NCBI RefSeq assembly: GCF_003443735.1
Contig: NZ_CP031969.1
Span: forward strand, 310,001 to 374,000
Length of the DNA stretch: 64,000 nucleotides
Source: Streptomyces sp. CC0208
GTDB taxonomy: Bacteria > Actinomycetota > Actinomycetes > Streptomycetales > Streptomycetaceae
Direction: 5' to 3'
This document shows positions 1-64,000 of the stretch, piece by piece (position 1 is the stretch's first letter; each line of letters begins with the position of its first letter). The position numbers and the translations under genes are program-made. The notes beneath the pieces are model-generated. The model had not been told where the DNA came from and ran no database searches. It saw only the letters and a list, made by a program, of their open reading frames with translations.

Positions 1-2
1 GC

Positions 3-128
3 AAGCCGGGGCGGGGCGTGGTGACCAGCCGGATCACGGTACGCAACCAGCGGGACGCGGACGTCCTCGTCTACACGCCGGTGCGGCTGATCCGCGGTAG
101 GGACTACGAGGCTCCGGCGCCGTCCTGA
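3..128 (+). CDS. MaoC-like acyl dehydratase, C-terminal fragment
   Basis: Only the last 41 codons lie in the window; the gene begins upstream of position 1. The visible peptide includes VTVRNQ-like (ITVRNQRDADVLVYT) followed by a basic end, which resembles the C-terminal strand of MaoC/R-hydratase hot-dog proteins. These hydrate 2-enoyl-CoA esters, and a role beside the acyl-CoA dehydrogenases and hydratases downstream would fit. The GH1-like gene converges on it with a 13-base gap. The family call rests on a short C-terminus and is tentative. Confidence 0.5.
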   Translation, partial: KPGRGVVTSRITVRNQRDADVLVYTPVRLIRGRDYEAPAPS

Positions 129-141
129 GCCCGGGGCCGGG

Positions 142-1548
142 CTACGAGGTCGCGCCGTCCTGAGTCCGAGGCGAGGCCGGCACCAGACTCAGACCGGTGG
201 GCCGCCCCGCTTCGGGTACGGCGGCGCCGGCGAAGGCGCCGTGGTGCAGCCAGTCGGAGGGGATCGAGGGACGCGGCGGGGCCTCGTGGTCCGGGACCGC
301 CATCGCGTACAGGCGGGTGTAGCGGAACTTGGCCTCCAGGTTGTCCAGGACCGACCAGTACTCGTAGCCGCACACCCGCACACCGGCCGCGGTGAGTCCG
401 GCCAGCCAGGAGAGCCGGGCGCGCAGCAGGGCCCGGCGCCGGTCGTCGTCGCTGTGTCCTGTGGCGTCGACGAGGTCCAGGTCGCCCATGCCGTTGTCGA
501 TGACGGACAGCGGCGGCAGCATGTCGCCGTAGAGCTCGTAGAGGCCGGCGACGGCGTCGGCGAGTCCTTCGGGGATGATCGGCCAGCCGTAGGCGGTGGT
601 CTCCACGTCGTCGAACGGAACGATCGCGAAGCCCAGACCCACGAGCAGGCGGTTCACCTCGTTGAGGGCGCTCTGGCAGGTACTCGTCGGCAGCACGCGG
701 GGCAGGTTCTCCGGCGCGGTGACGCGGAACGGGGTGTGCCAGGACAGGCCCAGCAGGTCCTGCTCGGTGGTGATGGCGTCCAGGTCGCCGGGGCGCACGC
801 AGCCGGTGTCCTCGACCGGTGAGTCGCCGTCCTCGGTCACCATGTGCGCGCCGAGCAGCAGGGGGTCGAGGAAGAGTCGGTTGGTCCAGCTCTCCAGGCG
901 TTCCAGGGCGAGCCGGTCGTAGGGGTCGTCGGTGGCCGGGTAGCCGCCCACGAGGGTGACCGTGGTGCCGATCCGGCCTCGCGCGCCGGTGGCTCTCAGG
1001 GCCTGGGTGGCGAGCCCGTTCGCGAGCAGGATGTGGTGGACCGCGGGCAGTCCGGCACGGCCGGCGCCCCGGCTCGGGGGATACATTCCGGCCACGTGGT
1101 CCGCGAGCGTGGGGCCGGCGAGGTCGGTGGAGGTGATCCAGCGTTCCACCCGGTCGCCGAACCGGCGGCCCAGCTCGGCGGCGTAGGCGGCGAAGTGCTC
1201 GGCGGTGTCGCGGGCGAGCCAGCCGCCGGCGGCGTCCAGCCACGGCGGCAGTGAGCGGTCGAGCAGGGTGAGGGCGGGGCGGCTGCCGTGCGCGAGCAGT
1301 GCGTCGAGCGCGCGGTCACAGCGGTCCAGGGTGTCCCGGTCCCAGCTGCCGGGGCCGTCGGGCTGGAGCTGCGGCCATCCGGCGACCATGCGATGGGTGT
1401 CCGCGACGACACCGGTCAGCTGCTTGAGGTCGTCGGTCCACTGCCGGAAGTGCCCGCCGCGTTCCGGCCGGGGCGCCGCGATGGTGTCCGCCGTGGCGAC
1501 CCCCCAGTCGACACAGCGAAGGGATTCATGCAGGAAACCATCGCTCAT
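142..1548 (-). CDS. GH1 (beta-glucosidase fold) protein with both catalytic Glu replaced
   Basis: A 468-residue protein of normal family 1 glycoside hydrolase length. The N-terminal DWGVATADT (res. 14-22) matches the family WG.AT.A strand, and EYWSVLDNLEAKFRYTRLYA near the C-terminus matches the usual SLLDNFEW...G strand. Where GH1 enzymes carry T-F-N-E-P (acid/base Glu) this protein has TSTDL (139-143), so Glu becomes Asp142. Where the nucleophile motif is I/V-T-E-N-G it has VIDNG (349-353), so Glu becomes Asp351. Ordinary retaining beta-glucosidase activity is therefore doubtful; a binding protein, altered enzyme or pseudoenzyme is possible. It is transcribed alone from a promoter next to a weak regulon-type site. 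Fold confidence is high, function unknown. Confidence 0.75.
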   Translation of the reverse strand: MSDGFLHESLRCVDWGVATADTIAAPRPERGGHFRQWTDDLKQLTGVVADTHRMVAGWPQLQPDGPGSWDRDTLDRCDRALDALLAHGSRPALTLLDRSLPPWLDAAGGWLARDTAEHFAAYAAELGRRFGDRVERWITSTDLAGPTLADHVAGMYPPSRGAGRAGLPAVHHILLANGLATQALRATGARGRIGTTVTLVGGYPATDDPYDRLALERLESWTNRLFLDPLLLGAHMVTEDGDSPVEDTGCVRPGDLDAITTEQDLLGLSWHTPFRVTAPENLPRVLPTSTCQSALNEVNRLLVGLGFAIVPFDDVETTAYGWPIIPEGLADAVAGLYELYGDMLPPLSVIDNGMGDLDLVDATGHSDDDRRRALLRARLSWLAGLTAAGVRVCGYEYWSVLDNLEAKFRYTRLYAMAVPDHEAPPRPSIPSDWLHHGAFAGAAVPEAGRPTGLSLVPASPRTQDGATS

Positions 1549-1577
1549 GGTTACCGTCCAGGCGGTGAATGGTTTAG

Positions 1578-1634
1578 CGCATTCAACTGAATGTCCGCCG
1601 ACCGGACGCTAACAGGTCAAACAAACTACGACAA
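1578..1634 (-). promoter_or_regulatory. Promoter and candidate operator for the GH1-like gene
   Basis: Read leftward, a -35 box TTGTCG (1629-1634) and a -10 box TAGCGT (1606-1611) are separated by exactly 17 bases. The segment overlapping the -10, GCTAACAGGTCAAAC on the plus strand, resembles elements at other promoters of the cluster. Nearer the gene, ATTCA-AC-TGAAT (1581-1592) is a perfect inverted repeat, and GCATTCAACT (1579-1588) recurs exactly at 2685-2694. Match to the best regulon consensus is weak here. Confidence 0.5.
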
Positions 1635-1737
1635 TGTTTCGGCCAGATCTCGCGGTACGAGGTCAAGCCCTCTCCGGGCCGAGCTCGGCCGTTCTCCGGC
1701 GGGCGTCGACGGGGACGCCCGATGCGGTCGAACGTCG

Positions 1738-2631
1738 TCAGCCCTGGCCCTGCGATGCCGGTGCCTGCTCCTCCAAGGGGCGGAAGTCCTCCTCCTGCCA
1801 CCAGGGATACAGGGGTGGCATGTCCTTGCTGACCCGGCCCGGGAACGCGGGTGGCCTTTTGGCGAGAAACGACTGAACGCCCTCCACGGGGTCCGGGCCG
1901 CCGCCGATCTGGCTCATGATCCGGGAGTCGAGCCGGTGGGCGGCCATCGGGTGGGGCTCCCCCAGCATCCGCCACATCATCTGGCGGGACAGGGCGACGG
2001 AGACCGCGGAGGTGTTCTCCGCGATCTCCCGGGCGAGTGCGTACGCCGCCGGTAGCAGTTCCTCCGGCGGATGCACGGAGCGGACCAGCCCGGCCGCGAG
2101 TGCCTCGTCCGGGCCGAAGACGCGGCCCGTGGCCACCCATTCCATGGCCCGCTGCATGCCGACGGCCCGGGGCAGGAACCAGCTCGCCGCCGATTCCGGC
2201 ACGATGCCGCGACGGGCGAAGACGAAGCCGAACTTCGCCGAGGTCGACGCCAGGCGGATGTCCATGGGCAGGGTCATGCTGGCCCCGACGCCCGCGGCCG
2301 GGCCGTTGATCGCCGCGATGACCGGTTTGGTGCTGGAGAAGATCCGCAGGGCGACCCGGCCGCCGGTGTCCCGGTGCCAGGCGCCCGCCTTGCGGTGGTC
2401 GAAGGAGGAGCCGCCGGCGCTGACGTCGGCGCCCGCGCAGAAGCCGCGCCCGGCGCCGGTCACCACGATCACGCGTATGTCGTCGTCGGCGTCGGCCACG
2501 TCCAGGACGTCGAGCAGATCGGCCATCATCCGGGGATTGAAGGCGTTGAGTTTCTCGGGCCGGTCGAGGGTGACGGTGAGGATCCGGTCCGCCACCTCGG
2601 CCCGTACGGTCTCGTACTCCTGCACCGGCAT
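1738..2631 (-). CDS. Enoyl-CoA hydratase/isomerase (crotonase family)
   Basis: A 297-residue crotonase-fold protein. The two oxyanion-hole segments are present as GFCAGADV and NGPAAGVGAS, and VPESAASWFLPR carries a glutamate at the usual second catalytic position. The first family glutamate is not obvious, as in many isomerase-like or specialised members. It has a C-terminal tail longer than the ~260-residue norm, ending in a Pro/Gln/Glu-rich stretch. It is transcribed leftward from the site at 2672-2700, back to back with a second hydratase gene. Expected to hydrate or isomerise an enoyl-CoA intermediate; substrate unknown. Confidence 0.85.
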   Translation of the reverse strand: MPVQEYETVRAEVADRILTVTLDRPEKLNAFNPRMMADLLDVLDVADADDDIRVIVVTGAGRGFCAGADVSAGGSSFDHRKAGAWHRDTGGRVALRIFSSTKPVIAAINGPAAGVGASMTLPMDIRLASTSAKFGFVFARRGIVPESAASWFLPRAVGMQRAMEWVATGRVFGPDEALAAGLVRSVHPPEELLPAAYALAREIAENTSAVSVALSRQMMWRMLGEPHPMAAHRLDSRIMSQIGGGPDPVEGVQSFLAKRPPAFPGRVSKDMPPLYPWWQEEDFRPLEEQAPASQGQG

Positions 2632-2671
2632 ACGCGTCCTCCGTCACTCCGGCGAGCCGTTTCCAGAAAGC

Positions 2672-2699
2672 TTAATTAGTTATAGCATTCAACTCTACT
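2672..2699. promoter_or_regulatory. Candidate regulon operator between divergent hydratase genes
   Basis: AT-rich element in an 88-base divergent gap. TTAATTAGTTAT (2672-2683) is the reverse complement of ATAACTAATTAA, a full match to the motif WTAACTNATTNA also found at 6561, 12626 and elsewhere. CAACTCTACT (2690-2699) is repeated exactly at 6549-6558 next to the GntR gene. Both hydratase genes could be controlled from here. The binding protein is not known. Confidence 0.6.
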
Positions 2700-2719
2700 G
2701 ACTCGTTCGATGACGACTG

Positions 2720-3517
2720 ATGGCGGTGGAGATGACGGACCTCTTGGTGACGGCCGTCGGGCCGGTCCGGCTGATCGAGCTGAACCGGCCGGACCAGCTC
2801 AACGCGATGAGCGAGGAGCTGCACGCGGGTCTCGCGTCGCTGTGGGACTCGCTCGCCGACGACCCGGAGGCCCGGGTGGTCGTGCTCACCGGGCGCGGCA
2901 GGGCGTTCAGCGCCGGGGGCAACTTCGACATCATGACCCGGGTCCAGCGCGACCGCGCCTTCCGGGAGCAGAACGTCGACGAGGCGCGGCGGATCATCAC
3001 CGGCATGGTCCGTTGCCCGCTGCCGGTGATCGCGGCCGTCAACGGGCCCGCGGTGGGGCTCGGATGCAGCCTGGCGTTGCTGAGTGACCTGGTCCTGATG
3101 GCCGACGACGCCTATGTGGCCGACCCGCACGTCCAGATCGCGCTCGTCGCGGGTGACGGCGGTGCGCTCGTCCTTCCCCTGCTCGTCGGACTGACCCGCG
3201 CGAAGGAACTGCTGTTCCTCGGCGACCGGGTGAGCGCCGAGGAGGCCGTCCGGCTGGGCATCGCCAACCGCACCGTGCCCAGGGACAAGCTCCTGGACGA
3301 GGCCATGGATCTCGCCGGGCGGCTGGCCGCCCTGCCCGCGCAGGCGCTGCGCGAGACCAAGCGCGCGGTGAACCTGCACCTGGAGCAGGCGCTCACCACC
3401 GTGCTGGAACCCGCCCTGCTCGCCGAGCAGGAGACCATGCACTCGCAAGACCACATCGCCGTCGTCGAGAAGATCATCGCGTCCCGCGCCCGTCGCCGGA
3501 CCGCCGGGGAGGGCTGA
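2720..3517 (+). CDS. Enoyl-CoA hydratase/isomerase (crotonase family)
   Basis: A 265-residue crotonase protein with oxyanion segments AFSAGGNF and NGPAVGLGCS. Around the catalytic region it reads ADPHVQIALVAGDGG, a pattern I associate with actinobacterial EchA proteins, with Asp where canonical hydratases have the second Glu. It probably acts on an unusual enoyl-CoA. The chosen ATG lacks a clear ribosome site; an ATG 12 bases on is an alternative but its GGAG abuts it. It is first in a three-gene unit (hydratase, acyl-CoA dehydrogenase, luciferase-like oxidoreductase); the next gene starts three bases after its stop. Confidence 0.85.
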   Translation: MAVEMTDLLVTAVGPVRLIELNRPDQLNAMSEELHAGLASLWDSLADDPEARVVVLTGRGRAFSAGGNFDIMTRVQRDRAFREQNVDEARRIITGMVRCPLPVIAAVNGPAVGLGCSLALLSDLVLMADDAYVADPHVQIALVAGDGGALVLPLLVGLTRAKELLFLGDRVSAEEAVRLGIANRTVPRDKLLDEAMDLAGRLAALPAQALRETKRAVNLHLEQALTTVLEPALLAEQETMHSQDHIAVVEKIIASRARRRTAGEG

Positions 3518-3520
3518 GGC

Positions 3521-4678
3521 ATGGACTTCGCGTTCAGCGAGGAGCAGGAGGAACTGGGGCGCACCGTACGGGCGTTCCTGGCCCACACCTCGCCCGAGAC
3601 CGAGACGCGGCGCCTGATGGAAACGCCCGAGGGCTTCGACCGGGCGCTGTGGCGCCGGATGGGGACGGAGCTCGGGCTGCAGGGTCTGGCGGTCCCTGAG
3701 GAGTACGGCGGTGCCGGGTGCGGGCCGGTCGAAGTGGGCGTGGTGATGGGGGAGATGGGCCGCGCGCTGCTGTGTGCGCCGTTCCTGTCCTCGGCCGTGC
3801 TGGCGACGACCACGCTGCTGCGCTGCGCCGACGAGGAGGCCCGCAAGCGCCTGTTGCCGAGCCTGGCCTGCGGTGAACTGGTCGGGACACTCGCCCTGAC
3901 CGAGGACTCCGCCCGCTGGGACGCGGCCGGGGTCCGGCTCACCGCACGGGAGAGCAACGGGAGTTGGCTGCTGACCGGGCACAAGACGTTCGTCCTGGAC
4001 GGTGCCACCGCCGATGTCGTCCTCACCGTCGCCCGCATCGAGAACGCCACCGACGACGGCATCGGGGTGTTCTGCGTGGAGGGCGACGCGCCCGGCCTGA
4101 CCCGTGCGCCGCTGCCCACGATGGACCCGACCCGCCGCCAGGCCCGCCTCGACTACCAGGACGTACCGGCGACCCGGCTGCGGACGCACGGCGACGGATG
4201 GGACCTGGTCTCGGAGGTGCTCGACCGGGCCGCGGTGGCGCTGGCTGCCGAGCAGGTCGGGGTGGCTTCCCGCGCGCTCGACATGGCGGTGGAGTACGCC
4301 AAGGTGCGCCACCAGTTCGGGCGGCCCATCGGTTCCTTCCAAGCCGTGAAACATCTGCTCGCCGACGTCCTTCTGGAGGTGGAGTCGGCGCGCGCCGCCG
4401 CCCACTACGCCCTGCTCGCCGCGGAGAACTCGGAGAGCGCCGACCCGGAGCTGCCCGCCGTGGCGAGTCTGGCGAAGGCGTTCTGTTCCGACGCGTGTGT
4501 ACGGGCGACGGAGGAGAACATCCAGGTGCACGGCGGCATCGGCTTCACTTGGGAGCACCCGGCCCACCTCTATCTGAAGCGGGCCAAGACGTCACAGCTG
4601 CTGTTCGGCGATCCGGCGTACCACCGGGAGCTGCTCGCACGGAGAATCGGCATGGACAAGGACAAGGGAGCGGCATGA
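3521..4678 (+). CDS. Acyl-CoA dehydrogenase (small-subunit, FadE28-like type)
   Basis: A 385-residue FAD-dependent acyl-CoA dehydrogenase that would introduce an alpha,beta double bond and pass electrons to ETF. It begins MDFAFSEEQEELGRTVR and has the conserved RHQFGRPIGSFQAVKH segment. Its C-terminus reads QVHGGIGFTWEHPAHLYLKR rather than the YEGTSE(I/V)Q of homotetrameric enzymes. That ending is typical of subunits such as mycobacterial FadE28 that work in alpha2beta2 heteromers. It is a close relative of the gene at 18105, but has no FadE29-type partner beside it. Its stop overlaps the next start as ATGA. Confidence 0.85.
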   Translation: MDFAFSEEQEELGRTVRAFLAHTSPETETRRLMETPEGFDRALWRRMGTELGLQGLAVPEEYGGAGCGPVEVGVVMGEMGRALLCAPFLSSAVLATTTLLRCADEEARKRLLPSLACGELVGTLALTEDSARWDAAGVRLTARESNGSWLLTGHKTFVLDGATADVVLTVARIENATDDGIGVFCVEGDAPGLTRAPLPTMDPTRRQARLDYQDVPATRLRTHGDGWDLVSEVLDRAAVALAAEQVGVASRALDMAVEYAKVRHQFGRPIGSFQAVKHLLADVLLEVESARAAAHYALLAAENSESADPELPAVASLAKAFCSDACVRATEENIQVHGGIGFTWEHPAHLYLKRAKTSQLLFGDPAYHRELLARRIGMDKDKGAA

Positions 4679-5700
4679 AGGTCGACGGCAAGCTCAACGT
4701 GTGGAGCACCGCGGAGGTCGTGGAGGAGGCCCGGCACCACGAGAAGGCCGGCTACGACGGTCTGTGGGCGTCGGAGTCCAAGCACGACCCCTTCCTGCCG
4801 CTGGTGCTGGCGGCCGAGCACACCGACCGCCTCGAGGTGGGGACGGCCATCGCGGTGGCCTTCGCCCGCTCCCCCATGCAGCTCGCGTACACCGCGCACG
4901 ACCTGCAGACCTACGCCGGCGGACGGTTCTCACTCGGTCTCGGCAGCCAGATCAAGCCGCACATCGAGCGGCGCTTCGACATGCCGTGGAGCCGGCCCGC
5001 GGCCCGCATGCGGGAGTACGTGAGCGCGCTGCACGCGATCTGGGCCGCGTGGAACGAGGGCGAGAAGCTCGACTTCCGCGGCGACTTCTACTCGCACACC
5101 CTGATGTCGCCCTTCTTCTCTCCGCCGCCCGCTCCCGGCGGCGCGCCCAAGGTGTTCGTGGCCGCTGTCGGCCAGGCGATGACCCGGGTGGCCGGCGAGG
5201 TCGCCGACGGGCTTCTCGCGCACGGCTTCACCACCGAGCGGTACCTGCGGGAGGTGACCCTGCCGACCGTGGAGGCGGGTCTGACCGCGTCCGGCCGTAC
5301 GCGGGCCGACTTCGCCGTCTCCCATCTGCTGCTGACCGCGACCGGCCGCACGGAGGAGGAGATGACCCGCGCGATCGACGGCACCCGCGCCCAGATCGCC
5401 TTCTACGGCAGCACACCCGCCTACCGCGGGGTGCTGGAGCTGCATGGCTGGGGCGAACTCGGCGACGAGCTGCACGCGTTGTCGACGTCCCGGCGCGAGG
5501 ACAAGTGGGAGGCGATGAGCCGCCTCGTCGACGACGAGGTGCTGCATGCCTTCGCGGTCGTGGCAGAACCGGCGCGGGTCGCGGGCGAGATCCGGCGCCG
5601 GTACGGGGCGCTGGTCGACCGGGTGTCCTTCTACACGGCGTACGAGATCGACGCCGAGGTGTGGGAGCCCATCGTGCAGGAGCTGCGCACACCCGAGTGA
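4675..5700 (+). CDS. LLM-class (luciferase-like) F420/flavin-dependent oxidoreductase
   Basis: A 341-residue TIM-barrel protein of the bacterial luciferase-like superfamily. It starts at the ATG overlapping the upstream stop (ATGA); the longer open frame upstream is a shadow of the dehydrogenase gene. Supporting segments are GYDGLWASESKHDPF, GTAIAVAFARSP and GRFSLGLGSQIKPHIERRF, the last being the family glycine-rich cofactor loop. It resembles F420-dependent TIGR03617-type members. Probably reduces or oxidises a CoA-bound or free intermediate of the pathway. It converges on the GntR gene with three bases between stops. Confidence 0.8.
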   Translation: MKVDGKLNVWSTAEVVEEARHHEKAGYDGLWASESKHDPFLPLVLAAEHTDRLEVGTAIAVAFARSPMQLAYTAHDLQTYAGGRFSLGLGSQIKPHIERRFDMPWSRPAARMREYVSALHAIWAAWNEGEKLDFRGDFYSHTLMSPFFSPPPAPGGAPKVFVAAVGQAMTRVAGEVADGLLAHGFTTERYLREVTLPTVEAGLTASGRTRADFAVSHLLLTATGRTEEEMTRAIDGTRAQIAFYGSTPAYRGVLELHGWGELGDELHALSTSRREDKWEAMSRLVDDEVLHAFAVVAEPARVAGEIRRRYGALVDRVSFYTAYEIDAEVWEPIVQELRTPE

Positions 5701-5703
5701 CGG

Positions 5704-6489
5704 TCAGCCGAGCAGGTCCAGGACGGTGGTCATGGACCTGTTCTGCAGCAGGTAGTCCTCGGCCTCCTGGAGATGGAGACGCCACAGTTCCTCGGCGGCC
5801 TCGGTCCGGCGCGCGGCGACCAGGTCGACGAGCGCGCCGTGGGCACGGAAGCCCCGTCGGTTGGCCCGTACGTTCTCGGGGCTGCCTGCGTCCAGGTCGA
5901 CGTGGGACCAGTTCGCCTGGTCGATGATGTGCCGGACCATGCCGTTGAGGACGCTCAGCGTCTCGTTGCCCGCCAGTTCGACGACCAGGGCGTGGAACTC
6001 CATGTGGGCACGGATGAAGGCCGAGGGGTCGTCCATCAGTGTCTCGGCTTCGGCGACGGCGGCCCGCAGCCGCTCCAGGTCCCCGTCCGTGCGTCCCTCG
6101 GCCAGCAGTCCGGCGCACGGTGCCTCGATGACCGTACGGGCGTCGTAGACGTCCTTGAGGGTCGTGCCCCCGTATTCGAGGACCACGCCGGCATACCGGG
6201 CCGCGACCGTGCCTTCCGGGGTCTGCACCCGTGCCCCGCCCCGGGCGCCCCGGCGCACGCTGATCAGCGACTCCGACTCCAGTACCCGGAACGCCTCACG
6301 CAGCGTCGGCCGGGACACGGCGAACTCCGCCATCAGCGCCGACTCGGCCGGCAGCGCCTCGCCCTCGGCCAGTTCCCCACGCACGATCTTGCGGCGCAGC
6401 TGGGCCGCCACCAGTTCCGCCATCTTGGGCACACGGACCTTCACGCCGTTCACCCGGCCACCGCCCTGCCGCCCCGTCGTACTCGTCAC
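5704..6489 (-). CDS. GntR-family regulator with FCD domain (FadR subfamily)
   Basis: A 261-residue regulator. The winged helix-turn-helix spans about residues 22-90, with LPAESALMAEFAVSRPTLRE as recognition region, followed by an all-helical FCD ligand domain (RAHMEFHALV and HGALVDLVAA hold the usual metal/ligand histidines). FadR-type proteins usually sense acyl-CoAs or organic acids. I chose the GTG at 6489 because GGAGG lies seven bases upstream; a GTG at 6525 lacks a ribosome site. It is the only regulator inside the catabolic island and sits under a strong copy of the island-wide motif, so it is the leading candidate for regulon control and autoregulation. Confidence 0.85.
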   Translation of the reverse strand: MTSTTGRQGGGRVNGVKVRVPKMAELVAAQLRRKIVRGELAEGEALPAESALMAEFAVSRPTLREAFRVLESESLISVRRGARGGARVQTPEGTVAARYAGVVLEYGGTTLKDVYDARTVIEAPCAGLLAEGRTDGDLERLRAAVAEAETLMDDPSAFIRAHMEFHALVVELAGNETLSVLNGMVRHIIDQANWSHVDLDAGSPENVRANRRGFRAHGALVDLVAARRTEAAEELWRLHLQEAEDYLLQNRSMTTVLDLLG

Positions 6490-6548
6490 CGGCCCGCCTC
6501 CGTCCGACCCAGGGGTGCGGGACACAGCCCGAGCACCGGGTAGACGGC

Positions 6549-6595
6549 CAACTCTACTAGATAACTGATTAAACTAGGTTACCGAGTTCCGACAA
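6549..6595 (-). promoter_or_regulatory. Promoter/operator of the GntR gene
   Basis: Contains ATAACTGATTAA (6561-6572), a full match to WTAACTNATTNA, plus CAACTCTACT (6549-6558) shared with the 2690 site. Read toward the GntR gene, TTGTCG (6590-6595) and TAATCA (6566-6571) form -35 and -10 boxes 18 bases apart, so the motif covers the -10. The octamer CGACAATG at the -35 is also present at the -35 of the GH1 promoter. Arrangement suits autorepression. Confidence 0.6.
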
Positions 6596-6685
6596 TGAGA
6601 TGTTCGGCCGCTGGAGGCCGCGTTGCGGTCCTTATGCTTCTGCCACTCCGTGCAGAGCTGCGCTCATCGGTTTCCTCCGACGCGG

Positions 6686-7081
6686 TCAGCGCTCCGGCAC
6701 GAAACAGGGCAACGTGATCTCGTCCGTGAGGGGCCGGAAGTCGACGCGTACCCGCATACCGATGGCGACGGCGTCCGGATCGCCGGCGTCGACGTGGGAG
6801 AGCAGGGTGCCGCCGTCGTCCAGGTCGATCACCGCGAGCGCGAAGGGCGTGTCGAAGCCGGGGCCTGGGGCGCGGTGAACCACGGTCACCGAGTAGACGG
6901 TCCCCCGGCCCGCGCTGGGCGCGTAGTGCCAGTCCGGCGCCATGCACCCGGGGCAGGTGGGCTCGGGGACGAAGAAGCGCAGATTGCAACTCGGGCAGCA
7001 GGGGACGACCAGGTCGCCGCGGCGGGCCGCCTCCCAGAACGGTTCGGACAGTTCGGTGGGGACGGGTACGGGCCGGCTCAT
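6686..7081 (-). CDS. DUF35 / OB-fold zinc-ribbon protein, partner of the adjacent thiolase-like protein
   Basis: A 131-residue protein with an N-terminal rubredoxin-like zinc ribbon (CCPSCNLRFF then TCPGC) followed by an OB fold (GRGTVYSVTVVHRAPGPGF, PFALAVIDLDDG). DUF35 proteins bind thiolase-like enzymes and help present acyl-CoA; in steroid side-chain breakdown, ChsH2-type DUF35 domains pair with the Ltp2 aldolase. Its start overlaps the stop of the thiolase-like gene as ATGA, so the two are translationally coupled. It ends the leftward operon that begins at the aldehyde dehydrogenase. Confidence 0.85.
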   Translation of the reverse strand: MSRPVPVPTELSEPFWEAARRGDLVVPCCPSCNLRFFVPEPTCPGCMAPDWHYAPSAGRGTVYSVTVVHRAPGPGFDTPFALAVIDLDDGGTLLSHVDAGDPDAVAIGMRVRVDFRPLTDEITLPCFVPER

Positions 7082-8229
7082 CGTGCCCTCCCCAGCAGGC
7101 TCATCTCGTAGTGCTGCGCGCCGGACCCGGCGTTCCCGACGACGGCGAGCTCGGCGCCCTCGACCTGGTGCACGGCGGTGCCGCGCAACTGCCGTACGGC
7201 CTCGACGACTTTGAGCGTCATCTGCTGGGTCCCGTTCCAGGCGTACGACAGACAGCCCCCGTCGGGATTGACGGGGTGCTTGCCGCCCACGGCGATGGCA
7301 CCGCTGGCCGCCAGTGGTCCGCCCTCGCCCTCGCCGCACAGGCCGAGTGCCTCCAACTGCCGGATGACCTCGAAGGAGTTGGGGTCGTACAGGGAGAACA
7401 CGTCCACGTCGTGCGGGCCGACACCGGCCATGCCGTAGGCGCGGGACGCGGCGTCCCTGCCGAGCTGACCGACCTCGCGGTACAGGGCCGGGTTGGCGTA
7501 GGCGGCCTGGTGGTACTCCATGCCGCCGCCCAGGACAGCGACGGCCGGGTGGGGCAGGTCGCGGGCCCGTTCTGCGGTAGTGACCACCATTGCGGCGCCG
7601 CCCTCGCCGACGATGCAGCAGTCCAGCAGGTGGAAGGGCGTGGCCACCATCCGGGAGGCGAGGACGTCGTCGGCGGTGTAGGGCCCACGCCCGTACATCA
7701 TCGCCTCCGGGTTGGCGCTGCCGTTGTTGCGGATGGTGGCGGCGACCTCGGCGAGCTGGCGGGACGTCGTGCCGTACTCGTGCATGTGCCGTGCCGCCAC
7801 CAGCGCGAACTGGGCGACGACATAGCTGCCCCACACGTCGGCGAACTCCAGCGGCACGCCCGCTCCGACGGGACCGGCGCCGCGCGAGACCAGCTTGCAG
7901 CCGCCGACGACGACGGTGTCCGCGTATCCGGCGCTGATGGCGGCGGCTGCCTTCAGCAGGCCCCGTGAGCCGGCGTTGTCGAGCATCGAGTCGCTGGTCC
8001 AGCGCAGGTCCCGGCCGAGTATGCGCGCCCAAGAGCTGCCCTCGCCGGGTACGCCGCCGGGGCCGGGCCAGTCGACCTGGGCTCCGTCGACGTCGGCCGG
8101 GATCAGTCCGGCGTCCGCGATCGCGCCGCGTACCGCTTCGAGGGCGAGGTCCATGGCGTCGCGGTCGGGAAGCGTCAGAGCCTGTTCGGTGGCGTGCACG
8201 CCGACGACGACGGGCTGGCGGGGGTTCAC
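7078..8229 (-). CDS. SCP-x thiolase-fold protein without nucleophile Cys (probable Ltp2-like aldolase)
   Basis: A 383-residue thiolase-fold protein of the lipid-transfer/SCP-x branch. At the site where thiolases carry the acyl-accepting Cys it reads DNAGSRG (res. 84-90), so the Cys is replaced by Ala or Gly. The C-terminal GHP histidine motif is also absent; the region reads NPDGGCLSYAWNG. Loss of these residues with retention of tyrosines (SLYDPNSF, LSYAW) is what is known for Ltp2-type retro-aldolases, which cleave a beta-hydroxyacyl-CoA to an aldehyde or ketone plus short acyl-CoA. An aldehyde dehydrogenase in the same operon fits that product. I chose the GTG four bases after the ligase stop; a GTG at 8277 is the alternative. 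Confidence 0.8.
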   Translation of the reverse strand: MNPRQPVVVGVHATEQALTLPDRDAMDLALEAVRGAIADAGLIPADVDGAQVDWPGPGGVPGEGSSWARILGRDLRWTSDSMLDNAGSRGLLKAAAAISAGYADTVVVGGCKLVSRGAGPVGAGVPLEFADVWGSYVVAQFALVAARHMHEYGTTSRQLAEVAATIRNNGSANPEAMMYGRGPYTADDVLASRMVATPFHLLDCCIVGEGGAAMVVTTAERARDLPHPAVAVLGGGMEYHQAAYANPALYREVGQLGRDAASRAYGMAGVGPHDVDVFSLYDPNSFEVIRQLEALGLCGEGEGGPLAASGAIAVGGKHPVNPDGGCLSYAWNGTQQMTLKVVEAVRQLRGTAVHQVEGAELAVVGNAGSGAQHYEMSLLGRAR

Positions 8230-8233
8230 CGGC

Positions 8234-9808
8234 TCACCGCCCCGCGCCGAGCTGGTCCCCGCCGGGATAACCGCCACCGCCGAAGCGCTCGTCGAGCACC
8301 GCGTAGTCCTTGGCGTAGTCCTTCGTGCGCGGCAGGGCCTCGACGAACTCGACCGTCTTCGGCTTCTTGTACGAGGCGATCCGCGCCCGGCAGTGCTCGA
8401 TGACGTCCGCCGCCGTGACCGGCTCGACGCCAGGCTGAAGCACGACCACGGCCTTGACGTCCTGCGCCCAGCGCTCGTTGGGCACGCCGATCACAGCCGC
8501 CTCCTTCACCGCGGGGTGGGACTCGATGCAGTTCTCCACCTCGGCCGGGAAGATGTTCTCCGCGGCAGACTTGAGCATGCGGGTCGTCGTCCCGAGGAAG
8601 CTGATCGTGCCGTCGGGTTCGCGCCGGCCGAGGTCGGTGGTGTGCCACCAGCCGAAGCGGAAGCGTTCCTCGTTGATCTCGGGCCGGTTCCAGTAGCCGA
8701 GGTGCACGAGGTCACCGCGGACACAGATCTCGCCCGCCTCGCCGACCGCGCACTCCTGACCGGTGCCGTCCAGGATGCGTACGGCGGTGAAGGGGCCGGG
8801 GCGTCCCGCGTTGCCGGTGCCCGCGTCGCCGTAGGCACCGGTCACCGCGAAGCCGGTCACCTCGGTCTGCCCGTAACCGCGGCCCATGCCGCCGCCGTTG
8901 CGGGTGAAGCGGCTGTGGTCGGTGGGGACAGTGCCCTCCCAGAGCTGCGCGGCGACGCTCGCGCGCAGGTGGGACAGGTCGTGGCCGGCCTCGCGGTTGA
9001 GGGCGACGAGCTGCGCGATGGTCGGGGGCATCAGGTAGGCGTGGGTGCACTTCTCACCCGCCAGCAGCGGGAGCAGTTCCTCGGCGACCACGCGGCGCAC
9101 GACCACGTTCTTGCCGCCGTGGACGAAGGCCGGGACGCCCCAGAACTGGTAGTTGCCGATGTGGAACATGGGACCGGCGCCGAGGAAGGAGGTCTCCGTA
9201 CCGATGTCCCCCATCCAGGCGGCGCTCGCGCCCATGGCGAGCAGGTTGCGGTGCGAGAGCATCGAGCCGGACTGCCGGCCGGAGATCGCCGCGGTGTAGA
9301 TGACCAGCAGGGCCGCGTCGGGGTCGATGTCGGCGACGGGGTCCTCCGGCGAGCCGGAGGCCAGGAACGACTCGTAGGAGTCGGCGCCCGCGGAGTCGTG
9401 CCGAAGCCACAACGCCCGGTGGTCGCTGCCGAGTTCGGCCCGCGCCTTGGCGACCGTGTCACCGATCTCCTCGTCCTGCCACACGACGACCTTGGGGTCG
9501 AAGTCCTCGACGGCGAAGGCCATCTCAGGGGCGGCCCAACGCCAGTAGCCGGGGCAGACCATGGCGCCGATCTTCGCGGCGGCGCCGAGCAACTCCCAGA
9601 TACGGAAGGAGTTCTGGCCCAGCCACAGGATGCGGTCGCCGGGGCCGACGCCCGCGTCCGTGAGGGCGCCTGCGAGTCGGTTGGTGCGCTCGTCCAACTG
9701 GGGCCAGGTCAGCCGGACGTCGCCGTCGACGAGGGCGATTCCGTCGGGGAAGGACCGTCGGTGCTCACGGATGATGTCGCCGAACGTCAGGCGGCGGGCG
9801 GATTGCAT
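8234..9808 (-). CDS. AMP-forming acyl-CoA ligase (FadD-like) with degenerate P-loop
   Basis: A 524-residue adenylate-forming enzyme that would activate a carboxylic acid to its CoA thioester. The N-terminal domain has RLTWPQLDERTNRLAGAL; GYGQTEVTGF and GYWNRPEINEERF / WWHTTDLG are the A5, A7 and A8-type motifs. The phosphate loop, usually YTSGTTGxPKG, is YTAAISGRQSG, lacking the TTG core and the lysine. A late lysine in KDYAKDYAV may stand for the A10 lysine. The start was set at 9808 because GGAG lies eight bases upstream; the frame extends to 9877 but that would overlap the aldehyde dehydrogenase gene. Confidence 0.8.
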   Translation of the reverse strand: MQSARRLTFGDIIREHRRSFPDGIALVDGDVRLTWPQLDERTNRLAGALTDAGVGPGDRILWLGQNSFRIWELLGAAAKIGAMVCPGYWRWAAPEMAFAVEDFDPKVVVWQDEEIGDTVAKARAELGSDHRALWLRHDSAGADSYESFLASGSPEDPVADIDPDAALLVIYTAAISGRQSGSMLSHRNLLAMGASAAWMGDIGTETSFLGAGPMFHIGNYQFWGVPAFVHGGKNVVVRRVVAEELLPLLAGEKCTHAYLMPPTIAQLVALNREAGHDLSHLRASVAAQLWEGTVPTDHSRFTRNGGGMGRGYGQTEVTGFAVTGAYGDAGTGNAGRPGPFTAVRILDGTGQECAVGEAGEICVRGDLVHLGYWNRPEINEERFRFGWWHTTDLGRREPDGTISFLGTTTRMLKSAAENIFPAEVENCIESHPAVKEAAVIGVPNERWAQDVKAVVVLQPGVEPVTAADVIEHCRARIASYKKPKTVEFVEALPRTKDYAKDYAVLDERFGGGGYPGGDQLGAGR

Positions 9809-9854
9809 GCTGTTGGCTCCAAAAGCTTCGAGGCTTGGGAAGGGTGAAATGTCG

Positions 9855-11345
9855 TCAGACGCGGCCGATACCCACACCCTTGACGTTGATGAACTCGTCC
9901 AGACCGGCCTTGCCGCCTTCCCGGCCGAACCCGCTCATACCGACGCCGCCGAACGGCGTGGCAGGTGAAGTGATCGGATTCGGACCGGGGTTGACGTAGA
10001 CCGTCCCGGCCTTGAGGCGCGGCACCAGACGGTTGACGCGCGCGATGTCACGGGACTGGATGTAGGCGGACAGGCCGTACTCGCTGTCGTTGGCCAGGGC
10101 GACGGCCTGGTCCTCGGTGTCGAACGGGGTGATGGCCAGGACCGGTCCGAAGACCTCCTGCTGGGCGAGGTCGCTGCGGTTGTCGACGTCCGCGAAGACG
10201 GTCGGGGAGACGAAGTAGCCGTCGGACGCGATGCGTTCGCCGCCGTACACGAGCCGGCCCGCACCGTCCTCAACCGCCTTGTCGACCATGCCCCGGACCC
10301 GGTCGCGGGCGGCTTCGTTGATGAGGGGTCCGATGTATGTCGTGGGGTCGAGCGGGTCGCCCACGGGCAGGTGGGCGATCACCCCGGTGACCCGCGCGAC
10401 GACCTCGTCGTAGATCGGGCGCTCCACCAGGAGCCGGGTGGGCAGTGCGCAGCCCTGTCCGGTGTTGCTCATGGCGAAGGCGGCGCAGTACGGGACGACC
10501 GTGTCCAGGTCGGTGTCGGCGAAGAGCAGGTTGGCGGACTTGCCGCCGAGCTCGAACACGACCGGCTTGAGGCTGAGGGCCGCGTCGGCCATGATGCGGC
10601 GCGCGGTGGCGGGGCCGCCGGTGAAGGAGATCTTGTCGACGCCGGGGTGGGTGACCAGGGCCGATCCGGCGTCGCCGAGCCCGGTGACGACGTTGACTAC
10701 GCCGTCGGGGATGCCCGCTTCGCGGGCCAGGTCGGCGAAGAGCAGCGCGGAGAACGGTGTGGACTCGGCCGGTTTGATGACCACGGTGTTGCCGGCGGCG
10801 AGCGACGGGGGGACCTTCATCGCCAGGGACAGGGCGGGAGAGTTCCAGGTGATGATGTGCCCGATGACGCCGTACGGCTCGGCGATGGTGTACTCAACGT
10901 TCTCGTGCGGGCTGTAGGCCGCGCCGACCATGCCCTCGATCTTGTCGGCCCAGCCCGCGTAGTACTCGGTCCACTCGGCGACGTGCGGTCCGACGTTCTC
11001 CGCCCAGCCGCCGATGCACACGCCGTTCTCCAGCGGGCAGATCGCCGCGAAGTCGGGGATGTGGTCGCGCAGCAGCCCGGCGAAGCGGGTGAGCAGTCGG
11101 CGGCGCTCGGCAGGGCGCATGGTGCCCCACACCTCGAAGGCCTGGCGGGCGGCCGCGACGGCCTGGTCCACTTCGGAGGGCCCGGCCAGCGGGATGTACG
11201 CCTGGATGAGGCCGGTGGCCGGGTTGCGGTGCTCGTAGAGGCCACCGCTGGTGTCGGTGATGTCCTTGCCGCCGATGACAAGACGCGGCTGCGGCAGGTC
11301 GCGCTCCGCTCTCTCCTGATGCAGCTCCACATCGACCGTGACCAC
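9855..11345 (-). CDS. NAD(P)-dependent aldehyde dehydrogenase
   Basis: A 496-residue ALDH-superfamily enzyme of normal length. It has the catalytic cysteine in NTGQGCALP (Cys299), the general-base glutamate in FELGGKS (Glu265), the cofactor segment WNSPALSLAMKVPPSLAAGN and the C-terminal PFGGVGMSGFGREGG. It would oxidise an aldehyde to an acid, or to an acyl-CoA if a CoA site exists. Being first in an operon with a Cys-less thiolase and DUF35 protein, it may remove the aldehyde released by retro-aldol cleavage. The GTG start is backed by AGGAGG five bases upstream. The operator at 11387-11407 precedes it. Confidence 0.9.
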   Translation of the reverse strand: MVTVDVELHQERAERDLPQPRLVIGGKDITDTSGGLYEHRNPATGLIQAYIPLAGPSEVDQAVAAARQAFEVWGTMRPAERRRLLTRFAGLLRDHIPDFAAICPLENGVCIGGWAENVGPHVAEWTEYYAGWADKIEGMVGAAYSPHENVEYTIAEPYGVIGHIITWNSPALSLAMKVPPSLAAGNTVVIKPAESTPFSALLFADLAREAGIPDGVVNVVTGLGDAGSALVTHPGVDKISFTGGPATARRIMADAALSLKPVVFELGGKSANLLFADTDLDTVVPYCAAFAMSNTGQGCALPTRLLVERPIYDEVVARVTGVIAHLPVGDPLDPTTYIGPLINEAARDRVRGMVDKAVEDGAGRLVYGGERIASDGYFVSPTVFADVDNRSDLAQQEVFGPVLAITPFDTEDQAVALANDSEYGLSAYIQSRDIARVNRLVPRLKAGTVYVNPGPNPITSPATPFGGVGMSGFGREGGKAGLDEFINVKGVGIGRV

Positions 11346-11386
11346 GGGTACCTCCTAGAGACCGCGCAACATTGCGCATATCCAGC

Positions 11387-11420
11387 CTAAATAGCTAACC
11401 TATTTAGCCAAGGTAGTCAA
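11387..11420 (-). promoter_or_regulatory. Promoter with perfect palindromic operator, aldehyde dehydrogenase operon
   Basis: CTAAATAG-CTAAC-CTATTTAG (11387-11407) is a perfect 8-base inverted repeat with a 5-base spacer. Read leftward, TTGACT (11415-11420) and TAGCTA (11392-11397) form -35 and -10 boxes exactly 17 bases apart, so the palindrome covers the -10 and half of the spacer. CTAACCTATTTA (11395-11406) is a variant of the island motif WTAACTNATTNA. This is the clearest operator in the window and suggests repression by steric block. Confidence 0.75.
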
Positions 11421-11448
11421 TAAGTTCAGAGGACTCCGGAGCCCGGGC

Positions 11449-12591
11449 CTACAGGCCCAGTGACCGCCCGATGATCTCCAGCATGATCTCCGAGGTCCCG
11501 CCGAAGACGCGCTGGACCCGGCTGTCGCGCCAGATGCGCGCGATCTCGTACTCGTTGACATAGCCGTAGCCGCCGAAGAGCTGCATGCAGCGGTCGATGA
11601 CCTCCCAGCCGGTCTCGGAGGTCCAGTACTTGGCGGCGGCGGCCTCGTCGGCCGTCAGCTCGCCCTGGAACAGGGCCATGATGCAGCCGTCCACGTACAC
11701 GCGGGCGGCGTTCAGCTTGGCCCTGATGTCGGCGAGCGCGAACCTGTTGGCCTGGAACTCCCCGATGGGCTGCCCGAAGGCGGTGCGGGTCTTGGCGTAG
11801 TCGAGCGCCAGCACGTAGGCCCGCTCCGCGGCCGCCAGCGAGGAGACGGCGATGGCGAGCCGTTCCGTGGGGAGGTTTCCCATCATGTGGTAGAAACCGC
11901 GCCCCTCCTCTCCGATGAGGTTCTCGGCGGGGACGCGGACCTCGTGGAAGAAGAGTTCGGCGGTGTCCTGGGCCTTCATGCCGACCTTGTCGAGCTTGCG
12001 TCCGCGCTCGAAGCCCTCGGCTCCGCGCTCGACGACGATCAGGCTGATGCCCTTGTGGCCGGCCTCCGGGTCGGTCTTGCAGGCGACGATCACCAGGTCC
12101 GCCAGGATGCCGTTGGTGATGAAGGTCTTGGAGCCGTCGATCACCCACTCGTCGCCGTCCCGGCGGGCGGTGGTGCGGATGGCCTTGAGGTCGGAACCGG
12201 CGGACGGCTCCGACAGCGCCAGCGCGCAGATCGTCTCGCCGCTGATCACACCAGGCAGCCAGCGGGCCTTCTGCTCAGGTGTGGTGAGGTTCATCAGATA
12301 GGGCGGGAGGACGTCGTTCTGCAGCCCGAGTCCGATACCGACCGTGCTGGTGGCCGCCATCTCCTCCGCCATGATCGCGTTGTAGCGGAAGTCCCGGATG
12401 CCCTGGCCGCCGTACTCCTCCGGGAACTGCCAGCCGATGAGTCCGGCCTTGCCCGCCGCCGCCCACGCGGCCCGGCTCACCTGCCCGTCACGCTCCCACC
12501 GCTCGGCGTACGGGGCGCATTCGCGCAGGTAGAAGGTGCGGGCGGTCTCGCGGAACAGCTCATGTTCCTCGGTGAAGATCGTTCGGCGCAT
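11449..12591 (-). CDS. Acyl-CoA dehydrogenase (long-chain/isovaleryl-like active site)
   Basis: A 380-residue FAD acyl-CoA dehydrogenase with ALSEPSAGSDL, WVIDGSKTFITNG and the C-terminal RVFGGTSEIM. The usual catalytic Glu just before GTSE is Gly here. In long-chain and isovaleryl-type enzymes the base instead lies in helix G, and LAAAERAY offers a glutamate there. The ATG at 12591 is preferred because GGAG lies six bases before it; a GTG four codons earlier is possible. It is transcribed alone, divergent from the six-gene rightward operon, sharing the operator at 12616-12644. Confidence 0.88.
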   Translation of the reverse strand: MRRTIFTEEHELFRETARTFYLRECAPYAERWERDGQVSRAAWAAAGKAGLIGWQFPEEYGGQGIRDFRYNAIMAEEMAATSTVGIGLGLQNDVLPPYLMNLTTPEQKARWLPGVISGETICALALSEPSAGSDLKAIRTTARRDGDEWVIDGSKTFITNGILADLVIVACKTDPEAGHKGISLIVVERGAEGFERGRKLDKVGMKAQDTAELFFHEVRVPAENLIGEEGRGFYHMMGNLPTERLAIAVSSLAAAERAYVLALDYAKTRTAFGQPIGEFQANRFALADIRAKLNAARVYVDGCIMALFQGELTADEAAAAKYWTSETGWEVIDRCMQLFGGYGYVNEYEIARIWRDSRVQRVFGGTSEIMLEIIGRSLGL

Positions 12592-12615
12592 ACTCGACTC
12601 CACTCGTGTATCTCG

Positions 12616-12644
12616 CTTATTTAGCTGAAGTAGTTATACGATAG
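12616..12644. promoter_or_regulatory. Candidate operator in the divergent promoter at 12.6 kb
   Basis: TGAAGTAGTTAT (12626-12637) is the reverse complement of ATAACTACTTCA, one mismatch from WTAACTNATTNA. TAGTTATACGA (12631-12641) matches exactly the TNGTNNNACNA pattern described for FadR-subfamily GntR proteins. TTATTTAGCTGAA on the left resembles an arm of the 11387 palindrome. One site could serve the leftward dehydrogenase and the rightward SDR operon. Confidence 0.55.
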
Positions 12645-12676
12645 CGCTGTATCGGGGCCTGAGCGAGGGAGGGCGC

Positions 12677-13432
12677 GTGAGCGTACGGGACAAGGTGGCA
12701 CTCATCACCGGAGCGGGACGCGGTATCGGCGAGGCGATCGCCGACCGGCTCGCCGCCCAGGGAGCCGCGGTCGCCGTCTGTGACCTCGACCCCGAGGCCG
12801 CCGCCAAGGTCGCGGGCCGACTCGTCGAGCGGTACGGAGTGCGGGCGACGGGGGTCGGCGCGGACATCTCCGACAGCGCGGACGTGCACGCGGCCGTGGA
12901 GCGGGTGAGCGTCGAGCTCGGTCCGGTGGACATCCTGGTCAACAACGCGGCCGTCGACGTCATCGGCCGCTTCGTCGACAGCACCGAGGACACCTGGAAC
13001 CGGATCATCGACGTCAATCTGCGCGGCACGATCACGGTGACCCGCGCCGTACTGGACTCGATGATCGAGAGCGGTGGCGGCCGGATCGTGCACATCGCCT
13101 CGGACGCCGGTCGCGTCGGCTCGTCCGGCGAGGTGGTGTACTCCGCGACGAAGGGCGGGGTCATCGCCTTCGGCAAGGCACTGGCCCGCGAGGTCGCCCG
13201 GCACGGCATCACCGTCAACAGCGTCTGCCCGGGACCGACCGACACCGCGCTGCTCGGCCAGGTCGCCGACTACAGCCAGAAGATGTACGACGCGACCGTG
13301 CGGGCCATCCCGCTGCGCCGCGTCGCCCGGCCCGACGAGATCGCCGGCGTGGTGGCCTTCCTCGCGTCCGACGACGCCGCCTACATGACCGGGCAGACGC
13401 TCTCGGTCAGCGGCGGACTGACGATGGTCTGA
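12677..13432 (+). CDS. SDR, BadH-like 2-hydroxycyclohexanecarbonyl-CoA dehydrogenase homologue
   Basis: A 251-residue classical short-chain dehydrogenase: TGAGRGIG (11-18), NNAA, and the catalytic set Ser142, Tyr155, Lys159. From memory of the family, long stretches resemble Rhodopseudomonas BadH, notably ASDAGRVGSSGEVVY, HGITVN.VCPGPTDTALL and the end LSVSGGLTM. BadH oxidises 2-hydroxycyclohexane-1-carbonyl-CoA in alicyclic-acid ring degradation. Here it may oxidise a cyclic or linear beta-hydroxyacyl-CoA. It leads a six-gene rightward operon; the next gene starts two bases after its stop. Confidence 0.85.
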   Translation: MSVRDKVALITGAGRGIGEAIADRLAAQGAAVAVCDLDPEAAAKVAGRLVERYGVRATGVGADISDSADVHAAVERVSVELGPVDILVNNAAVDVIGRFVDSTEDTWNRIIDVNLRGTITVTRAVLDSMIESGGGRIVHIASDAGRVGSSGEVVYSATKGGVIAFGKALAREVARHGITVNSVCPGPTDTALLGQVADYSQKMYDATVRAIPLRRVARPDEIAGVVAFLASDDAAYMTGQTLSVSGGLTMV

Positions 13433-13433
13433 G

Positions 13434-14213
13434 GTGAACACCGTGCTGCGTGCCGAACTCCGCGACCGAATCGCCGTGCTCACACTCGACCGACCGGGGC
13501 AGCTCAACGCCCTCGGCTCCGAGACCGCCGAACAGCTGAAACAGACTCTCGCCGACGTACGCGACAACGACGACGTACGCGCCCTGGTCCTCACCGGTGC
13601 AGGGCGGGCCTTCTCGGCCGGTGCCGACCTCGGTGAGATCGAGTCGTTCACAGCACCCGGGCAGTTCCGCGCCTTCGTGGGGCGTCTGACCGAGGCGTTC
13701 GCGCTCCTGGAGGACTTCCCCAAACCGTCGGTCGCGGCCGTCCACGGGTTCGCCTTCGGCGGCGGCCTGGAGCTGGCACTGGCCTGCGACCTGCGGGTGG
13801 CCGAGCGCGGCACCCGGCTGGGCCTGCCCGAGATGAAGCTCGGCGTACTGCCGGGCGCGGGCGGCACTCAGCGGCTGCCCCGCCTCCTGCCGCCGGCGAT
13901 CGCCAAGCAGATGATCCTCACCGGCGAGCCGATCGACGCGGAGCGCGCCCACGCGCTCGGGCTCGTCAACGAACTCGCCGAGCCCGGCGGTGCGCTCAAG
14001 ACCGCCGAAGCCCTGGCCGCGAAGCTGACCTCCGGGGCCCCGCTCGCGCTCGCGGCGGGCAAACGGCTCATCGACTACGGGCTCGGCATGGACCTGGAGT
14101 CGGCCATCGCGTACGAGCGCGAAACCGTCGCGGTGCTGTTCAGCACCGAGGACCGGGCCGAAGGACTCAAGGCCTTCCGGGAACGCCGACCGGGCGACTT
14201 CCGCGGCGTGTAG
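13434..14213 (+). CDS. Enoyl-CoA hydratase (canonical crotonase)
   Basis: A 259-residue crotonase with both classical glutamates visible, in GGGLELALACD and LPEMKLGVLPGAGGTQRL, and oxyanion-hole segment AFSAGADLG. The GAGGTQRLPR loop is typical of true 2-enoyl-CoA hydratases, so ordinary syn-hydration of a trans-2-enoyl-CoA is likely, unlike the two atypical crotonases at 1.7-3.5 kb. It follows the BadH-like SDR and would supply that enzyme with hydroxyacyl-CoA. A GTG start is used. Confidence 0.9.
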   Translation: MNTVLRAELRDRIAVLTLDRPGQLNALGSETAEQLKQTLADVRDNDDVRALVLTGAGRAFSAGADLGEIESFTAPGQFRAFVGRLTEAFALLEDFPKPSVAAVHGFAFGGGLELALACDLRVAERGTRLGLPEMKLGVLPGAGGTQRLPRLLPPAIAKQMILTGEPIDAERAHALGLVNELAEPGGALKTAEALAAKLTSGAPLALAAGKRLIDYGLGMDLESAIAYERETVAVLFSTEDRAEGLKAFRERRPGDFRGV

Positions 14214-14250
14214 CAGGCGTACAAGCGCCCGATGATCTGGAGGTGGGCCC

Positions 14251-15405
14251 GTGCGGCCACTTGAGGGCTATTCCGTCGTCGAGCTGGGCATGTGGGTGGC
14301 GGCACCGGCCGCGGCCACCATGCTCGCCGACTGGGGCGCGGACGTGGTGAAGGTGGAGGCGCCGACCGGCGACCCCAACCGGTACACGCTCAAGCACGTC
14401 GGGCAGGACATCGACAGCGCTCCCCCGTTCGAGACCGACAACCGCGGCAAGCGCGGGATCGTCCTCGACCTGCGCTCGCAGGACGGCAAGGACGTACTGG
14501 AACGGCTGCTGGAACGCGCCGACGTTTTCGTCACCAACCTCCGCCCGGGCGCCCTGGAGAGGCTGGGCCTGGCGCCGGAAGATCTGAGGGAACGTCATCC
14601 TCAGCTGGTTGTCGGCACGTTGACGGGCTACGGCTGGACGGGCGCCGAGCGCGACCGCGCCGGGTACGACGTCTCCGCGTTCTGGGCCCGGCCCGGCATC
14701 GCCGCCATGCTCAACCCGGCCGGTGAGCCGCCCCCCGGCATCCGGCCCGGCCTCGGCGACCGTACTGCCGCGGCCAACCTGGTCGCCGGAGTGCTGGCCG
14801 CGCTGCTGCGCCGCGAACGCACCGGCGAGGGCGGCGTGGTGGACGTGTCCCTGCTCCGCTCCGGCACATACGCCAACGGCAACGACCTCGCCCTGCAGAA
14901 CTTCTTCGGCAAGCGCGGCCGTACCCGCCACCGCACCGAGCACGAATCCCCGCTCTACAACTCCTACCGGGCCGCCGACGACCGCTGGTTCTGGCTGGTC
15001 GGCCTGGAGGGCAACCGGCACTGGCCCGGAGTCGTCAAGGCACTCGGCCGCGAGGACCTGGCCACCGACGAGCGGTTCGCGACCGGCAAGGCCCGGCGCG
15101 GGCACGTGACCGAACTGATCGCCGCGTTCGACGAGGAGTTCGAGAAGCGGCCGCTGGACGAGTGGGCCGAGCGCTTCGACGCCGAAGGCGTGTGGTGGGC
15201 GCCCGTGCAGACCCTGGCGGAGGTCGCGGCCGACCCGCAGGCGGAGGCGGTCGGGGCGTTCGTCGAACAGCCCGGTATGGGTGATGGGCCGCCACTGCGC
15301 ACGGTGGCGACTCCGGTCGCCTTCTGGGGCGTCGACGAGAAGCCGCGCGGCGGCGCGCCGACACTCGGCGAGCACACCGACGAAGTGCTCCGCGAACTCA
15401 ACTGA
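14251..15405 (+). CDS. CaiB/BaiF (type III) CoA transferase
   Basis: A 384-residue member of the formyl-CoA transferase family. The catalytic aspartate is Asp140 in RDRAGYDVSAFW; EAPTGDPNR, NRGKRGIVLDL and TNLRPGALERLGL are family landmarks. Such enzymes move CoA between carboxylic acids through an aspartyl-CoA thioester, giving an ATP-free activation route. The GTG start follows GGAGG by six bases. With two ligases elsewhere in the island, it may recycle CoA from an end product onto the incoming acid. Confidence 0.9.
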   Translation: MRPLEGYSVVELGMWVAAPAAATMLADWGADVVKVEAPTGDPNRYTLKHVGQDIDSAPPFETDNRGKRGIVLDLRSQDGKDVLERLLERADVFVTNLRPGALERLGLAPEDLRERHPQLVVGTLTGYGWTGAERDRAGYDVSAFWARPGIAAMLNPAGEPPPGIRPGLGDRTAAANLVAGVLAALLRRERTGEGGVVDVSLLRSGTYANGNDLALQNFFGKRGRTRHRTEHESPLYNSYRAADDRWFWLVGLEGNRHWPGVVKALGREDLATDERFATGKARRGHVTELIAAFDEEFEKRPLDEWAERFDAEGVWWAPVQTLAEVAADPQAEAVGAFVEQPGMGDGPPLRTVATPVAFWGVDEKPRGGAPTLGEHTDEVLRELN

Positions 15406-15427
15406 ACTCACACTCTGGAGGTACGGC

Positions 15428-16339
15428 GTGGGCATCCTCGACGACAAGGTCGCCATCGTCACCGGCGGCGGCAGAGGCCTTGGCCGGGCGCACTGTCTGG
15501 CGCTCGCCGAGGCCGGCGCGACCGTGGTGGTGAACGACCTCGGCTCGGGCATACACGGCGAGCAGACCGGCGACTCCCCCGCCGACGAGGTCGTCGCCGA
15601 GATCACCAAGCTCGGCGGCCGGGCGATCGCCGACCACTCCTCGGTGACGGACTGGGCGGCGACCGAGACCATGGTCGCGGACACCGTCGCGGAGTTCGGA
15701 CGCCTCGACATCGTCGTGAACAACGCGGGCATCGTGCGCGACCGCATGCTGTTCTCGATGACCGAGGCGGAGTTCGACTCCGTCATCGCCGTCCACCTCA
15801 AGGGCACCTTCGCGCTCACCCGGCACGCGTGCGCGTACTGGCGCGAGGCGTCGAAGCGGGGCGAGCGGGTCTCCGGCCGCGTGATCAACACGACGTCCGG
15901 GACCGGCCTGTTCGGCAACCAGGGCCAGTCCAACTACGGGGCGGCGAAGGCCGGCATAGCCGGGCTCACCGTCCTGACCGCCCTGGAGATGCGCCGCTAC
16001 GGCGTCACCGCGAACGCCATCTCGCCGATCGCGGCCACCCGGATGACGGACGGGCTGGCGGTCGGCGAGTCCCTCCAGGCCACCGAGGGCTTCGACCCGC
16101 GCGATCCCGCCAACGCCTCCGGGGTCGTCGTCTACCTGGCCTCCGACAGCGCGGCCTGGCTGACCGGCCAGGTCCTGCGCATCGAGGGCAACCGGCTGAA
16201 TCGGCTGCAGGGCTGGACGGTCGCCGCGGTCCACCCGAGCCAGTCGGGGCAGGCCCTCACCTATGACGAACTCGTCGACGCCGTACCGCAGTTGTACGGT
16301 GCTGTCCCCGCCGGCCGGGCGACGGGAGCCGGCCAGTGA
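15428..16339 (+). CDS. SDR, 17beta-HSD4-like (3R)-hydroxyacyl-CoA dehydrogenase
   Basis: A 303-residue SDR resembling the dehydrogenase domain of peroxisomal multifunctional enzyme type 2: TGGGRGLGRAH, VVVNDLGSGIHGE, NNAGIVRDRM and the active-site run GNQGQSNYGAAKAG. These oxidise 3-hydroxyacyl-CoAs, including bulky sterol side-chain substrates. The start is the GTG at 15428, with GGAGG six bases upstream; the frame runs further up but only as a shadow of the CoA transferase gene. A second copy lies at 22112. The DoxX gene overlaps its stop. Confidence 0.88.
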   Translation: MGILDDKVAIVTGGGRGLGRAHCLALAEAGATVVVNDLGSGIHGEQTGDSPADEVVAEITKLGGRAIADHSSVTDWAATETMVADTVAEFGRLDIVVNNAGIVRDRMLFSMTEAEFDSVIAVHLKGTFALTRHACAYWREASKRGERVSGRVINTTSGTGLFGNQGQSNYGAAKAGIAGLTVLTALEMRRYGVTANAISPIAATRMTDGLAVGESLQATEGFDPRDPANASGVVVYLASDSAAWLTGQVLRIEGNRLNRLQGWTVAAVHPSQSGQALTYDELVDAVPQLYGAVPAGRATGAGQ

Positions 16340-16848
16340 AGGGCCACGACGCCGCCGCCCTCGTGCTGCGCGCGACCCTCGGCCCCATGCTCTTCGCGCA
16401 CGGCTGGAACAAGGTCGCCGGGCCGGGCGGACTCAAGGGCACCACAGGCTGGTTCGAGGCGCTGGGCCTCAAGCCGGCCGAGGTGCACGCCCGGATGGCG
16501 GCGGGCACCGAAATGGCCGCGGGCGTCGGCATCGCCCTCGGCGCGGCCAATCCGCTCCCCGCTGCGGCGGCCGTCGGCCTGATGACCGTGGCCGCGCGGA
16601 CCGACCACCGCGGCAAGGGCTTCTTCGTCTTCAAGGGCGGCTGGGAGTACGTCGGTGTCGTGGGCGGCGCGGCCGTCGCACTGGCCGCGCTGGGCAACGG
16701 CCGGTACTCGCTCGACGGCCTGCTGCGCCACCAACGCGCGGGCGCCCGGCACGCGTTGCTGGCGGCCGGAGTCGGCACGGCGAGCGCTGCGGCACTGCTG
16801 GCGCTGTGCTACCGGCCCGAGAAGAAGCCCGCCGAGACAGATCAATGA
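16336..16848 (+). CDS. DoxX-family membrane protein
   Basis: A 170-residue membrane protein with about four hydrophobic segments. The N-terminal LRATLGPMLFAHGWNKVAGP is a DoxX-type first helix and G..G loop. DoxX proteins accompany oxidoreductases, but their biochemical role is not settled. The GTG start overlaps the upstream stop (GTGA), so translation is coupled to the SDR. It may support membrane electron flow or substrate entry for the pathway; this is inference from position only. Confidence 0.8.
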   Translation: MKGHDAAALVLRATLGPMLFAHGWNKVAGPGGLKGTTGWFEALGLKPAEVHARMAAGTEMAAGVGIALGAANPLPAAAAVGLMTVAARTDHRGKGFFVFKGGWEYVGVVGGAAVALAALGNGRYSLDGLLRHQRAGARHALLAAGVGTASAAALLALCYRPEKKPAETDQ

Positions 16849-16889
16849 GACAGACGTGAGACCGATCAGGGCAACAAGGGAGAGTCGAC

Positions 16890-18047
16890 ATGGACGCGGC
16901 TGACTTCAGCGCGGTGCTGTCCGAGGTCCGGCGTTTCGTCCGGGACCGTGTCGTGCCGCTCGAGGCGGAGATCGACGAGAAGGACGAGATGCCCGCGGAC
17001 ATCCGCGAGGCGGCCAAGAAGATGGGCCTGTTCGGCTTCGCGCTGCCCGAGGAGTACGGCGGGCTGGGGCTGTCGATGTACGAGGAGGCCCAGCTGATGT
17101 TCGAGCTGGGCTACACGACCCCGTCCCTGCGCTCGATGTTCGGCACCAACAACGGCATCGCGGGTCATGTCCTCATGGTCGGCGGTACGGAGGAACAGAA
17201 GGCGGAATGGCTGCCCCGGATCGCCTCCGGTGACGTATTGGCGTCGTTCGCGCTCACCGAACCCGAGGCCGGGTCCGACCCGTCGACACTCACCACGCGC
17301 GCCCATCTGGACGGCGACGACTGGGTGATCAACGGGGCGAAGCGGTACATCACCAACGCCCCCCTCGCCGACGTCTTCATGGTCTTCGCCCGCACCGACC
17401 CCGACGCCCCACGCACCCGTGGTATCTCGACCTTCCTGGTCCCGGCCGGCACGCCGGGCCTCACCGTGGCCCCCAAGGACCACAAGATGGGCCAGTTCGG
17501 CGCCTGGACAGCGGATGTGTACTTCGACGACGTACGCGTGCCGGCCTCCGCCCTCGTCGGCGGCGACGCCGGCCTCAATCGGGGCTTCTCCACGGCGATG
17601 GGCTGCATCGCCCACGGGCGGGTGCACATCTCCGCGCTGATGGTCGGCATGGCCGAGCGCCTGGTCGACGAGTCGGTCGCCTACGCGAGCACCCGCAAGC
17701 AGTCCGGGAAGCTCATCGGCTCCTTCCAGCTCGTCCAGGGCCTGATCGCCGACTCGCAGACCGACTACTACGCCGGACGCGCCACCGTCCTGGAGGCCGC
17801 CCGCGGCTTCGACGCCGGCACGGACACCAAGATCGGCCCGTCCTGCACGAAGTACTTCGCCAGCGAGATGGTGTGGCGGGTCGCGGACCGAGCGGTGCAG
17901 GTTCACGGCGGCGCCGGCTATATGCGCGGGGTCGCCGTCGAGCGCTTCTACCGCGACGCCCGCCTGTTCCGCATCTACGAGGGCACCAGCCAGGTCCAGC
18001 AGGTCATCATCGCGAAGGCGCTGCTGGGCGAGGCGGCGCGCGGCTGA
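16890..18047 (+). CDS. Acyl-CoA dehydrogenase (short/medium-chain type)
   Basis: A 385-residue enzyme with a complete canonical active site: the catalytic glutamate is in FRIYEGTSQVQQ near the C-terminus, and ALTEPEAGSDPSTL and WVINGAKRYITNA form the substrate and FAD loops. It should be a self-sufficient homotetramer, unlike the FadE28/29-like pair that converges on it. It is last in the rightward operon and is followed by a strong hairpin at 18059-18088. Confidence 0.92.
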   Translation: MDAADFSAVLSEVRRFVRDRVVPLEAEIDEKDEMPADIREAAKKMGLFGFALPEEYGGLGLSMYEEAQLMFELGYTTPSLRSMFGTNNGIAGHVLMVGGTEEQKAEWLPRIASGDVLASFALTEPEAGSDPSTLTTRAHLDGDDWVINGAKRYITNAPLADVFMVFARTDPDAPRTRGISTFLVPAGTPGLTVAPKDHKMGQFGAWTADVYFDDVRVPASALVGGDAGLNRGFSTAMGCIAHGRVHISALMVGMAERLVDESVAYASTRKQSGKLIGSFQLVQGLIADSQTDYYAGRATVLEAARGFDAGTDTKIGPSCTKYFASEMVWRVADRAVQVHGGAGYMRGVAVERFYRDARLFRIYEGTSQVQQVIIAKALLGEAARG

Positions 18048-18058
18048 GCGGCACATGA

Positions 18059-18088
18059 GTGAAGGCCCCGGGAAACCGGGGCCTTCAC
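18059..18088. terminator. Bidirectional hairpin terminator between convergent operons
   Basis: A perfect 13-base-pair stem, GTGAAGGCCCCGG / CCGGGGCCTTCAC, closed by a GAAA tetraloop. It lies 11 bases after the rightward dehydrogenase stop and 16 bases after the leftward one, so it can end both operons. There is no long T-run, as is usual in Streptomyces. Confidence 0.85.
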
Positions 18089-18104
18089 CCATGTGTGGCG
18101 TATG

Positions 18105-19220
18105 TCAGATTCCGAGCCGGTCCAGCAGCCGCTCGTGATACACCGCCGGGCCGCCGAACAGAAGCTGCGAGGACTTGGCGCGTCGGAAGTACAGATGGGC
18201 CGGATGTTCCCAGGTGAAGCCGATGCCGCCGTGGACCTGGATGGTCTCCATGGCGGCGAGCATGTACGCCCGTGAACAGCAGGCGTGGGCCACGGCCGCG
18301 GCCACGGGGAAGTCCGGGGAGTCCTCGTCGGCCAGTCGGGCCGCCTCACGGGAGGCGGCTTCGGCGAGTTCCACCTGGACGAGCATGTCGGCGCACTTGT
18401 GCTTGACCGCCTGGAAGGAACCGATCGGCCGGCCGAACTGATGACGGACGCGGGCATAGTCCGCGCTCGCCTCCAGGCACCGCCGAGCCCCGCCCGCCTG
18501 TTCGGCGGCCAGCCCGACCGAGGCGATGTCGAGGACCTTGGCCATGATGCGCCCGCCGGCCCCCTGCGTCCCGACGAGCGTCGCGGGCACGGCATCGAGG
18601 GTCAGCCGGGCCATGGCCCGGGTGGCGTCCAGGGTCTGCATCGGTTCCGCCGCGAGTCCCGTGGCGTCCCGCTCCACGGCGAAGAGGGTGGGACCGGCGA
18701 CGGTACGGGCCACGACGAGGATCAGGTCGGCCGTCGTACCGTCGAGGACGAAGCACTTGCGGCCGCGTACCGTCCAGCCGCCGTCACCGTCCAGCACGGC
18801 GCGTGCGGAGACCATGGCGGGGTCCCACGAGCCGTGGTCCTCGGCGACGGCGAGGGTGGCCGTGGTCCGTCCGGCCGCGATGCCGGGCAGAAGGCGCGCG
18901 CACGCGTCCCCGTCCCCCGAGGCCAGCAGGGCCTGGGCCGCCAGGAGGACGGTGGCGAAGAAGGGGGCGCAGAACAGCGTACGCCCCATCTCCTCGAGGA
19001 CGACGCCGACTTCGACGAGGCCGAAGCCGTCACCGCCGTACTCCTCCGGGATCGCCAGACCCGGCAGACGCAGTTGGTCCGCCGCCTGGGACCACACCGC
19101 CGGGTCGAAGCGCGGCTCGCTCTCCATGAGCTTGCGCACCGCTTCCTCGGGCGACTTGGCCTCCAGGAACTCCCGTACGGACGCCCGCAGTTCGCGCAGT
19201 TCACTCTCGTCGGCGGTCAC
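18105..19220 (-). CDS. Acyl-CoA dehydrogenase subunit, FadE28-like
   Basis: A 371-residue dehydrogenase ending IQVHGGIGFTWEHPAHLYFR, the small-subunit signature seen in mycobacterial FadE28 (ChsE1-type). It lacks the GTSEIQ glutamate motif, so probably works only as a heteromer with the neighbouring FadE29-like subunit. The GTG start overlaps that gene's stop by four bases (GTGA), consistent with equal dosage. The frame is open back to 20288, but the upstream part is an Arg/Pro-rich shadow. It is the last gene of the seven-gene leftward operon. Confidence 0.88.
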   Translation of the reverse strand: MTADESELRELRASVREFLEAKSPEEAVRKLMESEPRFDPAVWSQAADQLRLPGLAIPEEYGGDGFGLVEVGVVLEEMGRTLFCAPFFATVLLAAQALLASGDGDACARLLPGIAAGRTTATLAVAEDHGSWDPAMVSARAVLDGDGGWTVRGRKCFVLDGTTADLILVVARTVAGPTLFAVERDATGLAAEPMQTLDATRAMARLTLDAVPATLVGTQGAGGRIMAKVLDIASVGLAAEQAGGARRCLEASADYARVRHQFGRPIGSFQAVKHKCADMLVQVELAEAASREAARLADEDSPDFPVAAAVAHACCSRAYMLAAMETIQVHGGIGFTWEHPAHLYFRRAKSSQLLFGGPAVYHERLLDRLGI

Positions 19221-20464
19221 GACCGCACCTCCTTGGCAGCGGGGGTCGCCGGTTCCTTGGGCAGGCCGAGGACGCGTTCCGCGAGGATGTTCTTCATGAT
19301 CTCCTCGGTACCGCCGAGGATGCGCAACGCCGGGGTGGCCAGGAGCAGTTCGGTCCAGGCGTACGTGCCCCACTGGCCGGTGTCGGCGATGATCCGGGGG
19401 CCGAGCACGTCGGAGACGAAGTGGGCCGCCCGGGTGAGGTTCTGGCCGTACATCAGCTTCGACACGGACATCTCGGGGCCCGGCGCGATCCCGCCGCGCA
19501 GCTTGCGCAGGGCGCGGGCATTGAGGTGTTCGGTGGCCAGGACGTCCACGAGGAGTTCGGCGAGGCGGGCGCGCAGGGCGCGGTCGTCCCAGGTCCAGGT
19601 GGCCCGCATGAGCGCCGAGAGGTGGTCCGGGGACAGGGCGGCGGCCACCGGGCCGACCCCCTCGCTGCCGACCGTCGCGCGCTCGTTCATCAGGGTGGTC
19701 AGCGCGACCGTCCAGCCGCCGTCGACCTCGCCTAGGCGGTGGTCGTCGGGGATGCGGACGTCGGTGAGGAAGACCTCGTTGAAGTCGGCGCCGCCGGTCA
19801 TCTGCCGCAGCGGCCGTACCTCGACGCCGGGGGTGTCCATGGGGACCAGGAAGGCGGTGATGCCGCGGTGCTTGGGCGCGTCCGGGTTCGTCCGGGTCAG
19901 GGCGAGGCCGATCTGGCTGTGCTGGGCGACCGACGTCCACACCTTCTGCCCGTTCAGCACCCAGTCCTCGCCCTCGCGGACGGCCCGGGTGGTCACGCTC
20001 GCCAGGTCGGATCCCGCACCGGGTTCGCTGAACAGCTGGCAGGCGATGGCGTCCCCGCGGTACATCGCCGGCAGCCAGCGGTCCTTGATGTGGGGCTGGG
20101 CGTGGGCCAGGATCGTCGGCCCGATCATGCCCAGGCCGATCACACTGAGCACACCGGTGTCGGCGACGTCGTACTCCGACTCGACGGCGTCGTAAAGCAG
20201 GTCGTGGACGGGGGTCAGGCCCCGGCCCCCGTACTCCACCGGGCCGGTGATCCAGCCGAAGCCGTTCTCGTAGCGGATCCGCTGCCACTCCCGGGCCCGT
20301 TGCACGAACTCCCGTTCCTCGTCGGGCGGGAGGCTGCTGAAGTACGCCATCGAGTCGTCGCCCTCGCCCCAGGTGACGGCGGTGCGGTCAGGGGCCTTCG
20401 CCACGTGCGCGTCGAGGAAGCGGCGTGCCTCGGCGGCGAAGTCCTGCATGTCGTCGGATTCCAT
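19217..20464 (-). CDS. Acyl-CoA dehydrogenase subunit, FadE29-like
   Basis: A 415-residue dehydrogenase ending ILGGTEEIMKNILAERVLGL, the partner signature of FadE29/ChsE2-type subunits. FSEPGAGSDLASVTTRA and WVLNGQKVWTSVAQ are the substrate and FAD loops. In sterol side-chain degradation, FadE28-FadE29 form an alpha2beta2 dehydrogenase acting on a shortened (3-carbon) side chain. Overlap with the downstream gene and the same pairing order support such a complex here, though the real substrate is unknown. Confidence 0.9.
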   Translation of the reverse strand: MESDDMQDFAAEARRFLDAHVAKAPDRTAVTWGEGDDSMAYFSSLPPDEEREFVQRAREWQRIRYENGFGWITGPVEYGGRGLTPVHDLLYDAVESEYDVADTGVLSVIGLGMIGPTILAHAQPHIKDRWLPAMYRGDAIACQLFSEPGAGSDLASVTTRAVREGEDWVLNGQKVWTSVAQHSQIGLALTRTNPDAPKHRGITAFLVPMDTPGVEVRPLRQMTGGADFNEVFLTDVRIPDDHRLGEVDGGWTVALTTLMNERATVGSEGVGPVAAALSPDHLSALMRATWTWDDRALRARLAELLVDVLATEHLNARALRKLRGGIAPGPEMSVSKLMYGQNLTRAAHFVSDVLGPRIIADTGQWGTYAWTELLLATPALRILGGTEEIMKNILAERVLGLPKEPATPAAKEVRS

Positions 20465-20506
20465 CGCGTTCGCTCCGCGGTCGGGGAGAGGTTCAGAGGG
20501 AGAGGT

Positions 20507-21655
20507 TCAGGTCGAGAGGATCGTCACCGCCGACGCGCCGGGCGCGCCGTACAGGTGGGTGTAGCCGACGCGCGGTGTGCCGGGGATCTGGCGAGCGCCC
20601 GCGGCACCGCGCAGCTGGAGGACGATCTCGTGGATCTGGCGCAGCCCGGACGCGCCGATCGGCTCGCCGTTGCCGAGGAGTCCGCCGTCGGTGTTGACCG
20701 GGAGCCGGCCGCCGATCTCGGTGGCGCCCTCGGTGATGAGGCGTTCCTGTTCGCCGTCCTTGCAGAGGCCGTTCTCGGCCATGTGGATGATCTCCGACCC
20801 GGCGTCGGTGTCCTGGAGCTGGGCGACGTCGACGTCCTCGGGACCGATGCCCGCGCTTTCGTACGCCGCCCGGGAGGCGTCCACGCTCGGGCTGTCCACG
20901 GGCTCCCCGACCGGGAAGGACGGGCTCTGTACCTCGAAGGCGCCGAGCCTGCGGCTGCGCAGGGCGGTGGAGCGGACCCGTACCGGCTTCCCCGTGTACT
21001 TGTGGGCCTGGTCGGCGCGGCACATCACGATCGCCGCGGCGCCCTCGTTCGGGCCGCAGTACATGAACTGGCGCAGGGGGTAGTTGAGGACCGGGGAGGC
21101 GAGGATCTCCTCGGGGGACAGGGGCGTCCGGCGCCAGGCCTTCTCGTTGCGGGCCGCGTTGCGGAAGTTCTTCGAGGCCACGCGGGCAAGCGTCTCGTGG
21201 GAGATGCCGTGCTCGTGCATATAGCGGTTGATCTTCATGCCGAAGAAGTGGGTGGTGAGGAAGAGCCCGGTCTGCCCGTACCAGGAGGGGATGCCGGCCA
21301 CGGACGGGTCGGCGGCGAACGCGCCGCGCGGGTGCTTGTCCAGGCCGATCGCGATGGTCAGGTCGTGCTCGCCGGTCTCGATCGCGCGGGCGGCCAGCGC
21401 CACCGCCGTACCGGCCGTCGCGCAGCCGTTGAAGACACCGCGCAGGGGTACGCCGGTCAGGCCGAGCCGGCCGACGATGGCGTCCGGGTTGGCGACCTCG
21501 TAGCTGCCGATGTAACCGCCCTGGATCTGCGGCCAGTTGACACCCGCGTCGGTGAGCGCCAGCCGTACCGCGTCGGCGCCCATGTCCAGCGCGGGCTTGC
21601 CGGGGAAGCGGCCGAAGGGGTGCAGGCCCACCCCGATGATGACGGCCTCGGTCAT
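20507..21655 (-). CDS. SCP-x-type thiolase / lipid-transfer protein, nucleophile Cys present
   Basis: A 382-residue thiolase-fold protein. The nucleophile position is intact as Cys78 in VFNGCATAGTAV, but the C-terminal histidine motif GHP has become GEP (LLGNGEPIGASG). It contrasts with the Cys-less paralogue at 7078. It could be a true thiolase of the SCP-x branch, or an aldolase relative. The start at 21655 overlaps the DUF35 stop (ATGA); the frame is open further upstream only in shadow. With its DUF35 partner it forms the second cleavage module of the island. Confidence 0.82.
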   Translation of the reverse strand: MTEAVIIGVGLHPFGRFPGKPALDMGADAVRLALTDAGVNWPQIQGGYIGSYEVANPDAIVGRLGLTGVPLRGVFNGCATAGTAVALAARAIETGEHDLTIAIGLDKHPRGAFAADPSVAGIPSWYGQTGLFLTTHFFGMKINRYMHEHGISHETLARVASKNFRNAARNEKAWRRTPLSPEEILASPVLNYPLRQFMYCGPNEGAAAIVMCRADQAHKYTGKPVRVRSTALRSRRLGAFEVQSPSFPVGEPVDSPSVDASRAAYESAGIGPEDVDVAQLQDTDAGSEIIHMAENGLCKDGEQERLITEGATEIGGRLPVNTDGGLLGNGEPIGASGLRQIHEIVLQLRGAAGARQIPGTPRVGYTHLYGAPGASAVTILST

Positions 21656-22110
21656 GACGCCTCCTGTTCGGCATGGGTGGACTCTTCGACCGGGGCGAAC
21701 GCGAAGGTGACGATCTCGGTGCCGTCGTCCCGCACGGTGTAGGGCACGAGCGTCAGCAGCATGGTCTGCCCGATCCGCAGCTTGTCCGGGTCGGGTTCGG
21801 TCAGGCGCGCCTCGATCAGCAGCTCGCCGGGGAGCTCGATGTACCCGACCGCGTACGGCTCGAAGGCTTCGGGGCCGTCGTACGGCGGGGACGGCGGGCG
21901 GAAGTTCTGGGTCGTGTACGTCCACAGCGTGCCGCGGTCCGCCAGGAGCCGTTCCTTCGACTCGTCGCTCGCGCACCGGACACAGGTCGCGGCGGCCGGG
22001 AAGCTCACCAGGCCGCACACCCTGCACTCGGAGCCGATCAGCCGGAGGGGGGCGGCGGCGGGCGGCCAGGTGAACAGGCCCTCGGCGACGGGGCGTTGTG
22101 TCGTCGTCAT
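21652..22110 (-). CDS. DUF35 / OB-fold zinc-ribbon protein (second copy)
   Basis: A 152-residue DUF35 protein: zinc ribbon ECRVCGLVSF / TCVRCASDE, then an OB fold (RGTLWTYTTQNF, FEPYAVGYIELPG). It is coupled to the downstream thiolase by an ATGA overlap, and its own start follows the SDR stop by one base. The start was set at the ATG at 22110; upstream continuation is shadow. Its role is probably to bind the thiolase-like protein and channel acyl-CoA, as ChsH2-type DUF35 domains do. Confidence 0.85.
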   Translation of the reverse strand: MTTTQRPVAEGLFTWPPAAAPLRLIGSECRVCGLVSFPAAATCVRCASDESKERLLADRGTLWTYTTQNFRPPSPPYDGPEAFEPYAVGYIELPGELLIEARLTEPDPDKLRIGQTMLLTLVPYTVRDDGTEIVTFAFAPVEESTHAEQEAS

Positions 22111-22111
22111 C

Positions 22112-23023
22112 TCAGGCCCCGTTCCGGTTGCCCAGCACGTCGGCGTTCGGCGCTGCCTTGGCCACCAGGTTCGGGACGACGGAGGACAGCTCCTCCGGCG
22201 TCCAGCGGGTGTCCGCACCCGCGGTGGGGCCGTTGCCCCAGCCCTCCAGGACCGTGATCCGGTTGCCGACGACGCCGAACACCCGGCCGGTGACCTCGCG
22301 GGAGGCGGCCGACCCCAGCCACACCACCAGCGGTGAGATGGCCTCGGGGGTCAGGTCCTGAATCTCTGCCGCCTGCTTCATCATTTCGATGTCCTCGGTC
22401 AGCCGGGTCAGCGCGGTGGGCGCGATGGCGTTCACCGTCACGCCGTAGCGGGCGAGTTCGGCGGCGGCGATGAGGGTGAGGCTGGCGATGCCGGCCTTGG
22501 CGGAGCCGTAGTTGGACTGGCCGGGGTTGCCGAAGATGCCGGACGGGGAGGTCGTGTTGATCACCCGGGCGTCGTTGTCGTGACCGGACTTGCCGCGTTC
22601 GCGCCAGTACGCCGCCGCGTGGTGCAGGGTGGCGAAGCTGCCCTTGAGGTGGACGGCGATCACACTGTCCCAGTCCCGCTCGGTCATCGACACGATCATC
22701 CGGTCGCGCAGGATGCCGGCGTTGTTGACCAGTACGTCAAGGCCGCCGTAGGTGGCGACGGCCTGCTGGACGAGCCGGCCGGCGCCCTCCCAGGTGGAGA
22801 TGTCATCCGTGTTGGCCACCGCCTCGCCACCGGCCGCGACGATCTCCTCGACCACGCTCTGGGCGGGCCCTGCGGAGGCGCCCCCGCCGTCCCGTCCGCC
22901 GCCCAGGTCGTTGACGACGACCTTCGCCCCGTGCGCGGCGAACGCCAGGGCGTGCGCCCGGCCGATCCCGTTGCCGGCGCCGGTGACGACCGCGATCCGG
23001 CCTTCGACCACTCCTTCAGACAT
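22112..23023 (-). CDS. SDR, 17beta-HSD4-like hydroxyacyl-CoA dehydrogenase (second copy)
   Basis: A 303-residue SDR of the same subfamily as the gene at 15428: TGAGNGIGRAH, VVVNDLGGGRDG, NNAGILRDRM and GNPGQSNYGSAKAG with catalytic Tyr and Lys. The ATG at 23023 has GGAGGAA seven bases upstream. Having one copy in each large operon suggests two separate rounds of hydroxyacyl-CoA oxidation, perhaps on different chain lengths or ring intermediates. Confidence 0.88.
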   Translation of the reverse strand: MSEGVVEGRIAVVTGAGNGIGRAHALAFAAHGAKVVVNDLGGGRDGGGASAGPAQSVVEEIVAAGGEAVANTDDISTWEGAGRLVQQAVATYGGLDVLVNNAGILRDRMIVSMTERDWDSVIAVHLKGSFATLHHAAAYWRERGKSGHDNDARVINTTSPSGIFGNPGQSNYGSAKAGIASLTLIAAAELARYGVTVNAIAPTALTRLTEDIEMMKQAAEIQDLTPEAISPLVVWLGSAASREVTGRVFGVVGNRITVLEGWGNGPTAGADTRWTPEELSSVVPNLVAKAAPNADVLGNRNGA

Positions 23024-23046
23024 GCTCAATTCCTCCATCGGAAAGG

Positions 23047-23757
23047 TCAGTTGGCCTCGGCGAGCAAGACTCGCGGGTCGTCGCTGCCGCAGCCGCACCG
23101 GCCCGCGACGACGCGTCCGGTGATGCCGAGCGGTGTCTCGGGCAGGGGTGAGGTGCGCCCCTCCCCCGCCGCCACGGTCAGCTGTCCGTCCCGCTCGCCG
23201 AACCGCCATTCGGCGGCGTTGACATGTGCGCCGCTGCGCTCGGGGCACTCCAGGGCGAGAGCCGGTCCCACTGCCGAGATCACGGAGGCGGTCACCCCCA
23301 CTGCGCGCAGGAGGGGTATCGCGGCGGGCCGGGCCAGCACGACCGGCGTGGACCGGAACATCTCGCCGATGTCGGCCGAGCCTGCGAGCCCTTCCAGGGT
23401 CTCCGCCGAGAGGCCGATCACCGCGTGCGGGGTCAGTTCGCGGTGGAAGACCGCGGTGCGGCGGTGGTCCCAGCCCATTGCCTCGGCGATGCCGTACGGC
23501 ACCTTCAGCGTGCGCAGGGCGCCGATCACCGCACGTCCCCAGAAGCCCTCGAAGCCGGAGGCGGTCAGCAGGGCCCGCTGCCCGGCGGCGAGACCGTGCT
23601 CCCGCAGCCGTGCGGTGGCCCACTCGGTGTCGCGGGCGAGTTCCGCCCAGGTCAGCTCCAGGTCCCGCATGCCGTCGGCGGTGGGGAAGCGCAGGAGATA
23701 GGCGAGTTCGGGGCGGTCGAGCGTCCTGGCACGAGCCAGGGTGTCGGCGCGGGCCAT
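23047..23757 (-). CDS. Degenerate adenylate-forming (PaaK-like) half-protein, partner of downstream-coupled ligase
   Basis: A 236-residue protein I do not recognise as a known family. LTWAELARDTEWATARLREH resembles the A1 region of acyl-CoA ligases. It ends in RCGCGSDDPRV, close to the TCGCGRTHARM segment of the neighbouring PaaK-like ligase. It has no SSGTTG phosphate loop and no C-terminal lid, so cannot be a complete ligase. It shares a one-base stop/start overlap (TGATG) with that ligase. It may be a regulatory or substrate-binding subunit, or a decayed ligase kept as a partner. Confidence 0.55.
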   Translation of the reverse strand: MARADTLARARTLDRPELAYLLRFPTADGMRDLELTWAELARDTEWATARLREHGLAAGQRALLTASGFEGFWGRAVIGALRTLKVPYGIAEAMGWDHRRTAVFHRELTPHAVIGLSAETLEGLAGSADIGEMFRSTPVVLARPAAIPLLRAVGVTASVISAVGPALALECPERSGAHVNAAEWRFGERDGQLTVAAGEGRTSPLPETPLGITGRVVAGRCGCGSDDPRVLLAEAN

Positions 23758-25079
23758 CAGGTCTTCACCACCCGGGGGAACTTGGCGACGCTGGTCATGG
23801 TCTTCAACAGGTCCTCCTCGGTGCGCATGTCGAGCACCGGCTTGACTCCGGTCCGCTCGCGCACGGCCTCGCTCAGGCGTCCGGCCAGGGCGTCGACGTC
23901 GCCGGTGAGGTGGGGGTCGTAGCCGACGCGCAGCCGCAGTTCGTCCACCTCGCGCCGGTCCCGGACGATCTGGAAGACGCCCGCGACGGTCTCCGGCTGG
24001 TCCTCCACCGCCTGCCAGACGTCCCGCAGGACGACGGAGCGACCCTGGACCACCGTCTCGTCGCCGCGCCGCCCGGCCACCCACATACGGGCGTGGGTTC
24101 GGCCGCAGCCGCAGGTATCGCGGGAGAGGCGGACGAGGTCCTCGCTGCGGTAGCGGATCAGTGGCGCGGCCCGGTTGTCCAGGTCGGTGGCGACCAGTTC
24201 GCCCAGGTCGCTCTCGGGGACGTCGCGCCAACCGTGCTCGTCGACCTCGACGCACTCGGCGAAGACGGTGTCCTCCCAGAGGTGGAAGCCGTCGTGCTCG
24301 CGGCACTCCCACGCGGTGCCGGTGTCGGCGGCGCTGGTGTACTCGTAGACGTCGATGCCCCAGTCGTCGCGGATCCGCTCGCGCATCTTCCGGCTGAGGG
24401 GCTGACCGGCGCAGGAGGCGCCCTTGAGGGAGGAGAAGGCCTCCCTCAGGTCGGTCTTCTCGGCCAGGTGCTCCAGCTCCACCATCTGCGGATACATCAT
24501 CTGCAGGTAGGCGGGGCGGTAGGTGCGCAGGGCCTCGACGACCTCGGGCATGTTGCCCATCCAGGTGTCGACCTCGATGACCACCGCGCCCAGCGCCTGG
24601 AAGCCGGCGTCCATGAAGTTGCGGAAGGTGCCGGGCGGGCTCAGGACCCGGTCGCCGGGCCTGAGGCCCAGCTCCCACAGGTCCCGTACCTGTGCGGTCA
24701 CCAGGGGCGGGGCGTCCTGCCAGATCTCGGCGAAGAACTCCGGGTCGCCGGTGGTTCCGGAACTGGAGGAGACCGAGGTCAGCTCCTGGACCGGTACGCA
24801 GAGCAGGCCGGCGAAGGGGTCGCCGGTGCGACTGCGGTAGGCGCGGATCATGTCCTTGGTGATGAAGGGGATGCGTGCCCGGAAGTCCTCCAGGGACTGG
24901 ATGTCACGCGGGTGGACCCCGTGCTCGTCCCACAGCTCCCGATAGAAGGCCGAGTTGGCGTAGGCGTACTCCACGAGCTCCAGGAGCTGCTTCTCCTGCC
25001 GCGCGCGCAGTTCCTGGCGCGGCATGGTCTCCACCTGGGGCTCGAAGTACCTGTCAGCGGTGTCCCTGTCACCGACCAT
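23757..25079 (-). CDS. PaaK-like phenylacetate-CoA ligase family enzyme
   Basis: A 440-residue adenylate-forming enzyme of the PaaK branch. It has the phosphate loop SSSSGTTGDPEFF, the YEYTSAADTG substrate/ATP segment, APLIRYRSEDLVRL with its catalytic aspartate, and a C-terminal lid rich in VRDRREVDELRLRV. A CGCGRTHARM segment resembles a metal/zinc site seen in PaaK-type enzymes. It would activate an aromatic, alicyclic or branched acid with ATP and CoA. It is first in the seven-gene leftward operon from the 25.15-kb divergent promoter. Confidence 0.85.
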   Translation of the reverse strand: MVGDRDTADRYFEPQVETMPRQELRARQEKQLLELVEYAYANSAFYRELWDEHGVHPRDIQSLEDFRARIPFITKDMIRAYRSRTGDPFAGLLCVPVQELTSVSSSSGTTGDPEFFAEIWQDAPPLVTAQVRDLWELGLRPGDRVLSPPGTFRNFMDAGFQALGAVVIEVDTWMGNMPEVVEALRTYRPAYLQMMYPQMVELEHLAEKTDLREAFSSLKGASCAGQPLSRKMRERIRDDWGIDVYEYTSAADTGTAWECREHDGFHLWEDTVFAECVEVDEHGWRDVPESDLGELVATDLDNRAAPLIRYRSEDLVRLSRDTCGCGRTHARMWVAGRRGDETVVQGRSVVLRDVWQAVEDQPETVAGVFQIVRDRREVDELRLRVGYDPHLTGDVDALAGRLSEAVRERTGVKPVLDMRTEEDLLKTMTSVAKFPRVVKT

Positions 25080-25123
25080 GGCGCCTCCTCGCGGCTCAGT
25101 GCCCAGATCTTCCAGCTATCAGC

Positions 25124-25196
25124 GCAATCAGTCAACCAATTCGACGGATTGAACACGGGACTCGCGCTCCGTCGATCTATATAGTTAACTATTAGA
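25124..25196. promoter_or_regulatory. Divergent promoter with two candidate operators (PaaK operon / etfBA)
   Basis: Two elements lie in the 143-base gap. ATAGTTAACTAT (25181-25192) is a perfect 12-base palindrome, with TTAACTATTAGA (25185-25196) near the island motif. GCAATCAGTCAA (25124-25135) is the reverse complement of TTGACTGATTGC, sharing ACTGATTGC with the element at 27106-27117. The first is nearest etfB, the second nearest the PaaK gene. I could not pick convincing -35/-10 pairs. Confidence 0.6.
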
Positions 25197-25222
25197 ACTC
25201 ATTGAACCACAGGAGGGCTGTC

Positions 25223-26002
25223 GTGAAGATCGTTGTCTGCGTGAAGCACGTGCCCGACGCCACGGCGGACCGCACCTTCACCGAGGCGGGCACCACCGAC
25301 CGGGCGTCGGTCGACTCGCTGCTGTCCGAACTCGACGAGTACGCCGTCGAGCAGGCGCTGCGCCTTGCCGAGTCTGACGCCGACGCCGAGATCAGCTATC
25401 TCACCGTCGGCCCCGGCGACGCGCGCGACGCCCTGCGCAAGGCCCTGGCCATGGGCGGTGACGCGGCGATCCATGTCAGCGACGAGGACATCGAGGGCAG
25501 TGACGCGTTCGGCACGTCACTGGTGCTGGCCAAGGCGATCGAGCGGCACGGCTTCGATCTCGTGCTGTGCGGGATGGCCTCGACGGACGGCACCATGGGT
25601 GTGCTGCCCGCACTGCTGGCCGAGCGGCTCGGCGTCCCGGCCGTCACCCACCTCGAAGACCTGGCGATCGAGGACGGAACCGTCACCGGCCGCCGCGAGA
25701 GCGACGGCGCCACCGTACGGATCCAGGGCGCCCTGCCGGCCGTCGTCTCGGTGACCGACCGCTCCGGGGACGCCCGTTACCCCTCCTTCAAGGGGATCAT
25801 GGCTGCGAAGAAGAAGCCGGTGGAGACCCTCGGCCTCCCCGACCTCGGGATCGAGGCCGCCGAGGTCGGTCCGGCCGGGGCGCGGTCGGCCGTGGACACC
25901 GCGACCCGGCGCCCGCCGCGCACCAAGGGCGAGATCGTCGCCGACGAGGGGACCGGCGGCATCGCACTGGCCGCGTTCCTCACCACCAAGAAGTTCATCT
26001 GA
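25223..26002 (+). CDS. etfB: Electron transfer flavoprotein beta subunit
   Basis: A 259-residue EtfB: begins VKIVVCVKHVPD, contains ALRLAESDADAEISYLTVGP, the nucleotide segment CGMASTDGTMGVLP and the C-terminal SFKGIMAAKKKP used to dock acyl-CoA dehydrogenases. With EtfA it accepts electrons from the island's six dehydrogenases and passes them to the quinone pool. GTG start with AGGAGG six bases upstream. It starts a two-gene unit divergent from the PaaK operon. A dedicated ETF in the island supports its being a self-contained degradative unit. Confidence 0.93.
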   Translation: MKIVVCVKHVPDATADRTFTEAGTTDRASVDSLLSELDEYAVEQALRLAESDADAEISYLTVGPGDARDALRKALAMGGDAAIHVSDEDIEGSDAFGTSLVLAKAIERHGFDLVLCGMASTDGTMGVLPALLAERLGVPAVTHLEDLAIEDGTVTGRRESDGATVRIQGALPAVVSVTDRSGDARYPSFKGIMAAKKKPVETLGLPDLGIEAAEVGPAGARSAVDTATRRPPRTKGEIVADEGTGGIALAAFLTTKKFI

Positions 26003-26022
26003 CCGCGACCCGCCCTGACCTA

Positions 26023-26078
26023 CCCGCCTGCCCGCCTGCCCGCCTGCCCGCCTGCCTGCCCGCCTGCCTGCCTGCCTG
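26023..26078 (+). repeat. CCCGCCTG / CCTG microsatellite between etfB and etfA
   Basis: Four tandem CCCGCCTG units (26023-26054), one CCTG, another CCCGCCTG (26059-26066) and three CCTG units, filling most of the 92-base gap and ending just before the etfA ribosome site. The register is a multiple of four, which is prone to slippage. Length change would alter etfB-etfA spacing or the leader structure, not the reading frames. Confidence 0.8.
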
Positions 26079-26094
26079 AAGGAGTTGCATCACC

Positions 26095-27057
26095 GTGGCC
26101 GAGATCCTCGTCCTCGTCGACCACGTCGACGGTGCCGTACGCAAGCCGACCCTCGAACTGCTCACTCTGGCCCGCCGCCTGGGCGAACCCTCGGCCGTCT
26201 TCCTGGGGCCGGGCGCGGACCGCGCGTCCGAGGTTCTGGGCCGGTACGGCGCCCAGAAAATCCATGTCGTGGACGCCCCCGAGGTCGACGGCTACCTCGT
26301 CACCCCAGCCGTGGACGCCCTCACGCAGATCGCCGAGCGCACCGGCCCCGCCGCGATCCTGCTGCCGTCCGGGCCGGACGGCAAGGAGATCGCCGCGAGG
26401 GTCGCGCTGCGGCTCGGCTCCGGACTCATCACCGACGCCGTCGATGTCACCGCAGGACCCGACGGGCCGGTGACCGAGCAGTCGGCGTTCGCCGCGACCT
26501 ACCAGGTCACCGCACACGTCACCCAGGGCGTGCCGGTGATCACGGTCAAGCCGAACGCCACCGCCCCCGAGGTCGCCCCCGCCGAACCCGTCACAGAGAA
26601 GCCGGACGTCACCTTCGGCCCGGCCTCGCAGGCCGTGCGGATCCTGTCCCGCACACCGCGGGAGCGCGGCGACCGGCCCGAGCTGACCGAGGCCGACCTC
26701 GTGGTCTCCGGCGGGCGCGGGGTGAACGGCGCCGAGAACTTCGCCCTCATCGAACGGGTCGCCGACGCGCTCGGCGCGGCCGTCGGGGCGTCGCGCGCGG
26801 CCGTGGACGCGGGCTGGTACCCGCACAGCCACCAGGTCGGCCAGACAGGCACCCAGGTCTCGCCGCAGCTCTACCTCGCGGCCGGCATCTCCGGGGCGAT
26901 CCAGCACCGGGCGGGCATGCAGACGTCCAAGACCATCGTGGCCGTCAACAAGGACGCCGACGCACCGATCTTCGAGCTCGCCGACCACGGCGTGGTCGGC
27001 GACCTGTTCGCGGTGCTGCCGCAGCTGGTGGACGAGATCGAGCGGCGCCGGAGCTGA
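26095..27057 (+). CDS. etfA: Electron transfer flavoprotein alpha subunit
   Basis: A 320-residue EtfA: N-terminal [20 protein letters not shown], and the C-terminal FAD domain with [43 protein letters not shown] and [20 protein letters not shown], all strongly conserved. It binds FAD and shuttles electrons from acyl-CoA dehydrogenases to ETF:quinone oxidoreductase. The GTG start follows GGAG by about ten bases, a long spacing. No ETF-quinone oxidoreductase gene is in the window. Confidence 0.94.
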
Positions 27058-27097
27058 TCTTTCACGGACCGGCCTTCCCTTCAGCCATCCATACAAC

Positions 27098-27117
27098 TAA
27101 AATCGCTAACTGATTGC
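27098..27117 (+). promoter_or_regulatory. Candidate operator upstream of the amidohydrolase operon
   Basis: CTAACTGATTGC (27106-27117) matches the island motif and shares ACTGATTGC with the reverse strand of 25124-25135. TAAAAT (27098-27103) just upstream could be a -10 box, but its -35 (TTCCCT) is poor. It lies 39 bases before the amidohydrolase ATG, suited to controlling the four-gene rightward unit. Confidence 0.5.
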
Positions 27118-27155
27118 ATCCATTGATGCGTGCAGCCTTGGCCCGAAGGAGTGTC

Positions 27156-28235
27156 ATGACGAAGATCTGGGTCAACTCGGGTGACTCCCATGTGATGGAG
27201 CCCGCCGACGTGTGGACCGCTCGGTTGTCCGCGCGGCTGGGCGCGCGGGCGCCACGCAGCGAGCGCGGCGAGAAGTACGAGATGCTCTACATCGACGGCG
27301 AGCGCATCGACCGCCAGCTCGGCGACTTCATGGACGCCATGCGTCCGCCGGGCGCCTGGGACCTGAAGGTCCGCCTCAAGGACCTCGACCAGGAGGGTGT
27401 GTGGTCCCAACTGGCCTTCCCCTCCATGGGGTTCTGGCTGGTGTCGATCACCGACCGGGAGCTGGCCAGGGAGACCGTACGGGCCTGGAACGATTGGGCC
27501 CACGAGGAGATCCTCAGCAAGAACAAGCGGGTCATCACCACCGCCTGCGTCTCGACGGCCGACATCGACGACGCGGTCGCCGAGGTGGAGCGGGTGGCGG
27601 AGCTGGGCTTCAAGGCCATCTTCCTGCCGTGTTCGACACGACCCGGCGAGGAATACGCCCTGGACCGCTGGGAGCCGTTGTGGACCGCGGTCGAGCGGGC
27701 GGGCCTGGTGCTCGGCTTCCACATCGGCACCGGCGCGCAGAACGTCGTCTTCCGCGGACCCGGCGGCGCGGTCGTCAACTACATGGAGACGACCTACCCG
27801 GGCATGCGCGTGGTGTCCCACATGGTCGCGGGCGGCGCCCTGGACCGTCACCCGGACCTGAGGATCCTCATCGCCGAGGGCGGGGCGGGCTGGGTGCCGG
27901 CCATCGGCGACCGGATGGACGAGGCTTACCGCCAGCACGGCATGTTCGTCCGGCCGAAGCTGAGCCGGCTGCCCAGCGAGATCATCCGGCAGCAGGTGTA
28001 CGCCTCCTTCCAGCACGACAAGAGCTCGGTGGAGATCGTCGAGTCGACCGGCTACCGCAACGTGATGTGGGGCGACGACTACCCCCACCTGGAAGGCACC
28101 TACGGCCACACCCAGTCCACGCTGCACGACCTGTTCGACGGCGTGTCCGACGACATCCGCGAGCGCGTCACACGCGGCACCTTCAACGAGCTGTTCGGCC
28201 TGCCGGACCAGACTCCCCAGGAGGCGGCCGTCTGA
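27156..28235 (+). CDS. Amidohydrolase-2 family (TIM-barrel metal-dependent) protein
   Basis: A 359-residue amidohydrolase/ACMSD-related protein. Metal ligands are visible in SGDSHVMEP, in LGFHIGTG, in SHMVAGGALDRHPDLR and in MWGDDYPHLEGT. Members hydrolyse C-N or C-C bonds or decarboxylate; in actinobacterial acyl-CoA clusters they are frequent but poorly understood. A ring-opening hydrolase or decarboxylase role is possible. The ATG at 27156 has GGAG seven bases upstream; an earlier start at 27114 falls inside the operator region. Confidence 0.8.
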   Translation: MTKIWVNSGDSHVMEPADVWTARLSARLGARAPRSERGEKYEMLYIDGERIDRQLGDFMDAMRPPGAWDLKVRLKDLDQEGVWSQLAFPSMGFWLVSITDRELARETVRAWNDWAHEEILSKNKRVITTACVSTADIDDAVAEVERVAELGFKAIFLPCSTRPGEEYALDRWEPLWTAVERAGLVLGFHIGTGAQNVVFRGPGGAVVNYMETTYPGMRVVSHMVAGGALDRHPDLRILIAEGGAGWVPAIGDRMDEAYRQHGMFVRPKLSRLPSEIIRQQVYASFQHDKSSVEIVESTGYRNVMWGDDYPHLEGTYGHTQSTLHDLFDGVSDDIRERVTRGTFNELFGLPDQTPQEAAV

Positions 28236-28261
28236 GCGGCGTCGACGGCAAAACCGCTCCC

Positions 28262-30682
28262 GTGACCACTCCCCCGTACCCCTCGTATCCCGAAGACCTG
28301 GAACGGCCCGGACTCGTCAGGACCGGGCGGTCGACCTTCGTACGGCCCATCCGGCCGGAGGACGCCGACCGCCTGGTCGCCTTCGTCGGCACCCTGTCCC
28401 GGGCCACCCTGGCCTACCGTTCCCTCGGCCCGGTGGTCCGCGCCCGCGACGACGTCATCCGGCGCGGCGCCCACGTGGACTACCTCAACGAGCTGGCGCT
28501 CGTCGCCCTGGACGGTGACGAGATCGCCGGCCTGGTGCGCTACGTCCGCGACCCGGAGGAACCGGAGCACGCCGAGGTCACGTTCACCATCCGGGACGAC
28601 CACCAGAGCGAGGGGTTCGGCAGGCTGCTCCTGGAGCACATCGCCGCCGCCGCGCGAGCACGGGGCATCCGGGTGCTGGAGGCCGACGTCCTCGCCGACA
28701 ACGCCCGGATGATCAACGTCTTCCTCGGCTCCGGCTACCGCACCCAAGCCGGTCCGCCCGGCCAGATCATCCACTTCGAGATCGCCGTCGATCCGCAGGC
28801 CCAGGCCGTGGCACGGGCCGAGCGCCGCGAGCAGACGGCCGTACGGCGCTCGCTCAAGCCCCTGCTCGAACCGCGCTCGGTCGCCGTGATCGGCGCCAAC
28901 CGCGACCCGCTGACCATCGGCCACGAGATCGTCGCCAACCTGCTGCGGGGCGGCTTCGCCGGCAACGTTTTCCCCATCAACCCACGGGCCGAGCGGATCG
29001 CCGGGGCGCGGGCCCATGCAAGCGTCCGGGACCTGCCCGAGCCGCCGGACCTGGCGTTGGTGGCCGTACGGGCCGAGGCTGTGCCCGGTGTCGTACGGGA
29101 GTGCGCGGAGGTCGGCGTCAAGGCGGTGGTCGTCGTCTCGACGGGCTTCGGAGAGACCGGAGTCGAAGGACGGGCCGGCGAGCTGGAGCTGGCGCGTTTC
29201 GCCCGGGCCTCCGGAATGCGGCTGGTGGGCCCGAACTGCATGGGCGTGGTCAACACGACCCCCGCGGCGCGGCTGGCCGCGACCTTCTCGCCCGCCCTGC
29301 CGACGCCCGGGCGGGTGGCGATGTCCAGCCAGTCCGGGCCGCTCGGGCTCGCAGTGCTCGACTACGCCCGGCGGCTGCGGCTCGGCTTCTCCGGCTTCGT
29401 GTCGGTGGGCCACGCCGTCGACGTCTCCACCGACGAACTGCTCCAGTGGTGGGAGGAGGACCCGGCGACCTCGGTGATCCTGCTGCACGTCGAGACCTTC
29501 GGCGATCCACGCCGTTTCGCCCGCGTCGCACGCCGGGTCGCACCGCGCAAACCGATCGTCGCGGTCCATCCGGGCCACGCGGACTCGGCGGTGAACTCGC
29601 TGTTCGCCCAGTCCGGTGTGATCCGCACCCGCAGCCTCCAAGAGCTGTTCGACGTCGCCCTGTTGCTCGCGCACCAGCCTCCCCCGCCCGGCAACCGGGT
29701 CGCCGTGATCACCAACGCGGGCGGCCCGGCGGCGCTGACGGTCGGCGCGTGCGCGGCGAGCGGTCTGTGCGTGCCCGCGCTCGGTGAGCGCACCCGGCAG
29801 ACGCTCCGGCCGGCCCTCGCACCCCGCGCCGACGTCTCCAACCCGATCGACCTGACTCCCACCGCCACCGCCGCCCACTACCGGCAGGCACTGGACGCCG
29901 CCCTGGCGGACGACGGCATCGACGCGGCCGTCGTCCTGTTCATGCCGCCGCTGGCGGACAAGCCCGACGAGGTGGCGGCGGCGATCCTCGACGCGGCCGC
30001 GGCCCGGCCCGACAAGCCCGTGCTGGCCAGCTTCCTGGGCGGCGCGGGCGTCGCCGATCTCCTGCACCACGGCGACCTGGTGGTGCCGACGTACACCTTC
30101 CCGGAGGCCGCCGCCACCTCCCTCGGACACGCTGCGGCCTACCAGACCTGGCGCAGCACCCCCGCGGGCGTCGTACCCGACCTCGCGGGCGTCGACGCCG
30201 AGCGGGCCCGCACGCTGATCACCTCCTGTGCCCCTGGGCCGGTCCCGGCAGCCGTCGCCGCCGAACTGCTCGCCTCGTACGGGATCGCCGTACGCGGGGG
30301 TGAACCGGGCCCCGGACCCGACGCGTTTCTCACCGTCCGCGCCGACCCGGTCTTCGGCCCGGTGGTCGCCTTCGGCCTCACCGGGGACTACGCCGACCTC
30401 ATGGCGGACGTCGCCCACCGCGTCACCCCCCTCAGCGACCGCGACGCCCGAGAGATGGTCCGCTCGCTTCGGGCGACTCCCCTACTGGAGAGACAGGGTG
30501 TGGACTTCGGTGCCCTTGAGGAGACCGTCCTGCGGATCTCGGCGATGGTCGAGGACCACCCCGAGATCGAGGCGCTGGAACTGCGCCCGGTACGGCTCCT
30601 GCCGCCCGGGGACGGAGTGATCGTCGCGCACGCGACGATCCGGCTGGCGGACAACACAGCAACAGCAGGAGGTTCCTCATGA
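28262..30682 (+). CDS. PatA-like GNAT / NDP-forming acyl-CoA synthetase fusion with truncated ATP-grasp
   Basis: An 806-residue fusion. Residues ~20-165 are a GNAT acetyltransferase (FTIRDDHQSEGFGRLLLEHI holds the acetyl-CoA loop). Residues ~190-640 are the CoA-binding and ligase domains of ADP-forming acetyl-CoA synthetases (VAVIGANRDPLTIGHEI, GPNCMGVVNT, SSQSGPLGLAVL). The C-terminus is a shortened ATP-grasp: after LLASYGIAVRGG it jumps to DPVFGPVVAFGLTGDYADLM, omitting the usual 60-80 residues with the ATP-binding lysine and H(K/R)..(D)GGV. Streptomyces PatA proteins acetylate and inhibit acyl-CoA synthetases; this one could tune the island's ligases. The GTG start is in frame, 26 bases after the amidohydrolase stop. 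Confidence 0.85.
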   Translation: MTTPPYPSYPEDLERPGLVRTGRSTFVRPIRPEDADRLVAFVGTLSRATLAYRSLGPVVRARDDVIRRGAHVDYLNELALVALDGDEIAGLVRYVRDPEEPEHAEVTFTIRDDHQSEGFGRLLLEHIAAAARARGIRVLEADVLADNARMINVFLGSGYRTQAGPPGQIIHFEIAVDPQAQAVARAERREQTAVRRSLKPLLEPRSVAVIGANRDPLTIGHEIVANLLRGGFAGNVFPINPRAERIAGARAHASVRDLPEPPDLALVAVRAEAVPGVVRECAEVGVKAVVVVSTGFGETGVEGRAGELELARFARASGMRLVGPNCMGVVNTTPAARLAATFSPALPTPGRVAMSSQSGPLGLAVLDYARRLRLGFSGFVSVGHAVDVSTDELLQWWEEDPATSVILLHVETFGDPRRFARVARRVAPRKPIVAVHPGHADSAVNSLFAQSGVIRTRSLQELFDVALLLAHQPPPPGNRVAVITNAGGPAALTVGACAASGLCVPALGERTRQTLRPALAPRADVSNPIDLTPTATAAHYRQALDAALADDGIDAAVVLFMPPLADKPDEVAAAILDAAAARPDKPVLASFLGGAGVADLLHHGDLVVPTYTFPEAAATSLGHAAAYQTWRSTPAGVVPDLAGVDAERARTLITSCAPGPVPAAVAAELLASYGIAVRGGEPGPGPDAFLTVRADPVFGPVVAFGLTGDYADLMADVAHRVTPLSDRDAREMVRSLRATPLLERQGVDFGALEETVLRISAMVEDHPEIEALELRPVRLLPPGDGVIVAHATIRLADNTATAGGSS

Positions 30683-31653
30683 AGGTGGGCATCTACTTCG
30701 ATCTGCGCAACCCGCCGCCGTGGCGGCAGAGTTGGTCGCGGGTCTATGGCTTCGCCCTGGAGATGTGCGAGGAGGCGGACCGGCTCGGCCTCGACTCGGT
30801 CTGGTTCTCGGAACACCACGGCTTCGAGGACGGCTATCTCCCCCAGCCGCTCACCATGGCCGCGGCTGCCGCCGCGCGCACCCAGCTGATCCGCCTGGGC
30901 ACGGCGGTCATCCCCGCACCACTGCACGCGGCCCCCGAGATCGCCGAACAGGCCGCGCTCGTAGACATCATCAGCGACGGCCGCTTGGACCTCGGGCTCG
31001 GCACCGGCTACCGGGTGCCCGAGTACCGGCTGTACGGCGCCGACCTTGCCAAGCGCTACACCACGACCGACCAGCGGGTACGGGAGATCCGCGGCCTGTG
31101 GGCCGAATCCCTGGTCACCCCAGGGCCGGTGCAGGAACCGCTGCCGATCTGGCTCGGCTACCAGGGCCCGCAGGGCGCCCGCCGGGCCGGCCGGCTCGGC
31201 ACGGGTCTGCTGTCACTCAACCCGGCCCTGCTGACGCCGTACCGGGAAGGGCTCGCCGAGAGCGGGTACGACGTGGCGGCGGGCCGTATGCAGGGCTCGT
31301 TCACCACGTTCGTCACCGAGGACCCCGACGGCGACTGGCCCGTGGTCCGCAAGCACCTGGCGTACCAGTGGGACAGCTACCGCCGGTACATGGTGGAGGG
31401 CACCGATCAGCCGCTCCCCCGCCCCATCGACCCCGAGAAGTGGCGGGAGACGGGGCTGAGCGCGACGGGTGTCGGCCAGTTCCTCTACGGCACCCCGCAG
31501 GACGTCGCCGACGCCATCAGGGCGTACGTGGCAGGGTTGCCGGTGGAGGGCGTGTTCCTGTGGGCCTCGCTGGCCGGGATGCCCGAGGAGATGGTGGCCC
31601 GGCAGGTCCAGCTGATCGCCGGGAAGCTGCGTCCGCTGCTGGCCGAGGTCTGA
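30679..31653 (+). CDS. LLM-class luciferase-like flavin/F420 oxidoreductase (second copy)
   Basis: A 324-residue TIM-barrel oxidoreductase: EEADRLGLDSVWFSEHH, IRLGTAVIPAP, DIISDGRLDLGLGTGYR and the C-terminal YGTPQDVADAIRAYV are family hallmarks. Start and upstream stop overlap (ATGA) with the PatA-like gene, preceded by AGGAGG. Only distantly like the other LLM protein at 4675. It could be a monooxygenase or an F420-linked dehydrogenase; the cofactor cannot be decided from sequence alone. Confidence 0.85.
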   Translation: MKVGIYFDLRNPPPWRQSWSRVYGFALEMCEEADRLGLDSVWFSEHHGFEDGYLPQPLTMAAAAAARTQLIRLGTAVIPAPLHAAPEIAEQAALVDIISDGRLDLGLGTGYRVPEYRLYGADLAKRYTTTDQRVREIRGLWAESLVTPGPVQEPLPIWLGYQGPQGARRAGRLGTGLLSLNPALLTPYREGLAESGYDVAAGRMQGSFTTFVTEDPDGDWPVVRKHLAYQWDSYRRYMVEGTDQPLPRPIDPEKWRETGLSATGVGQFLYGTPQDVADAIRAYVAGLPVEGVFLWASLAGMPEEMVARQVQLIAGKLRPLLAEV

Positions 31654-31714
31654 GGTTCAGGTGTCTGACATCCAGGTGTCTGGCACTCCGACGCCCGACA
31701 AGAGGAGTCACACC

Positions 31715-32230
31715 ATGTCCACGACGCCGTCGACCGGGCCCTGGGCGGGGGCCGACTTCCAGGAACCGCCCCGGACTCCCGGCGGGGTGGCCCTGTGCGG
31801 GGCGTGCCGCGCCGCCGGTTCCTGCCGGCTGGGAGTGGAGCACGAGCGGCTGGACGAGGACGGGTCGGCGGTGTTCGAGCTGTCCTGTCCGCGCGACCAG
31901 GAGGGCGGGCCCGATGTGGCGCACGGCGGCTGGACCGCGGCCGTACTGGACGACTGCCTCGGCCATCTGCCGCTGCTGCACCGAGTGTTGAGCGTGACGG
32001 CGGAGCTGACCGTGAGCTTCGTGAAGCCGGTTCCGGTGCAGCGGCCGCTGGAGGTCCGGGCCTGGGTGGAGAAGCGGGAGGGCAGGCGCTGGTACATCGC
32101 GGGCGAGATGGTGCTGCTGCCGACGCGGGCCGTGCTGGCCCGGGTCTCCGGGATCTGGGTGACCCGGGACCAGGGCCACTTCGCACGGCACCAGGAGTGG
32201 CTTGCCGGCCAGGACGCCGAGGCCAAGTAG
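31715..32230 (+). CDS. PaaI-like hot-dog acyl-CoA thioesterase
   Basis: A 171-residue hot-dog protein. VAHGGWTAAVLDDCLGHL is the PaaI/4HBT-type helix, with Asp at the catalytic position, and LTVSFVKPVPVQRPLEVRAW follows. It would release CoA from stalled or toxic acyl-CoA. A CGACRAAGSC segment near the N-terminus could bind metal. The ATG at 31715 has GAGGAG nine bases upstream; the frame is open to 31661 but that stretch includes the direct repeat CAGGTGTCTG (31658-31667, 31673-31682) in the leader. Last gene of the amidohydrolase operon. Confidence 0.82.
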   Translation: MSTTPSTGPWAGADFQEPPRTPGGVALCGACRAAGSCRLGVEHERLDEDGSAVFELSCPRDQEGGPDVAHGGWTAAVLDDCLGHLPLLHRVLSVTAELTVSFVKPVPVQRPLEVRAWVEKREGRRWYIAGEMVLLPTRAVLARVSGIWVTRDQGHFARHQEWLAGQDAEAK

Positions 32231-32688
32231 GCACCGTCGGCGGGGCCGGGGCTACGGGCTCGGTAGGAACAGTCGGCGGCCGGGGTGGCGAGTTCCGAAG
32301 GAACAGCCAGCAGGCCCGGATGACGGGCCCACAAGGAACAACCGACGGGCCGAGACAGCCGGCTCAGCAGACACGGCCGGCAGGCCGGACCGACAGGCTC
32401 AAAAGACACATGCGGCAGCCAGGGCAGCCAGTCCCAAAGGAACAGCCAGCCGGCCCCGACAGCGGGCCCAAACAGAACAGTCGGCGGGCCCGGTCAGCGG
32501 GCTCAAAAGGCACGGCCGACGGGTTGAAGCGGCGGAGCCCACAAGGAACAGCCAGCGGGCTGAGGCGGCGAGGCCCAGAAGCAACCGTCGCCAGGCCCGA
32601 CGCGGCGGACCCCGAAAGCAACCACCGACGGACCGAGGCGACGGAGCCCAGAAGGAACCTCCGGCAGGCCGGGGCGGCGGGGCTCAGT
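32231..32688. repeat. About 13 degenerate ~35-base tandem repeats between convergent genes
   Basis: The 453-base gap is filled by diverged copies of a unit starting AGGAACAGCC and continuing GGC-rich to GGGCCCACA. Unit starts are seen at 32265, 32299, 32334, 32369, 32404, 32438, 32473, 32508, 32544, 32580, 32617, 32653 and 32689, so the period is 34-37 bases. Most units carry a small inverted repeat such as GGCCCG-gatga-CGGGCC. Open frames cross the array on both strands but their products are Arg/Pro/Ala-rich and look non-coding. The last unit runs into the dehydrogenase stop. Confidence 0.85.
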
Positions 32689-33835
32689 AGGACCTGAGCC
32701 CCATGCTGCGGGCTATGCCGTTGCGCTGGATCTGACTCGTGCCCCCGGAGATCGTGGCCACGATCGACTCCCGGTACCGGAAGCTCATCACACTCTCCGT
32801 CGAGAAGCCGTGCCCCGCGCAGACCTGCATCCCGAGCCGGGCGGCCGCCACGTACGTCTCGGAGCCCTTCAGCTTCGCCATCGACCCTTCCCGTGTGCAC
32901 GGCTTGCCCTGGGCGAGCAGCCAGGCCGCCCGGTAGGCGAGCAGCCGGGCGGAGTCGATCTCGGTCTGCAGGTCGGCCATGGCGTGCGCGAGGGCCTGGA
33001 AGTTGCCGATCGGCCGACCGAAGGCGTGGCGGTTGCGGGCGTAGTCGAGCATCTCGTCGAGCGTGGCCTGGGCGGCGCCCAGATAGCCCCCGCTGATGAT
33101 CACCTTCTCCAGCTCGATGTTGGAGAGCATCACCTTCCAGCCCTCGTCGCGCGGTCCGACCAGGTTCTCCTTCGGCACCAGCGCGTCGTTGAAGAAGACC
33201 TCGTTGGTGCCCAGGATGTGCCGGGCCAGTGTCGGCGTGCGGCGCACCTCGACGCCGTCGGTCGCGGGATCGACGAGCAGCAGGCTGATGCCGCCGTGCT
33301 TGGGCTCACGGGGCCCGGTCCGCACGTACGTGGCGATGGTCGTGTCCGGCAGACCGCCACCCGTGCACCAGGCCTTCTGGCCGCGGACGAGGAAGTTGTC
33401 CCCGTGGTCCTCGGCGGTGGTCCGCAGCGCCGCGGCGTCGGACCCGCTGTCCGGCTCGCTGAGGCCGACGGCGAGCCGGTGGCGGCCCGTCATCACCTGC
33501 TCGCGGATGAAGTCGCGCTGCGCCTCGCTGCCCCACCGGAACACCGTGATGCCGGGAATGAGCACCCCGATGTAGCACATGGCCACGTCGAAGCTGGCCC
33601 GCCCGAGCTCCTCGGCGATGAGGATGAGCTCCAGCGGTCCGCCACCGTCACCGCCCTCGTCCTCGGCGAACGGGAGCGAGAACCACCCCAGCTCGGCCAT
33701 TCCGCGAAACAGCTCGGGCGGTACGACGCCCTCCTCGTCCCACTGCTTGGCCTTCTCGGCCGGGCACACGTCGGCGACGAACTTCCGAGCCGTCGCACGC
33801 AACAGGTCCTGCTCATCGGTCAGCCCGAAGTCCAC
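32684..33835 (-). CDS. Acyl-CoA dehydrogenase (sixth; long-chain/isovaleryl-like active site)
   Basis: A 383-residue dehydrogenase with VGLSEPDSGSDAAAL, RHAFGRPIGNFQALAH and C-terminal ISGGTSQIQRNGIARSMG. Gly replaces the catalytic Glu before GTSQ, while SNIELEKVIISGG provides glutamates in the helix used by isovaleryl-type enzymes. GTG at 33835 preferred: GGAG lies five bases before it, and a GTG two codons earlier would overlap the ribosome site. It stands alone at the right border of the island, ending at the tandem array. Confidence 0.88.
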   Translation of the reverse strand: MDFGLTDEQDLLRATARKFVADVCPAEKAKQWDEEGVVPPELFRGMAELGWFSLPFAEDEGGDGGGPLELILIAEELGRASFDVAMCYIGVLIPGITVFRWGSEAQRDFIREQVMTGRHRLAVGLSEPDSGSDAAALRTTAEDHGDNFLVRGQKAWCTGGGLPDTTIATYVRTGPREPKHGGISLLLVDPATDGVEVRRTPTLARHILGTNEVFFNDALVPKENLVGPRDEGWKVMLSNIELEKVIISGGYLGAAQATLDEMLDYARNRHAFGRPIGNFQALAHAMADLQTEIDSARLLAYRAAWLLAQGKPCTREGSMAKLKGSETYVAAARLGMQVCAGHGFSTESVMSFRYRESIVATISGGTSQIQRNGIARSMGLRSY

Positions 33836-33855
33836 GGCCACTCCTCGCCAGCACT

Positions 33856-33893
33856 AGGATATTCATCTATCTAATTGTTCTATGTTAGCGGAT
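33856..33893 (-). promoter_or_regulatory. AT-rich promoter region of the last island gene
   Basis: A sharply AT-rich patch in high-GC DNA. Read leftward it gives CGCTAACATAGAACAATTAG, which shares the CGCTAAC start with the elements at 1607 and 27104 but departs from the consensus afterwards. This is the weakest member of the proposed set. No confident -35/-10 pair. Confidence 0.4.
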
Positions 33894-33955
33894 AGAGGGC
33901 AACGGCAGTACTGCCTCACCCCGACGGTTACGGCAGGCGAGGCTGGCCGAGGGCG

Positions 33956-34441
33956 TCAGCTGCCTGCCAGTTCCTCGGCCGCGTTGCGCCCGGCGTCGGC
34001 TGTACGGCGAAGGAAGTCGGCGAGTCGTTCGAGGTCGGCATCGTCGTAGTCGGCGCAGATCTGCTCCACCGAGGAGTTCATCCCGGCGAAGAGCTCCAGC
34101 AGTTCGGCGTTGCGGTCGCGCAGCGCTCGGACCAGGAAGGCCCGGCGATCCGCCGGGTCGCGCTCGCGGGCCACCCAGCCGGCACGTTCGAGCCGGTCGA
34201 GAACCCCTGTCGTCGTGGCGGCGTGCAGCCCCGCCCGTCGGGCCAGCGCGGTCGGGCTCAGCGGCCCGTGGGCGTTGATGAGGTCGAGGCAGTCCAGGTC
34301 GATGTCCTTGAGTCCGAGGCGCGCGCCGACCCGGCGGTTGAGCAGAGTCAGCTCGGCTCCCAGCTCGCGCAGCCCCTGCTTGACCTCGACCGTGGCCCGC
34401 CGTCGACGGCGGGCCTCATCCCCAGATGGTACGGGAACCAT
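33956..34441 (-). CDS. MarR-family transcriptional regulator
   Basis: A 161-residue winged-helix regulator. LSPTALARRAGLHAATTTGV is the recognition helix region and DRLERAGWVARERDPADRRA the wing with the family D.R motif. Divergent from an operon of an NmrA-like reductase, a DUF1772 membrane protein and a hydrolase, which it probably represses until a small aromatic or electrophile binds. It marks the end of the acyl-CoA island; its promoter lacks the island motif. Confidence 0.88.
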   Translation of the reverse strand: MVPVPSGDEARRRRRATVEVKQGLRELGAELTLLNRRVGARLGLKDIDLDCLDLINAHGPLSPTALARRAGLHAATTTGVLDRLERAGWVARERDPADRRAFLVRALRDRNAELLELFAGMNSSVEQICADYDDADLERLADFLRRTADAGRNAAEELAGS

Positions 34442-34459
34442 AATGTACGCCCCTCAAAC

Positions 34460-34490
34460 TAATATGCTACGGTTCTCGTATATTACGGCA
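34460..34490. promoter_or_regulatory. Divergent MarR-type promoter/operator
   Basis: The 82-base gap between the MarR gene and the reductase operon has an AT-rich core with the inverted repeat CGTA-TAT-TACG (34477-34487) and an upstream ATATGCTACGG that partly repeats it. Placement fits a MarR operator controlling both directions. Confidence 0.45.
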
Positions 34491-34523
34491 CTCGAATGAG
34501 TCGCCGAGTCAGGGGGCATCGTC

Positions 34524-35381
34524 ATGTTCGTGGTGATCGGAGCGACCGGGAGCGTAGGACGGGAAACGGTCCGTCTCTTGCTTCAGGCCGGGGAGAAGGC
34601 GGTGGCGGTCACCCGCGATCCAGCCGCCGTGCTGCCCGATGGTACGCAGGTGGTGACCGGGGATCCGTCCCGGCCGGACAGTCTCACGGCAATGCCCGAC
34701 GGCGTGGAGGCGGTCCTGCTCAGCCCACGCGCTGTCGGTGGAGCCGCCGCCGAGCTGCTGGCGCTGGCCGCGGCCAGGGGCGCGCGGCGGGTGGTGGCAC
34801 TGTCGGCCGCGACCGTGGAGCGCCCAGCCGGACACCGGCGGTTCGCAGACGAGTTCAGGGCGGTGGAGGAAGCGGTCAGGCGCTCAGGTCTGCAGTGGAC
34901 GCTCCTGCGGTGCGCCGACTTCGCCGCCAACGCTCTGGCCTGGGCTCCGCAGATCCGCGCGACCGGAGTCGTGCGGGGCGCCTACGGCGACGCGGCGACC
35001 TCGCCGATCCATCAGCGCGACATCGCGGAGGTGGCCGTACGGGCACTCACCGACGTGCACGCAGTGCACAAGGGCCGCGCCTACCTGCTCACCGGCCCAC
35101 AGTCACTCGACCAGCGGGACAAGGTCCGTCTCATCGGCGACGCCATCGGCCGGGAGCTGTCCTTCCAGGAACTCGCCCCCACTCAGGTCCGCCAGGCCAT
35201 GCTCGCCCAGGGCCTCGCCGAGGACATTCCCGACCGGCTCCTCGGCTCCCTGGCCGACTTCGCGAACAAGCCGGGCCCGGCCACGGACACCGTGGAACGG
35301 CTCCTGGGCCGCCCGGCACTCACCTTCGCCACGTGGGCCGCCGAGAACAGCGCCGCCTTCACGTCCCCGGTCCGCTCATGA
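34524..35381 (+). CDS. NmrA/atypical SDR NAD(P)-binding protein
   Basis: A 285-residue atypical SDR: N-terminal VVIGATGSVGRETVRLLL is the NAD(P) loop, and SGLQWTLLRCADFAANAL and PIHQRDIAEVAVRAL are typical of NmrA-like/quinone oxidoreductase-type members. It could reduce a quinone or act as a redox sensor. First gene of the MarR-linked operon; the next start overlaps its stop (ATGA). Confidence 0.85.
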   Translation: MFVVIGATGSVGRETVRLLLQAGEKAVAVTRDPAAVLPDGTQVVTGDPSRPDSLTAMPDGVEAVLLSPRAVGGAAAELLALAAARGARRVVALSAATVERPAGHRRFADEFRAVEEAVRRSGLQWTLLRCADFAANALAWAPQIRATGVVRGAYGDAATSPIHQRDIAEVAVRALTDVHAVHKGRAYLLTGPQSLDQRDKVRLIGDAIGRELSFQELAPTQVRQAMLAQGLAEDIPDRLLGSLADFANKPGPATDTVERLLGRPALTFATWAAENSAAFTSPVRS

Positions 35382-35974
35382 GCCCGCGGCGCCGGCGGAG
35401 AGGAACGAACGTGCCGAACAGCCCGGTTGCCACGATGGCGCGAGGGGCCGGCCTGTTGTTCACGGGCGTCTTCACGGGCTTCCTCGTCGCCGTACTCGTC
35501 CTCGAACTGTCCCTGCGGGGCTTCGACCGTCACGTCTACACCCAGGTCCGTCAGGTCGAACTCGATTCGCTCGACAAGCTGGCGGTCGTCACGCTCCTGC
35601 CCGCACTGATCACCACGGGATTGCTCGTCGCCACCACGTTCAGGCAGGGCGGCCGCACCTCTTGGTGGACGCTGACGGCATTCACCCTGCTGGTCGGGAT
35701 CCTCGCCCTGACTCTCGTGATCAATATGCCCATCAACGCCGACCAGCTCGACTGGAGCGTGCAGGCGCCGCCCGCGGACTGGACGTCCGTACGTGATCGC
35801 TGGCAGATCGCCCACAGCGTGCGGACCGGTGCGGCCGTGCTCGCGTTCGGAGCTCTGATCGCCGACACGGCGCGAACATCGCACCGCCCGCATCAGGGGA
35901 CACCGGCGGCACCGCCGCACGAACTCCCGGCCGCACCAGAGGATTCCGCACCGCAGCAACGGACAGGAAGGTGA
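35378..35974 (+). CDS. DUF1772 (anthrone oxygenase-like) membrane protein
   Basis: A 198-residue protein with about four hydrophobic helices (GLLFTGVFTGFLVAVLVLEL, LLPALITTGLLVATTF, FTLLVGILALTLVINMPIN, TGAAVLAFGALIADTA) and the DUF1772 pattern NMPIN...W. Members include cofactor-free anthrone oxygenases, but most are unassigned. The ATG at 35378 is coupled to the upstream stop; a GTG at 35411 is an alternative start. The C-terminal 40 residues are Pro/Ala-rich and cytoplasmic. Confidence 0.75.
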   Translation: MSPRRRRRGTNVPNSPVATMARGAGLLFTGVFTGFLVAVLVLELSLRGFDRHVYTQVRQVELDSLDKLAVVTLLPALITTGLLVATTFRQGGRTSWWTLTAFTLLVGILALTLVINMPINADQLDWSVQAPPADWTSVRDRWQIAHSVRTGAAVLAFGALIADTARTSHRPHQGTPAAPPHELPAAPEDSAPQQRTGR

Positions 35975-35979
35975 CCGCC

Positions 35980-36816
35980 ATGAGGGAGATCGAACTGTCC
36001 TCCGGAACCATCGCCTACGAGGACACCGGCGGCGACGGCCCTACGGTCGTGCTCCTGCACGGATGGATGATGGACGCCTCGCTGTGGGACGGCCCGATCG
36101 CCGACCTGTCCGCCGACCACCGGTGCATCGCACCGACCCTGCCGTTCGGCGCCCACCGTCACCCGATGTCCGCCGACGCCGATCTGTCACTGCCCGGTAT
36201 CGCACGGCTGGTCACGGAATTCCTCGACCGCCTCGATCTCCACGACGTCACGCTCGTCGGCAACGACACCGGCGGAGCACTCGTCCAACTGCTCATGTGC
36301 GAAGGGGTCGCCCGTGTGGGACAGGCTGTGCTCGTCTCGTGCGACGCGTTCGACAACTTCCCGCCGGGCCTGACAGGCAAGACACTCGCGCTCACCGGCA
36401 AGCTCCCGCCCCGCCTGTTCGGACTGTTCATGCAGCAGATGAGACTGCGGCCGCTCCGGCGCCTGCCGTTCGCGTTCGGGTGGCTCACCCTGCGCGGAGA
36501 CGCCGCCACCGCCCGGTGGACGAAGCCGGTCATGGAGCAGCAAGAGATTCGCTACGACGCCGTACGAACGCTTCGAGCCGCGACGACAGACGCCCAACTC
36601 CTGCTCGCCGCAGCCGAACGCCTGCCGAGCTTCGAGCAGCCCGCCCTGGTGGTCTGGGCCGGCGCAGACCGCGTGATGCCACCCGAACACGGCCGACGCC
36701 TCGCCGAACTCCTCCCTCAGGGTCGCCTGGTCGACATCGCAGACAGCTACACCCTCATCCCCCTGGACCAGCCGACAGAACTCGCACATCACATCCGCGA
36801 GTTCACCCATGCCTGA
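35980..36816 (+). CDS. Alpha/beta hydrolase with Asp nucleophile and no clear catalytic His
   Basis: A 278-residue alpha/beta hydrolase. LLHGWMMDASLW gives the oxyanion HGW, and TLVGNDTGGALVQLL gives an aspartate nucleophile (Asp96) as in haloalkane dehalogenases and epoxide hydrolases. WAGADRVMP holds the acid. Where these enzymes have GHF..(E)..P, this reads DSYTLIPLDQP, so the His appears replaced. The ATG at 35980 with GGAAGG eight bases upstream is preferred to the GTG at 35971. Last gene of the MarR-linked operon. Confidence 0.8.
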   Translation: MREIELSSGTIAYEDTGGDGPTVVLLHGWMMDASLWDGPIADLSADHRCIAPTLPFGAHRHPMSADADLSLPGIARLVTEFLDRLDLHDVTLVGNDTGGALVQLLMCEGVARVGQAVLVSCDAFDNFPPGLTGKTLALTGKLPPRLFGLFMQQMRLRPLRRLPFAFGWLTLRGDAATARWTKPVMEQQEIRYDAVRTLRAATTDAQLLLAAAERLPSFEQPALVVWAGADRVMPPEHGRRLAELLPQGRLVDIADSYTLIPLDQPTELAHHIREFTHA

Positions 36817-36882
36817 GCCCCTTGGAGTGGCAGATAGTCGCTCCGCTGACACCGACCGGGATTTCCTCACCGGAACGGGGCA

Positions 36883-36896
36883 CTGCCCGCGGGCAG
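36883..36896. terminator. Possible terminator palindrome between convergent genes
   Basis: CTGCCCGCGGGCAG is a perfect 14-base palindrome in the 113-base gap between the hydrolase and VOC genes. It could fold only with a minimal loop, so terminator function is uncertain. Confidence 0.35.
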
Positions 36897-36929
36897 CAGT
36901 CACCCGAGGTCGCCGTCCGCTACCTGGCC

Positions 36930-37343
36930 CTACTGGTCGCGCTTGGGCCAGATGAGGCCCTGATCGGTCCAGATGACACCCTTGTTGCGGCAGAGGCAGA
37001 AGGGGTGGCCGACGGGGTCGGCGTAGACGCGGAAACCGTAGCCCTCGGGGCCGACGCAGTCCCGCTGCAGGGTCGCGCCGAGGGCCAGAACGCGGCGCTG
37101 TTCGGCCTCGATGTCGTCGACTTCGAAGTCGAGGTGGAACTGCTTGGGGTGCTCGCTGTCGGGCCACCGCGGGGCGCGATAGTCCTCCACCTGGATGAAG
37201 GCCAGTTCGAGCTCGCCGAACTGGATGCCGGCCCAGTTCTCGTTACTGCCCTGCTTGACCGGGAGCCCCACCACCTCGGAGTAGAAGGCTGCCAGCTCCA
37301 TCGTGTCCGGGCAGTCGATGATGAAGTCGGTTAGTCGTAGCAT
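36930..37343 (-). CDS. VOC-family (glyoxalase-like) protein
   Basis: A 137-residue vicinal-oxygen-chelate protein with two beta-alpha-beta-beta-beta halves. Candidate metal ligands are in LTDFIIDCPD, FHLDFEVDDI and RVYADPVGHPFCL. Members include glyoxalases, dioxygenases and resistance proteins; the substrate cannot be inferred. The ATG at 37343 begins MLRLTDFIID, where the domain starts; the frame extends to 37421 without domain support. Confidence 0.82.
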   Translation of the reverse strand: MLRLTDFIIDCPDTMELAAFYSEVVGLPVKQGSNENWAGIQFGELELAFIQVEDYRAPRWPDSEHPKQFHLDFEVDDIEAEQRRVLALGATLQRDCVGPEGYGFRVYADPVGHPFCLCRNKGVIWTDQGLIWPKRDQ

Positions 37344-37465
37344 CCCGCGATCTTGCCACAAGCTCAGACGAGCCGGACTTGCCCAACTGGCCCGGACATC
37401 GGCCCGCCACCGAAGCCACAAATCGCGGACTTCGGTGACGGGCCGACGGCGGTGCTTCGCGTCGG

Positions 37466-39607
<2,142 letters not shown>

Positions 39608-39711
39608 GAAGATTCCTGCGGGTGCGTCGGGGGTGAGTGGGGAGCGCCGACGGCAGGGAGCCTGGGGACATGGTTCGTTCGCCGCGGCAGCGCTTAGTTC
39701 ACGTCTTGATT

Positions 39712-39835
39712 TAACTAATGAGTTACAAGCTTCGGCAAGCCTTCGGAAGTTGAAATCTTTCCGGGCCTACTCCCGCCGGATCCCTTGACACCTTGATGTC
39801 ATGCCCTCAACACTCCTCCGCGAGAGAGCGCTCTC
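39712..39835. promoter_or_regulatory. Divergent promoter region of two CBM32 genes
   Basis: The 291-base gap has GAGAGCGCTCTC (39824-39835), a perfect 12-base palindrome of the type bound by LacI-family sugar repressors upstream of Streptomyces glycosidase genes, 63 bases before the glucanase ATG. TTGACA (39785-39790) could be the -35 for that gene. Closer to the beta-helix gene, TAACT-AATG-AGTTA (39712-39725) is a perfect inverted repeat. A short CTGCTGTTG-type repeat follows at 39840-39862. Confidence 0.6.
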
Positions 39836-39898
39836 ACATCTGCTGTTGCTGCTGTTGCTCCATCCCCCCGCACGCCGCACCGGCTTGAGGAGACTCCC

Positions 39899-41254
39899 AT
39901 GCAGAGGATCGTCAGCGCCCCCACCAGCAGTCCCCCAGCCGGCGCCGCACGCCCACGCGCGGCGCTCGGCCTCGTCGTCGTCCTGATAGCCGCCTTGTTC
40001 ACGGTCCTGGCGCCCACGCCCGCACGGGCCGCGGACCAGCTGTTGTCCCAGGGCAGACCGGCCACCGCATCATCGACCGAGAACGCGGGCACCCCCGCGA
40101 GCGCAGCCGTGGACGGCGACACCGGCACCCGCTGGTCCTCCGCCTTCTCCGACCCGCAATGGATACGGGTCGACCTCGGATCCGTCCAGCAGCTCAGCCG
40201 TGTCAGCCTCAACTGGGAGGCCGCCTACGCGACCGCCTTCCAGATCCAGACCTCCACCGACGCCACCACCTGGACCACCGTCCACTCGACCACCACCGCG
40301 ACCGGCGGCACCCAGAGCATCACCATCTCCGGCAGCGGACGCTACGTCCGCCTCTACGGCACCGCGCGCGGGACCCCGTACGGCTACTCCCTGTGGGAGT
40401 TCCAGGTCTACGGCCCCGGCGGCACCACTCCGCCGGACGACTTCTGGGGCAGCACCACCGACATACCCCCGGCGAGCAACGCCGTCGAGGTGAAGATCCT
40501 CAACCGCACCAACGGCAAGTACCCCGACAGCCAGGTGTACTGGAGCTTCAACGGTCAAACGCACTCCATCGCCGAGCAGCCCTACCTCGACATGCCCGCC
40601 AACTCCGCCGGCCGCATGTACTTCTACCTCGGCTCCCCCAACAGCCCCTACTACGACTTCATCGAGTTCACCGTCGGCAACAACGTCTTCAACGGCAACA
40701 CCACCCGGGTCGACGCCTTCGGCCTGAAACTGGCCATGCGCCTGCACACCAAGGACGGCTACGACGCCGAGGTCGGCGAGAACCGGCAGACCTTCGCCGA
40801 GGACCGCGCCACCACGTTCCAGCGCTTCACCGACGCCGTACCGGACCAGTTCAAGGTGCTGGCCCGGACCCAGGCGCCGTACCGGATCATCGCGCCCGGA
40901 AGCGACCCGAGCTTCCGCGCGGGCGGCGCCAACGCCAACTACTTCACCGCCTACGCCCAGTCCGTGGGCGTGAACGCGGCCACCTCCGACATCTTCGGCT
41001 GCGCCGCCTCCCTGGCGGGCAACCCCGACATGTGCGCCGCCCTCAACCGCCACGTCGCCACGCTGCCGGCCTCCCAGCAGTCCGACCCGGCGCAGTTCTA
41101 CAAGGCGGCACCGGCGAACTACTACGCCAAGTTCTGGCACGACAACGCCATCAACCACCTCGCCTACGGCTTCCCCTACGACGACGTGGCGGGCCAGTCC
41201 TCCTTCATCTCCCACGCCAACCCGCAATGGCTCCTGGTAGCGGTCGGCTGGTAG
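39899..41254 (+). CDS. Secreted GH64 beta-1,3-glucanase with N-terminal CBM32
   Basis: A 451-residue secreted enzyme. A twin-basic N-region and LGLVVVLIAALFTVLA form the signal peptide, ending near ARA-AD. Residues ~47-175 are an F5/8 type C domain (AAVDGDTGTRWSSAFSDPQW). Residues ~185-451 match GH64 laminaripentaose-producing glucanases: thaumatin-like start VEVKILNRTNGKYPDSQVYW, YLDMPANSAGRMYFYLG, and a C-terminal half with FWHDNAINHLAYGFPYDDVA. It would cleave fungal-wall beta-1,3-glucan. GGAG precedes the ATG by about eight bases. Confidence 0.88.
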   Translation: MQRIVSAPTSSPPAGAARPRAALGLVVVLIAALFTVLAPTPARAADQLLSQGRPATASSTENAGTPASAAVDGDTGTRWSSAFSDPQWIRVDLGSVQQLSRVSLNWEAAYATAFQIQTSTDATTWTTVHSTTTATGGTQSITISGSGRYVRLYGTARGTPYGYSLWEFQVYGPGGTTPPDDFWGSTTDIPPASNAVEVKILNRTNGKYPDSQVYWSFNGQTHSIAEQPYLDMPANSAGRMYFYLGSPNSPYYDFIEFTVGNNVFNGNTTRVDAFGLKLAMRLHTKDGYDAEVGENRQTFAEDRATTFQRFTDAVPDQFKVLARTQAPYRIIAPGSDPSFRAGGANANYFTAYAQSVGVNAATSDIFGCAASLAGNPDMCAALNRHVATLPASQQSDPAQFYKAAPANYYAKFWHDNAINHLAYGFPYDDVAGQSSFISHANPQWLLVAVGW

Positions 41255-41277
41255 ACCGGACGCCTGGAACGTCCTGA

Positions 41278-41520
41278 ACACACCTGGTCGCCGAGCTGCC
41301 CCCATGCGGCTGGGGCGGTTCGGCAGCCCGCGTACTGCTGCTGGACCCCGTGCTCCTGCCGCCGACGCTGGCTCGTCTCATCGAACGACTGAGCGCTGAG
41401 GGCCGAAGGCACTCGGCGGTGGGAGCCCTGCCCGTCAGCGAGCACCAGGAGCTTCTTCTCCCGGGCCGTCTCGCCGCCGGCCGCGAAGCCATGGAGGTCT
41501 GGCGCCGCAGCGGCCCGTAA
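41278..41520 (+). pseudogene. C-terminal fragment of an unidentified protein
   Basis: An 80-codon frame with no start codon, opening after a TGA at 41275 and ending TAA. The product has protein-like composition (RVLLLDPVLLPPTLARLIER, PVSEHQELLLPGRLAAGREA, EVWRRSGP) unlike the Arg/Pro-rich shadows nearby. I do not recognise the family. It looks like the preserved tail of a deleted gene just after the glucanase. Confidence 0.4.
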
Positions 41521-41536
41521 CACGACCTTGTTCGGC

Positions 41537-41683
41537 ATGGCCGGTGAACCTCCGCCGGGCATCATGCGCGGCCTCTTCGGGATTCGCAGAAGCACCGCCG
41601 CCCAAGGGGCCGTCCTGGCTCAGGACAGTTGGGCCGGTTACCTCGCCGCCCTGCGCAGAGAAGCTGCTGGCAAGTACGAGTAG
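41537..41683 (+). CDS. Small unrecognised ORF (48 aa), possibly another gene remnant
   Basis: ATG-initiated frame directly after the 41278 fragment, reading MAGEPPPGIMRGLFGIRRST then AQDSWAGYLAALRREAAGKYE. Composition and the amphipathic C-terminal helix look protein-like. No clear ribosome site. With the preceding fragment it may be the remnant of a two-gene unit. The remaining stretch to 41846 shows nothing I can support. Confidence 0.3.
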   Translation: MAGEPPPGIMRGLFGIRRSTAAQGAVLAQDSWAGYLAALRREAAGKYE

Positions 41684-41846
41684 TGAGTGATCTCGGTCCT
41701 GCCCGAGCACCCTGGACGCCCCCTCCCGAAGCTGTCGGCCCCACGGTGAGCGGGATACGTGGCGCTGTTCACCTCGACCGTGTTCCTGACCGGAGCCCAC
41801 ACTCTCCATCAAGATCGAGAACAGGCTCGAAGCAGCGGAGTGCGCG

Positions 41847-42737
41847 TCACACGCCTTTCAGAACACGATCCAGTGCCGCCCGGCCTACAGGTCCCCAGTG
41901 CGGCTTGCCACCGGGCAGTCCCCGATCTCCGTTCTGCCCCATCAGCATCAGGAAGAGGCTCTTCATAGCGGCCAGCCCGCGGGCGCGTCGGATCGCCGCC
42001 TCGTCTGCCCGCGCATACATGTCGAAGAACCGTGAAGCCGTGCCCGCCGGGAGCAGCATCCATGCGGCGGCGAGGTCCCACGCCGGATCGCCGGCGAACA
42101 TGTCGCCGAAGTCGACGATGCCCGAGAGGGTTCCGTCCGAGACGACGACGTTGGCGGGATGGAGGTCGCCGTGCACCCAGACCCGCGGACCTTCCCATGC
42201 CTGGGCCGCAACGGCGTCGTCCCAGACGGCCCGGACGTCGGCGGTGATGCCGTCAAGGACCACGGCCTGGAGGAAGTTCTCGAAGCCGTCGGTGCAGTGC
42301 TTGGGATGGGCACCGCGGTCTGCGGCGATCGGCGCCTCGGCGGGTGCCTCCACGTGGAGCGCTCGGAGGAAGCCTGCCAGCGTGTCGGCCGCGTGGTCGC
42401 CGTGGATGATCGAGCCGTGGTCCAGCGGCTCACCGGGGACCCACGTCATCACGGTCCAGTGCTTGGGGAAGCGCTCGGTCGGTTCGCCGAACCGCACCGG
42501 GACCGGCACCGGGAGCGGCAGGTGGGGGGCCAGCAGAGGGAGCCACCGCCGCTCTTTGAGCTGGAGTTCCGGGGTGGGGTCCATACGTTGCATGCGCACG
42601 GCCAACTCGTCCCCGAGGCGCCACATTTGGTTGCCCCAGCCGCCGGGCACCTCGCGGATGGCCAGCCCCGCAAGGTCTGGATGTTGGTCCTGCAGCAGGT
42701 CGCGGACCAAGTCCGCGGTGATCTCGGTGTCGGTCAT
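41847..42737 (-). CDS. APH-family aminoglycoside/small-molecule phosphotransferase
   Basis: A 296-residue kinase-like protein. The Brenner motif VHGDLHPANVVV supplies the catalytic Asp and Asn, and GIVDFGDMFAGDPAWDLA supplies the metal-binding Asp. The N-lobe carries GGWGNQMWRLG. It could phosphorylate an aminoglycoside or another hydroxyl compound; many Streptomyces copies are not resistance genes. It is a lone leftward gene. Confidence 0.85.
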   Translation of the reverse strand: MTDTEITADLVRDLLQDQHPDLAGLAIREVPGGWGNQMWRLGDELAVRMQRMDPTPELQLKERRWLPLLAPHLPLPVPVPVRFGEPTERFPKHWTVMTWVPGEPLDHGSIIHGDHAADTLAGFLRALHVEAPAEAPIAADRGAHPKHCTDGFENFLQAVVLDGITADVRAVWDDAVAAQAWEGPRVWVHGDLHPANVVVSDGTLSGIVDFGDMFAGDPAWDLAAAWMLLPAGTASRFFDMYARADEAAIRRARGLAAMKSLFLMLMGQNGDRGLPGGKPHWGPVGRAALDRVLKGV

Positions 42738-42991
42738 GTGAAGTCACAGTACTGAGGCACCACTGAGGTGGCAGGTGGACGGGTTCTCGCCCCCGAAATG
42801 CCGGCCATGCTTCCTCTGCCGCTGGTGGGTGCCTGTTGGTGTGGAGCCACCTCGTCGCGGGGTCGACAGTCAGCGCGAGTTGTCGCAGCAGGCTCGGCGC
42901 CGGGACAGAAGTGCGTCGTCATGCCTGTTGACTCGGGGGCCGGGTACACGGTGCGTGCACGCGACGTTGGCCAAGGAGAGGAAGTCGGACA

Positions 42992-43423
42992 GTGGCGGTG
43001 AAGGCGATGGGGTGGGCGCACTCGTTCCCCATGTCCGAAGGAGTGCGCGTCGGCCGGGAGTGGACCCGCAGGCGTCTTGAGTCCCTGCCTTGGACCGCTG
43101 CCGAACCGGACACGGTGGACGCCGTCGTGCTGGCGGTGTCCGAGCTGATCACCAATGCGCACATCCACGCGCACAGCGACGCACACCTGGTCCTCACCTG
43201 GGACGGTGACTGCCTGCAGGTGAGCGTCCACGACGAGGACCCGTCGCTGCCGCGGCAGCGCGAACCGGAGCAGGGCGCGGTCTCCGGCCGTGGGGTGGCC
43301 ATCGTGAGCAAGCTCGCCGATGAGTGGGGGACGAGGTGCCAACGGCACGGCAAGACGGTGACGGCGTGCTTCCGCCCCGCTGACCCTGCTGCCGCCACCG
43401 GCCATCAGGACAGCGGCAGTTGA
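42992..43423 (+). CDS. RsbW-like ATP-binding protein (HATPase, anti-sigma type)
   Basis: A 143-residue GHKL ATPase domain. VSELITNAHIHAHSDAHL is the N-box with the ATP/Mg asparagine, DEDPSLPRQREP the G1-like region and GRGVAIVSKLADEWG the G2 box. Streptomyces has many such stand-alone serine kinases/anti-sigma proteins; the partner is not in the window. GTG start after GGAGAGGAAG. Confidence 0.82.
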   Translation: MAVKAMGWAHSFPMSEGVRVGREWTRRRLESLPWTAAEPDTVDAVVLAVSELITNAHIHAHSDAHLVLTWDGDCLQVSVHDEDPSLPRQREPEQGAVSGRGVAIVSKLADEWGTRCQRHGKTVTACFRPADPAAATGHQDSGS

Positions 43424-43464
43424 GTTCTGCTCACCGGTGAAGCCCACTGTGGAGGACAGGCGTC

Positions 43465-43863
43465 ATGTATCTGGCACGAGGATCGAGTGACGACCCGTAC
43501 GCCTGGCTCTGGATCCTCGGGGCTCTCGCACTGTACGCACTGATCAGCTACGGGCTGACGTACCGGGCACGTGTCCGGCGCGGATCCGCACATCCAGCTC
43601 GTGACGCCGTGCACGATCTCAAGGACCGCGAGGAACCGCAGTCGCCCAGGCAGCGTTTCATCAGTCGCGTGCTCATGCTGTGCGGCGCGGGACTCACCGT
43701 TCTGGCCGCCGCCCTGACCAGCGGCACCGTACGGATCGTGGCAGTCGCGCTCACGGCCGGCGTGGCGGTGGCGGTGTGGGCGTACTACGACTACCGCACG
43801 GAGAGGCGCGTTCCGCGCAGCGACGATGCGGCGCCGGGGCGCACTCGGACGGGCAGGCCCTGA
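43465..43863 (+). CDS. Small membrane protein of unknown function
   Basis: A 132-residue protein with hydrophobic segments at WLWILGALALYALISYGLTY and, near the C-terminus, two more (VLMLCGAGLTVLAAALTSG; IVAVALTAGVAVAVWAYY), and a basic cytoplasmic tail. GGAGGA lies eight bases before the ATG. It follows the RsbW-like gene by 41 bases and may be co-transcribed. I do not recognise the family. Confidence 0.65.
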   Translation: MYLARGSSDDPYAWLWILGALALYALISYGLTYRARVRRGSAHPARDAVHDLKDREEPQSPRQRFISRVLMLCGAGLTVLAAALTSGTVRIVAVALTAGVAVAVWAYYDYRTERRVPRSDDAAPGRTRTGRP

Positions 43864-43930
43864 CTCGTGAGGCGGGGGCAGACACCCTGGCGGCAGCAGG
43901 ATCATGTCGACCGCGACGACAGTCCGAATA

Positions 43931-43962
43931 CGGCGACGCGGCGACGCGGCGACGCGGCGACG
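43931..43962 (+). repeat. Four tandem CGGCGACG units
   Basis: Exact 8-base repeats just upstream of the methyltransferase start, in a 153-base gap. If translation started upstream the repeat would shift frame with copy number, but the preferred start lies beyond it. Confidence 0.75.
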
Positions 43963-44016
43963 CAGCAGGCGGCGCGGCGGGGAGGACGGTTCCCGACGCG
44001 GCGATACCGTCATGAG

Positions 44017-44817
44017 GTGACAGGAATCAATGCCGACCGGCGGTGGTCCGAGTCCATGCCGGGCGCCTATGAGCAGTACCTCGTGCCGGTGATCTTCCGG
44101 CCCTTCGCCGAGGACCTGGCCGCCCGGGCCGCCGCACTCAACCCTGGGCGAGTCCTTGAACTAGCCGCGGGTACGGGCGTGTTGACGTCGCGCCTGCTCA
44201 CAGCGGCACCCTCGGTCGAGGTGACGGCCACGGACCTGAACGAGGCCATGGTCGTTCTCGGGTCGACCCGGGCACCGGGTGCGGTGTGGCGGCAGGCGGA
44301 CGCGCAGCAGCTGCCGTTCCCGGACGGAGGCTTCGACCTGGTGGTCTGCCAGTTCGGCGTGATGTTCTTTCCCGACCGCGTCGAGGCCTTCAGCGAGATC
44401 AACCGGGTGCTGGCGTCGGGAGGCCGGTTCCTGTTCAACACCTGGGCCCCGCTCGAGACGCACGCTTTCGAAGTCGCACTGCAAGCCGGGCTGGAACGGG
44501 CCTTTCCCGTCGACCCGCCGCGGTTCTTCCCGACGGTTCCGCACGGTTATTCCGACCCCGCTGTCGTGGCCGCTGATCTGGCGGCCGCCGGGTTCGCTGT
44601 CGAGGACGAGCAGGAGGTGACGCTTCAGGGCCGGGCCGTGTCGACCGCCGACCTTGCCACGGGGTACCTCACCGGGACACCGGTGCGCGCGGCCGTTGAG
44701 GAGCGCGGCGACGGACCGGCCGTCCGGGCCACCGTCATCGAGGAGATGACGGCCCGTCTGGGCCCTGGGCCGGTCACCGCCCCGATGACGGCGTACGTCT
44801 TCCTCGCTGCGGCCTGA
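44017..44817 (+). CDS. SAM-dependent methyltransferase (class I, UbiE-like)
   Basis: A 266-residue Rossmann methyltransferase. RVLELAAGTGVLTSRLL is motif I, VTATDLNEAM motif II, and FDLVVCQFGVMFFPDRVEAF motif IV. The GTG at 44017 (VTGINADRRW) is preferred since homologues tend to begin there; the frame is open upstream through the CGGCGACG repeats without domain support. Substrate unknown; no biosynthetic partner is adjacent. Confidence 0.82.
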   Translation: MTGINADRRWSESMPGAYEQYLVPVIFRPFAEDLAARAAALNPGRVLELAAGTGVLTSRLLTAAPSVEVTATDLNEAMVVLGSTRAPGAVWRQADAQQLPFPDGGFDLVVCQFGVMFFPDRVEAFSEINRVLASGGRFLFNTWAPLETHAFEVALQAGLERAFPVDPPRFFPTVPHGYSDPAVVAADLAAAGFAVEDEQEVTLQGRAVSTADLATGYLTGTPVRAAVEERGDGPAVRATVIEEMTARLGPGPVTAPMTAYVFLAAA

Positions 44818-45373
44818 AGGTCGGACGGGCCGGCGCCCAATCCCCCATTGCCATCAACTCGTCCGCACAGCAAGGGATGTTGGTGGTGGCAGCGAGGCGT
44901 ACGCCTACACGGTTTCCGGGCTGCCGTTCAGTCGTCCCGGGCTTGAACTCATTCCGGCACCTCGGCACAGTTTGCGGACGTGCATCGCAATCTGCGCACC
45001 GCACTCACCGAGACCGTCGCGGTACCGGGCCAGCATCTCCATCTCCCGGGTGAACACAGCGCGGCCCGCCGACTCGGTACGGATCTTCTGCAGCCCCAGC
45101 ATCCGGTCAGTCGGCGTGAGCTTGGCTTTGCGTCTGCGACGGGCCACCAGTCGGTCGTGACCGCCCCGCGTGCGGAGCACCGGCTCGTGCGGGACGCCCA
45201 GCACCAGTGTGGGCGCGTCGATGATCTCGCTCAGTTGCTGGCTGGGCGCCCCGATCAACTCGGGGTGCGGGCGAGGGGTCTGTCCGCCACGCAACGGCCA
45301 GACTTATTCCAGGTTTATCTTTCCCGTCCGTGCGCATCCGGGTGGGGAAGGTATTTCTCAACGAGGAGGAAAC
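44818..45373. other. Intergenic stretch with one doubtful leftward ORF
   Basis: A 556-base gap. A leftward frame (44905-45294) encodes segments such as IIDAPTLVLGVPHEPVLRTR and EMEMLARYRDGLGECGAQIA that look more protein-like than usual shadows, but there is no recognisable domain and no good ribosome site. It may be a degraded gene or chance. The last 30 bases hold the GAGGAGGAA ribosome site of the next gene. Confidence 0.3.
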
Positions 45374-45652
45374 GTGGGCATCATCGCCTGGATTCTGATC
45401 GGCCTGCTGGCCGGCGCCATCGCCAAGCTTCTGCTGCCCGGCAAGGACCCGGGTGGCATCATCATCACCATGCTGATCGGCATCGTTGGCGGCCTGCTCG
45501 GCGGCTGGCTCGGCAAGGTGATCTTCGGTGTCGACTCGATCGACGGTTTCTTCGACCTGTCGACCTGGATAGCCGCCATCGTCGGCTCCCTCATCCTGCT
45601 CGTGCTGTACCGGGTGGTCACCGGCAACCGACGGTCGCACCGCCACGCCTGA
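45374..45652 (+). CDS. GlsB/YeaQ/YmgE-family small membrane protein
   Basis: A 92-residue protein of the transglycosylase-associated/GlsB family: GIIAWILIGLLAGAIAKLLL, then GIVGGLLGGWLGKVIFG and a third helix IAAIVGSLILLVLYRVVTG. Members are stress-induced small membrane proteins. The GTG start has GGAGGA five bases upstream; an open frame further upstream is unsupported. A strong terminator follows ten bases after the stop. Confidence 0.88.
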   Translation: MGIIAWILIGLLAGAIAKLLLPGKDPGGIIITMLIGIVGGLLGGWLGKVIFGVDSIDGFFDLSTWIAAIVGSLILLVLYRVVTGNRRSHRHA

Positions 45653-45661
45653 TGTCCCGAT

Positions 45662-45698
45662 CTCGGCCGGCCTGCCGTTCGACGGCAGGCCGGCCGAG
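45662..45698 (+). terminator. Strong hairpin terminator after the GlsB-like gene
   Basis: A perfect 17-base-pair stem, CTCGGCCGGCCTGCCGT / ACGGCAGGCCGGCCGAG, with a three-base TCG loop. One of the longest perfect stems in the window. No T-run follows. Confidence 0.85.
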
Positions 45699-46422
45699 GC
45701 GTGTTCCGCCGCCGTTGGTACGGGGGCTGGTGACCGTGGGTCTGCGCCGGCGCTGTCGGCGTTCCGGCATGTGCCTGCGTGCGAGACCGAGGCGTTCGCC
45801 GAGCACGGCGCCCCGCTCGCGCTGGCGGGCGGCTTCCGGGGCGGTCCCGACACCGAGAAGGCCGCTGGCGAAGGGCCCCACCAGGACTCCGCGGTGCTTC
45901 AGCATCGAGACCGCACGCCGATGCGCCGGGCGGGGGGGGATCATCGCAGGCCTACCGGATGGTCGCGGCAGTCCTCCAGTACGGCGCTTGGGACGCAGCT
46001 GCGATGGGAGCGCCTGCCCTCCGGCCCTTGCACGAGGGGCCACCAGTGGTGTGACTGGAGATGCGGACCGAGCGGGCCGCGGTCTCGAGCAGGCATTTCA
46101 GCGAGGCTGCCGGGCAGGGCAACATCGCCACGGTGGGCCACCGCCACCTCAGCAGCAGGACCATCTGACTTACGGGACTTGGTCGGCCACGCCCGGCCAC
46201 CGGGTACCTCGCCGCACTCGGTACGCCCTCCTGGCACGCACGCCTCGCAGCTCAGGTGACGGCCTTTCGCAGCACGGGACGATCCGAGATGGCCCGGCCG
46301 CCGCCGTCTTCTCCGCGCAGGAGGCGTGAGCGCGCCCGTCAGCGTCCTCATCGACCTCGTCGTCCGAGCCTGCGCGCCCCGCCCGCCCTCCTCGGAAGCG
46401 CTGCGACGCAAGAGCCAAGGCG
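45699..46422. other. Stretch of ~720 bases without a supported gene
   Basis: Several open frames cross this region on both strands, but their products are Arg/Pro/Gly-rich and show no domain. The best leftward candidate (45618-46043) includes LKHRGVLVGPFASGLLGVG and RHMPERRQ, which might be a gene remnant. It also overlaps the preceding terminator. I see no promoter, repeat or RNA gene here. Confidence 0.5.
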
Positions 46423-47115
46423 TCACGCAGGCGGACGGGTGAGTCTGGCGGCCACGGCGTCGAGGACCCAGTCCAGGCCGGTCGCGAAGGACGTCTCGGC
46501 GTCCACGTCCGTGCCGTCGTACACCGCCTTGGCGAGCGCCGGGAAGCGGCCCGTGGCCAGCATCTTCGTCACATGCGCACCGGAGGCGCGCTGCCAGTCG
46601 CGCTTGGACAGGCCTGTGGCGCGCTCGGCCCGGAGGTTCGCGATCTCGCGCCTGATCGCGCCGGTGAAGTAGGCGCTGACGGTCTCCACAGCGCGCATCA
46701 CGGTGTCGATGTCGGCGAGGCCGTCGAGGGCGGCCAGTTTGGCCTCGGTTACGGCGAGGCCGTTGGGACCCAGGGTCGGCCGGCCGCCGAGCAGGTCGGC
46801 CAGCCATTCGTGCCGGAGAGCGGTCTGCCGGGTGCGGAGGGCGAGGACGCGCAGCGCCTCCCGCCAGTCACCGGGCTGCTCCTCGGGAAGGATCTCGGCC
46901 TGGACCTCGTCCACCATGAGGTCGAACAGCTCCCCCTTCGTGGAGATGTATCCGTACAGCCGCATCGGGCCGGCGTTCAGCCGGGCGGCGACCTTGCGCA
47001 ACGACACCGCCTCCAGCCCGCCCTCGTCGGCCAGCGCGATGGCGGCGGCGACGATCCGCTCGCGGTCGAGCGGCACGGGGCGATTCGGCGGCTCCGGCCT
47101 GTCCCACACAGTCAT
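46423..47115 (-). CDS. TetR-family regulator (TetR_C class)
   Basis: A 230-residue repressor. The N-terminal helix-turn-helix includes DEGGLEAVSLRKVAARLNAG and PMRLYGYISTKGELFDLMVD, and the C-terminal domain resembles the TetR class that binds tetracycline-like ligands. The ATG at 47115 (MTVWDRPEPPN) is preferred; the frame extends to 47154 but would enter the operator. It is divergent from a TetX-like flavoprotein monooxygenase, which it most likely represses. Confidence 0.87.
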   Translation of the reverse strand: MTVWDRPEPPNRPVPLDRERIVAAAIALADEGGLEAVSLRKVAARLNAGPMRLYGYISTKGELFDLMVDEVQAEILPEEQPGDWREALRVLALRTRQTALRHEWLADLLGGRPTLGPNGLAVTEAKLAALDGLADIDTVMRAVETVSAYFTGAIRREIANLRAERATGLSKRDWQRASGAHVTKMLATGRFPALAKAVYDGTDVDAETSFATGLDWVLDAVAARLTRPPA

Positions 47116-47133
47116 GGTCTCACCGTACTGTTG

Positions 47134-47166
47134 CGATACATCGTCACGTGACAATACAGTGTATCG
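47134..47166. promoter_or_regulatory. TetR-type operator in the divergent gap
   Basis: CGATACA (47134-47140) and TGTATCG (47160-47166) are perfect inverted arms flanking GTCACGTGAC (47143-47152), itself a 10-base palindrome. The 53-base gap thus has nested symmetry suited to a TetR dimer pair. The right arm lies two bases before the monooxygenase ATG. Confidence 0.65.
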
Positions 47167-47168
47167 AC

Positions 47169-48287
47169 ATGAGACATCGCATCGCAGTGGTCGGGAGCGG
47201 CCCCGGCGGCCTCACCTTCGCCCGCGTCCTGCACCGCCATGGTCACGCCGTCACCGTCCTCGAACGCGATCCCGGCCCCGACGCCCGCCCCCCGGGCGGC
47301 ACACTGGACCTGCACGAAGGACTCGGCCAGCTCGCGCTGGACAAGGCCGGACTATTGGCGGAGTTCGAGGCGCTGTCTCGCCCCGAGGGCCAGGCCATGC
47401 GCATCCTGGACACGGACGGGACCGTCCTGCGCGACTGGCGCCCCCGTACGGATGACCGGGCCAATCCCGAGATCGACCGCAGGCAACTCCGTGACCTGCT
47501 GCTGGCCCCTCTCGACGTCCAGTGGGGCCGGAGGGTGACACAGGTGGTGCCGGGGCAACAGGAGGGCACACAGGTCCACTTCGCAGACGGGCGACAGGAG
47601 ACGTTCGACCTCGTGGTCGGCGCGGACGGTGCCTGGTCTCGGACCCGCCCGGCAGTCTCGCCGGTGGCGCCGCACTACACCGGCGTCACCTCGGTCGAGA
47701 CCTCCCTCGACGACGTGGACACCCGCCACCCCGACCTCGCCCGGTTGATCGGTGACGGTTCCGTGGCTGCGTACGGCGTCAACCGTTCCCTCGTCGCCCA
47801 GCGCAACAACGGCGGTCACGTCAAGGTGTACGCCAAGTTCCGCGCGCCGCTGGACTGGCACACGAACCTGGACCCGGCCGATGCCGAGGCCGTGCGAGCG
47901 AGCCTGCTGGCCCTGTTCGACGGCTGGGCCGCTCCCATCCTCGACCTCCTTCGCCACGGCACCGCCTTCGTCCACCGCCCGTTGTACGCCCTGCCCGTGT
48001 CCCACACCTGGACCCACGTCCCCGGAGTGACGCTCCTGGGTGACGCCGCCCATCTGATGCCCCCGCTGGGGGCGGGCGCGAACCTCGCGATGCTGGAAGG
48101 CGCCGAACTCGCCGAGTCCCTCGCCACCGCCCCCGGAGATCCGGACGAGGCCGTCCGCGCCTTCGAGGAGCGGATGTGGGCACGGGCCGGCCGGTGGGCG
48201 AAGATCACGACAGCCGGACTGGAACGCCTCGTGAGCCCCGACCCCGCCGAAGCCATCGCCCAGTTCGACCGGGTCCAACCATCCTGA
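47169..48287 (+). CDS. FAD-dependent monooxygenase (TetX/PHBH-like)
   Basis: A 372-residue class A flavoprotein monooxygenase. IAVVGSGPGGLTFARVLHRHG is the FAD fingerprint, VVGADGAWSRTRP the DG motif and LLGDAAHLMPPLGAGANLAM the GD motif. It has the compact size and PPGGTLDLHEG segment of TetX-type enzymes, which hydroxylate and inactivate tetracyclines, but other aromatic substrates are as likely. The ATG at 47169 is adjacent to the operator, so the transcript may have a very short leader. Control is by the divergent TetR gene. Confidence 0.87.
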   Translation: MRHRIAVVGSGPGGLTFARVLHRHGHAVTVLERDPGPDARPPGGTLDLHEGLGQLALDKAGLLAEFEALSRPEGQAMRILDTDGTVLRDWRPRTDDRANPEIDRRQLRDLLLAPLDVQWGRRVTQVVPGQQEGTQVHFADGRQETFDLVVGADGAWSRTRPAVSPVAPHYTGVTSVETSLDDVDTRHPDLARLIGDGSVAAYGVNRSLVAQRNNGGHVKVYAKFRAPLDWHTNLDPADAEAVRASLLALFDGWAAPILDLLRHGTAFVHRPLYALPVSHTWTHVPGVTLLGDAAHLMPPLGAGANLAMLEGAELAESLATAPGDPDEAVRAFEERMWARAGRWAKITTAGLERLVSPDPAEAIAQFDRVQPS

Positions 48288-48504
48288 CGGCGAGCGCGAG
48301 AGAGCTTGGCCGGGGGATGTTGACGGAGTCTGCGAGCGACGGCATGATGACCGACTGCGTGGCCTACGCCGAACCTCCCGCGACCGTCCCCAGCACGGTC
48401 TCCCGTCGGAGGCAAAGGGACCAGCGTCTCAGGCCGTTGTCGCAGCCCGATCGCCTGGAGCGAGGTTGCTGGGGAGCTGTCGTTTCAAGGCGTGGAAGGC
48501 CGCG

Positions 48505-49539
48505 ATGACTGCCCGTAGGAACTTCAAGCGCCAGGTGCGTGCCCGCGCCGCCAAGACCGGTGAGTCCTACACGTCCGCCCTCCGGCACTTCCTTCCGACT
48601 CCCTCAGGAGACGTCATGTCGGAAGCGTCGGAAGCGTCGGAAGCGTCGGAAGCAAGGAAACTCGAAAGCGTACGGCTCGCCGTAGCGCAGACCCCCGTAC
48701 GCGAAGACCCCCGAGACGTGGAAGCGCTGCGCGCGAGCGGACGTGAGGTCCGTGCCCTGATGCGCGAGGCCAGTGCTCGGGGAGCGAGGATCGGGCACTT
48801 CCCGGAAGGCGCGATCTGCTTTCCCAGCAAGCTGGTCATGTCCGTCGACGGCCCGGACGCGGTCGGCCCGGCGGACTGGAGCCGGTGCCAATGGCCGGTG
48901 CTGCAAGCGGAGTTGGCCGCGATCGCCGAGTTGGCCGGCAGGCTGCGGTTGTGGACGGTGATCGCGTCGGTGCACCGTCTGACCGACCCGAACCGTCCGC
49001 ACAACAGCCTCTACGTCATCTCCGACCGCGGCGAGATCGTCACGCGGTACGACGAGCGCCTGCTGTCGAAGACGAAGGTCTCGTACATGTACTCGCCGGG
49101 CGTCTCACCCGTGACCTTCGAGGTCGACGGTGTGCGCTTCGGCTGCCTGCTCGGCATGGAGATCCACTACCCGGAGCTGTTCGCGGAGTACGAGAAGCTG
49201 GATGTCGACTGCGTCCTGTTCTCCACAAGCGGCACCCCCGGCAACACCGCCGCACAAGCCCAAGGCCACGCCACGGTCAACAGCTACTGGGTCAGCTTGT
49301 CCGTACCCGCGCAGCACCCCACACCGTCCGGAATCGTCGCTCCCAACGGCGACTGGCTCGCACGCTGCCCCGCGGACGGCTCGCCATCCGTAGCCGTCGT
49401 GAACCTCGACGACAGGTCCGAGGCCGCCGCCGACGCGGTGACCTACGGGCGTCCCTGGCGTCGTGAGGCGCGCGCGGGCATCTACACCGAGCACCAGGTG
49501 AACGACCCGCGCAGCGAAGACCGGACAGCTGCCTTCTAG
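48505..49539 (+). CDS. Carbon-nitrogen hydrolase (nitrilase) family protein lacking the catalytic Cys
   Basis: A 344-residue protein. A basic N-terminal segment, RNFKRQVRARAAKTGESYTS, resembles short DNA-binding-like motifs common in Streptomyces. A (Ser-Glu-Ala)4 linker follows, then a nitrilase fold from about residue 52. HFPEGAICF supplies the catalytic Glu and DERLLSKTKVS the Lys. The Cys motif (usually G..IC(Y/W)D..FPE) is GCLLGMEIHYPE, with Gly at the nucleophile; the nearby Cys is three residues away. Amidase activity is doubtful. A second start at 48616, preceded by AGGAG, would give a version without the basic segment. Confidence 0.78.
   Translation: MTARRNFKRQVRARAAKTGESYTSALRHFLPTPSGDVMSEASEASEASEARKLESVRLAVAQTPVREDPRDVEALRASGREVRALMREASARGARIGHFPEGAICFPSKLVMSVDGPDAVGPADWSRCQWPVLQAELAAIAELAGRLRLWTVIASVHRLTDPNRPHNSLYVISDRGEIVTRYDERLLSKTKVSYMYSPGVSPVTFEVDGVRFGCLLGMEIHYPELFAEYEKLDVDCVLFSTSGTPGNTAAQAQGHATVNSYWVSLSVPAQHPTPSGIVAPNGDWLARCPADGSPSVAVVNLDDRSEAAADAVTYGRPWRREARAGIYTEHQVNDPRSEDRTAAF
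48619..48654 (+). repeat. In-frame TCGGAAGCG tandem repeat
   Basis: Three exact TCGGAAGCG units and one ending in A, coding Ser-Glu-Ala four times directly after the alternative ATG at 48616. Nine-base units keep the frame, so slippage would only change linker length. Confidence 0.85.
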
Positions 49540-49810
49540 AGAGTCAGGCCCCGGGTCAGGGACGAAGCCGGCCGGGGTCTGAGGTCGCCCAAGGGCCGCA
49601 TCCGGGGCCGAGGGTGCCGCACCCCGGTGGTGCGGGTCACCGCCGTCCGCACCGAAGGTGTCCCGATGGCGGCGCTGATCCGCACCAGGGCCGGACGCAG
49701 ACCACGGCTGATGTGTCGCATCGACCTCGACCGTGGTCCCGCGACCGGCCGTCGCGAGCATTTCACCGAGTCCGACTACGGCCCCCTGCTGGCTGCCGCG
49801 CACCGGCAGC
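49540..49810 (+). mobile_element. IS630-family transposase remnant
   Basis: A 90-codon frame without start, opening right after the TAG of the hydrolase gene. RDEAGRGLRSPKGRIRGRGC, TPVVRVTAVRTEGVPMAALI and REHFTESDYGPLLAAAHRQ match the middle of the IS630 DDE domain as I remember it, including the EDEAG-type first acidic motif. Homology stops near 49810, before the WDNLN catalytic segment. Both ends and terminal repeats are gone. Confidence 0.65.
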
Positions 49811-49841
49811 GCTCCCGAGCTCACCCCGTCGCGTCGGGCCG

Positions 49842-50438
49842 TCAGCGGGTGATCGAGATGGCGAAGGGCGTGAATCCGCTGGATCGGATCACGTGGGGTA
49901 CGAACAGGATCGCGGCCTCGGCGGCCCGCGCGGTCTCGATCCCGCCGAGGTCCGTGATCCACTCCTGCTGCCAGCTGAGGTCGGTGAGAAGGCCGCGTAC
50001 GACCTGCTTGGCGTCCGTGTCGTCGCCGGAGAGGAAGGCGGTCGGCGTCTGGGTGAGGGCGGTGGGCGCGGTCATCACCGTGTAGAGCATCGTGTTGAGC
50101 GTCTTGACGACGCGGGTCTCGCGAAGAGCTGCTTGAAGTTGCTCCGCGAGGCTCGAGCCGGGGTAGAGCAGGTCGGCGGGCAGTCCGTCCGGTCCGTCGA
50201 CGGTGGCGTTGGAGACGTCCACGAGGATCTTGCCCTGCAGTTCCTCGCGCAGCGCGGTGAGGCGCTCCAGTGAGCCGGCGCCCGGGGTGGCGTTGATGAC
50301 GAGCTGCGCTGTCCGGGCGGCGTCGGCGGCGGAGTTCGGTGAGCGGTCCGCCACGGTCACCTCGTGCCCGGCCCGGGTGAGGGCAAGGGCGAGGCTGCCG
50401 CCGACGCGGCCGTTTCCGAGAACTGCGATCCTGGTCAT
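49842..50438 (-). CDS. NADPH:F420 reductase-like NAD(P)-binding protein
   Basis: A 198-residue Rossmann protein: IAVLGNGRVGGSLALALTRA is the nucleotide loop, VINATPGAGSLERL and ILVDVSNATVDG follow F420-dependent NADP oxidoreductase (Fno)/ProC-type members. It could reduce NADP or F420, or another small substrate. It is downstream of the IMPase-like gene by 44 bases, probably the same leftward unit, divergent from a LysR gene. Confidence 0.82.
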   Translation of the reverse strand: MTRIAVLGNGRVGGSLALALTRAGHEVTVADRSPNSAADAARTAQLVINATPGAGSLERLTALREELQGKILVDVSNATVDGPDGLPADLLYPGSSLAEQLQAALRETRVVKTLNTMLYTVMTAPTALTQTPTAFLSGDDTDAKQVVRGLLTDLSWQQEWITDLGGIETARAAEAAILFVPHVIRSSGFTPFAISITR

Positions 50439-50482
50439 GCTGATGTGGTCCCTTCGGCTTCTGTTGTTCGTGGGGCGGTCGG

Positions 50483-51334
50483 TCAGCGGGAGAGCGTGGT
50501 GACGGCTGCGGTGTGCACGCCGGGCGCGGCAGCCAGGAAGCTCTCGCTCTGCGGGGTCCAGGGACGGCCCTCGGCGTCGGATATCCGCCCGCCGGCCTCC
50601 GTGACGAGCAGCGCCCCGGGAAGCAGGTCCGCGCGGGCCCCGGCGAACTGCCAGAAGGCGTCGATCCGGCCGGCGGCCACGTTCAGCAGGTGCAGGGTGG
50701 CGGGCACGGATGTGCGTACCACGAGCGCGTCGAAGAGCATCGAGGTGATCGAGGAGCCGATGCGCCGCACGACCGTCTCGACCTCGTCCGGCCTGGCCTG
50801 ACTCGTCGCCACGAGGCTCAGGCCGAGGTCCGTGGTCGGGGACACGTGCAGGGGGCGGCCGTCGAGGTGGGCTCCGGCCCCGGCGAGCGCGGTGTAGGTC
50901 TCACCGGTCAACGGCAGGTGAACCGCGGTGAGCACCGGCTGGTTGTCGCGAACGAGAGTGGCGGTCACCGCCCACTCCGGCAGGGCGTGCAGGTGGTTGA
51001 CGTTGCCTTCGGCCGGATCCAGGACCCACCATTCGCCGGGCGGCAGGGCCCCGCCCGCGAGCTCGTCCTCCACCAAGCGGGCATCCGGACGCAGGAGGGC
51101 GAGGCGCGGGCGCAGGATGTCCAGGGCCACGTCGTCGTTGGCGGCGAGCGCCCCCATCAGCTCTTCGCGGGTCTCGTAGCGGACCACGTCGCCGAACCGC
51201 TCCCGCAGCGCCGAACCCGCATCGCGCACGGCGATCGCGGTCTGCGCGAGCAGCTCGGCGTCGGACGCGGAGCCGGTGGTGGCGGTGGCGGGTGCGGTGG
51301 CGGCAATCCCGGTGGTCCGAATCGACTCGGGCAT
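50483..51334 (-). CDS. Inositol monophosphatase-family protein with altered metal motif
   Basis: A 283-residue IMPase/FIG-superfamily protein. The metal motif, normally DP(I/L)DGT.N(F/Y), is LDPAEGNVNHLH, with Glu for the second Asp. LVEDELAGG stands for the usual EE site, and FAGARADLLPGALLVTEAGG for the C-terminal WD..AG..(L/I)...GG segment, with Ala-Arg-Ala-Asp for the usual WD. Phosphatase activity is possible but uncertain. ATG with GGGAG six bases upstream. Divergent from the LysR gene. Confidence 0.78.
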   Translation of the reverse strand: MPESIRTTGIAATAPATATTGSASDAELLAQTAIAVRDAGSALRERFGDVVRYETREELMGALAANDDVALDILRPRLALLRPDARLVEDELAGGALPPGEWWVLDPAEGNVNHLHALPEWAVTATLVRDNQPVLTAVHLPLTGETYTALAGAGAHLDGRPLHVSPTTDLGLSLVATSQARPDEVETVVRRIGSSITSMLFDALVVRTSVPATLHLLNVAAGRIDAFWQFAGARADLLPGALLVTEAGGRISDAEGRPWTPQSESFLAAAPGVHTAAVTTLSR

Positions 51335-51469
51335 GGCGGTGCTCCCATCTGAGCAGGGGTGATGAGGCGGACCAGGCGAAGATCGTGTTTCTCTCGCGCC
51401 TGCACCTCGAAGGTAGGAGGGCCCGTCATTAACAGCAAGTGCATGTAAAGCACGGCTAGGATGACTCTC

Positions 51470-52381
51470 ATGCAATTGGACTTGAACCTCCTCGCCGCGC
51501 TCGATGCGCTCCTGGAGGAAGGCAGCGTGGCCGGAGCCGCTGAGCGCCTGCATGTCACCGCCCCCGCGATGAGTCGAAGCCTCGGCCGGATCCGGCGCAC
51601 GACGGGGGATCAGATCCTGGTGCGTACCGGGCGCACGATGACCCCGACGCCGTACGCGATCGCCGTCCGGGAACAGGTTCATGAGCTGCTGCAGCAGGTC
51701 CGGGGCGTCCTGGCGCCGAGCCGCGAACTCGACCTCTCGACACTCGAGCGCACCTTCACACTCCGCTGGCACGACTCGCTCGTCGCCCTCGGCGGTCCCG
51801 CGCTTCTCGCGGCCGTACGCGAGCAGGCGCCGGGCGTGCGTTTGCGCTTCATCGCTGAGTCGAGCGTCGACACCCCCGAGCTGCGGCGCGGTGAGATCGA
51901 CCTGGAGGCCAACGCGAACCGCCCGACCGCGCCCGACCTTCGCGCCGATCAGGTGGCTGAGACCCCGCACGTCATCGTCGTGCGGCGCGGGCACCCGCTC
52001 ACCCGGGTCAAGGCCGTCACCGCCGCGCGATACGCCACGGCCGAACACATCACGGTCTCGCGGCGCGGCAAGCTGAGCAACGCCCTCGACGACGCTCTCG
52101 CGCGGCTCGGCCTCACCCGACGGGTGGTGGCGGCCGCGCCCACCGACTGGGCCGCGTTCGAGTTCGTGCGCGGCTCCGACCTCCTCGTCACAGCCCCCGA
52201 GTCGACGACGCGTTCAGCGGCCACGGCTCTCGGTCTGACCCTGCTCCCCCTGCCGTTCGAACTACCGCCGGCCGCGGTGTACCTGTCCTGGCATCAGCGC
52301 TATGACACCGACCCCGCACACGTCTGGCTACGCGATCTGGCGCGGACCGCGTTGGCGTCCCGAGGTGACCCACACCTTTGA
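51470..52381 (+). CDS. LysR-family regulator
   Basis: A 303-residue LysR protein: QLDLNLLAALDALLEEGSVA, the helix-turn-helix RLHVTAPAMSRSLGRIRRTT, then a substrate-binding domain with a C-terminal LLPLPFELPPAAVYLSWHQR. ATG 51470 is taken because the family starts near MQLDLNLL; an ATG at 51461 is in frame. It probably controls the divergent IMPase-like/reductase pair from the 135-base gap. Confidence 0.88.
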   Translation: MQLDLNLLAALDALLEEGSVAGAAERLHVTAPAMSRSLGRIRRTTGDQILVRTGRTMTPTPYAIAVREQVHELLQQVRGVLAPSRELDLSTLERTFTLRWHDSLVALGGPALLAAVREQAPGVRLRFIAESSVDTPELRRGEIDLEANANRPTAPDLRADQVAETPHVIVVRRGHPLTRVKAVTAARYATAEHITVSRRGKLSNALDDALARLGLTRRVVAAAPTDWAAFEFVRGSDLLVTAPESTTRSAATALGLTLLPLPFELPPAAVYLSWHQRYDTDPAHVWLRDLARTALASRGDPHL

Positions 52382-52504
52382 CCAGCAGATGGAGATCCAG
52401 TCCCGGAACAACTGCTGGAAGCACGACGAAGACCGGGCGGAAGGCTGCGAGCGGGCCCGTATCGGACGTCGCGAGTGGCGAAGCCCCGGTCAGCCGGAGG
52501 CGTT

Positions 52505-53356
52505 CTACCGGCGTACCGCCGAGATCAGGCCACCGGGCCGCTCCTCCCGCTGCGGCGGGGTGCTGATCGGGCGGCCGTAGGCGGCAGCGCACTCGCGCAG
52601 GGTGTGGCTGCGGGCCTCCCAGCCGTGCCCCGCCAGCCAGGCGACCGGGTCGTCGGGCATCTCCGAAAGCCACATGGACGCCGCCGATCCCGGCACCGCG
52701 CCCGCGCCGAAGCGCTCGATCACGCCACGTGAGCCCAACGTCAGACCCATCCGACTGCCTGCCGCCGACTGCGTGCTGATGCGGGCCAGCAGGAGCTCCA
52801 CCGCATCCTCGGGCAGATAGATCAGCAGCCCTTCGGCGATCCACGCGGTCGGCTCGGTCGGGTCGTGCCCTGCGGCGGCCAGCGCGCCTGGCCAGTCGTC
52901 ACGCAGATCCACCGCGACGGTGATCCGCTCGCAGCGCGCGACGGCCCGCTCCTGGTGCAGCACCGCGGCCTTGAAGTCCAGGGGGGCGGCGGTGTCCACC
53001 TCGAACAGCCGGGTTCCCTGGGGCCAGTCCATCCGGAAGGCGCGGCTGTCCATGCCGGCACCGAGCAGCACGACTTGCCGGACCCCGGACGCGCAGGCCT
53101 CCTGCAACAGGTCGTCGAGGAACTTCGTCCTGATGACGATGGAGAACGACACGGCCAGCCGGCGGCGTCGCGCGGCCTCGTCATCGGGCAGCGACGGCGA
53201 GGAGGGCCACAGACCGCCGGCGGCGGCGAAGGCCCGTGCCAGCGGGTCGCGGAACAGCGCGTTCTCCCGCTCGGTCTCCAGCGCCCGCACCCTGGCCACC
53301 CCCACCGACGTGGCCCACACTCCCGACGGCTGCACCCGCTCCTGCTCATCAGTCAC
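52505..53356 (-). CDS. SAM-dependent methyltransferase (leucine carboxyl methyltransferase-type)
   Basis: A 283-residue methyltransferase of the TIGR00027/LCMT-like group: VVLLGAGMDSRAFRMDW is the SAM motif, ARAFAAAGG and FEVDTAAPLDFKAA conserved neighbours, and WIAEGLLIYLPEDAVE the post-motif. Substrate unknown; in Streptomyces these often modify polyketides. The gene is isolated, converging on LysR. Confidence 0.85.
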   Translation of the reverse strand: MTDEQERVQPSGVWATSVGVARVRALETERENALFRDPLARAFAAAGGLWPSSPSLPDDEAARRRRLAVSFSIVIRTKFLDDLLQEACASGVRQVVLLGAGMDSRAFRMDWPQGTRLFEVDTAAPLDFKAAVLHQERAVARCERITVAVDLRDDWPGALAAAGHDPTEPTAWIAEGLLIYLPEDAVELLLARISTQSAAGSRMGLTLGSRGVIERFGAGAVPGSAASMWLSEMPDDPVAWLAGHGWEARSHTLRECAAAYGRPISTPPQREERPGGLISAVRR

Positions 53357-53454
53357 CGCGCCAGCCTAGAGGGTCGGTTCCAGGTGGCCTGCTGAGTGAA
53401 CCTGCGCTCCGGACGGCGTACCCGCGCGACAAGACCCCCGGCTGGTGGGCCGGT

Positions 53455-54384
53455 TCAGCCTGCCCGGGTGAGGAGTTCCTCCGACAGGGCCCACAGGCGT
53501 CGGCCGTTGTCCGGGTCTACGGCGTAACGGGCGACGCCGTGCAGAGTGCCGGAGCGGCGGTCGACGATCTCGGTCTCGTTGCAGTCGACGAAGTAGCGGC
53601 CGCCGGCGCCTTCGAGCAGCGGCGAGGTGGCGAGGAGCGCCGATGTGGCGGCACCCTGTTCGACGGATTTGATCAGCTCGGCGGGGACGCGGCCGCTCCC
53701 CCGGCCGCCGGTGTGCCGTTGCAGGTTCGTGTAGACGGCGCCCGGCATCAGGGCGTTGGCGGTGATGTTGTCGCCGGCCCAGCGGCGGGTCGCTTCCACC
53801 GCGAACAGGACTCCTGCGGTCTTGGACTGTCCATAGGCGAGCCACGGGTCATAGGGGCGGAAGGCGAAGTTGACGTCGTCCCACACGATCGGTGACCGCT
53901 GATGACCGGTGGAACTCACCACTACGACACGGGCGTTGCCGTCGGCGGCCAGCGCGGTGCGCAGGCCGGTGGCGAGGGCGAAATGGCCCAGGTGATTGGT
54001 GGCGAACTGCCACTCCCAGCCCTGCTCGGTGTACTGCTCGGGGCAGGCCATGACGCCCGCGTTGTTCACCAGGACGTGCAGCGGGTCCTGCCAGGCGGTG
54101 GTGAAGGCCGTGACGGACGCGGGATCGGTCAGGTCGAGGTGCATGGTCCGCACGTCCTGGTTGCCGGTCGACCCGGTGATGTCCTTGGCGACGCGTTCGC
54201 CCGCCGCCACGTCCCGTACGGCGAGCGTGACGGCCGCACCGGTGGCCGCCAGGGCGCGGGCCGTCTCCGCCCCGATTCCGGAGGAGGCGCCGGTGACCAC
54301 CGCACGGCGGCCGGTGAGGTCGACCCCTGACACGACCTCGCCGGCGGTGCTGGAGAAACCGAACGGGGTGGTGATGGCACTCAT
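53455..54384 (-). CDS. SDR oxidoreductase (WWOX/retinol dehydrogenase-like)
   Basis: A 309-residue SDR with an N-terminal extension: VVTGASSGIGAETARAL is the cofactor loop, NNAGVMACP the NNAG motif, SSTGHQRSPI and LAYGQSKTAGVLF supply Ser, Tyr and Lys. Probably NADP-linked with a lipophilic alcohol or ketone. It follows the 54434 SDR in a leftward unit divergent from a LysR gene. Confidence 0.85.
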   Translation of the reverse strand: MSAITTPFGFSSTAGEVVSGVDLTGRRAVVTGASSGIGAETARALAATGAAVTLAVRDVAAGERVAKDITGSTGNQDVRTMHLDLTDPASVTAFTTAWQDPLHVLVNNAGVMACPEQYTEQGWEWQFATNHLGHFALATGLRTALAADGNARVVVVSSTGHQRSPIVWDDVNFAFRPYDPWLAYGQSKTAGVLFAVEATRRWAGDNITANALMPGAVYTNLQRHTGGRGSGRVPAELIKSVEQGAATSALLATSPLLEGAGGRYFVDCNETEIVDRRSGTLHGVARYAVDPDNGRRLWALSEELLTRAG

Positions 54385-54433
54385 GAGTGAACTCCTTGCG
54401 TGTACTCAGGTGTGACGTGACGGCTCGGTGCGT

Positions 54434-55321
54434 TCAGGGCGTGAGGATCCGGTCCTGCTCCACCGGAGGTGTGCCGTCGTGCCAGTCCAGGGCCTTGCCG
54501 AAGCGGATCAACTCGCCGTACAGGGCGGGATCGGCGCCTTCGGTGAAGACCAGGTCGAGCAGGGCCGCGGCGGCCTGGGCCGGTGACTGCGCCTGGCTGT
54601 AGTCGCTGAACCAGGGGCGCGAGGTGGCGGTGTCGACCATGCCGGGGCACACGGACGCGATCAGTGTGCCGGTGGCGAGGTCGCGTGCGCGGCGTTCGGC
54701 GGCGACGGCACGGACGGCGGCGACCTGGGCCACCTTCGAGGGCACGTTCAGCCAGATCGGCCAACCCGCCTCCTGTGCGGTCTTGTTGTGGATGGCGCCA
54801 CGCCAGGACTCGACGGCGTACTCGACCTGGTCGAGGCTCGCGCCGTCGAACAGGTGGCGCAGCCGCGGGTCGAGATGGCCGAGGGTGCCCAGGCTGCTGG
54901 CCACGACGAGCAGTCGGCCGCCCGGGCGAAGGACGGGGCCGAAGGAGCGCAGAATCGCGTGCGTGGCGGTGTTGGAGACGTCGATGAACTCGTCCGCCCG
55001 CTCGGCCTGTGACTCTTCGGGCCGTACACGGGCGACTGCGTTGGAGATGATGACGTCGACTCCTCCGTGCCTGGCGCGGAGGTCCTCGGCGAGGCGGGAT
55101 ATGGCCTCGGTGTCGGTGACGTCCAGGACCCGGCCCTCGACGCGGGCGCGGGTGGCGGGCAGCCGGCTGACCTCACCGACGGCTTCGGTCACGCGCCGGT
55201 GACTGCGGCCGGTGAGCAGGACCAGGTCGTCCGGGCCCATGCGGGCGGCCAGTCCTTCGACGAGGGCGCGACCGAGTCCTTGGTTGGCGCCCGTGACGAG
55301 GGCGATGCGGGATGCGTTCAT
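54434..55321 (-). CDS. SDR oxidoreductase (carbonyl reductase-like)
   Basis: A 295-residue SDR: IALVTGANQGLGRALVEGLA starts the fold, as in carbonyl reductases; VIISNAVARV replaces the NNAG motif and SSLGTLGHLD gives the Ser region. The usual YxxxK is not clear near the middle (VPSKVAQV has only the Lys), so activity may be altered. The ATG at 55321 was chosen as the domain starts there. Divergent from the LysR gene at 55393. Confidence 0.8.
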   Translation of the reverse strand: MNASRIALVTGANQGLGRALVEGLAARMGPDDLVLLTGRSHRRVTEAVGEVSRLPATRARVEGRVLDVTDTEAISRLAEDLRARHGGVDVIISNAVARVRPEESQAERADEFIDVSNTATHAILRSFGPVLRPGGRLLVVASSLGTLGHLDPRLRHLFDGASLDQVEYAVESWRGAIHNKTAQEAGWPIWLNVPSKVAQVAAVRAVAAERRARDLATGTLIASVCPGMVDTATSRPWFSDYSQAQSPAQAAAALLDLVFTEGADPALYGELIRFGKALDWHDGTPPVEQDRILTP

Positions 55322-55392
55322 GCATGCCACGCTAGGAACCCCTCGTCCATGAGTCCAACGAAAGTTCGGCACGAGTAGCATGCGTAAACGTC

Positions 55393-56334
55393 ATGGACTT
55401 CTCGGATGTGTCACTCACCGCGCTGCGCGTCTTCCGCGCCGTCGTCGAACAGGGAACCTTCACCGCGGCCGCCGCGTCGCTGGGCTACACCCAGTCCGCG
55501 GTCTCCCGGCAGATCGCCTCGATCGAGCGGGCCGCGGGCGCCGAGCTGCTGGAGCGGCGGCGCGACGGCGTACGGCTCACCGCGGCCGGCCGGGTCGTCC
55601 TGCGTCGTGCGACGACCGTGGTCGACGAGATCGACGCGACGGCCCGCGAACTGTCCGGCCTGCCCGGGCAGGCGGGCACGGTCCGCCTGGGATGGTTCCC
55701 CAGCGCCGGCGCCGTTCTGGTGCCCCGCACCCTGGCCGCACTGCGCCGCACGGACCCGGACCTGCACGTCGTCGGCCGGGAGGGCAGCACCCCCGCGCTG
55801 GTGCGCGCCCTGCGGGCCGGCAGCCTCGACCTCGCCCTGCTCGCCTCGGCCCCGCCCTTCCGGCCGCCGGACGCCGAATCGCCCCCGCTCGTGCTGCAGA
55901 CACTCACCGAACGCGCCCTCTGCCTGGCGGTGCCCGCCACCCATCCCCTGGCCCGCGGCGACTACATCGACGTGGCCGACCTGCGCGGGCAGCGATGGAT
56001 CGCCGGTTCCTCCTCGGGAGAGGACAAGCTCATGGGCGTGTGGCCGGGCCTGGACGAGCGGCCCGAGATCGCCCACACCGCCCGCGACTGGCTCGCCAAG
56101 CTCCACCTGGTCGCCGCCGGCTGCGGACTGACCACCGTGCCCGCCGTACTCGCCTCCGCCGCGCCACCCGGCGTCCGCATCCTGCCCGTCCGCGGCGGCC
56201 CCCAGGAACAACGGCGCCTCCTCCTGGCCCGCCTCCCCCACCCGCCGAGCACCCCGAGCGTCCGCGTGGCAGCCGCCCTCCGCGCGACCGCCCTCGCCGC
56301 CGACACACCCCTGGCCGACACACCTCCCGCATGA
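55393..56334 (+). CDS. LysR-family regulator
   Basis: A 313-residue LysR protein: LTALRVFRAVVEQGTFTAAA and GYTQSAVSRQIASIERAAGA form the DNA-binding domain; RLGWFPSAGAVLVPRTLAAL begins the ligand domain. The 71-base gap to the SDR gene suggests control of that leftward SDR pair. The C-terminus ends in Ala/Pro-rich repeats (ADTPLADTP). Confidence 0.9.
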   Translation: MDFSDVSLTALRVFRAVVEQGTFTAAAASLGYTQSAVSRQIASIERAAGAELLERRRDGVRLTAAGRVVLRRATTVVDEIDATARELSGLPGQAGTVRLGWFPSAGAVLVPRTLAALRRTDPDLHVVGREGSTPALVRALRAGSLDLALLASAPPFRPPDAESPPLVLQTLTERALCLAVPATHPLARGDYIDVADLRGQRWIAGSSSGEDKLMGVWPGLDERPEIAHTARDWLAKLHLVAAGCGLTTVPAVLASAAPPGVRILPVRGGPQEQRRLLLARLPHPPSTPSVRVAAALRATALAADTPLADTPPA

Positions 56335-56480
56335 CGCAGCGGGCGACACCGGGCCCGCACCGCACTCGACCGTCGGGCGCGTGTACGCGGCGTCGCGCTC
56401 AGAACGACGGTAAGCAGGCCCGCCTCGGGCATCTCCAGGCGCTCCACGACGTGGGCCGGCGAAAGCGTCGCCGTGCCAAG

Positions 56481-56761
56481 CTTCCTGACGGGACCTTCGA
56501 CGCGGGCCTCGACAAGTTCCGCTTCCTGGATCCGGTCGCAGCCGGCGACGCGGTGGCCCGCCTCCTGCTGCCGGTGGCCGACCGGCTGGCCCCGAGCCAG
56601 GACGCCGCGTCGACCTGCTGCTCCGCGTGGCCGCCACCGCGCACGGCCTTGCCGTATTCCTGCGCCAGAAACCGTTCGGAGTGGGCAGCGGAGCCCTCGC
56701 CGACACGGAGGAGAAGGCCGCCCGCACGGTGCGGGACCTCGCACGGCAGCACAGCGCCTGA
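56481..56761 (+). pseudogene. Frameshifted gene fragment of unknown family
   Basis: A protein-like reading PDGTFDAGLDKFRFLDPVA, GDAVARLLLPVADRLAPSQ runs to about 56608 and continues in another frame from 56609 as VDLLLRVAATAHGLAVFLRQ, PFGVGSGALADTEEKAARTV, RDLARQHSA and stop at 56759. The join needs a shift equal to a one-base deletion. No convincing start is visible. I do not recognise the family. Confidence 0.5.
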
Positions 56762-56790
56762 TCCACTTCAGACGGTCGTTCACGAGCTGA

Positions 56791-57813
56791 TCATTTCCCG
56801 AGACCGTGGGTGAGAAGGCTCTCCGCGGTGTCCTCGATGGTGTCCTCGATGGGACGCGCCCGCCATCCGAGGAGTTGCTCGGCCTTGGCGCTCGTGGCGT
56901 CGAGGTCCCGGCCGAGCTGATGCCTCAGCAGTCGCAGCTCAGGGTTCGCGACGCCCAGCGCGCGTGCGAGCCACACCGGCAGTTCACGGGTCGGGGCCTT
57001 CGCGGCGCGTTCACCCAGGCGGTCACGCAGGATGCGCGCGATCTCGACCACACGCAGGCTGTGCCCGGCGATCGCGAGGAATCGTTCGCCGGCGGCTGCC
57101 GGATCGGTCATCGCACGCAGGTGCAGATCCGCGACGTCCCGGACGTCGACGAAGCCCATGCCGAAGGGAGGGCACGCGGGCACTCGCCCTTCGAGCATGC
57201 GGCGCACGAGACGCAGGGACGGCGGGTCGTCGGGGCCGAGCAGTGGCCCAAGAACCCCCACGGGATGAACCGCCGCCAGTTCCAGAGTGCCGCCCTCTTC
57301 CTTGATGAACTGCCAGGCGGCACGCTCGGCAAGCGTCTTGGACCGCTGGTAGGGCGGAATGTCGGCGTCGACGTCGGTCCAGTCCTCCTCGGTGAACGGG
57401 GCCGAGCGCGGCGGATGACCTATGCCCACGGCGCCGAAGGCGCTCGTCAGGACGACCCGACGCACCCCGGCGTCCCGGGCGGCGCGCAGCACCCGCAGGA
57501 CGCCCTCCCGTGCCGGGACCACCAACTCGTCGTCGGTGGCCGGGGTGAGGCGCAGCGTCGGCGAGGCGACGTGAAGGACGTAGTCGCAGCCGGCGACGGC
57601 CTCCTCCCAGCCGTCGGGCTGTTCGAGGTCGGCGCGGACGACCGTGAGGCGGTCGTCGTCGAACGTCGTCGCCGCGTGGAGCCAGGAGCGCAACTCCGGC
57701 TCACGCTGTGGGGTGCGGACGGTGGTGCGGACGGTGTGGCCGGCGTCGAGCAGGGCCCGCACACACCAGCTCCCGAGGAATCCCGTCCCTCCGGTGACCA
57801 GTACGCGTGTCAT
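56791..57813 (-). CDS. NAD(P)-dependent epimerase/dihydroflavonol reductase-like extended SDR
   Basis: A 340-residue extended SDR: VLVTGGTGFLGSWCVRALLD is the cofactor loop, HVASPTLRL and VLTSAFGAVGIGH are DFR-like, and YQRSKTLAERAAW supplies Tyr and Lys. Such reductases act on aldehydes or ketones. It is the third gene of the TetR-linked leftward operon, ten bases after the DUF998 gene. Confidence 0.88.
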   Translation of the reverse strand: MTRVLVTGGTGFLGSWCVRALLDAGHTVRTTVRTPQREPELRSWLHAATTFDDDRLTVVRADLEQPDGWEEAVAGCDYVLHVASPTLRLTPATDDELVVPAREGVLRVLRAARDAGVRRVVLTSAFGAVGIGHPPRSAPFTEEDWTDVDADIPPYQRSKTLAERAAWQFIKEEGGTLELAAVHPVGVLGPLLGPDDPPSLRLVRRMLEGRVPACPPFGMGFVDVRDVADLHLRAMTDPAAAGERFLAIAGHSLRVVEIARILRDRLGERAAKAPTRELPVWLARALGVANPELRLLRHQLGRDLDATSAKAEQLLGWRARPIEDTIEDTAESLLTHGLGK

Positions 57814-57823
57814 GTGTGTCTCC

Positions 57824-58543
57824 TCAACTCGCGAGTCGTGTGTCGAGAGGCGTCAGACGGCGCTCCGCCTGACGCCGTCGGGCAGCGGCCACGCTGCTGC
57901 CGAGGAGGGCGTGGCCGATCATGATGGGGTAGATCACGGCGCGCTCGAACATGCCCACGTTCCACATCCAGCCGGTGAACACGTCCGCCATGAAGAGGGG
58001 AAACGCGAGCAGTCCGGCGGTGCCGAGCGCGACACTCGCGAGGGACCTGCCCCTGCTGAGACCGATCCGGGCTCCGCTGACTCCGACGACGATCGCCATG
58101 AGGTTCCCGGCGAGCATGACGCCCTGCGCGCCGAGGGTGTGAAACGCGATCAGGCCGTTGTCGACGTTCGCGTGGGAGCCCTGGAAGATGCCGACGAGCG
58201 AGACCCCGGTGCCGGCGAGGACGGCGAGCGTCACGATGACGGTCGGGCGGACGCCCTGGCGCGGGTCGAACACGAGGAAGGCGCCGACGATCAGGAGGAC
58301 GCCGTAGATCACCCAACCGGTGTCCATGACGGCGCCGAGTGGGGAGTTGGCGACCTGGCCGAACGCGGTCTGGGGCGGGCCGGTCAGGCCGAGGTGGCTG
58401 ACCCAGTTGTACAGGGGCGAGTACGGCGGGTCCTGCCATGCGGCGGCGGTGACGAACTCGGCGATCCAGGACACGAGCGGGCCGAGGAGGATGAGGAGGG
58501 CTCCGGCGCGGGCCGCCGCACCGGAGCGGACGATGGGGTTCAT
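57824..58543 (-). CDS. DUF998 multi-pass membrane protein
   Basis: A 239-residue protein with about six hydrophobic helices (ALLILLGPLVSWIAEFVTAA, WVIYGVLLIVGAFLVF, TVIVTLAVLAGTGVSLVGIF, VMLAGNLMAIVVGVSG). YSPLYNWVSHLG is a DUF998 landmark. Function unknown. Start overlaps the aldo-keto reductase stop (ATGA), so it is in the TetR-linked operon. Confidence 0.8.
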   Translation of the reverse strand: MNPIVRSGAAARAGALLILLGPLVSWIAEFVTAAAWQDPPYSPLYNWVSHLGLTGPPQTAFGQVANSPLGAVMDTGWVIYGVLLIVGAFLVFDPRQGVRPTVIVTLAVLAGTGVSLVGIFQGSHANVDNGLIAFHTLGAQGVMLAGNLMAIVVGVSGARIGLSRGRSLASVALGTAGLLAFPLFMADVFTGWMWNVGMFERAVIYPIMIGHALLGSSVAAARRRQAERRLTPLDTRLAS

Positions 58544-59589
58544 GCCAGAGCCATGCCGGGGACGCGCTGCCGGATGGCCTCCATCTCGGCCTCGTCGGAG
58601 ACGCCCTGCCAGTCGTATCGGGGGGTGTACGGCGACTCCAGGGCGCGCACCTCGTCATCAGCGAGCTCGATGTCGAGGGAGGCCACGGCTTCGTCGATCT
58701 GCCGGATCGAGCCGGCGCCGACCAGCGGCGCGGTGACGACCGGCTGACGACGCAGCCAGGCGAGCGCGATCTGTGCGCGGCTTGCGCCGTGGGCGTCCGC
58801 GACCTGTCCGACCGCGTCGATGATCGCGTGGTTGGACACCTCTTCCGCGGGCGAGTACAGCAGGTCCGCGTAGGCTCCGTCGGTCTCGGAGCGCGCCGTC
58901 GAGCGGGCGTCGTCCCAGCCCCGGGCGAGGCGGCCGCGGGCCAGCGGCGACCAGATGATCGTGCCGACGCCCTCGTCCAGGCACAGCGGGATCATCTCCC
59001 GCTCCTCCTCACGGGCGAGCAGGTTGTAGTGGTTCTGCATGGACACGAACCGTGCCCAGCCGTTCTGCTTCTGCAGGTTGAGCGCCTTCGCGAACTCCCA
59101 TGCGTGCATGGACGAGGCGCCGAGATAACGGACCTTGCCCGCCTTCACAAGGTCGCTGAGCGCCTCCAGCGTCTCCTCCCACGGAGTGCTGTGGTCGTTG
59201 CGGTGGATCTGGTAGAGGTCGATGTAGTCGGTGCCCAGGCGGCGCAGCGAATGATCGACCTCGGTCATGACCGCCTTGCGCGACAGTCCCCGTCCGTTGG
59301 GTCCCAGCCGCATCGGATGGCGGAGCTTCGTTGCGATCACCACGGCGTCGCGGTCGGCGAAGTCCTTGAGTGCGCGGCCGAGGATCTCCTCGCTGGAACC
59401 GTTCGAGTACATGTTGGCGGTGTCGAAGAAGTTGATGCCCGCGTCCAGGGCGTGCTTGATCAGCGGCCGTGCCTCCTGTTCGCCCTTCGACCAGACGGGG
59501 TGGCCCCGGTCGGGCTCGCCGTAGGTCATCGCGCCGATGGCGATGGGCGACACGTCGAGGCCGGTCGTGCCGAGCTTGATGTATTGCAT
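58540..59589 (-). CDS. Aldo/keto reductase
   Basis: A 349-residue aldo-keto reductase, YhdN/Tas-like: GINFFDTANMYSNGSSEEIL holds catalytic Asp and Tyr, VVIATKLRHPM the Lys, DLYQIHRNDHSTPWEET the His, and IIWSPLARGRLA the NADPH loop. First gene of a three-gene leftward operon (reductase, DUF998, DFR-like). ATG at 59589 used; the frame runs to 59646 through the operator. Confidence 0.92.
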   Translation of the reverse strand: MQYIKLGTTGLDVSPIAIGAMTYGEPDRGHPVWSKGEQEARPLIKHALDAGINFFDTANMYSNGSSEEILGRALKDFADRDAVVIATKLRHPMRLGPNGRGLSRKAVMTEVDHSLRRLGTDYIDLYQIHRNDHSTPWEETLEALSDLVKAGKVRYLGASSMHAWEFAKALNLQKQNGWARFVSMQNHYNLLAREEEREMIPLCLDEGVGTIIWSPLARGRLARGWDDARSTARSETDGAYADLLYSPAEEVSNHAIIDAVGQVADAHGASRAQIALAWLRRQPVVTAPLVGAGSIRQIDEAVASLDIELADDEVRALESPYTPRYDWQGVSDEAEMEAIRQRVPGMALA

Positions 59590-59606
59590 GACGCTCCTTA
59601 GAGTAT

Positions 59607-59646
59607 GTGGAGAGCTCTCCGCATAACGTAGTGGAGAACTCTCCAC
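59607..59646. promoter_or_regulatory. Two TetR-type operator palindromes
   Basis: GTGGAGAGCTCTCCGC (59607-59622) and GTGGAGAACTCTCCAC (59631-59646) are two copies of GTGGAGANCTCTCCAC, 24 bases centre to centre, in the 75-base gap between the aldo-keto reductase and TetR genes. The spacing would put two dimers near the same helix face and block both promoters. Confidence 0.85.
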
Positions 59647-59664
59647 TTAGCAAGGTGAGGTCCC

Positions 59665-60201
59665 GTGGCCCGTTCAGACGCCGTTGAGAACAGAGCGCGC
59701 ATCCTCGCTGCCGCCCGCGAAGCGCTCACAGCGGACGGCAGCACGTCGATGAACCAGATCGCCCAGCGCGCAGGGGTCGGCGCCGGCACCCTGTACCGCA
59801 ACTTCCCCACGCGCGAAGCGCTGGTCCTGGCCGTCTACCAGGACGAGGTCACACGCATCGTCGACACCGTCCCCGGACTGCTGGCGAAGATGCCGCCGCT
59901 GGAAGCGCTCCGCCACTGGACGACCGACCTCGTCGAGGCCATGCGCAGAAAGCACGGCCTCGGGGACGCCCTCAGCCCGGGTGCACACCAGGCGATCAGC
60001 GAGCAGAGCTACGGCCCCGTCGTCGCCGCCATCACCGAACTCCTCGACGCCGGCAAGAAGGACGGAAGCATCCGCGTGGACGCCGACCCAGGCGACTTCC
60101 TCCAACTCACCGGCGCGCTCTGGCGCGCCGCGTCCACCCCGCAGGACCGCGCTCCCCACATGCTCGCGCTCATCCTCGACGGACTCCGCACGCACCGGTA
60201 G
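59665..60201 (+). CDS. TetR-family regulator of the aldo/keto reductase operon
   Basis: A 178-residue repressor: ARILAAAREALTADGSTSMN and QRAGVGAGTLYRNFPTREAL form the DNA-binding domain, similar to the YcdC/electrophile-responsive group. GTG start 19 bases after the operator. Its divergent partner genes are redox enzymes, so an aldehyde or electrophile ligand is plausible. Confidence 0.9.
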   Translation: MARSDAVENRARILAAAREALTADGSTSMNQIAQRAGVGAGTLYRNFPTREALVLAVYQDEVTRIVDTVPGLLAKMPPLEALRHWTTDLVEAMRRKHGLGDALSPGAHQAISEQSYGPVVAAITELLDAGKKDGSIRVDADPGDFLQLTGALWRAASTPQDRAPHMLALILDGLRTHR

Positions 60202-60334
60202 ACAACGCGCAGCGCACGTCCCACCGATCGCTGATCAAAGTAGTCGGGTTGGCCACGACGACCTGCAACTCGCGGCCCCCGATACGCTGTTGGTTCGATT
60301 TCAGGGGTTCGGGGGTTCGGGAGTTCGGGGGTCA

Positions 60335-61387
60335 GTGGTGACAGGTCGCTATGACGCCGTCCGTGCGGTGGAGGTGCCACCGAACTTGGGAGCGATCGCC
60401 GATCTGACCCCGGTGCGTGACCAGGAGCGGCCGGCATGGCTGGCCCTGGGCGAGGACGGGACGATCAGCCGTTGGGACGTGACAACTGGTGATCACGAGG
60501 CGGTCGGGACCACAACCGTTTGGGCAGAACCCGACCCCGAACCATGGAACGACCGTGAAATCCGCAGACGCCTGCACGCCTCCCACGACGGCGACTTCTG
60601 CGCGGTGGTCAACGACTACGGTCGATTCGGGGAGGTGATCGACCTGCGGACCGGCGAGGTCACGCTGGCCTTGGAGAACGAGGGGCACCACTCGGACACC
60701 GTGCCGTTCTCGCTGGCGTTCGGACGGAGCCATGGGCGCTGTGTCGTGATCCACCGCACGGACTGGAACCGGCTTGATGTGTCGGACGCGGAAACGGGAG
60801 CGCTGCTGACCGATCGGTCGTTCCTCTCGCCCGCCGAGGAAGACGGCTTGCCGGAGCATCACCTCGACTACTTCCACGGCGCCCTGTACGTGAGCCCTGA
60901 CGGAAAGCGGATCCTGGACGACGGCTGGATATGGCATCCGGTCGGCGTCCCCTCGGTGTGGGATCTTGACCCATGGATCGAGGGCAACGTGTGGGAGTCC
61001 GAGGACGGTCCGAGCCGGGTCGATGTGTGCGGCCGGGAGTACTACTGGGACCACGCCATGACCTGGATCGACTCCGCCCGGGTCGCCATCGGGGGAATCG
61101 GCGACGACGACCTCGCCATGCGGCCCGGGGCACGGATCTTCGACACGAGTCGAACCGGTGAGAGGGGAATGGCCGTAGAGCTCCTTACATTTGAGGGCCC
61201 GGCCGGGCGGTTCTTCAGCGATGGCACCCGCCTGTTCAGTTCCGGTGACACCGGTCTGTCCACATGGGATCCGGCCGAGGGGAACCTCTTGGGCGCCGTT
61301 CCCGGATTCTCCCCCACGCATCACCACCCCAGCACCGGGCAGTTCTTGGAACTCGCTGACGGTGTGGTCCGCCTGTGGACTGCGTGA
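60335..61387 (+). CDS. Beta-propeller-like (WD-type) protein of unknown function
   Basis: A 350-residue, acidic, soluble protein with recurrent blade-like strands ending in W or D: GTISRWDVTTGDHEAV, GEVIDLRTGEVTLALE, NRLDVSDAETGALL, TGLSTWDPAEGNLLGAV, DGVVRLWTA. This suggests a propeller without strict WD40 motifs. GTG start among paired GTGs; the frame upstream is a TetR shadow. Preceded by a GGTTCGGG-type short repeat (60300-60332). No partner is evident. Confidence 0.6.
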   Translation: MVTGRYDAVRAVEVPPNLGAIADLTPVRDQERPAWLALGEDGTISRWDVTTGDHEAVGTTTVWAEPDPEPWNDREIRRRLHASHDGDFCAVVNDYGRFGEVIDLRTGEVTLALENEGHHSDTVPFSLAFGRSHGRCVVIHRTDWNRLDVSDAETGALLTDRSFLSPAEEDGLPEHHLDYFHGALYVSPDGKRILDDGWIWHPVGVPSVWDLDPWIEGNVWESEDGPSRVDVCGREYYWDHAMTWIDSARVAIGGIGDDDLAMRPGARIFDTSRTGERGMAVELLTFEGPAGRFFSDGTRLFSSGDTGLSTWDPAEGNLLGAVPGFSPTHHHPSTGQFLELADGVVRLWTA

Positions 61388-61519
61388 CCGGCACCTTGTC
61401 GCCTGAGTGCTCGTGACCGAAGCATGCGTAGACATCTATAAAGACGAGCGAAGCCCATAAAGGGAAATTTATTCGCGAATGTCCGGTATAAGGCCCGCCG
61501 GTTCGGCAACCCGCACGGC

Positions 61520-62581
61520 ATGGTACGGACATTGAAACGGCATGGAAGGCACGGCGGGCACAGCGATGCCGACCGCGAGGTCGAGGCTGGTCGGGGGACG
61601 GGCGCCGGACCGGATGAGCAGGTGGAGCGGCAGTCACCGGACACCCCGACTGACCTGCCTAAAAGCTCCTGGGGGGCAATACTGAAAGGCACTCTGAAGG
61701 AGTTCAAGAGAGATGAGCTGACCGACCGGGCCGCAGCGCTGACCTACTACGGAATCCTGGCGCTGTTCCCGGCCCTGCTGGCCCTGATCTCGCTGCTTGG
61801 GATCGCCGGCCACTCGGCGACACAGAAGGTGCTGGACAACATACAGAAACTCGCCCCGGGCGCGGCCCGCGACGTGCTCAGCAGCGCGGTGAAGCAGATG
61901 CAGGGCAACGCCGGGATCGGCTCGATCATGGCGATCGTAGGCCTCGTCCTCGCGGTGTGGTCGGCCTCCGGCTATGTCGCCGCGTTCATCCGCAGCGCGA
62001 ACGCGGTCTACGACGTCCCCGAGGGGCGCCCGGTGTGGAAGGTGCTGCCGGTCCGGGTCGGTGTGACCGTCGTGCTCCTGATCCTGGCCGTGATCAGCGC
62101 GCTGATCGTCGTCTTCACCGGCAGCCTGGCACAGCAGCTGGGTACCACGCTGGGCATCGGGGACACGTTCTTGACGGTGTGGTCCATCGCCAAGTGGCCG
62201 GTGCTCGTGCTCCTGGTCACCACCATGATCGCGATCCTTTACTGGGCGACTCCGAACGCCAAGGTCCGCGGCTTCCGCTGGATCACACCGGGCAGTCTGC
62301 TGGCTCTGGTGATCTGGATGATCGTCTCCGCCGGCTTCGCGCTGTACGTGGCGAACTTCGCCTCGTACAACAAGACCTACGGCACGTTCGCCGGCGTGAT
62401 CATCTTCCTGGTGTGGCTGTGGATCACGAACCTGGCGATCCTGCTCGGCCTGGAGTTCGACGCCGAGATGCACCGCCAGCGCGTCGTCGCGGGCGGCCAT
62501 CCAGCCGACCAGGAGCCGTATGTCCAGCCGCGCGACACCCGCAAGTGGGACGAGGAGGACCGCCGCCGCCTCGAGTCATGA
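61520..62581 (+). CDS. YihY/BrkB-family inner-membrane protein
   Basis: A 353-residue membrane protein. After a polar N-terminus, TDRAAALTYYGILALFPALL is the YihY signature, followed by about six helices (IVGLVLAVWSASGYVAAFIR, VTVVLLILAVISALIVVFTG, LLALVIWMIVSAGFALYVAN, FLVWLWITNLAILLGLEFDA). Function poorly known despite the old RNase BN name. It leads a group with three small membrane-stress-type genes. Confidence 0.88.
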   Translation: MVRTLKRHGRHGGHSDADREVEAGRGTGAGPDEQVERQSPDTPTDLPKSSWGAILKGTLKEFKRDELTDRAAALTYYGILALFPALLALISLLGIAGHSATQKVLDNIQKLAPGAARDVLSSAVKQMQGNAGIGSIMAIVGLVLAVWSASGYVAAFIRSANAVYDVPEGRPVWKVLPVRVGVTVVLLILAVISALIVVFTGSLAQQLGTTLGIGDTFLTVWSIAKWPVLVLLVTTMIAILYWATPNAKVRGFRWITPGSLLALVIWMIVSAGFALYVANFASYNKTYGTFAGVIIFLVWLWITNLAILLGLEFDAEMHRQRVVAGGHPADQEPYVQPRDTRKWDEEDRRRLES

Positions 62582-62689
62582 GCGGCCGGGATCACGGCCA
62601 CGGCCTCGTCGGGCCCCACCGACACCTCCCAAGCGACCTCGAAACGTCACAGCACCTACCGGACGCCGACGAAGGACAGGTGAGCACCC

Positions 62690-63109
62690 ATGACAGCTGA
62701 AGGCTCCCACCGCACCGGCGGTGCGGCGCAAGAACCGGTCGGCGACCTGGTCCAGCGCGCCTCCCAGCAGTTGTCCCAGCTGGTCCGCGACGAAATGCGC
62801 CTGGCGCAGGCGGAGATGACCCAGAAGGGCAAGCGGTTCGGCAAGGGCGGCGGCCTGTTCGGCGGCGCCGGCCTGATGGGTGTCCTCACCCTGCAGGCAC
62901 TGGTGGCGACCGCGATCGCCGCGCTGTCGCTCGTCCTGGACGTGTGGGCGGCGGCGCTGATCGTCACCGCCGCCCTGGCCGTCGTCACCGCGGTGATGGC
63001 GCTGCTGGGCAAGCAGCAGATCAGCAAGGCATCCCCACCGGCGCCGGAACAGACCATGGACAGCGTCAAGGCCGACGTGGCCGAGATCAGGGAGAAGGCA
63101 CAGCGATGA
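62690..63109 (+). CDS. Phage-holin/DUF1469-type membrane protein
   Basis: A 139-residue protein with an amphipathic N-terminal helix (LVRDEMRLAQAEMTQKGKRF) and two hydrophobic helices, typical of actinobacterial DUF1469 (Phage_holin_3_6) proteins. Likely a membrane or envelope-stress component, not a phage protein here. Start overlap ATGA with the next gene. Confidence 0.85.
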   Translation: MTAEGSHRTGGAAQEPVGDLVQRASQQLSQLVRDEMRLAQAEMTQKGKRFGKGGGLFGGAGLMGVLTLQALVATAIAALSLVLDVWAAALIVTAALAVVTAVMALLGKQQISKASPPAPEQTMDSVKADVAEIREKAQR

Positions 63110-63576
63110 CCCCGGACAACCCGCACAGCGGCGATGAGGCAGCATCCTCCCCGGAGGAACTGCGTGAACAGGTGGAGTCGACCCGCCAGGAGCTCGGCGA
63201 GACCGTCGAGGCGCTGGCGGCCAGGACCGACGTGAAGACACGAGCCCACGAGGCGACGACCGCCGTCAAACAGCAGGTCGCGCAGAGGACGACACAAGTC
63301 AGGACCCAGCTGCGGGACAAGGCGACGCACGCGGCCCACGTGGTGCAGGACAAGACGCCGGAGCCGGTGCGGACGAAAGCCGCCGCCGCTTCCGAGCAGG
63401 TCCGACAGACAGCAGTACATGCCGGTCAGCTCGCCCGGGAGAAGGCTCCTGAGCCGGTACGCGAGAAGGCCGGCCAGGGCATGCAGGCAGCACGGGCCAA
63501 CCGCGTCCCGCTGCTCGTCACGGCCGGCGCACTCGTCGCGGTGCTGTCCATCCGCCGCCTCAGGAGGCACCGATGA
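63106..63576 (+). CDS. DUF3618 protein with repeated EPVR segments
   Basis: A 156-residue protein: SSPEELREQVESTRQELGET is the DUF3618 helix. A coiled-coil stretch with two similar segments follows (DKTPEPVRTKAAAASEQVRQ and EKAPEPVREKAGQGMQAARA), then one C-terminal transmembrane helix. It is translationally coupled to both neighbours. DUF3618 genes regularly sit with holin-type and DUF4235 genes in actinobacteria. Confidence 0.85.
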   Translation: MTPDNPHSGDEAASSPEELREQVESTRQELGETVEALAARTDVKTRAHEATTAVKQQVAQRTTQVRTQLRDKATHAAHVVQDKTPEPVRTKAAAASEQVRQTAVHAGQLAREKAPEPVREKAGQGMQAARANRVPLLVTAGALVAVLSIRRLRRHR

Positions 63577-63839
63577 AGGCCTCCAAACTCGCCTACAAGC
63601 CGGTGGGCATGGCCATGGGCGCCGTCAGCGGCGTGGTGGCCGGTTCGGTGTTCAAACAGGTCTGGAAGAAACTCGGACACGAGGAGGACGCCCCCGACGC
63701 CACCGACGAGCAGCGCACCTGGCGCGAGGTACTGACCGCAGCCGTCCTGCAGGGCGCGATCTTCGCCGGGGTGAAAGCCGCCGTCGACCGCAGCGGCGCC
63801 ACCGCCACCCGCCGGCTGACCGGCACCTGGCCCGGCTGA
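63573..63839 (+). CDS. DUF4235 small membrane protein
   Basis: An 88-residue protein: LAYKPVGMAMGAVSGVVAGS and VFKQVWKKLGHEEDAPDATD match DUF4235, and VLTAAVLQGAIFAGVKAAVD is the second hydrophobic helix. Coupled to the DUF3618 gene by ATGA. Probably the last gene of the membrane set. Confidence 0.88.
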   Translation: MKASKLAYKPVGMAMGAVSGVVAGSVFKQVWKKLGHEEDAPDATDEQRTWREVLTAAVLQGAIFAGVKAAVDRSGATATRRLTGTWPG

Positions 63840-63955
63840 CCTCTCCCCGGCTCCTTGTACGACGGTCACAGGCCGCGCCATGACCGCCCCCCTTCCGCCG
63901 ATGACTTTTCGGTGGTCGTGTCGTCTACCCCTCGACGAGACGAAGGGAGCGCACC

Positions 63956-64000
63956 ATGCGCAAGATCATTGTTTGTACGTTCCTGACACTGGACGGTGTC
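63956..64000 (+). CDS. RibD/DHFR-like reductase, N-terminal fragment
   Basis: Only 15 codons are inside the window: MRKIIVCTFLTLDGV, the typical start of RibD C-terminal/YyaP dihydrofolate-reductase-like proteins. AGGGAG precedes the ATG by about six bases. The gene continues beyond 64000. Confidence 0.7.
   Translation, partial: MRKIIVCTFLTLDGV

Follow-up and report, generated by a model that had tools for sequence, protein, structure and literature searches.

A Streptomyces GH1-fold protein with both catalytic glutamates replaced is linked to an acyl-CoA catabolic island

The closest described relatives of the protein reported here are the GH1 beta-glucosidases, exemplified by Cba3 of Cellulomonas biazotea (8znv) and a Streptomyces sp. 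enzyme (1gnx), with which it has sequence family and barrel fold in common but from which it differs in that both catalytic glutamates are replaced, the Q-I-E-G segment is missing and residues of the NEP, NYY and FEW motifs are changed. For an active GH1 enzyme, the Spodoptera beta-glycosidase Sf-beta-gly, one study gives the fraction of kcat/Km left by single mutations as 0.00044 for E187D, 0.00012 for Q39A and 0.0000008 for R97A, with W452A being inactive (PMC5148593). E187D, Q39A and W452A alter the same positions as are altered in the Streptomyces protein, although the Spodoptera changes were engineered singly whereas those described below are combined and fixed across species. A second point of comparison is Klotho, an animal GH1-like pseudoenzyme whose glycosidase-like domains, according to a review, lack a key catalytic Glu and have a presumed binding role (PMC8204227). 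The Streptomyces protein likewise has a GH1 fold without the catalytic Glu residues and may, by analogy, bind a partner or a glycan; Klotho, however, is membrane-anchored and extracellular with two repeats, whilst the Streptomyces protein is a single bacterial domain encoded in a catabolic island, and the likeness considered here is one of way of working. Among the best-matching entries of the open-access literature we found no bacterial GH1 pseudoenzyme fixed across species.

The gene encoding this GH1-fold protein lies at positions 142–1548, on the minus strand, of the window analysed here, a 64,000-nucleotide stretch of the Streptomyces sp. CC0208 genome. It specifies 468 amino acids, with Asp142 and Asp351 at the catalytic places, and is defined by its open reading frame, a match to PF00232, 26 orthologues and purifying selection. 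An earlier note on this DNA had given the span exactly but left the strand unstated; on the plus strand the same interval contains internal stops and the frame is not open. PF00232 (Glyco_hydro_1) matches at 181.8 bits against a cut-off of 22.6, with residues 33–417 covering profile positions 56–425 of 453, and the NCBIfam GH1 beta-glucosidase model reaches 211.8 bits, well below its cut-off of 478.5. The best 60 of 193 matching solved structures are nearly all beta-glucosidases, beta-glycosidases or other GH1-type glycosidases; five Shiga-toxin B-subunit models, matching at E 0.026–0.24, were set aside as chance matches. Four further GH1 genes are present in the same genome (443–529 bits), all with N-E-P and E-N-G.

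AlphaFold2 gave no usable model from 26 close rows (pLDDT 42.4). A second model, built from 18 rows of the family together with a single ordinary GH1 row and a fragment of a GH1 protein from viral contigs, reached pLDDT 60.7 and pTM 0.68 with eight barrel strands, and the added ordinary GH1 row may bias it toward the GH1 fold. Several stretches, including 272–325 and 407–468, have pLDDT below 50 and we therefore drew no pocket geometry from it. Foldseek matched the model to 8znv with E 3.9e-21 and TM-scores of 0.56 and 0.60, and VIA-align returned Z 30.4 and rmsd 3.4 over 326 residues for 8znv and Z 29.5 for 1gnx, so that the structure prediction proposed in the earlier note, at this pLDDT, groups the protein with GH1 beta-glucosidases. 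By a PF00232 score above the curated cut-off and by its (beta/alpha)8 fold the protein belongs to GH1 in sequence and fold, and the GH1 fold originally claimed for it is thus borne out by profile match and predicted-structure comparison alike. The accompanying statement that fold signature and length were intact stands for the fold and not for the rest: the stretch from WG.AT to the first barrel helix (beta-1/alpha-1, which carries Gln39) spans 12–20 residues in the family rows measured compared with 37–39 in five ordinary GH1 rows, and Q-I-E-G is gone.

Orthologues were found at 26 loci in the genome collection, all of them Streptomyces. The family was detected in 20 of 392 sampled Streptomyces genomes and in four of 394 sampled genomes of the class, the latter again all Streptomyces, whilst three of 396 genomes matched in the phylum sample, one match being the window's own gene and two being ordinary GH1 proteins; these two (L049 and L050), near-threshold matches with N-E-P, were rejected as relatives and excluded from the counts. 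Four candidates were scored per genome in the Streptomyces, class and phylum searches, and a scan of viral contigs found no relative. Within the sampled genomes the family is therefore restricted to Streptomyces. Two of the 20 Streptomyces matches are divergent (L039 and L040, at 53–54% identity), and a copy of the L040 form with 99.4% identity to it is found on a plasmid of Streptomyces sp. NBC_00564 (L051). In a phylogeny the family forms a single clade with 100/100 support and a long stem. The plasmid, which is linear, holds a second acyl-CoA island (L051:11195-31195) with two GntR regulators near the GH1-fold gene and a third further off, and 20 kb of it show 98.8% DNA identity to L040. 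Two alignments were used below: A1, of 26 rows, comprises the window's gene plus 25 orthologous loci, L024 being omitted because its start is unclear (it is still included in the counts of catalytic Asp), and A2, of 11 rows, comprises nine island rows and the two divergent relatives L039 and L040.

MAFFT placed TSTD142L opposite TLNEP and VID351NG opposite ITENG, and hhalign agreed (E 2.2e-63), confirming the earlier observation of Asp at both catalytic places. The Asp142 codon (1123–1125, minus strand) aligns with the NEP Glu at the acid/base place and the Asp351 codon (496–498, minus strand) with the ENG Glu at the nucleophile place. In the second model Asp142 falls just past beta-4 and Asp351 on beta-7, the GH1 catalytic places; Arg53 falls on beta-2, and Glu396 and Trp398 on beta-8. 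Neither the acid/base Glu in N-E-P nor the nucleophile Glu in T-E-N-G by which a GH1 enzyme is recognised is present: both Asp142 and Asp351 occur in 26 of 26 Streptomyces orthologues, and the nucleophile place is Asp in all 11 rows of A2. The corresponding motifs read TVSD and TDHG in L039 and TTPS and TDSG in L040, with Asp at the acid/base place of the former and Ser at that of L040 and L051. As judged from the alignments, Asp351 is general in the family, whilst its three lineages differ at the acid/base place, two having Asp and one having Ser. Collecting homologues thus upheld the Asp/Asp pair across the orthologues, though not across the wider family with its Ser-bearing members, and a search for Glu at the true catalytic positions found none in the 26 orthologues or the two divergent relatives. 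Since Asp142 and Asp351 are present throughout the orthologues, the substitution is not limited to one strain and does not represent decay of one strain.

The rest of the active site was compared at 26 positions mapped via alignment motifs, in the numbering of the Spodoptera enzyme (PMC5148593); one of the 26, located on beta-8 two residues ahead of Trp444, was added by us, and a few others adjoin residues named in that paper. Besides the loss of Q-I-E-G, the window protein has substitutions at the Asn of NEP, at both the Asn and the second Tyr of NYY and at the final Trp of FEW. Within A2, N186 has become T, S or P and N329 has become S or L in all 11 rows, the Y331 position is His in nine rows and Tyr in two, and the W452 position has Ala throughout the nine island rows but Trp in both divergent rows, whilst H142 is retained in five rows and E451 in eight. 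Arg97 (Arg53 here), Trp444 (Trp398) and Asp448 (Asp402) are retained in all 11 rows, and His271 is found in nine, the remaining two having Tyr. The glycone-binding set described for that enzyme (Q39, H142, N186, W444, E451 and W452; PMC5148593) is not preserved, four of the six residues being lost in the window protein. Taken with the effects of the Spodoptera mutations, these losses make ordinary retaining hydrolysis very unlikely.

We also looked at the protein as a weak or specialised glycosidase, in which the Asp/Asp pair would carry out retaining hydrolysis of an unusual glycoside, and consider this improbable. Each of the two replacements retains a carboxylate, Asp351 does not vary, the GH1-site residues Arg53 and Trp398 are retained, and weak sugar-like labels occur nearby, albeit below cut-off: the best model for the SDR of the island described below is glucose 1-dehydrogenase (199.5 bits, cut-off 215) and that for the island GntR is NanR (116 bits, cut-off 260). 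On the other hand, Ser occupies the acid/base place in L040 and L051, the equivalents of Q39, N186 and N329 are lost across A2 and those of Y331 and W452 in the window protein, and E187D alone brings an active GH1 enzyme down to 0.00044 of its kcat/Km (PMC5148593). Nor did Pfam find another glycosidase or a sugar kinase in the 30 frames, neighbouring or related, that were scanned; the families in these frames were acyl-CoA, redox, hydrolase and regulator families, and five frames, some of which may be wrong frames, gave no Pfam family.

The gene is under purifying selection, with dN/dS values of 0.218–0.383 between the window gene and 25 orthologues, and internal stops are present in none of the 26 orthologues fetched. 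Among the 11 proteins of the island that were compared, its product ranks last in median identity (81.4%, the others lying at 84.4–93.4%), which, together with the lost pocket constraint, is what could be said for a decaying beta-glucosidase relic carried along with the island. Such decay is already contradicted by the dN/dS values and the intact frames, by the use of GAC (23) and GAT (three) alone at codon 142 in the 26 rows of A1, by occurrence in exactly those 18 of the 392 genomes that have the island and by a conserved promoter, and we regard it as the least probable of all readings; decay confined to one strain is ruled out by the 26/26 Asp/Asp count, the dN/dS values and the 18/392 co-occurrence. 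As regards the pocket, a canonical six-row set had 65% of pocket positions invariant vs a background of 29%, and none of 10,000 draws was as high. The same positions were 27% invariant vs 37% background in A2 (p 0.91) and, in A1 with its 26 rows, 58% vs 54% (p 0.42). Among the three lineages of the family nine of 26 pocket positions were invariant (p 0.81), and in number-matched canonical triples (20 of 20, from six ordinary GH1 proteins) 18–23 of 26 were invariant, with p at most 0.0022. By these alignments the GH1 pocket is not conserved above background in the family. The suggestion that the protein might bind a glycosylated substrate is therefore unsupported as far as the old pocket is concerned, because four of the six glycone residues are lost and the pocket is not preferentially conserved.

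The gene order around the GH1-fold gene is constant at 26 of 26 loci: acyl-CoA dehydrogenase, two enoyl-CoA hydratases, the GH1-fold gene, MaoC, enoyl-CoA hydratase and acyl-CoA dehydrogenase. In the window, Pfam identified an enoyl-CoA hydratase (ECH_1; 1738–2631, minus strand) that lies upstream of the GH1-fold gene and serves as island marker, an enoyl-CoA hydratase family protein (2720–3517, plus strand) and an acyl-CoA dehydrogenase (3521–4678, plus strand), the last two present at 26/26 loci, and a GntR/FCD regulator (5704–6525, minus strand) that is a candidate regulator of the island and is present at 24 of the 26 loci compared, being not found at L016 and L022. Convergent with the GH1-fold gene is the C-terminal end of a MaoC-like dehydratase (1–128, plus strand), which starts outside the window and was identified by Pfam on L032:13625-14128. 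A GMC oxidoreductase (L026:6285-7886) stands between the enoyl-CoA hydratase and the GH1-fold gene in 11 of the 26 loci and is absent from the window. Among solved structures the best relative of this oxidoreductase is a chloramphenicol-inactivating one, and a reading of it as a C-glycoside oxidase was dropped as unsupported.

Membership of a catabolic island, which the earlier note had called a fatty-acid-type regulon, is upheld by linkage of the six nearest acyl-CoA genes at all 26 loci and by 18/18 co-occurrence: the island enoyl-CoA hydratase (E 1e-110) was found in 18 of 392 genomes, exactly the 18 with the island-type GH1-fold protein, and the two genomes with divergent forms are outside these hydratase carriers. 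Common descent may explain why these 18 genomes have the island, and their agreement therefore does not amount to 18 independent events. The locus is better named an acyl-CoA catabolic island. An SDR belongs to the island in 25 of 26 loci, the stretch of L007 ending at 13.8 kb, about where the SDR starts elsewhere, and was found in six of 177 sampled genomes, all six carrying the GH1-fold gene. Another SDR, some 9 kb from the divergent gene of L039, shares 71.8% identity with it over 248 residues. Near that divergent gene (L039:2661-5955) we also noted a PEP mutase, a phosphonopyruvate decarboxylase and a 2-aminoethylphosphonate aminotransferase, the first and third just below their cut-offs, which makes a phosphonate gene cluster possible there. 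In L040 and L051 the GH1-fold gene is divergent to a GntR/FCD regulator 52% identical to that of the island and lies amid other acyl-CoA genes.

It is possible, though we lean against it, that the old barrel houses a new enzyme, which would act on an island intermediate by another reaction (such as that of a lyase, isomerase or hydratase) and use Asp351, Glu396, Arg53 and His271 as working residues. Asp351, Arg53, Glu396, Trp398 and Asp402 are invariant in 11/11 rows of A2 and His271 is kept in 9/11. Glu396 (codon 361–363, minus strand) is a family-invariant residue of beta-8 (strand 392–399 in the model) where six canonical rows have F or Y, and is one of a group of family-invariant residues absent from canonical rows that includes R76, C77, D150, W221, H235, Q263, W270, D351 and W381; of the new invariant residues, W270 and E396 sit on predicted barrel strands and Q263 adjoins one. 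The protein is, moreover, found among enzymes in three contexts (the island, the second acyl-CoA island and the phosphonate-type genes with the 71.8% identical SDR), and the sampled genomes with the SDR all carry it. Weighing against a new enzyme, the active-site positions as a set lack preferential conservation, the acid/base position is Asp or Ser according to lineage, and the GH1-fold gene has its own conserved promoter and, judged from gene order, is not in one operon with the SDR, with read-through from the hydratase being possible. In a more specific and slightly less probable form of this proposal, the GH1 barrel would have been rebuilt as a non-glycosidic acyl-CoA enzyme centred on Asp351, Arg53, His271 and Glu396, working with the co-inherited SDR, also in a different neighbourhood.

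The GH1-fold gene is preceded by a conserved promoter block of about 105 bases (1546–1650, minus strand), recognised in the orthologue alignment, with a core common to the plasmid relative. A sigma-70-like -35 (TTGTCG) and -10 (TAGCGT), 17 bases apart (1606–1634, minus strand; identified by eye), are exact at 23 of 26 loci, the exceptions being L002, L014 and L016, and the TTGT/TGTTAGCGTC pattern has one genome match. The palindrome CATTCA-N2-TGAATG (1580–1593), with a third half-site at 1566–1571, is a candidate operator; it is exact at 25 of 26 loci (not L017), has a single site in the genome searched, that of the window, and occurs in the enoyl-CoA hydratase promoters of 0/26 loci. CCGAAACATTGTCG, allowing up to one mismatch, also has a single genome site, at the promoter of the GH1-fold gene. 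As the palindrome and CCGAAACATTGTCG are each unique in the genome, neither ties the gene to other island promoters. In the plasmid relative the sequence of the core promoter is retained, with a different inverted repeat downstream. A structured RNA leader was considered but found no support: Rfam gave no match up to E 1, and the z-scores for folding were -1.0 and -1.5.

When this promoter was compared with the remainder of the window, 24 words of 10–13 bases proved common to both, among them the 10-mer AGTTGAATGC, which is present in the promoter of the GH1-fold gene at 23/26 loci and in the divergent promoter between the two enoyl-CoA hydratases (ECH/ECH), itself conserved and 1.1 kb away, at 22/26. 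AGTTGAATGC forms the first ten bases of a 15-mer, AGTTGAATGCNNTAA, located at 1574–1588 (minus strand) with a second copy, from the promoter alignment, in the ECH/ECH promoter at 2680–2694 (minus strand). The 15-mer is exact in the former promoter at 12 of 26 loci and in the latter at 22 of 26; these two promoters account for both of its perfect matches in the 9.32 Mb genome, and at up to two mismatches it has nine genome matches vs five for a reversed control. Another word of the ECH/ECH promoter, TATAACTAATTAAGC, was not found at the promoter of the GH1-fold gene with up to three mismatches. In the window it lies at 2670–2684, with two further matches at up to three mismatches (6560–6574 and 12624–12638; 0 in 100 shuffles), of which one precedes the GntR gene; this makes TATAACTAATTAAGC a candidate operator of the island regulator. 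What had been termed an island-type promoter is thus partly upheld, by AGTTGAATGC in both promoters, and partly not, given the absence of the palindrome from the hydratase promoters and of TATAACTAATTAAGC from that of the GH1-fold gene. A putative link of the island GntR to the promoter of the GH1-fold gene draws on the common AGTTGAATGC and on a GntR gene adjacent to the GH1-fold gene in L051; against it, the GntR was not found at 2/26 loci, nor TATAACTAATTAAGC at that promoter. From the shared AGTTGAATGC it is plausible that the GH1-fold and enoyl-CoA hydratase promoters are co-regulated.

We favour the reading, to which we give a probability of roughly 0.5, that the protein is a non-hydrolytic pseudo-glycosidase that serves acyl-CoA catabolism in a binding or accessory capacity. 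In its favour, the catalytic Glu residues are replaced in the 26 orthologues and both divergent relatives, pocket constraint is lost whilst dN/dS stays at 0.218–0.383, island-type protein and island hydratase occur in the very same 18 of 392 genomes, the family is one clade, and the genome also retains its four ordinary GH1 genes. Klotho, which lost a catalytic Glu and probably binds, may be added as a precedent by analogy (PMC8204227). Against it, a pocket at background conservation lends no specific support to binding in the old pocket, the invariant Asp351, Arg53, Trp398 and Asp402 and the new Glu396 would be needed by a new active site as well, the lowest median identity in the island also fits relaxed constraint, and the promoter link with ECH/ECH is modest. 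The odds of the four readings were unaffected by a recount of promoter words because they are based on protein and linkage. Under the pseudo-glycosidase reading, a GH1 (beta/alpha)8 barrel would have stopped hydrolysing glycosides and been recruited as an accessory, binding-type protein of the island. It would be made upon island induction and is probably cytosolic, no signal peptide being seen by eye, and it may act by binding a compound of the pathway or a protein partner, as regulator, carrier or scaffold, and not by GH1 chemistry. The barrel floor, which keeps Arg53, Asp351, Trp398 and Asp402 and gains Glu396, may then serve barrel stability or the holding of a ligand.

A relative of the protein in an annotated record is labelled 'family 1 glycosylhydrolase', and a sugar function is therefore assigned by automatic annotation where the protein belongs to acyl-CoA catabolism. 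Klotho shows that a glycosidase-like domain can take the pseudoenzyme course (PMC8204227). With its three diverged lineages, the fixed context of the main lineage and a conserved promoter, the Streptomyces family would offer a testbed for how a glycosidase barrel is stripped of its chemistry and what it acquires.
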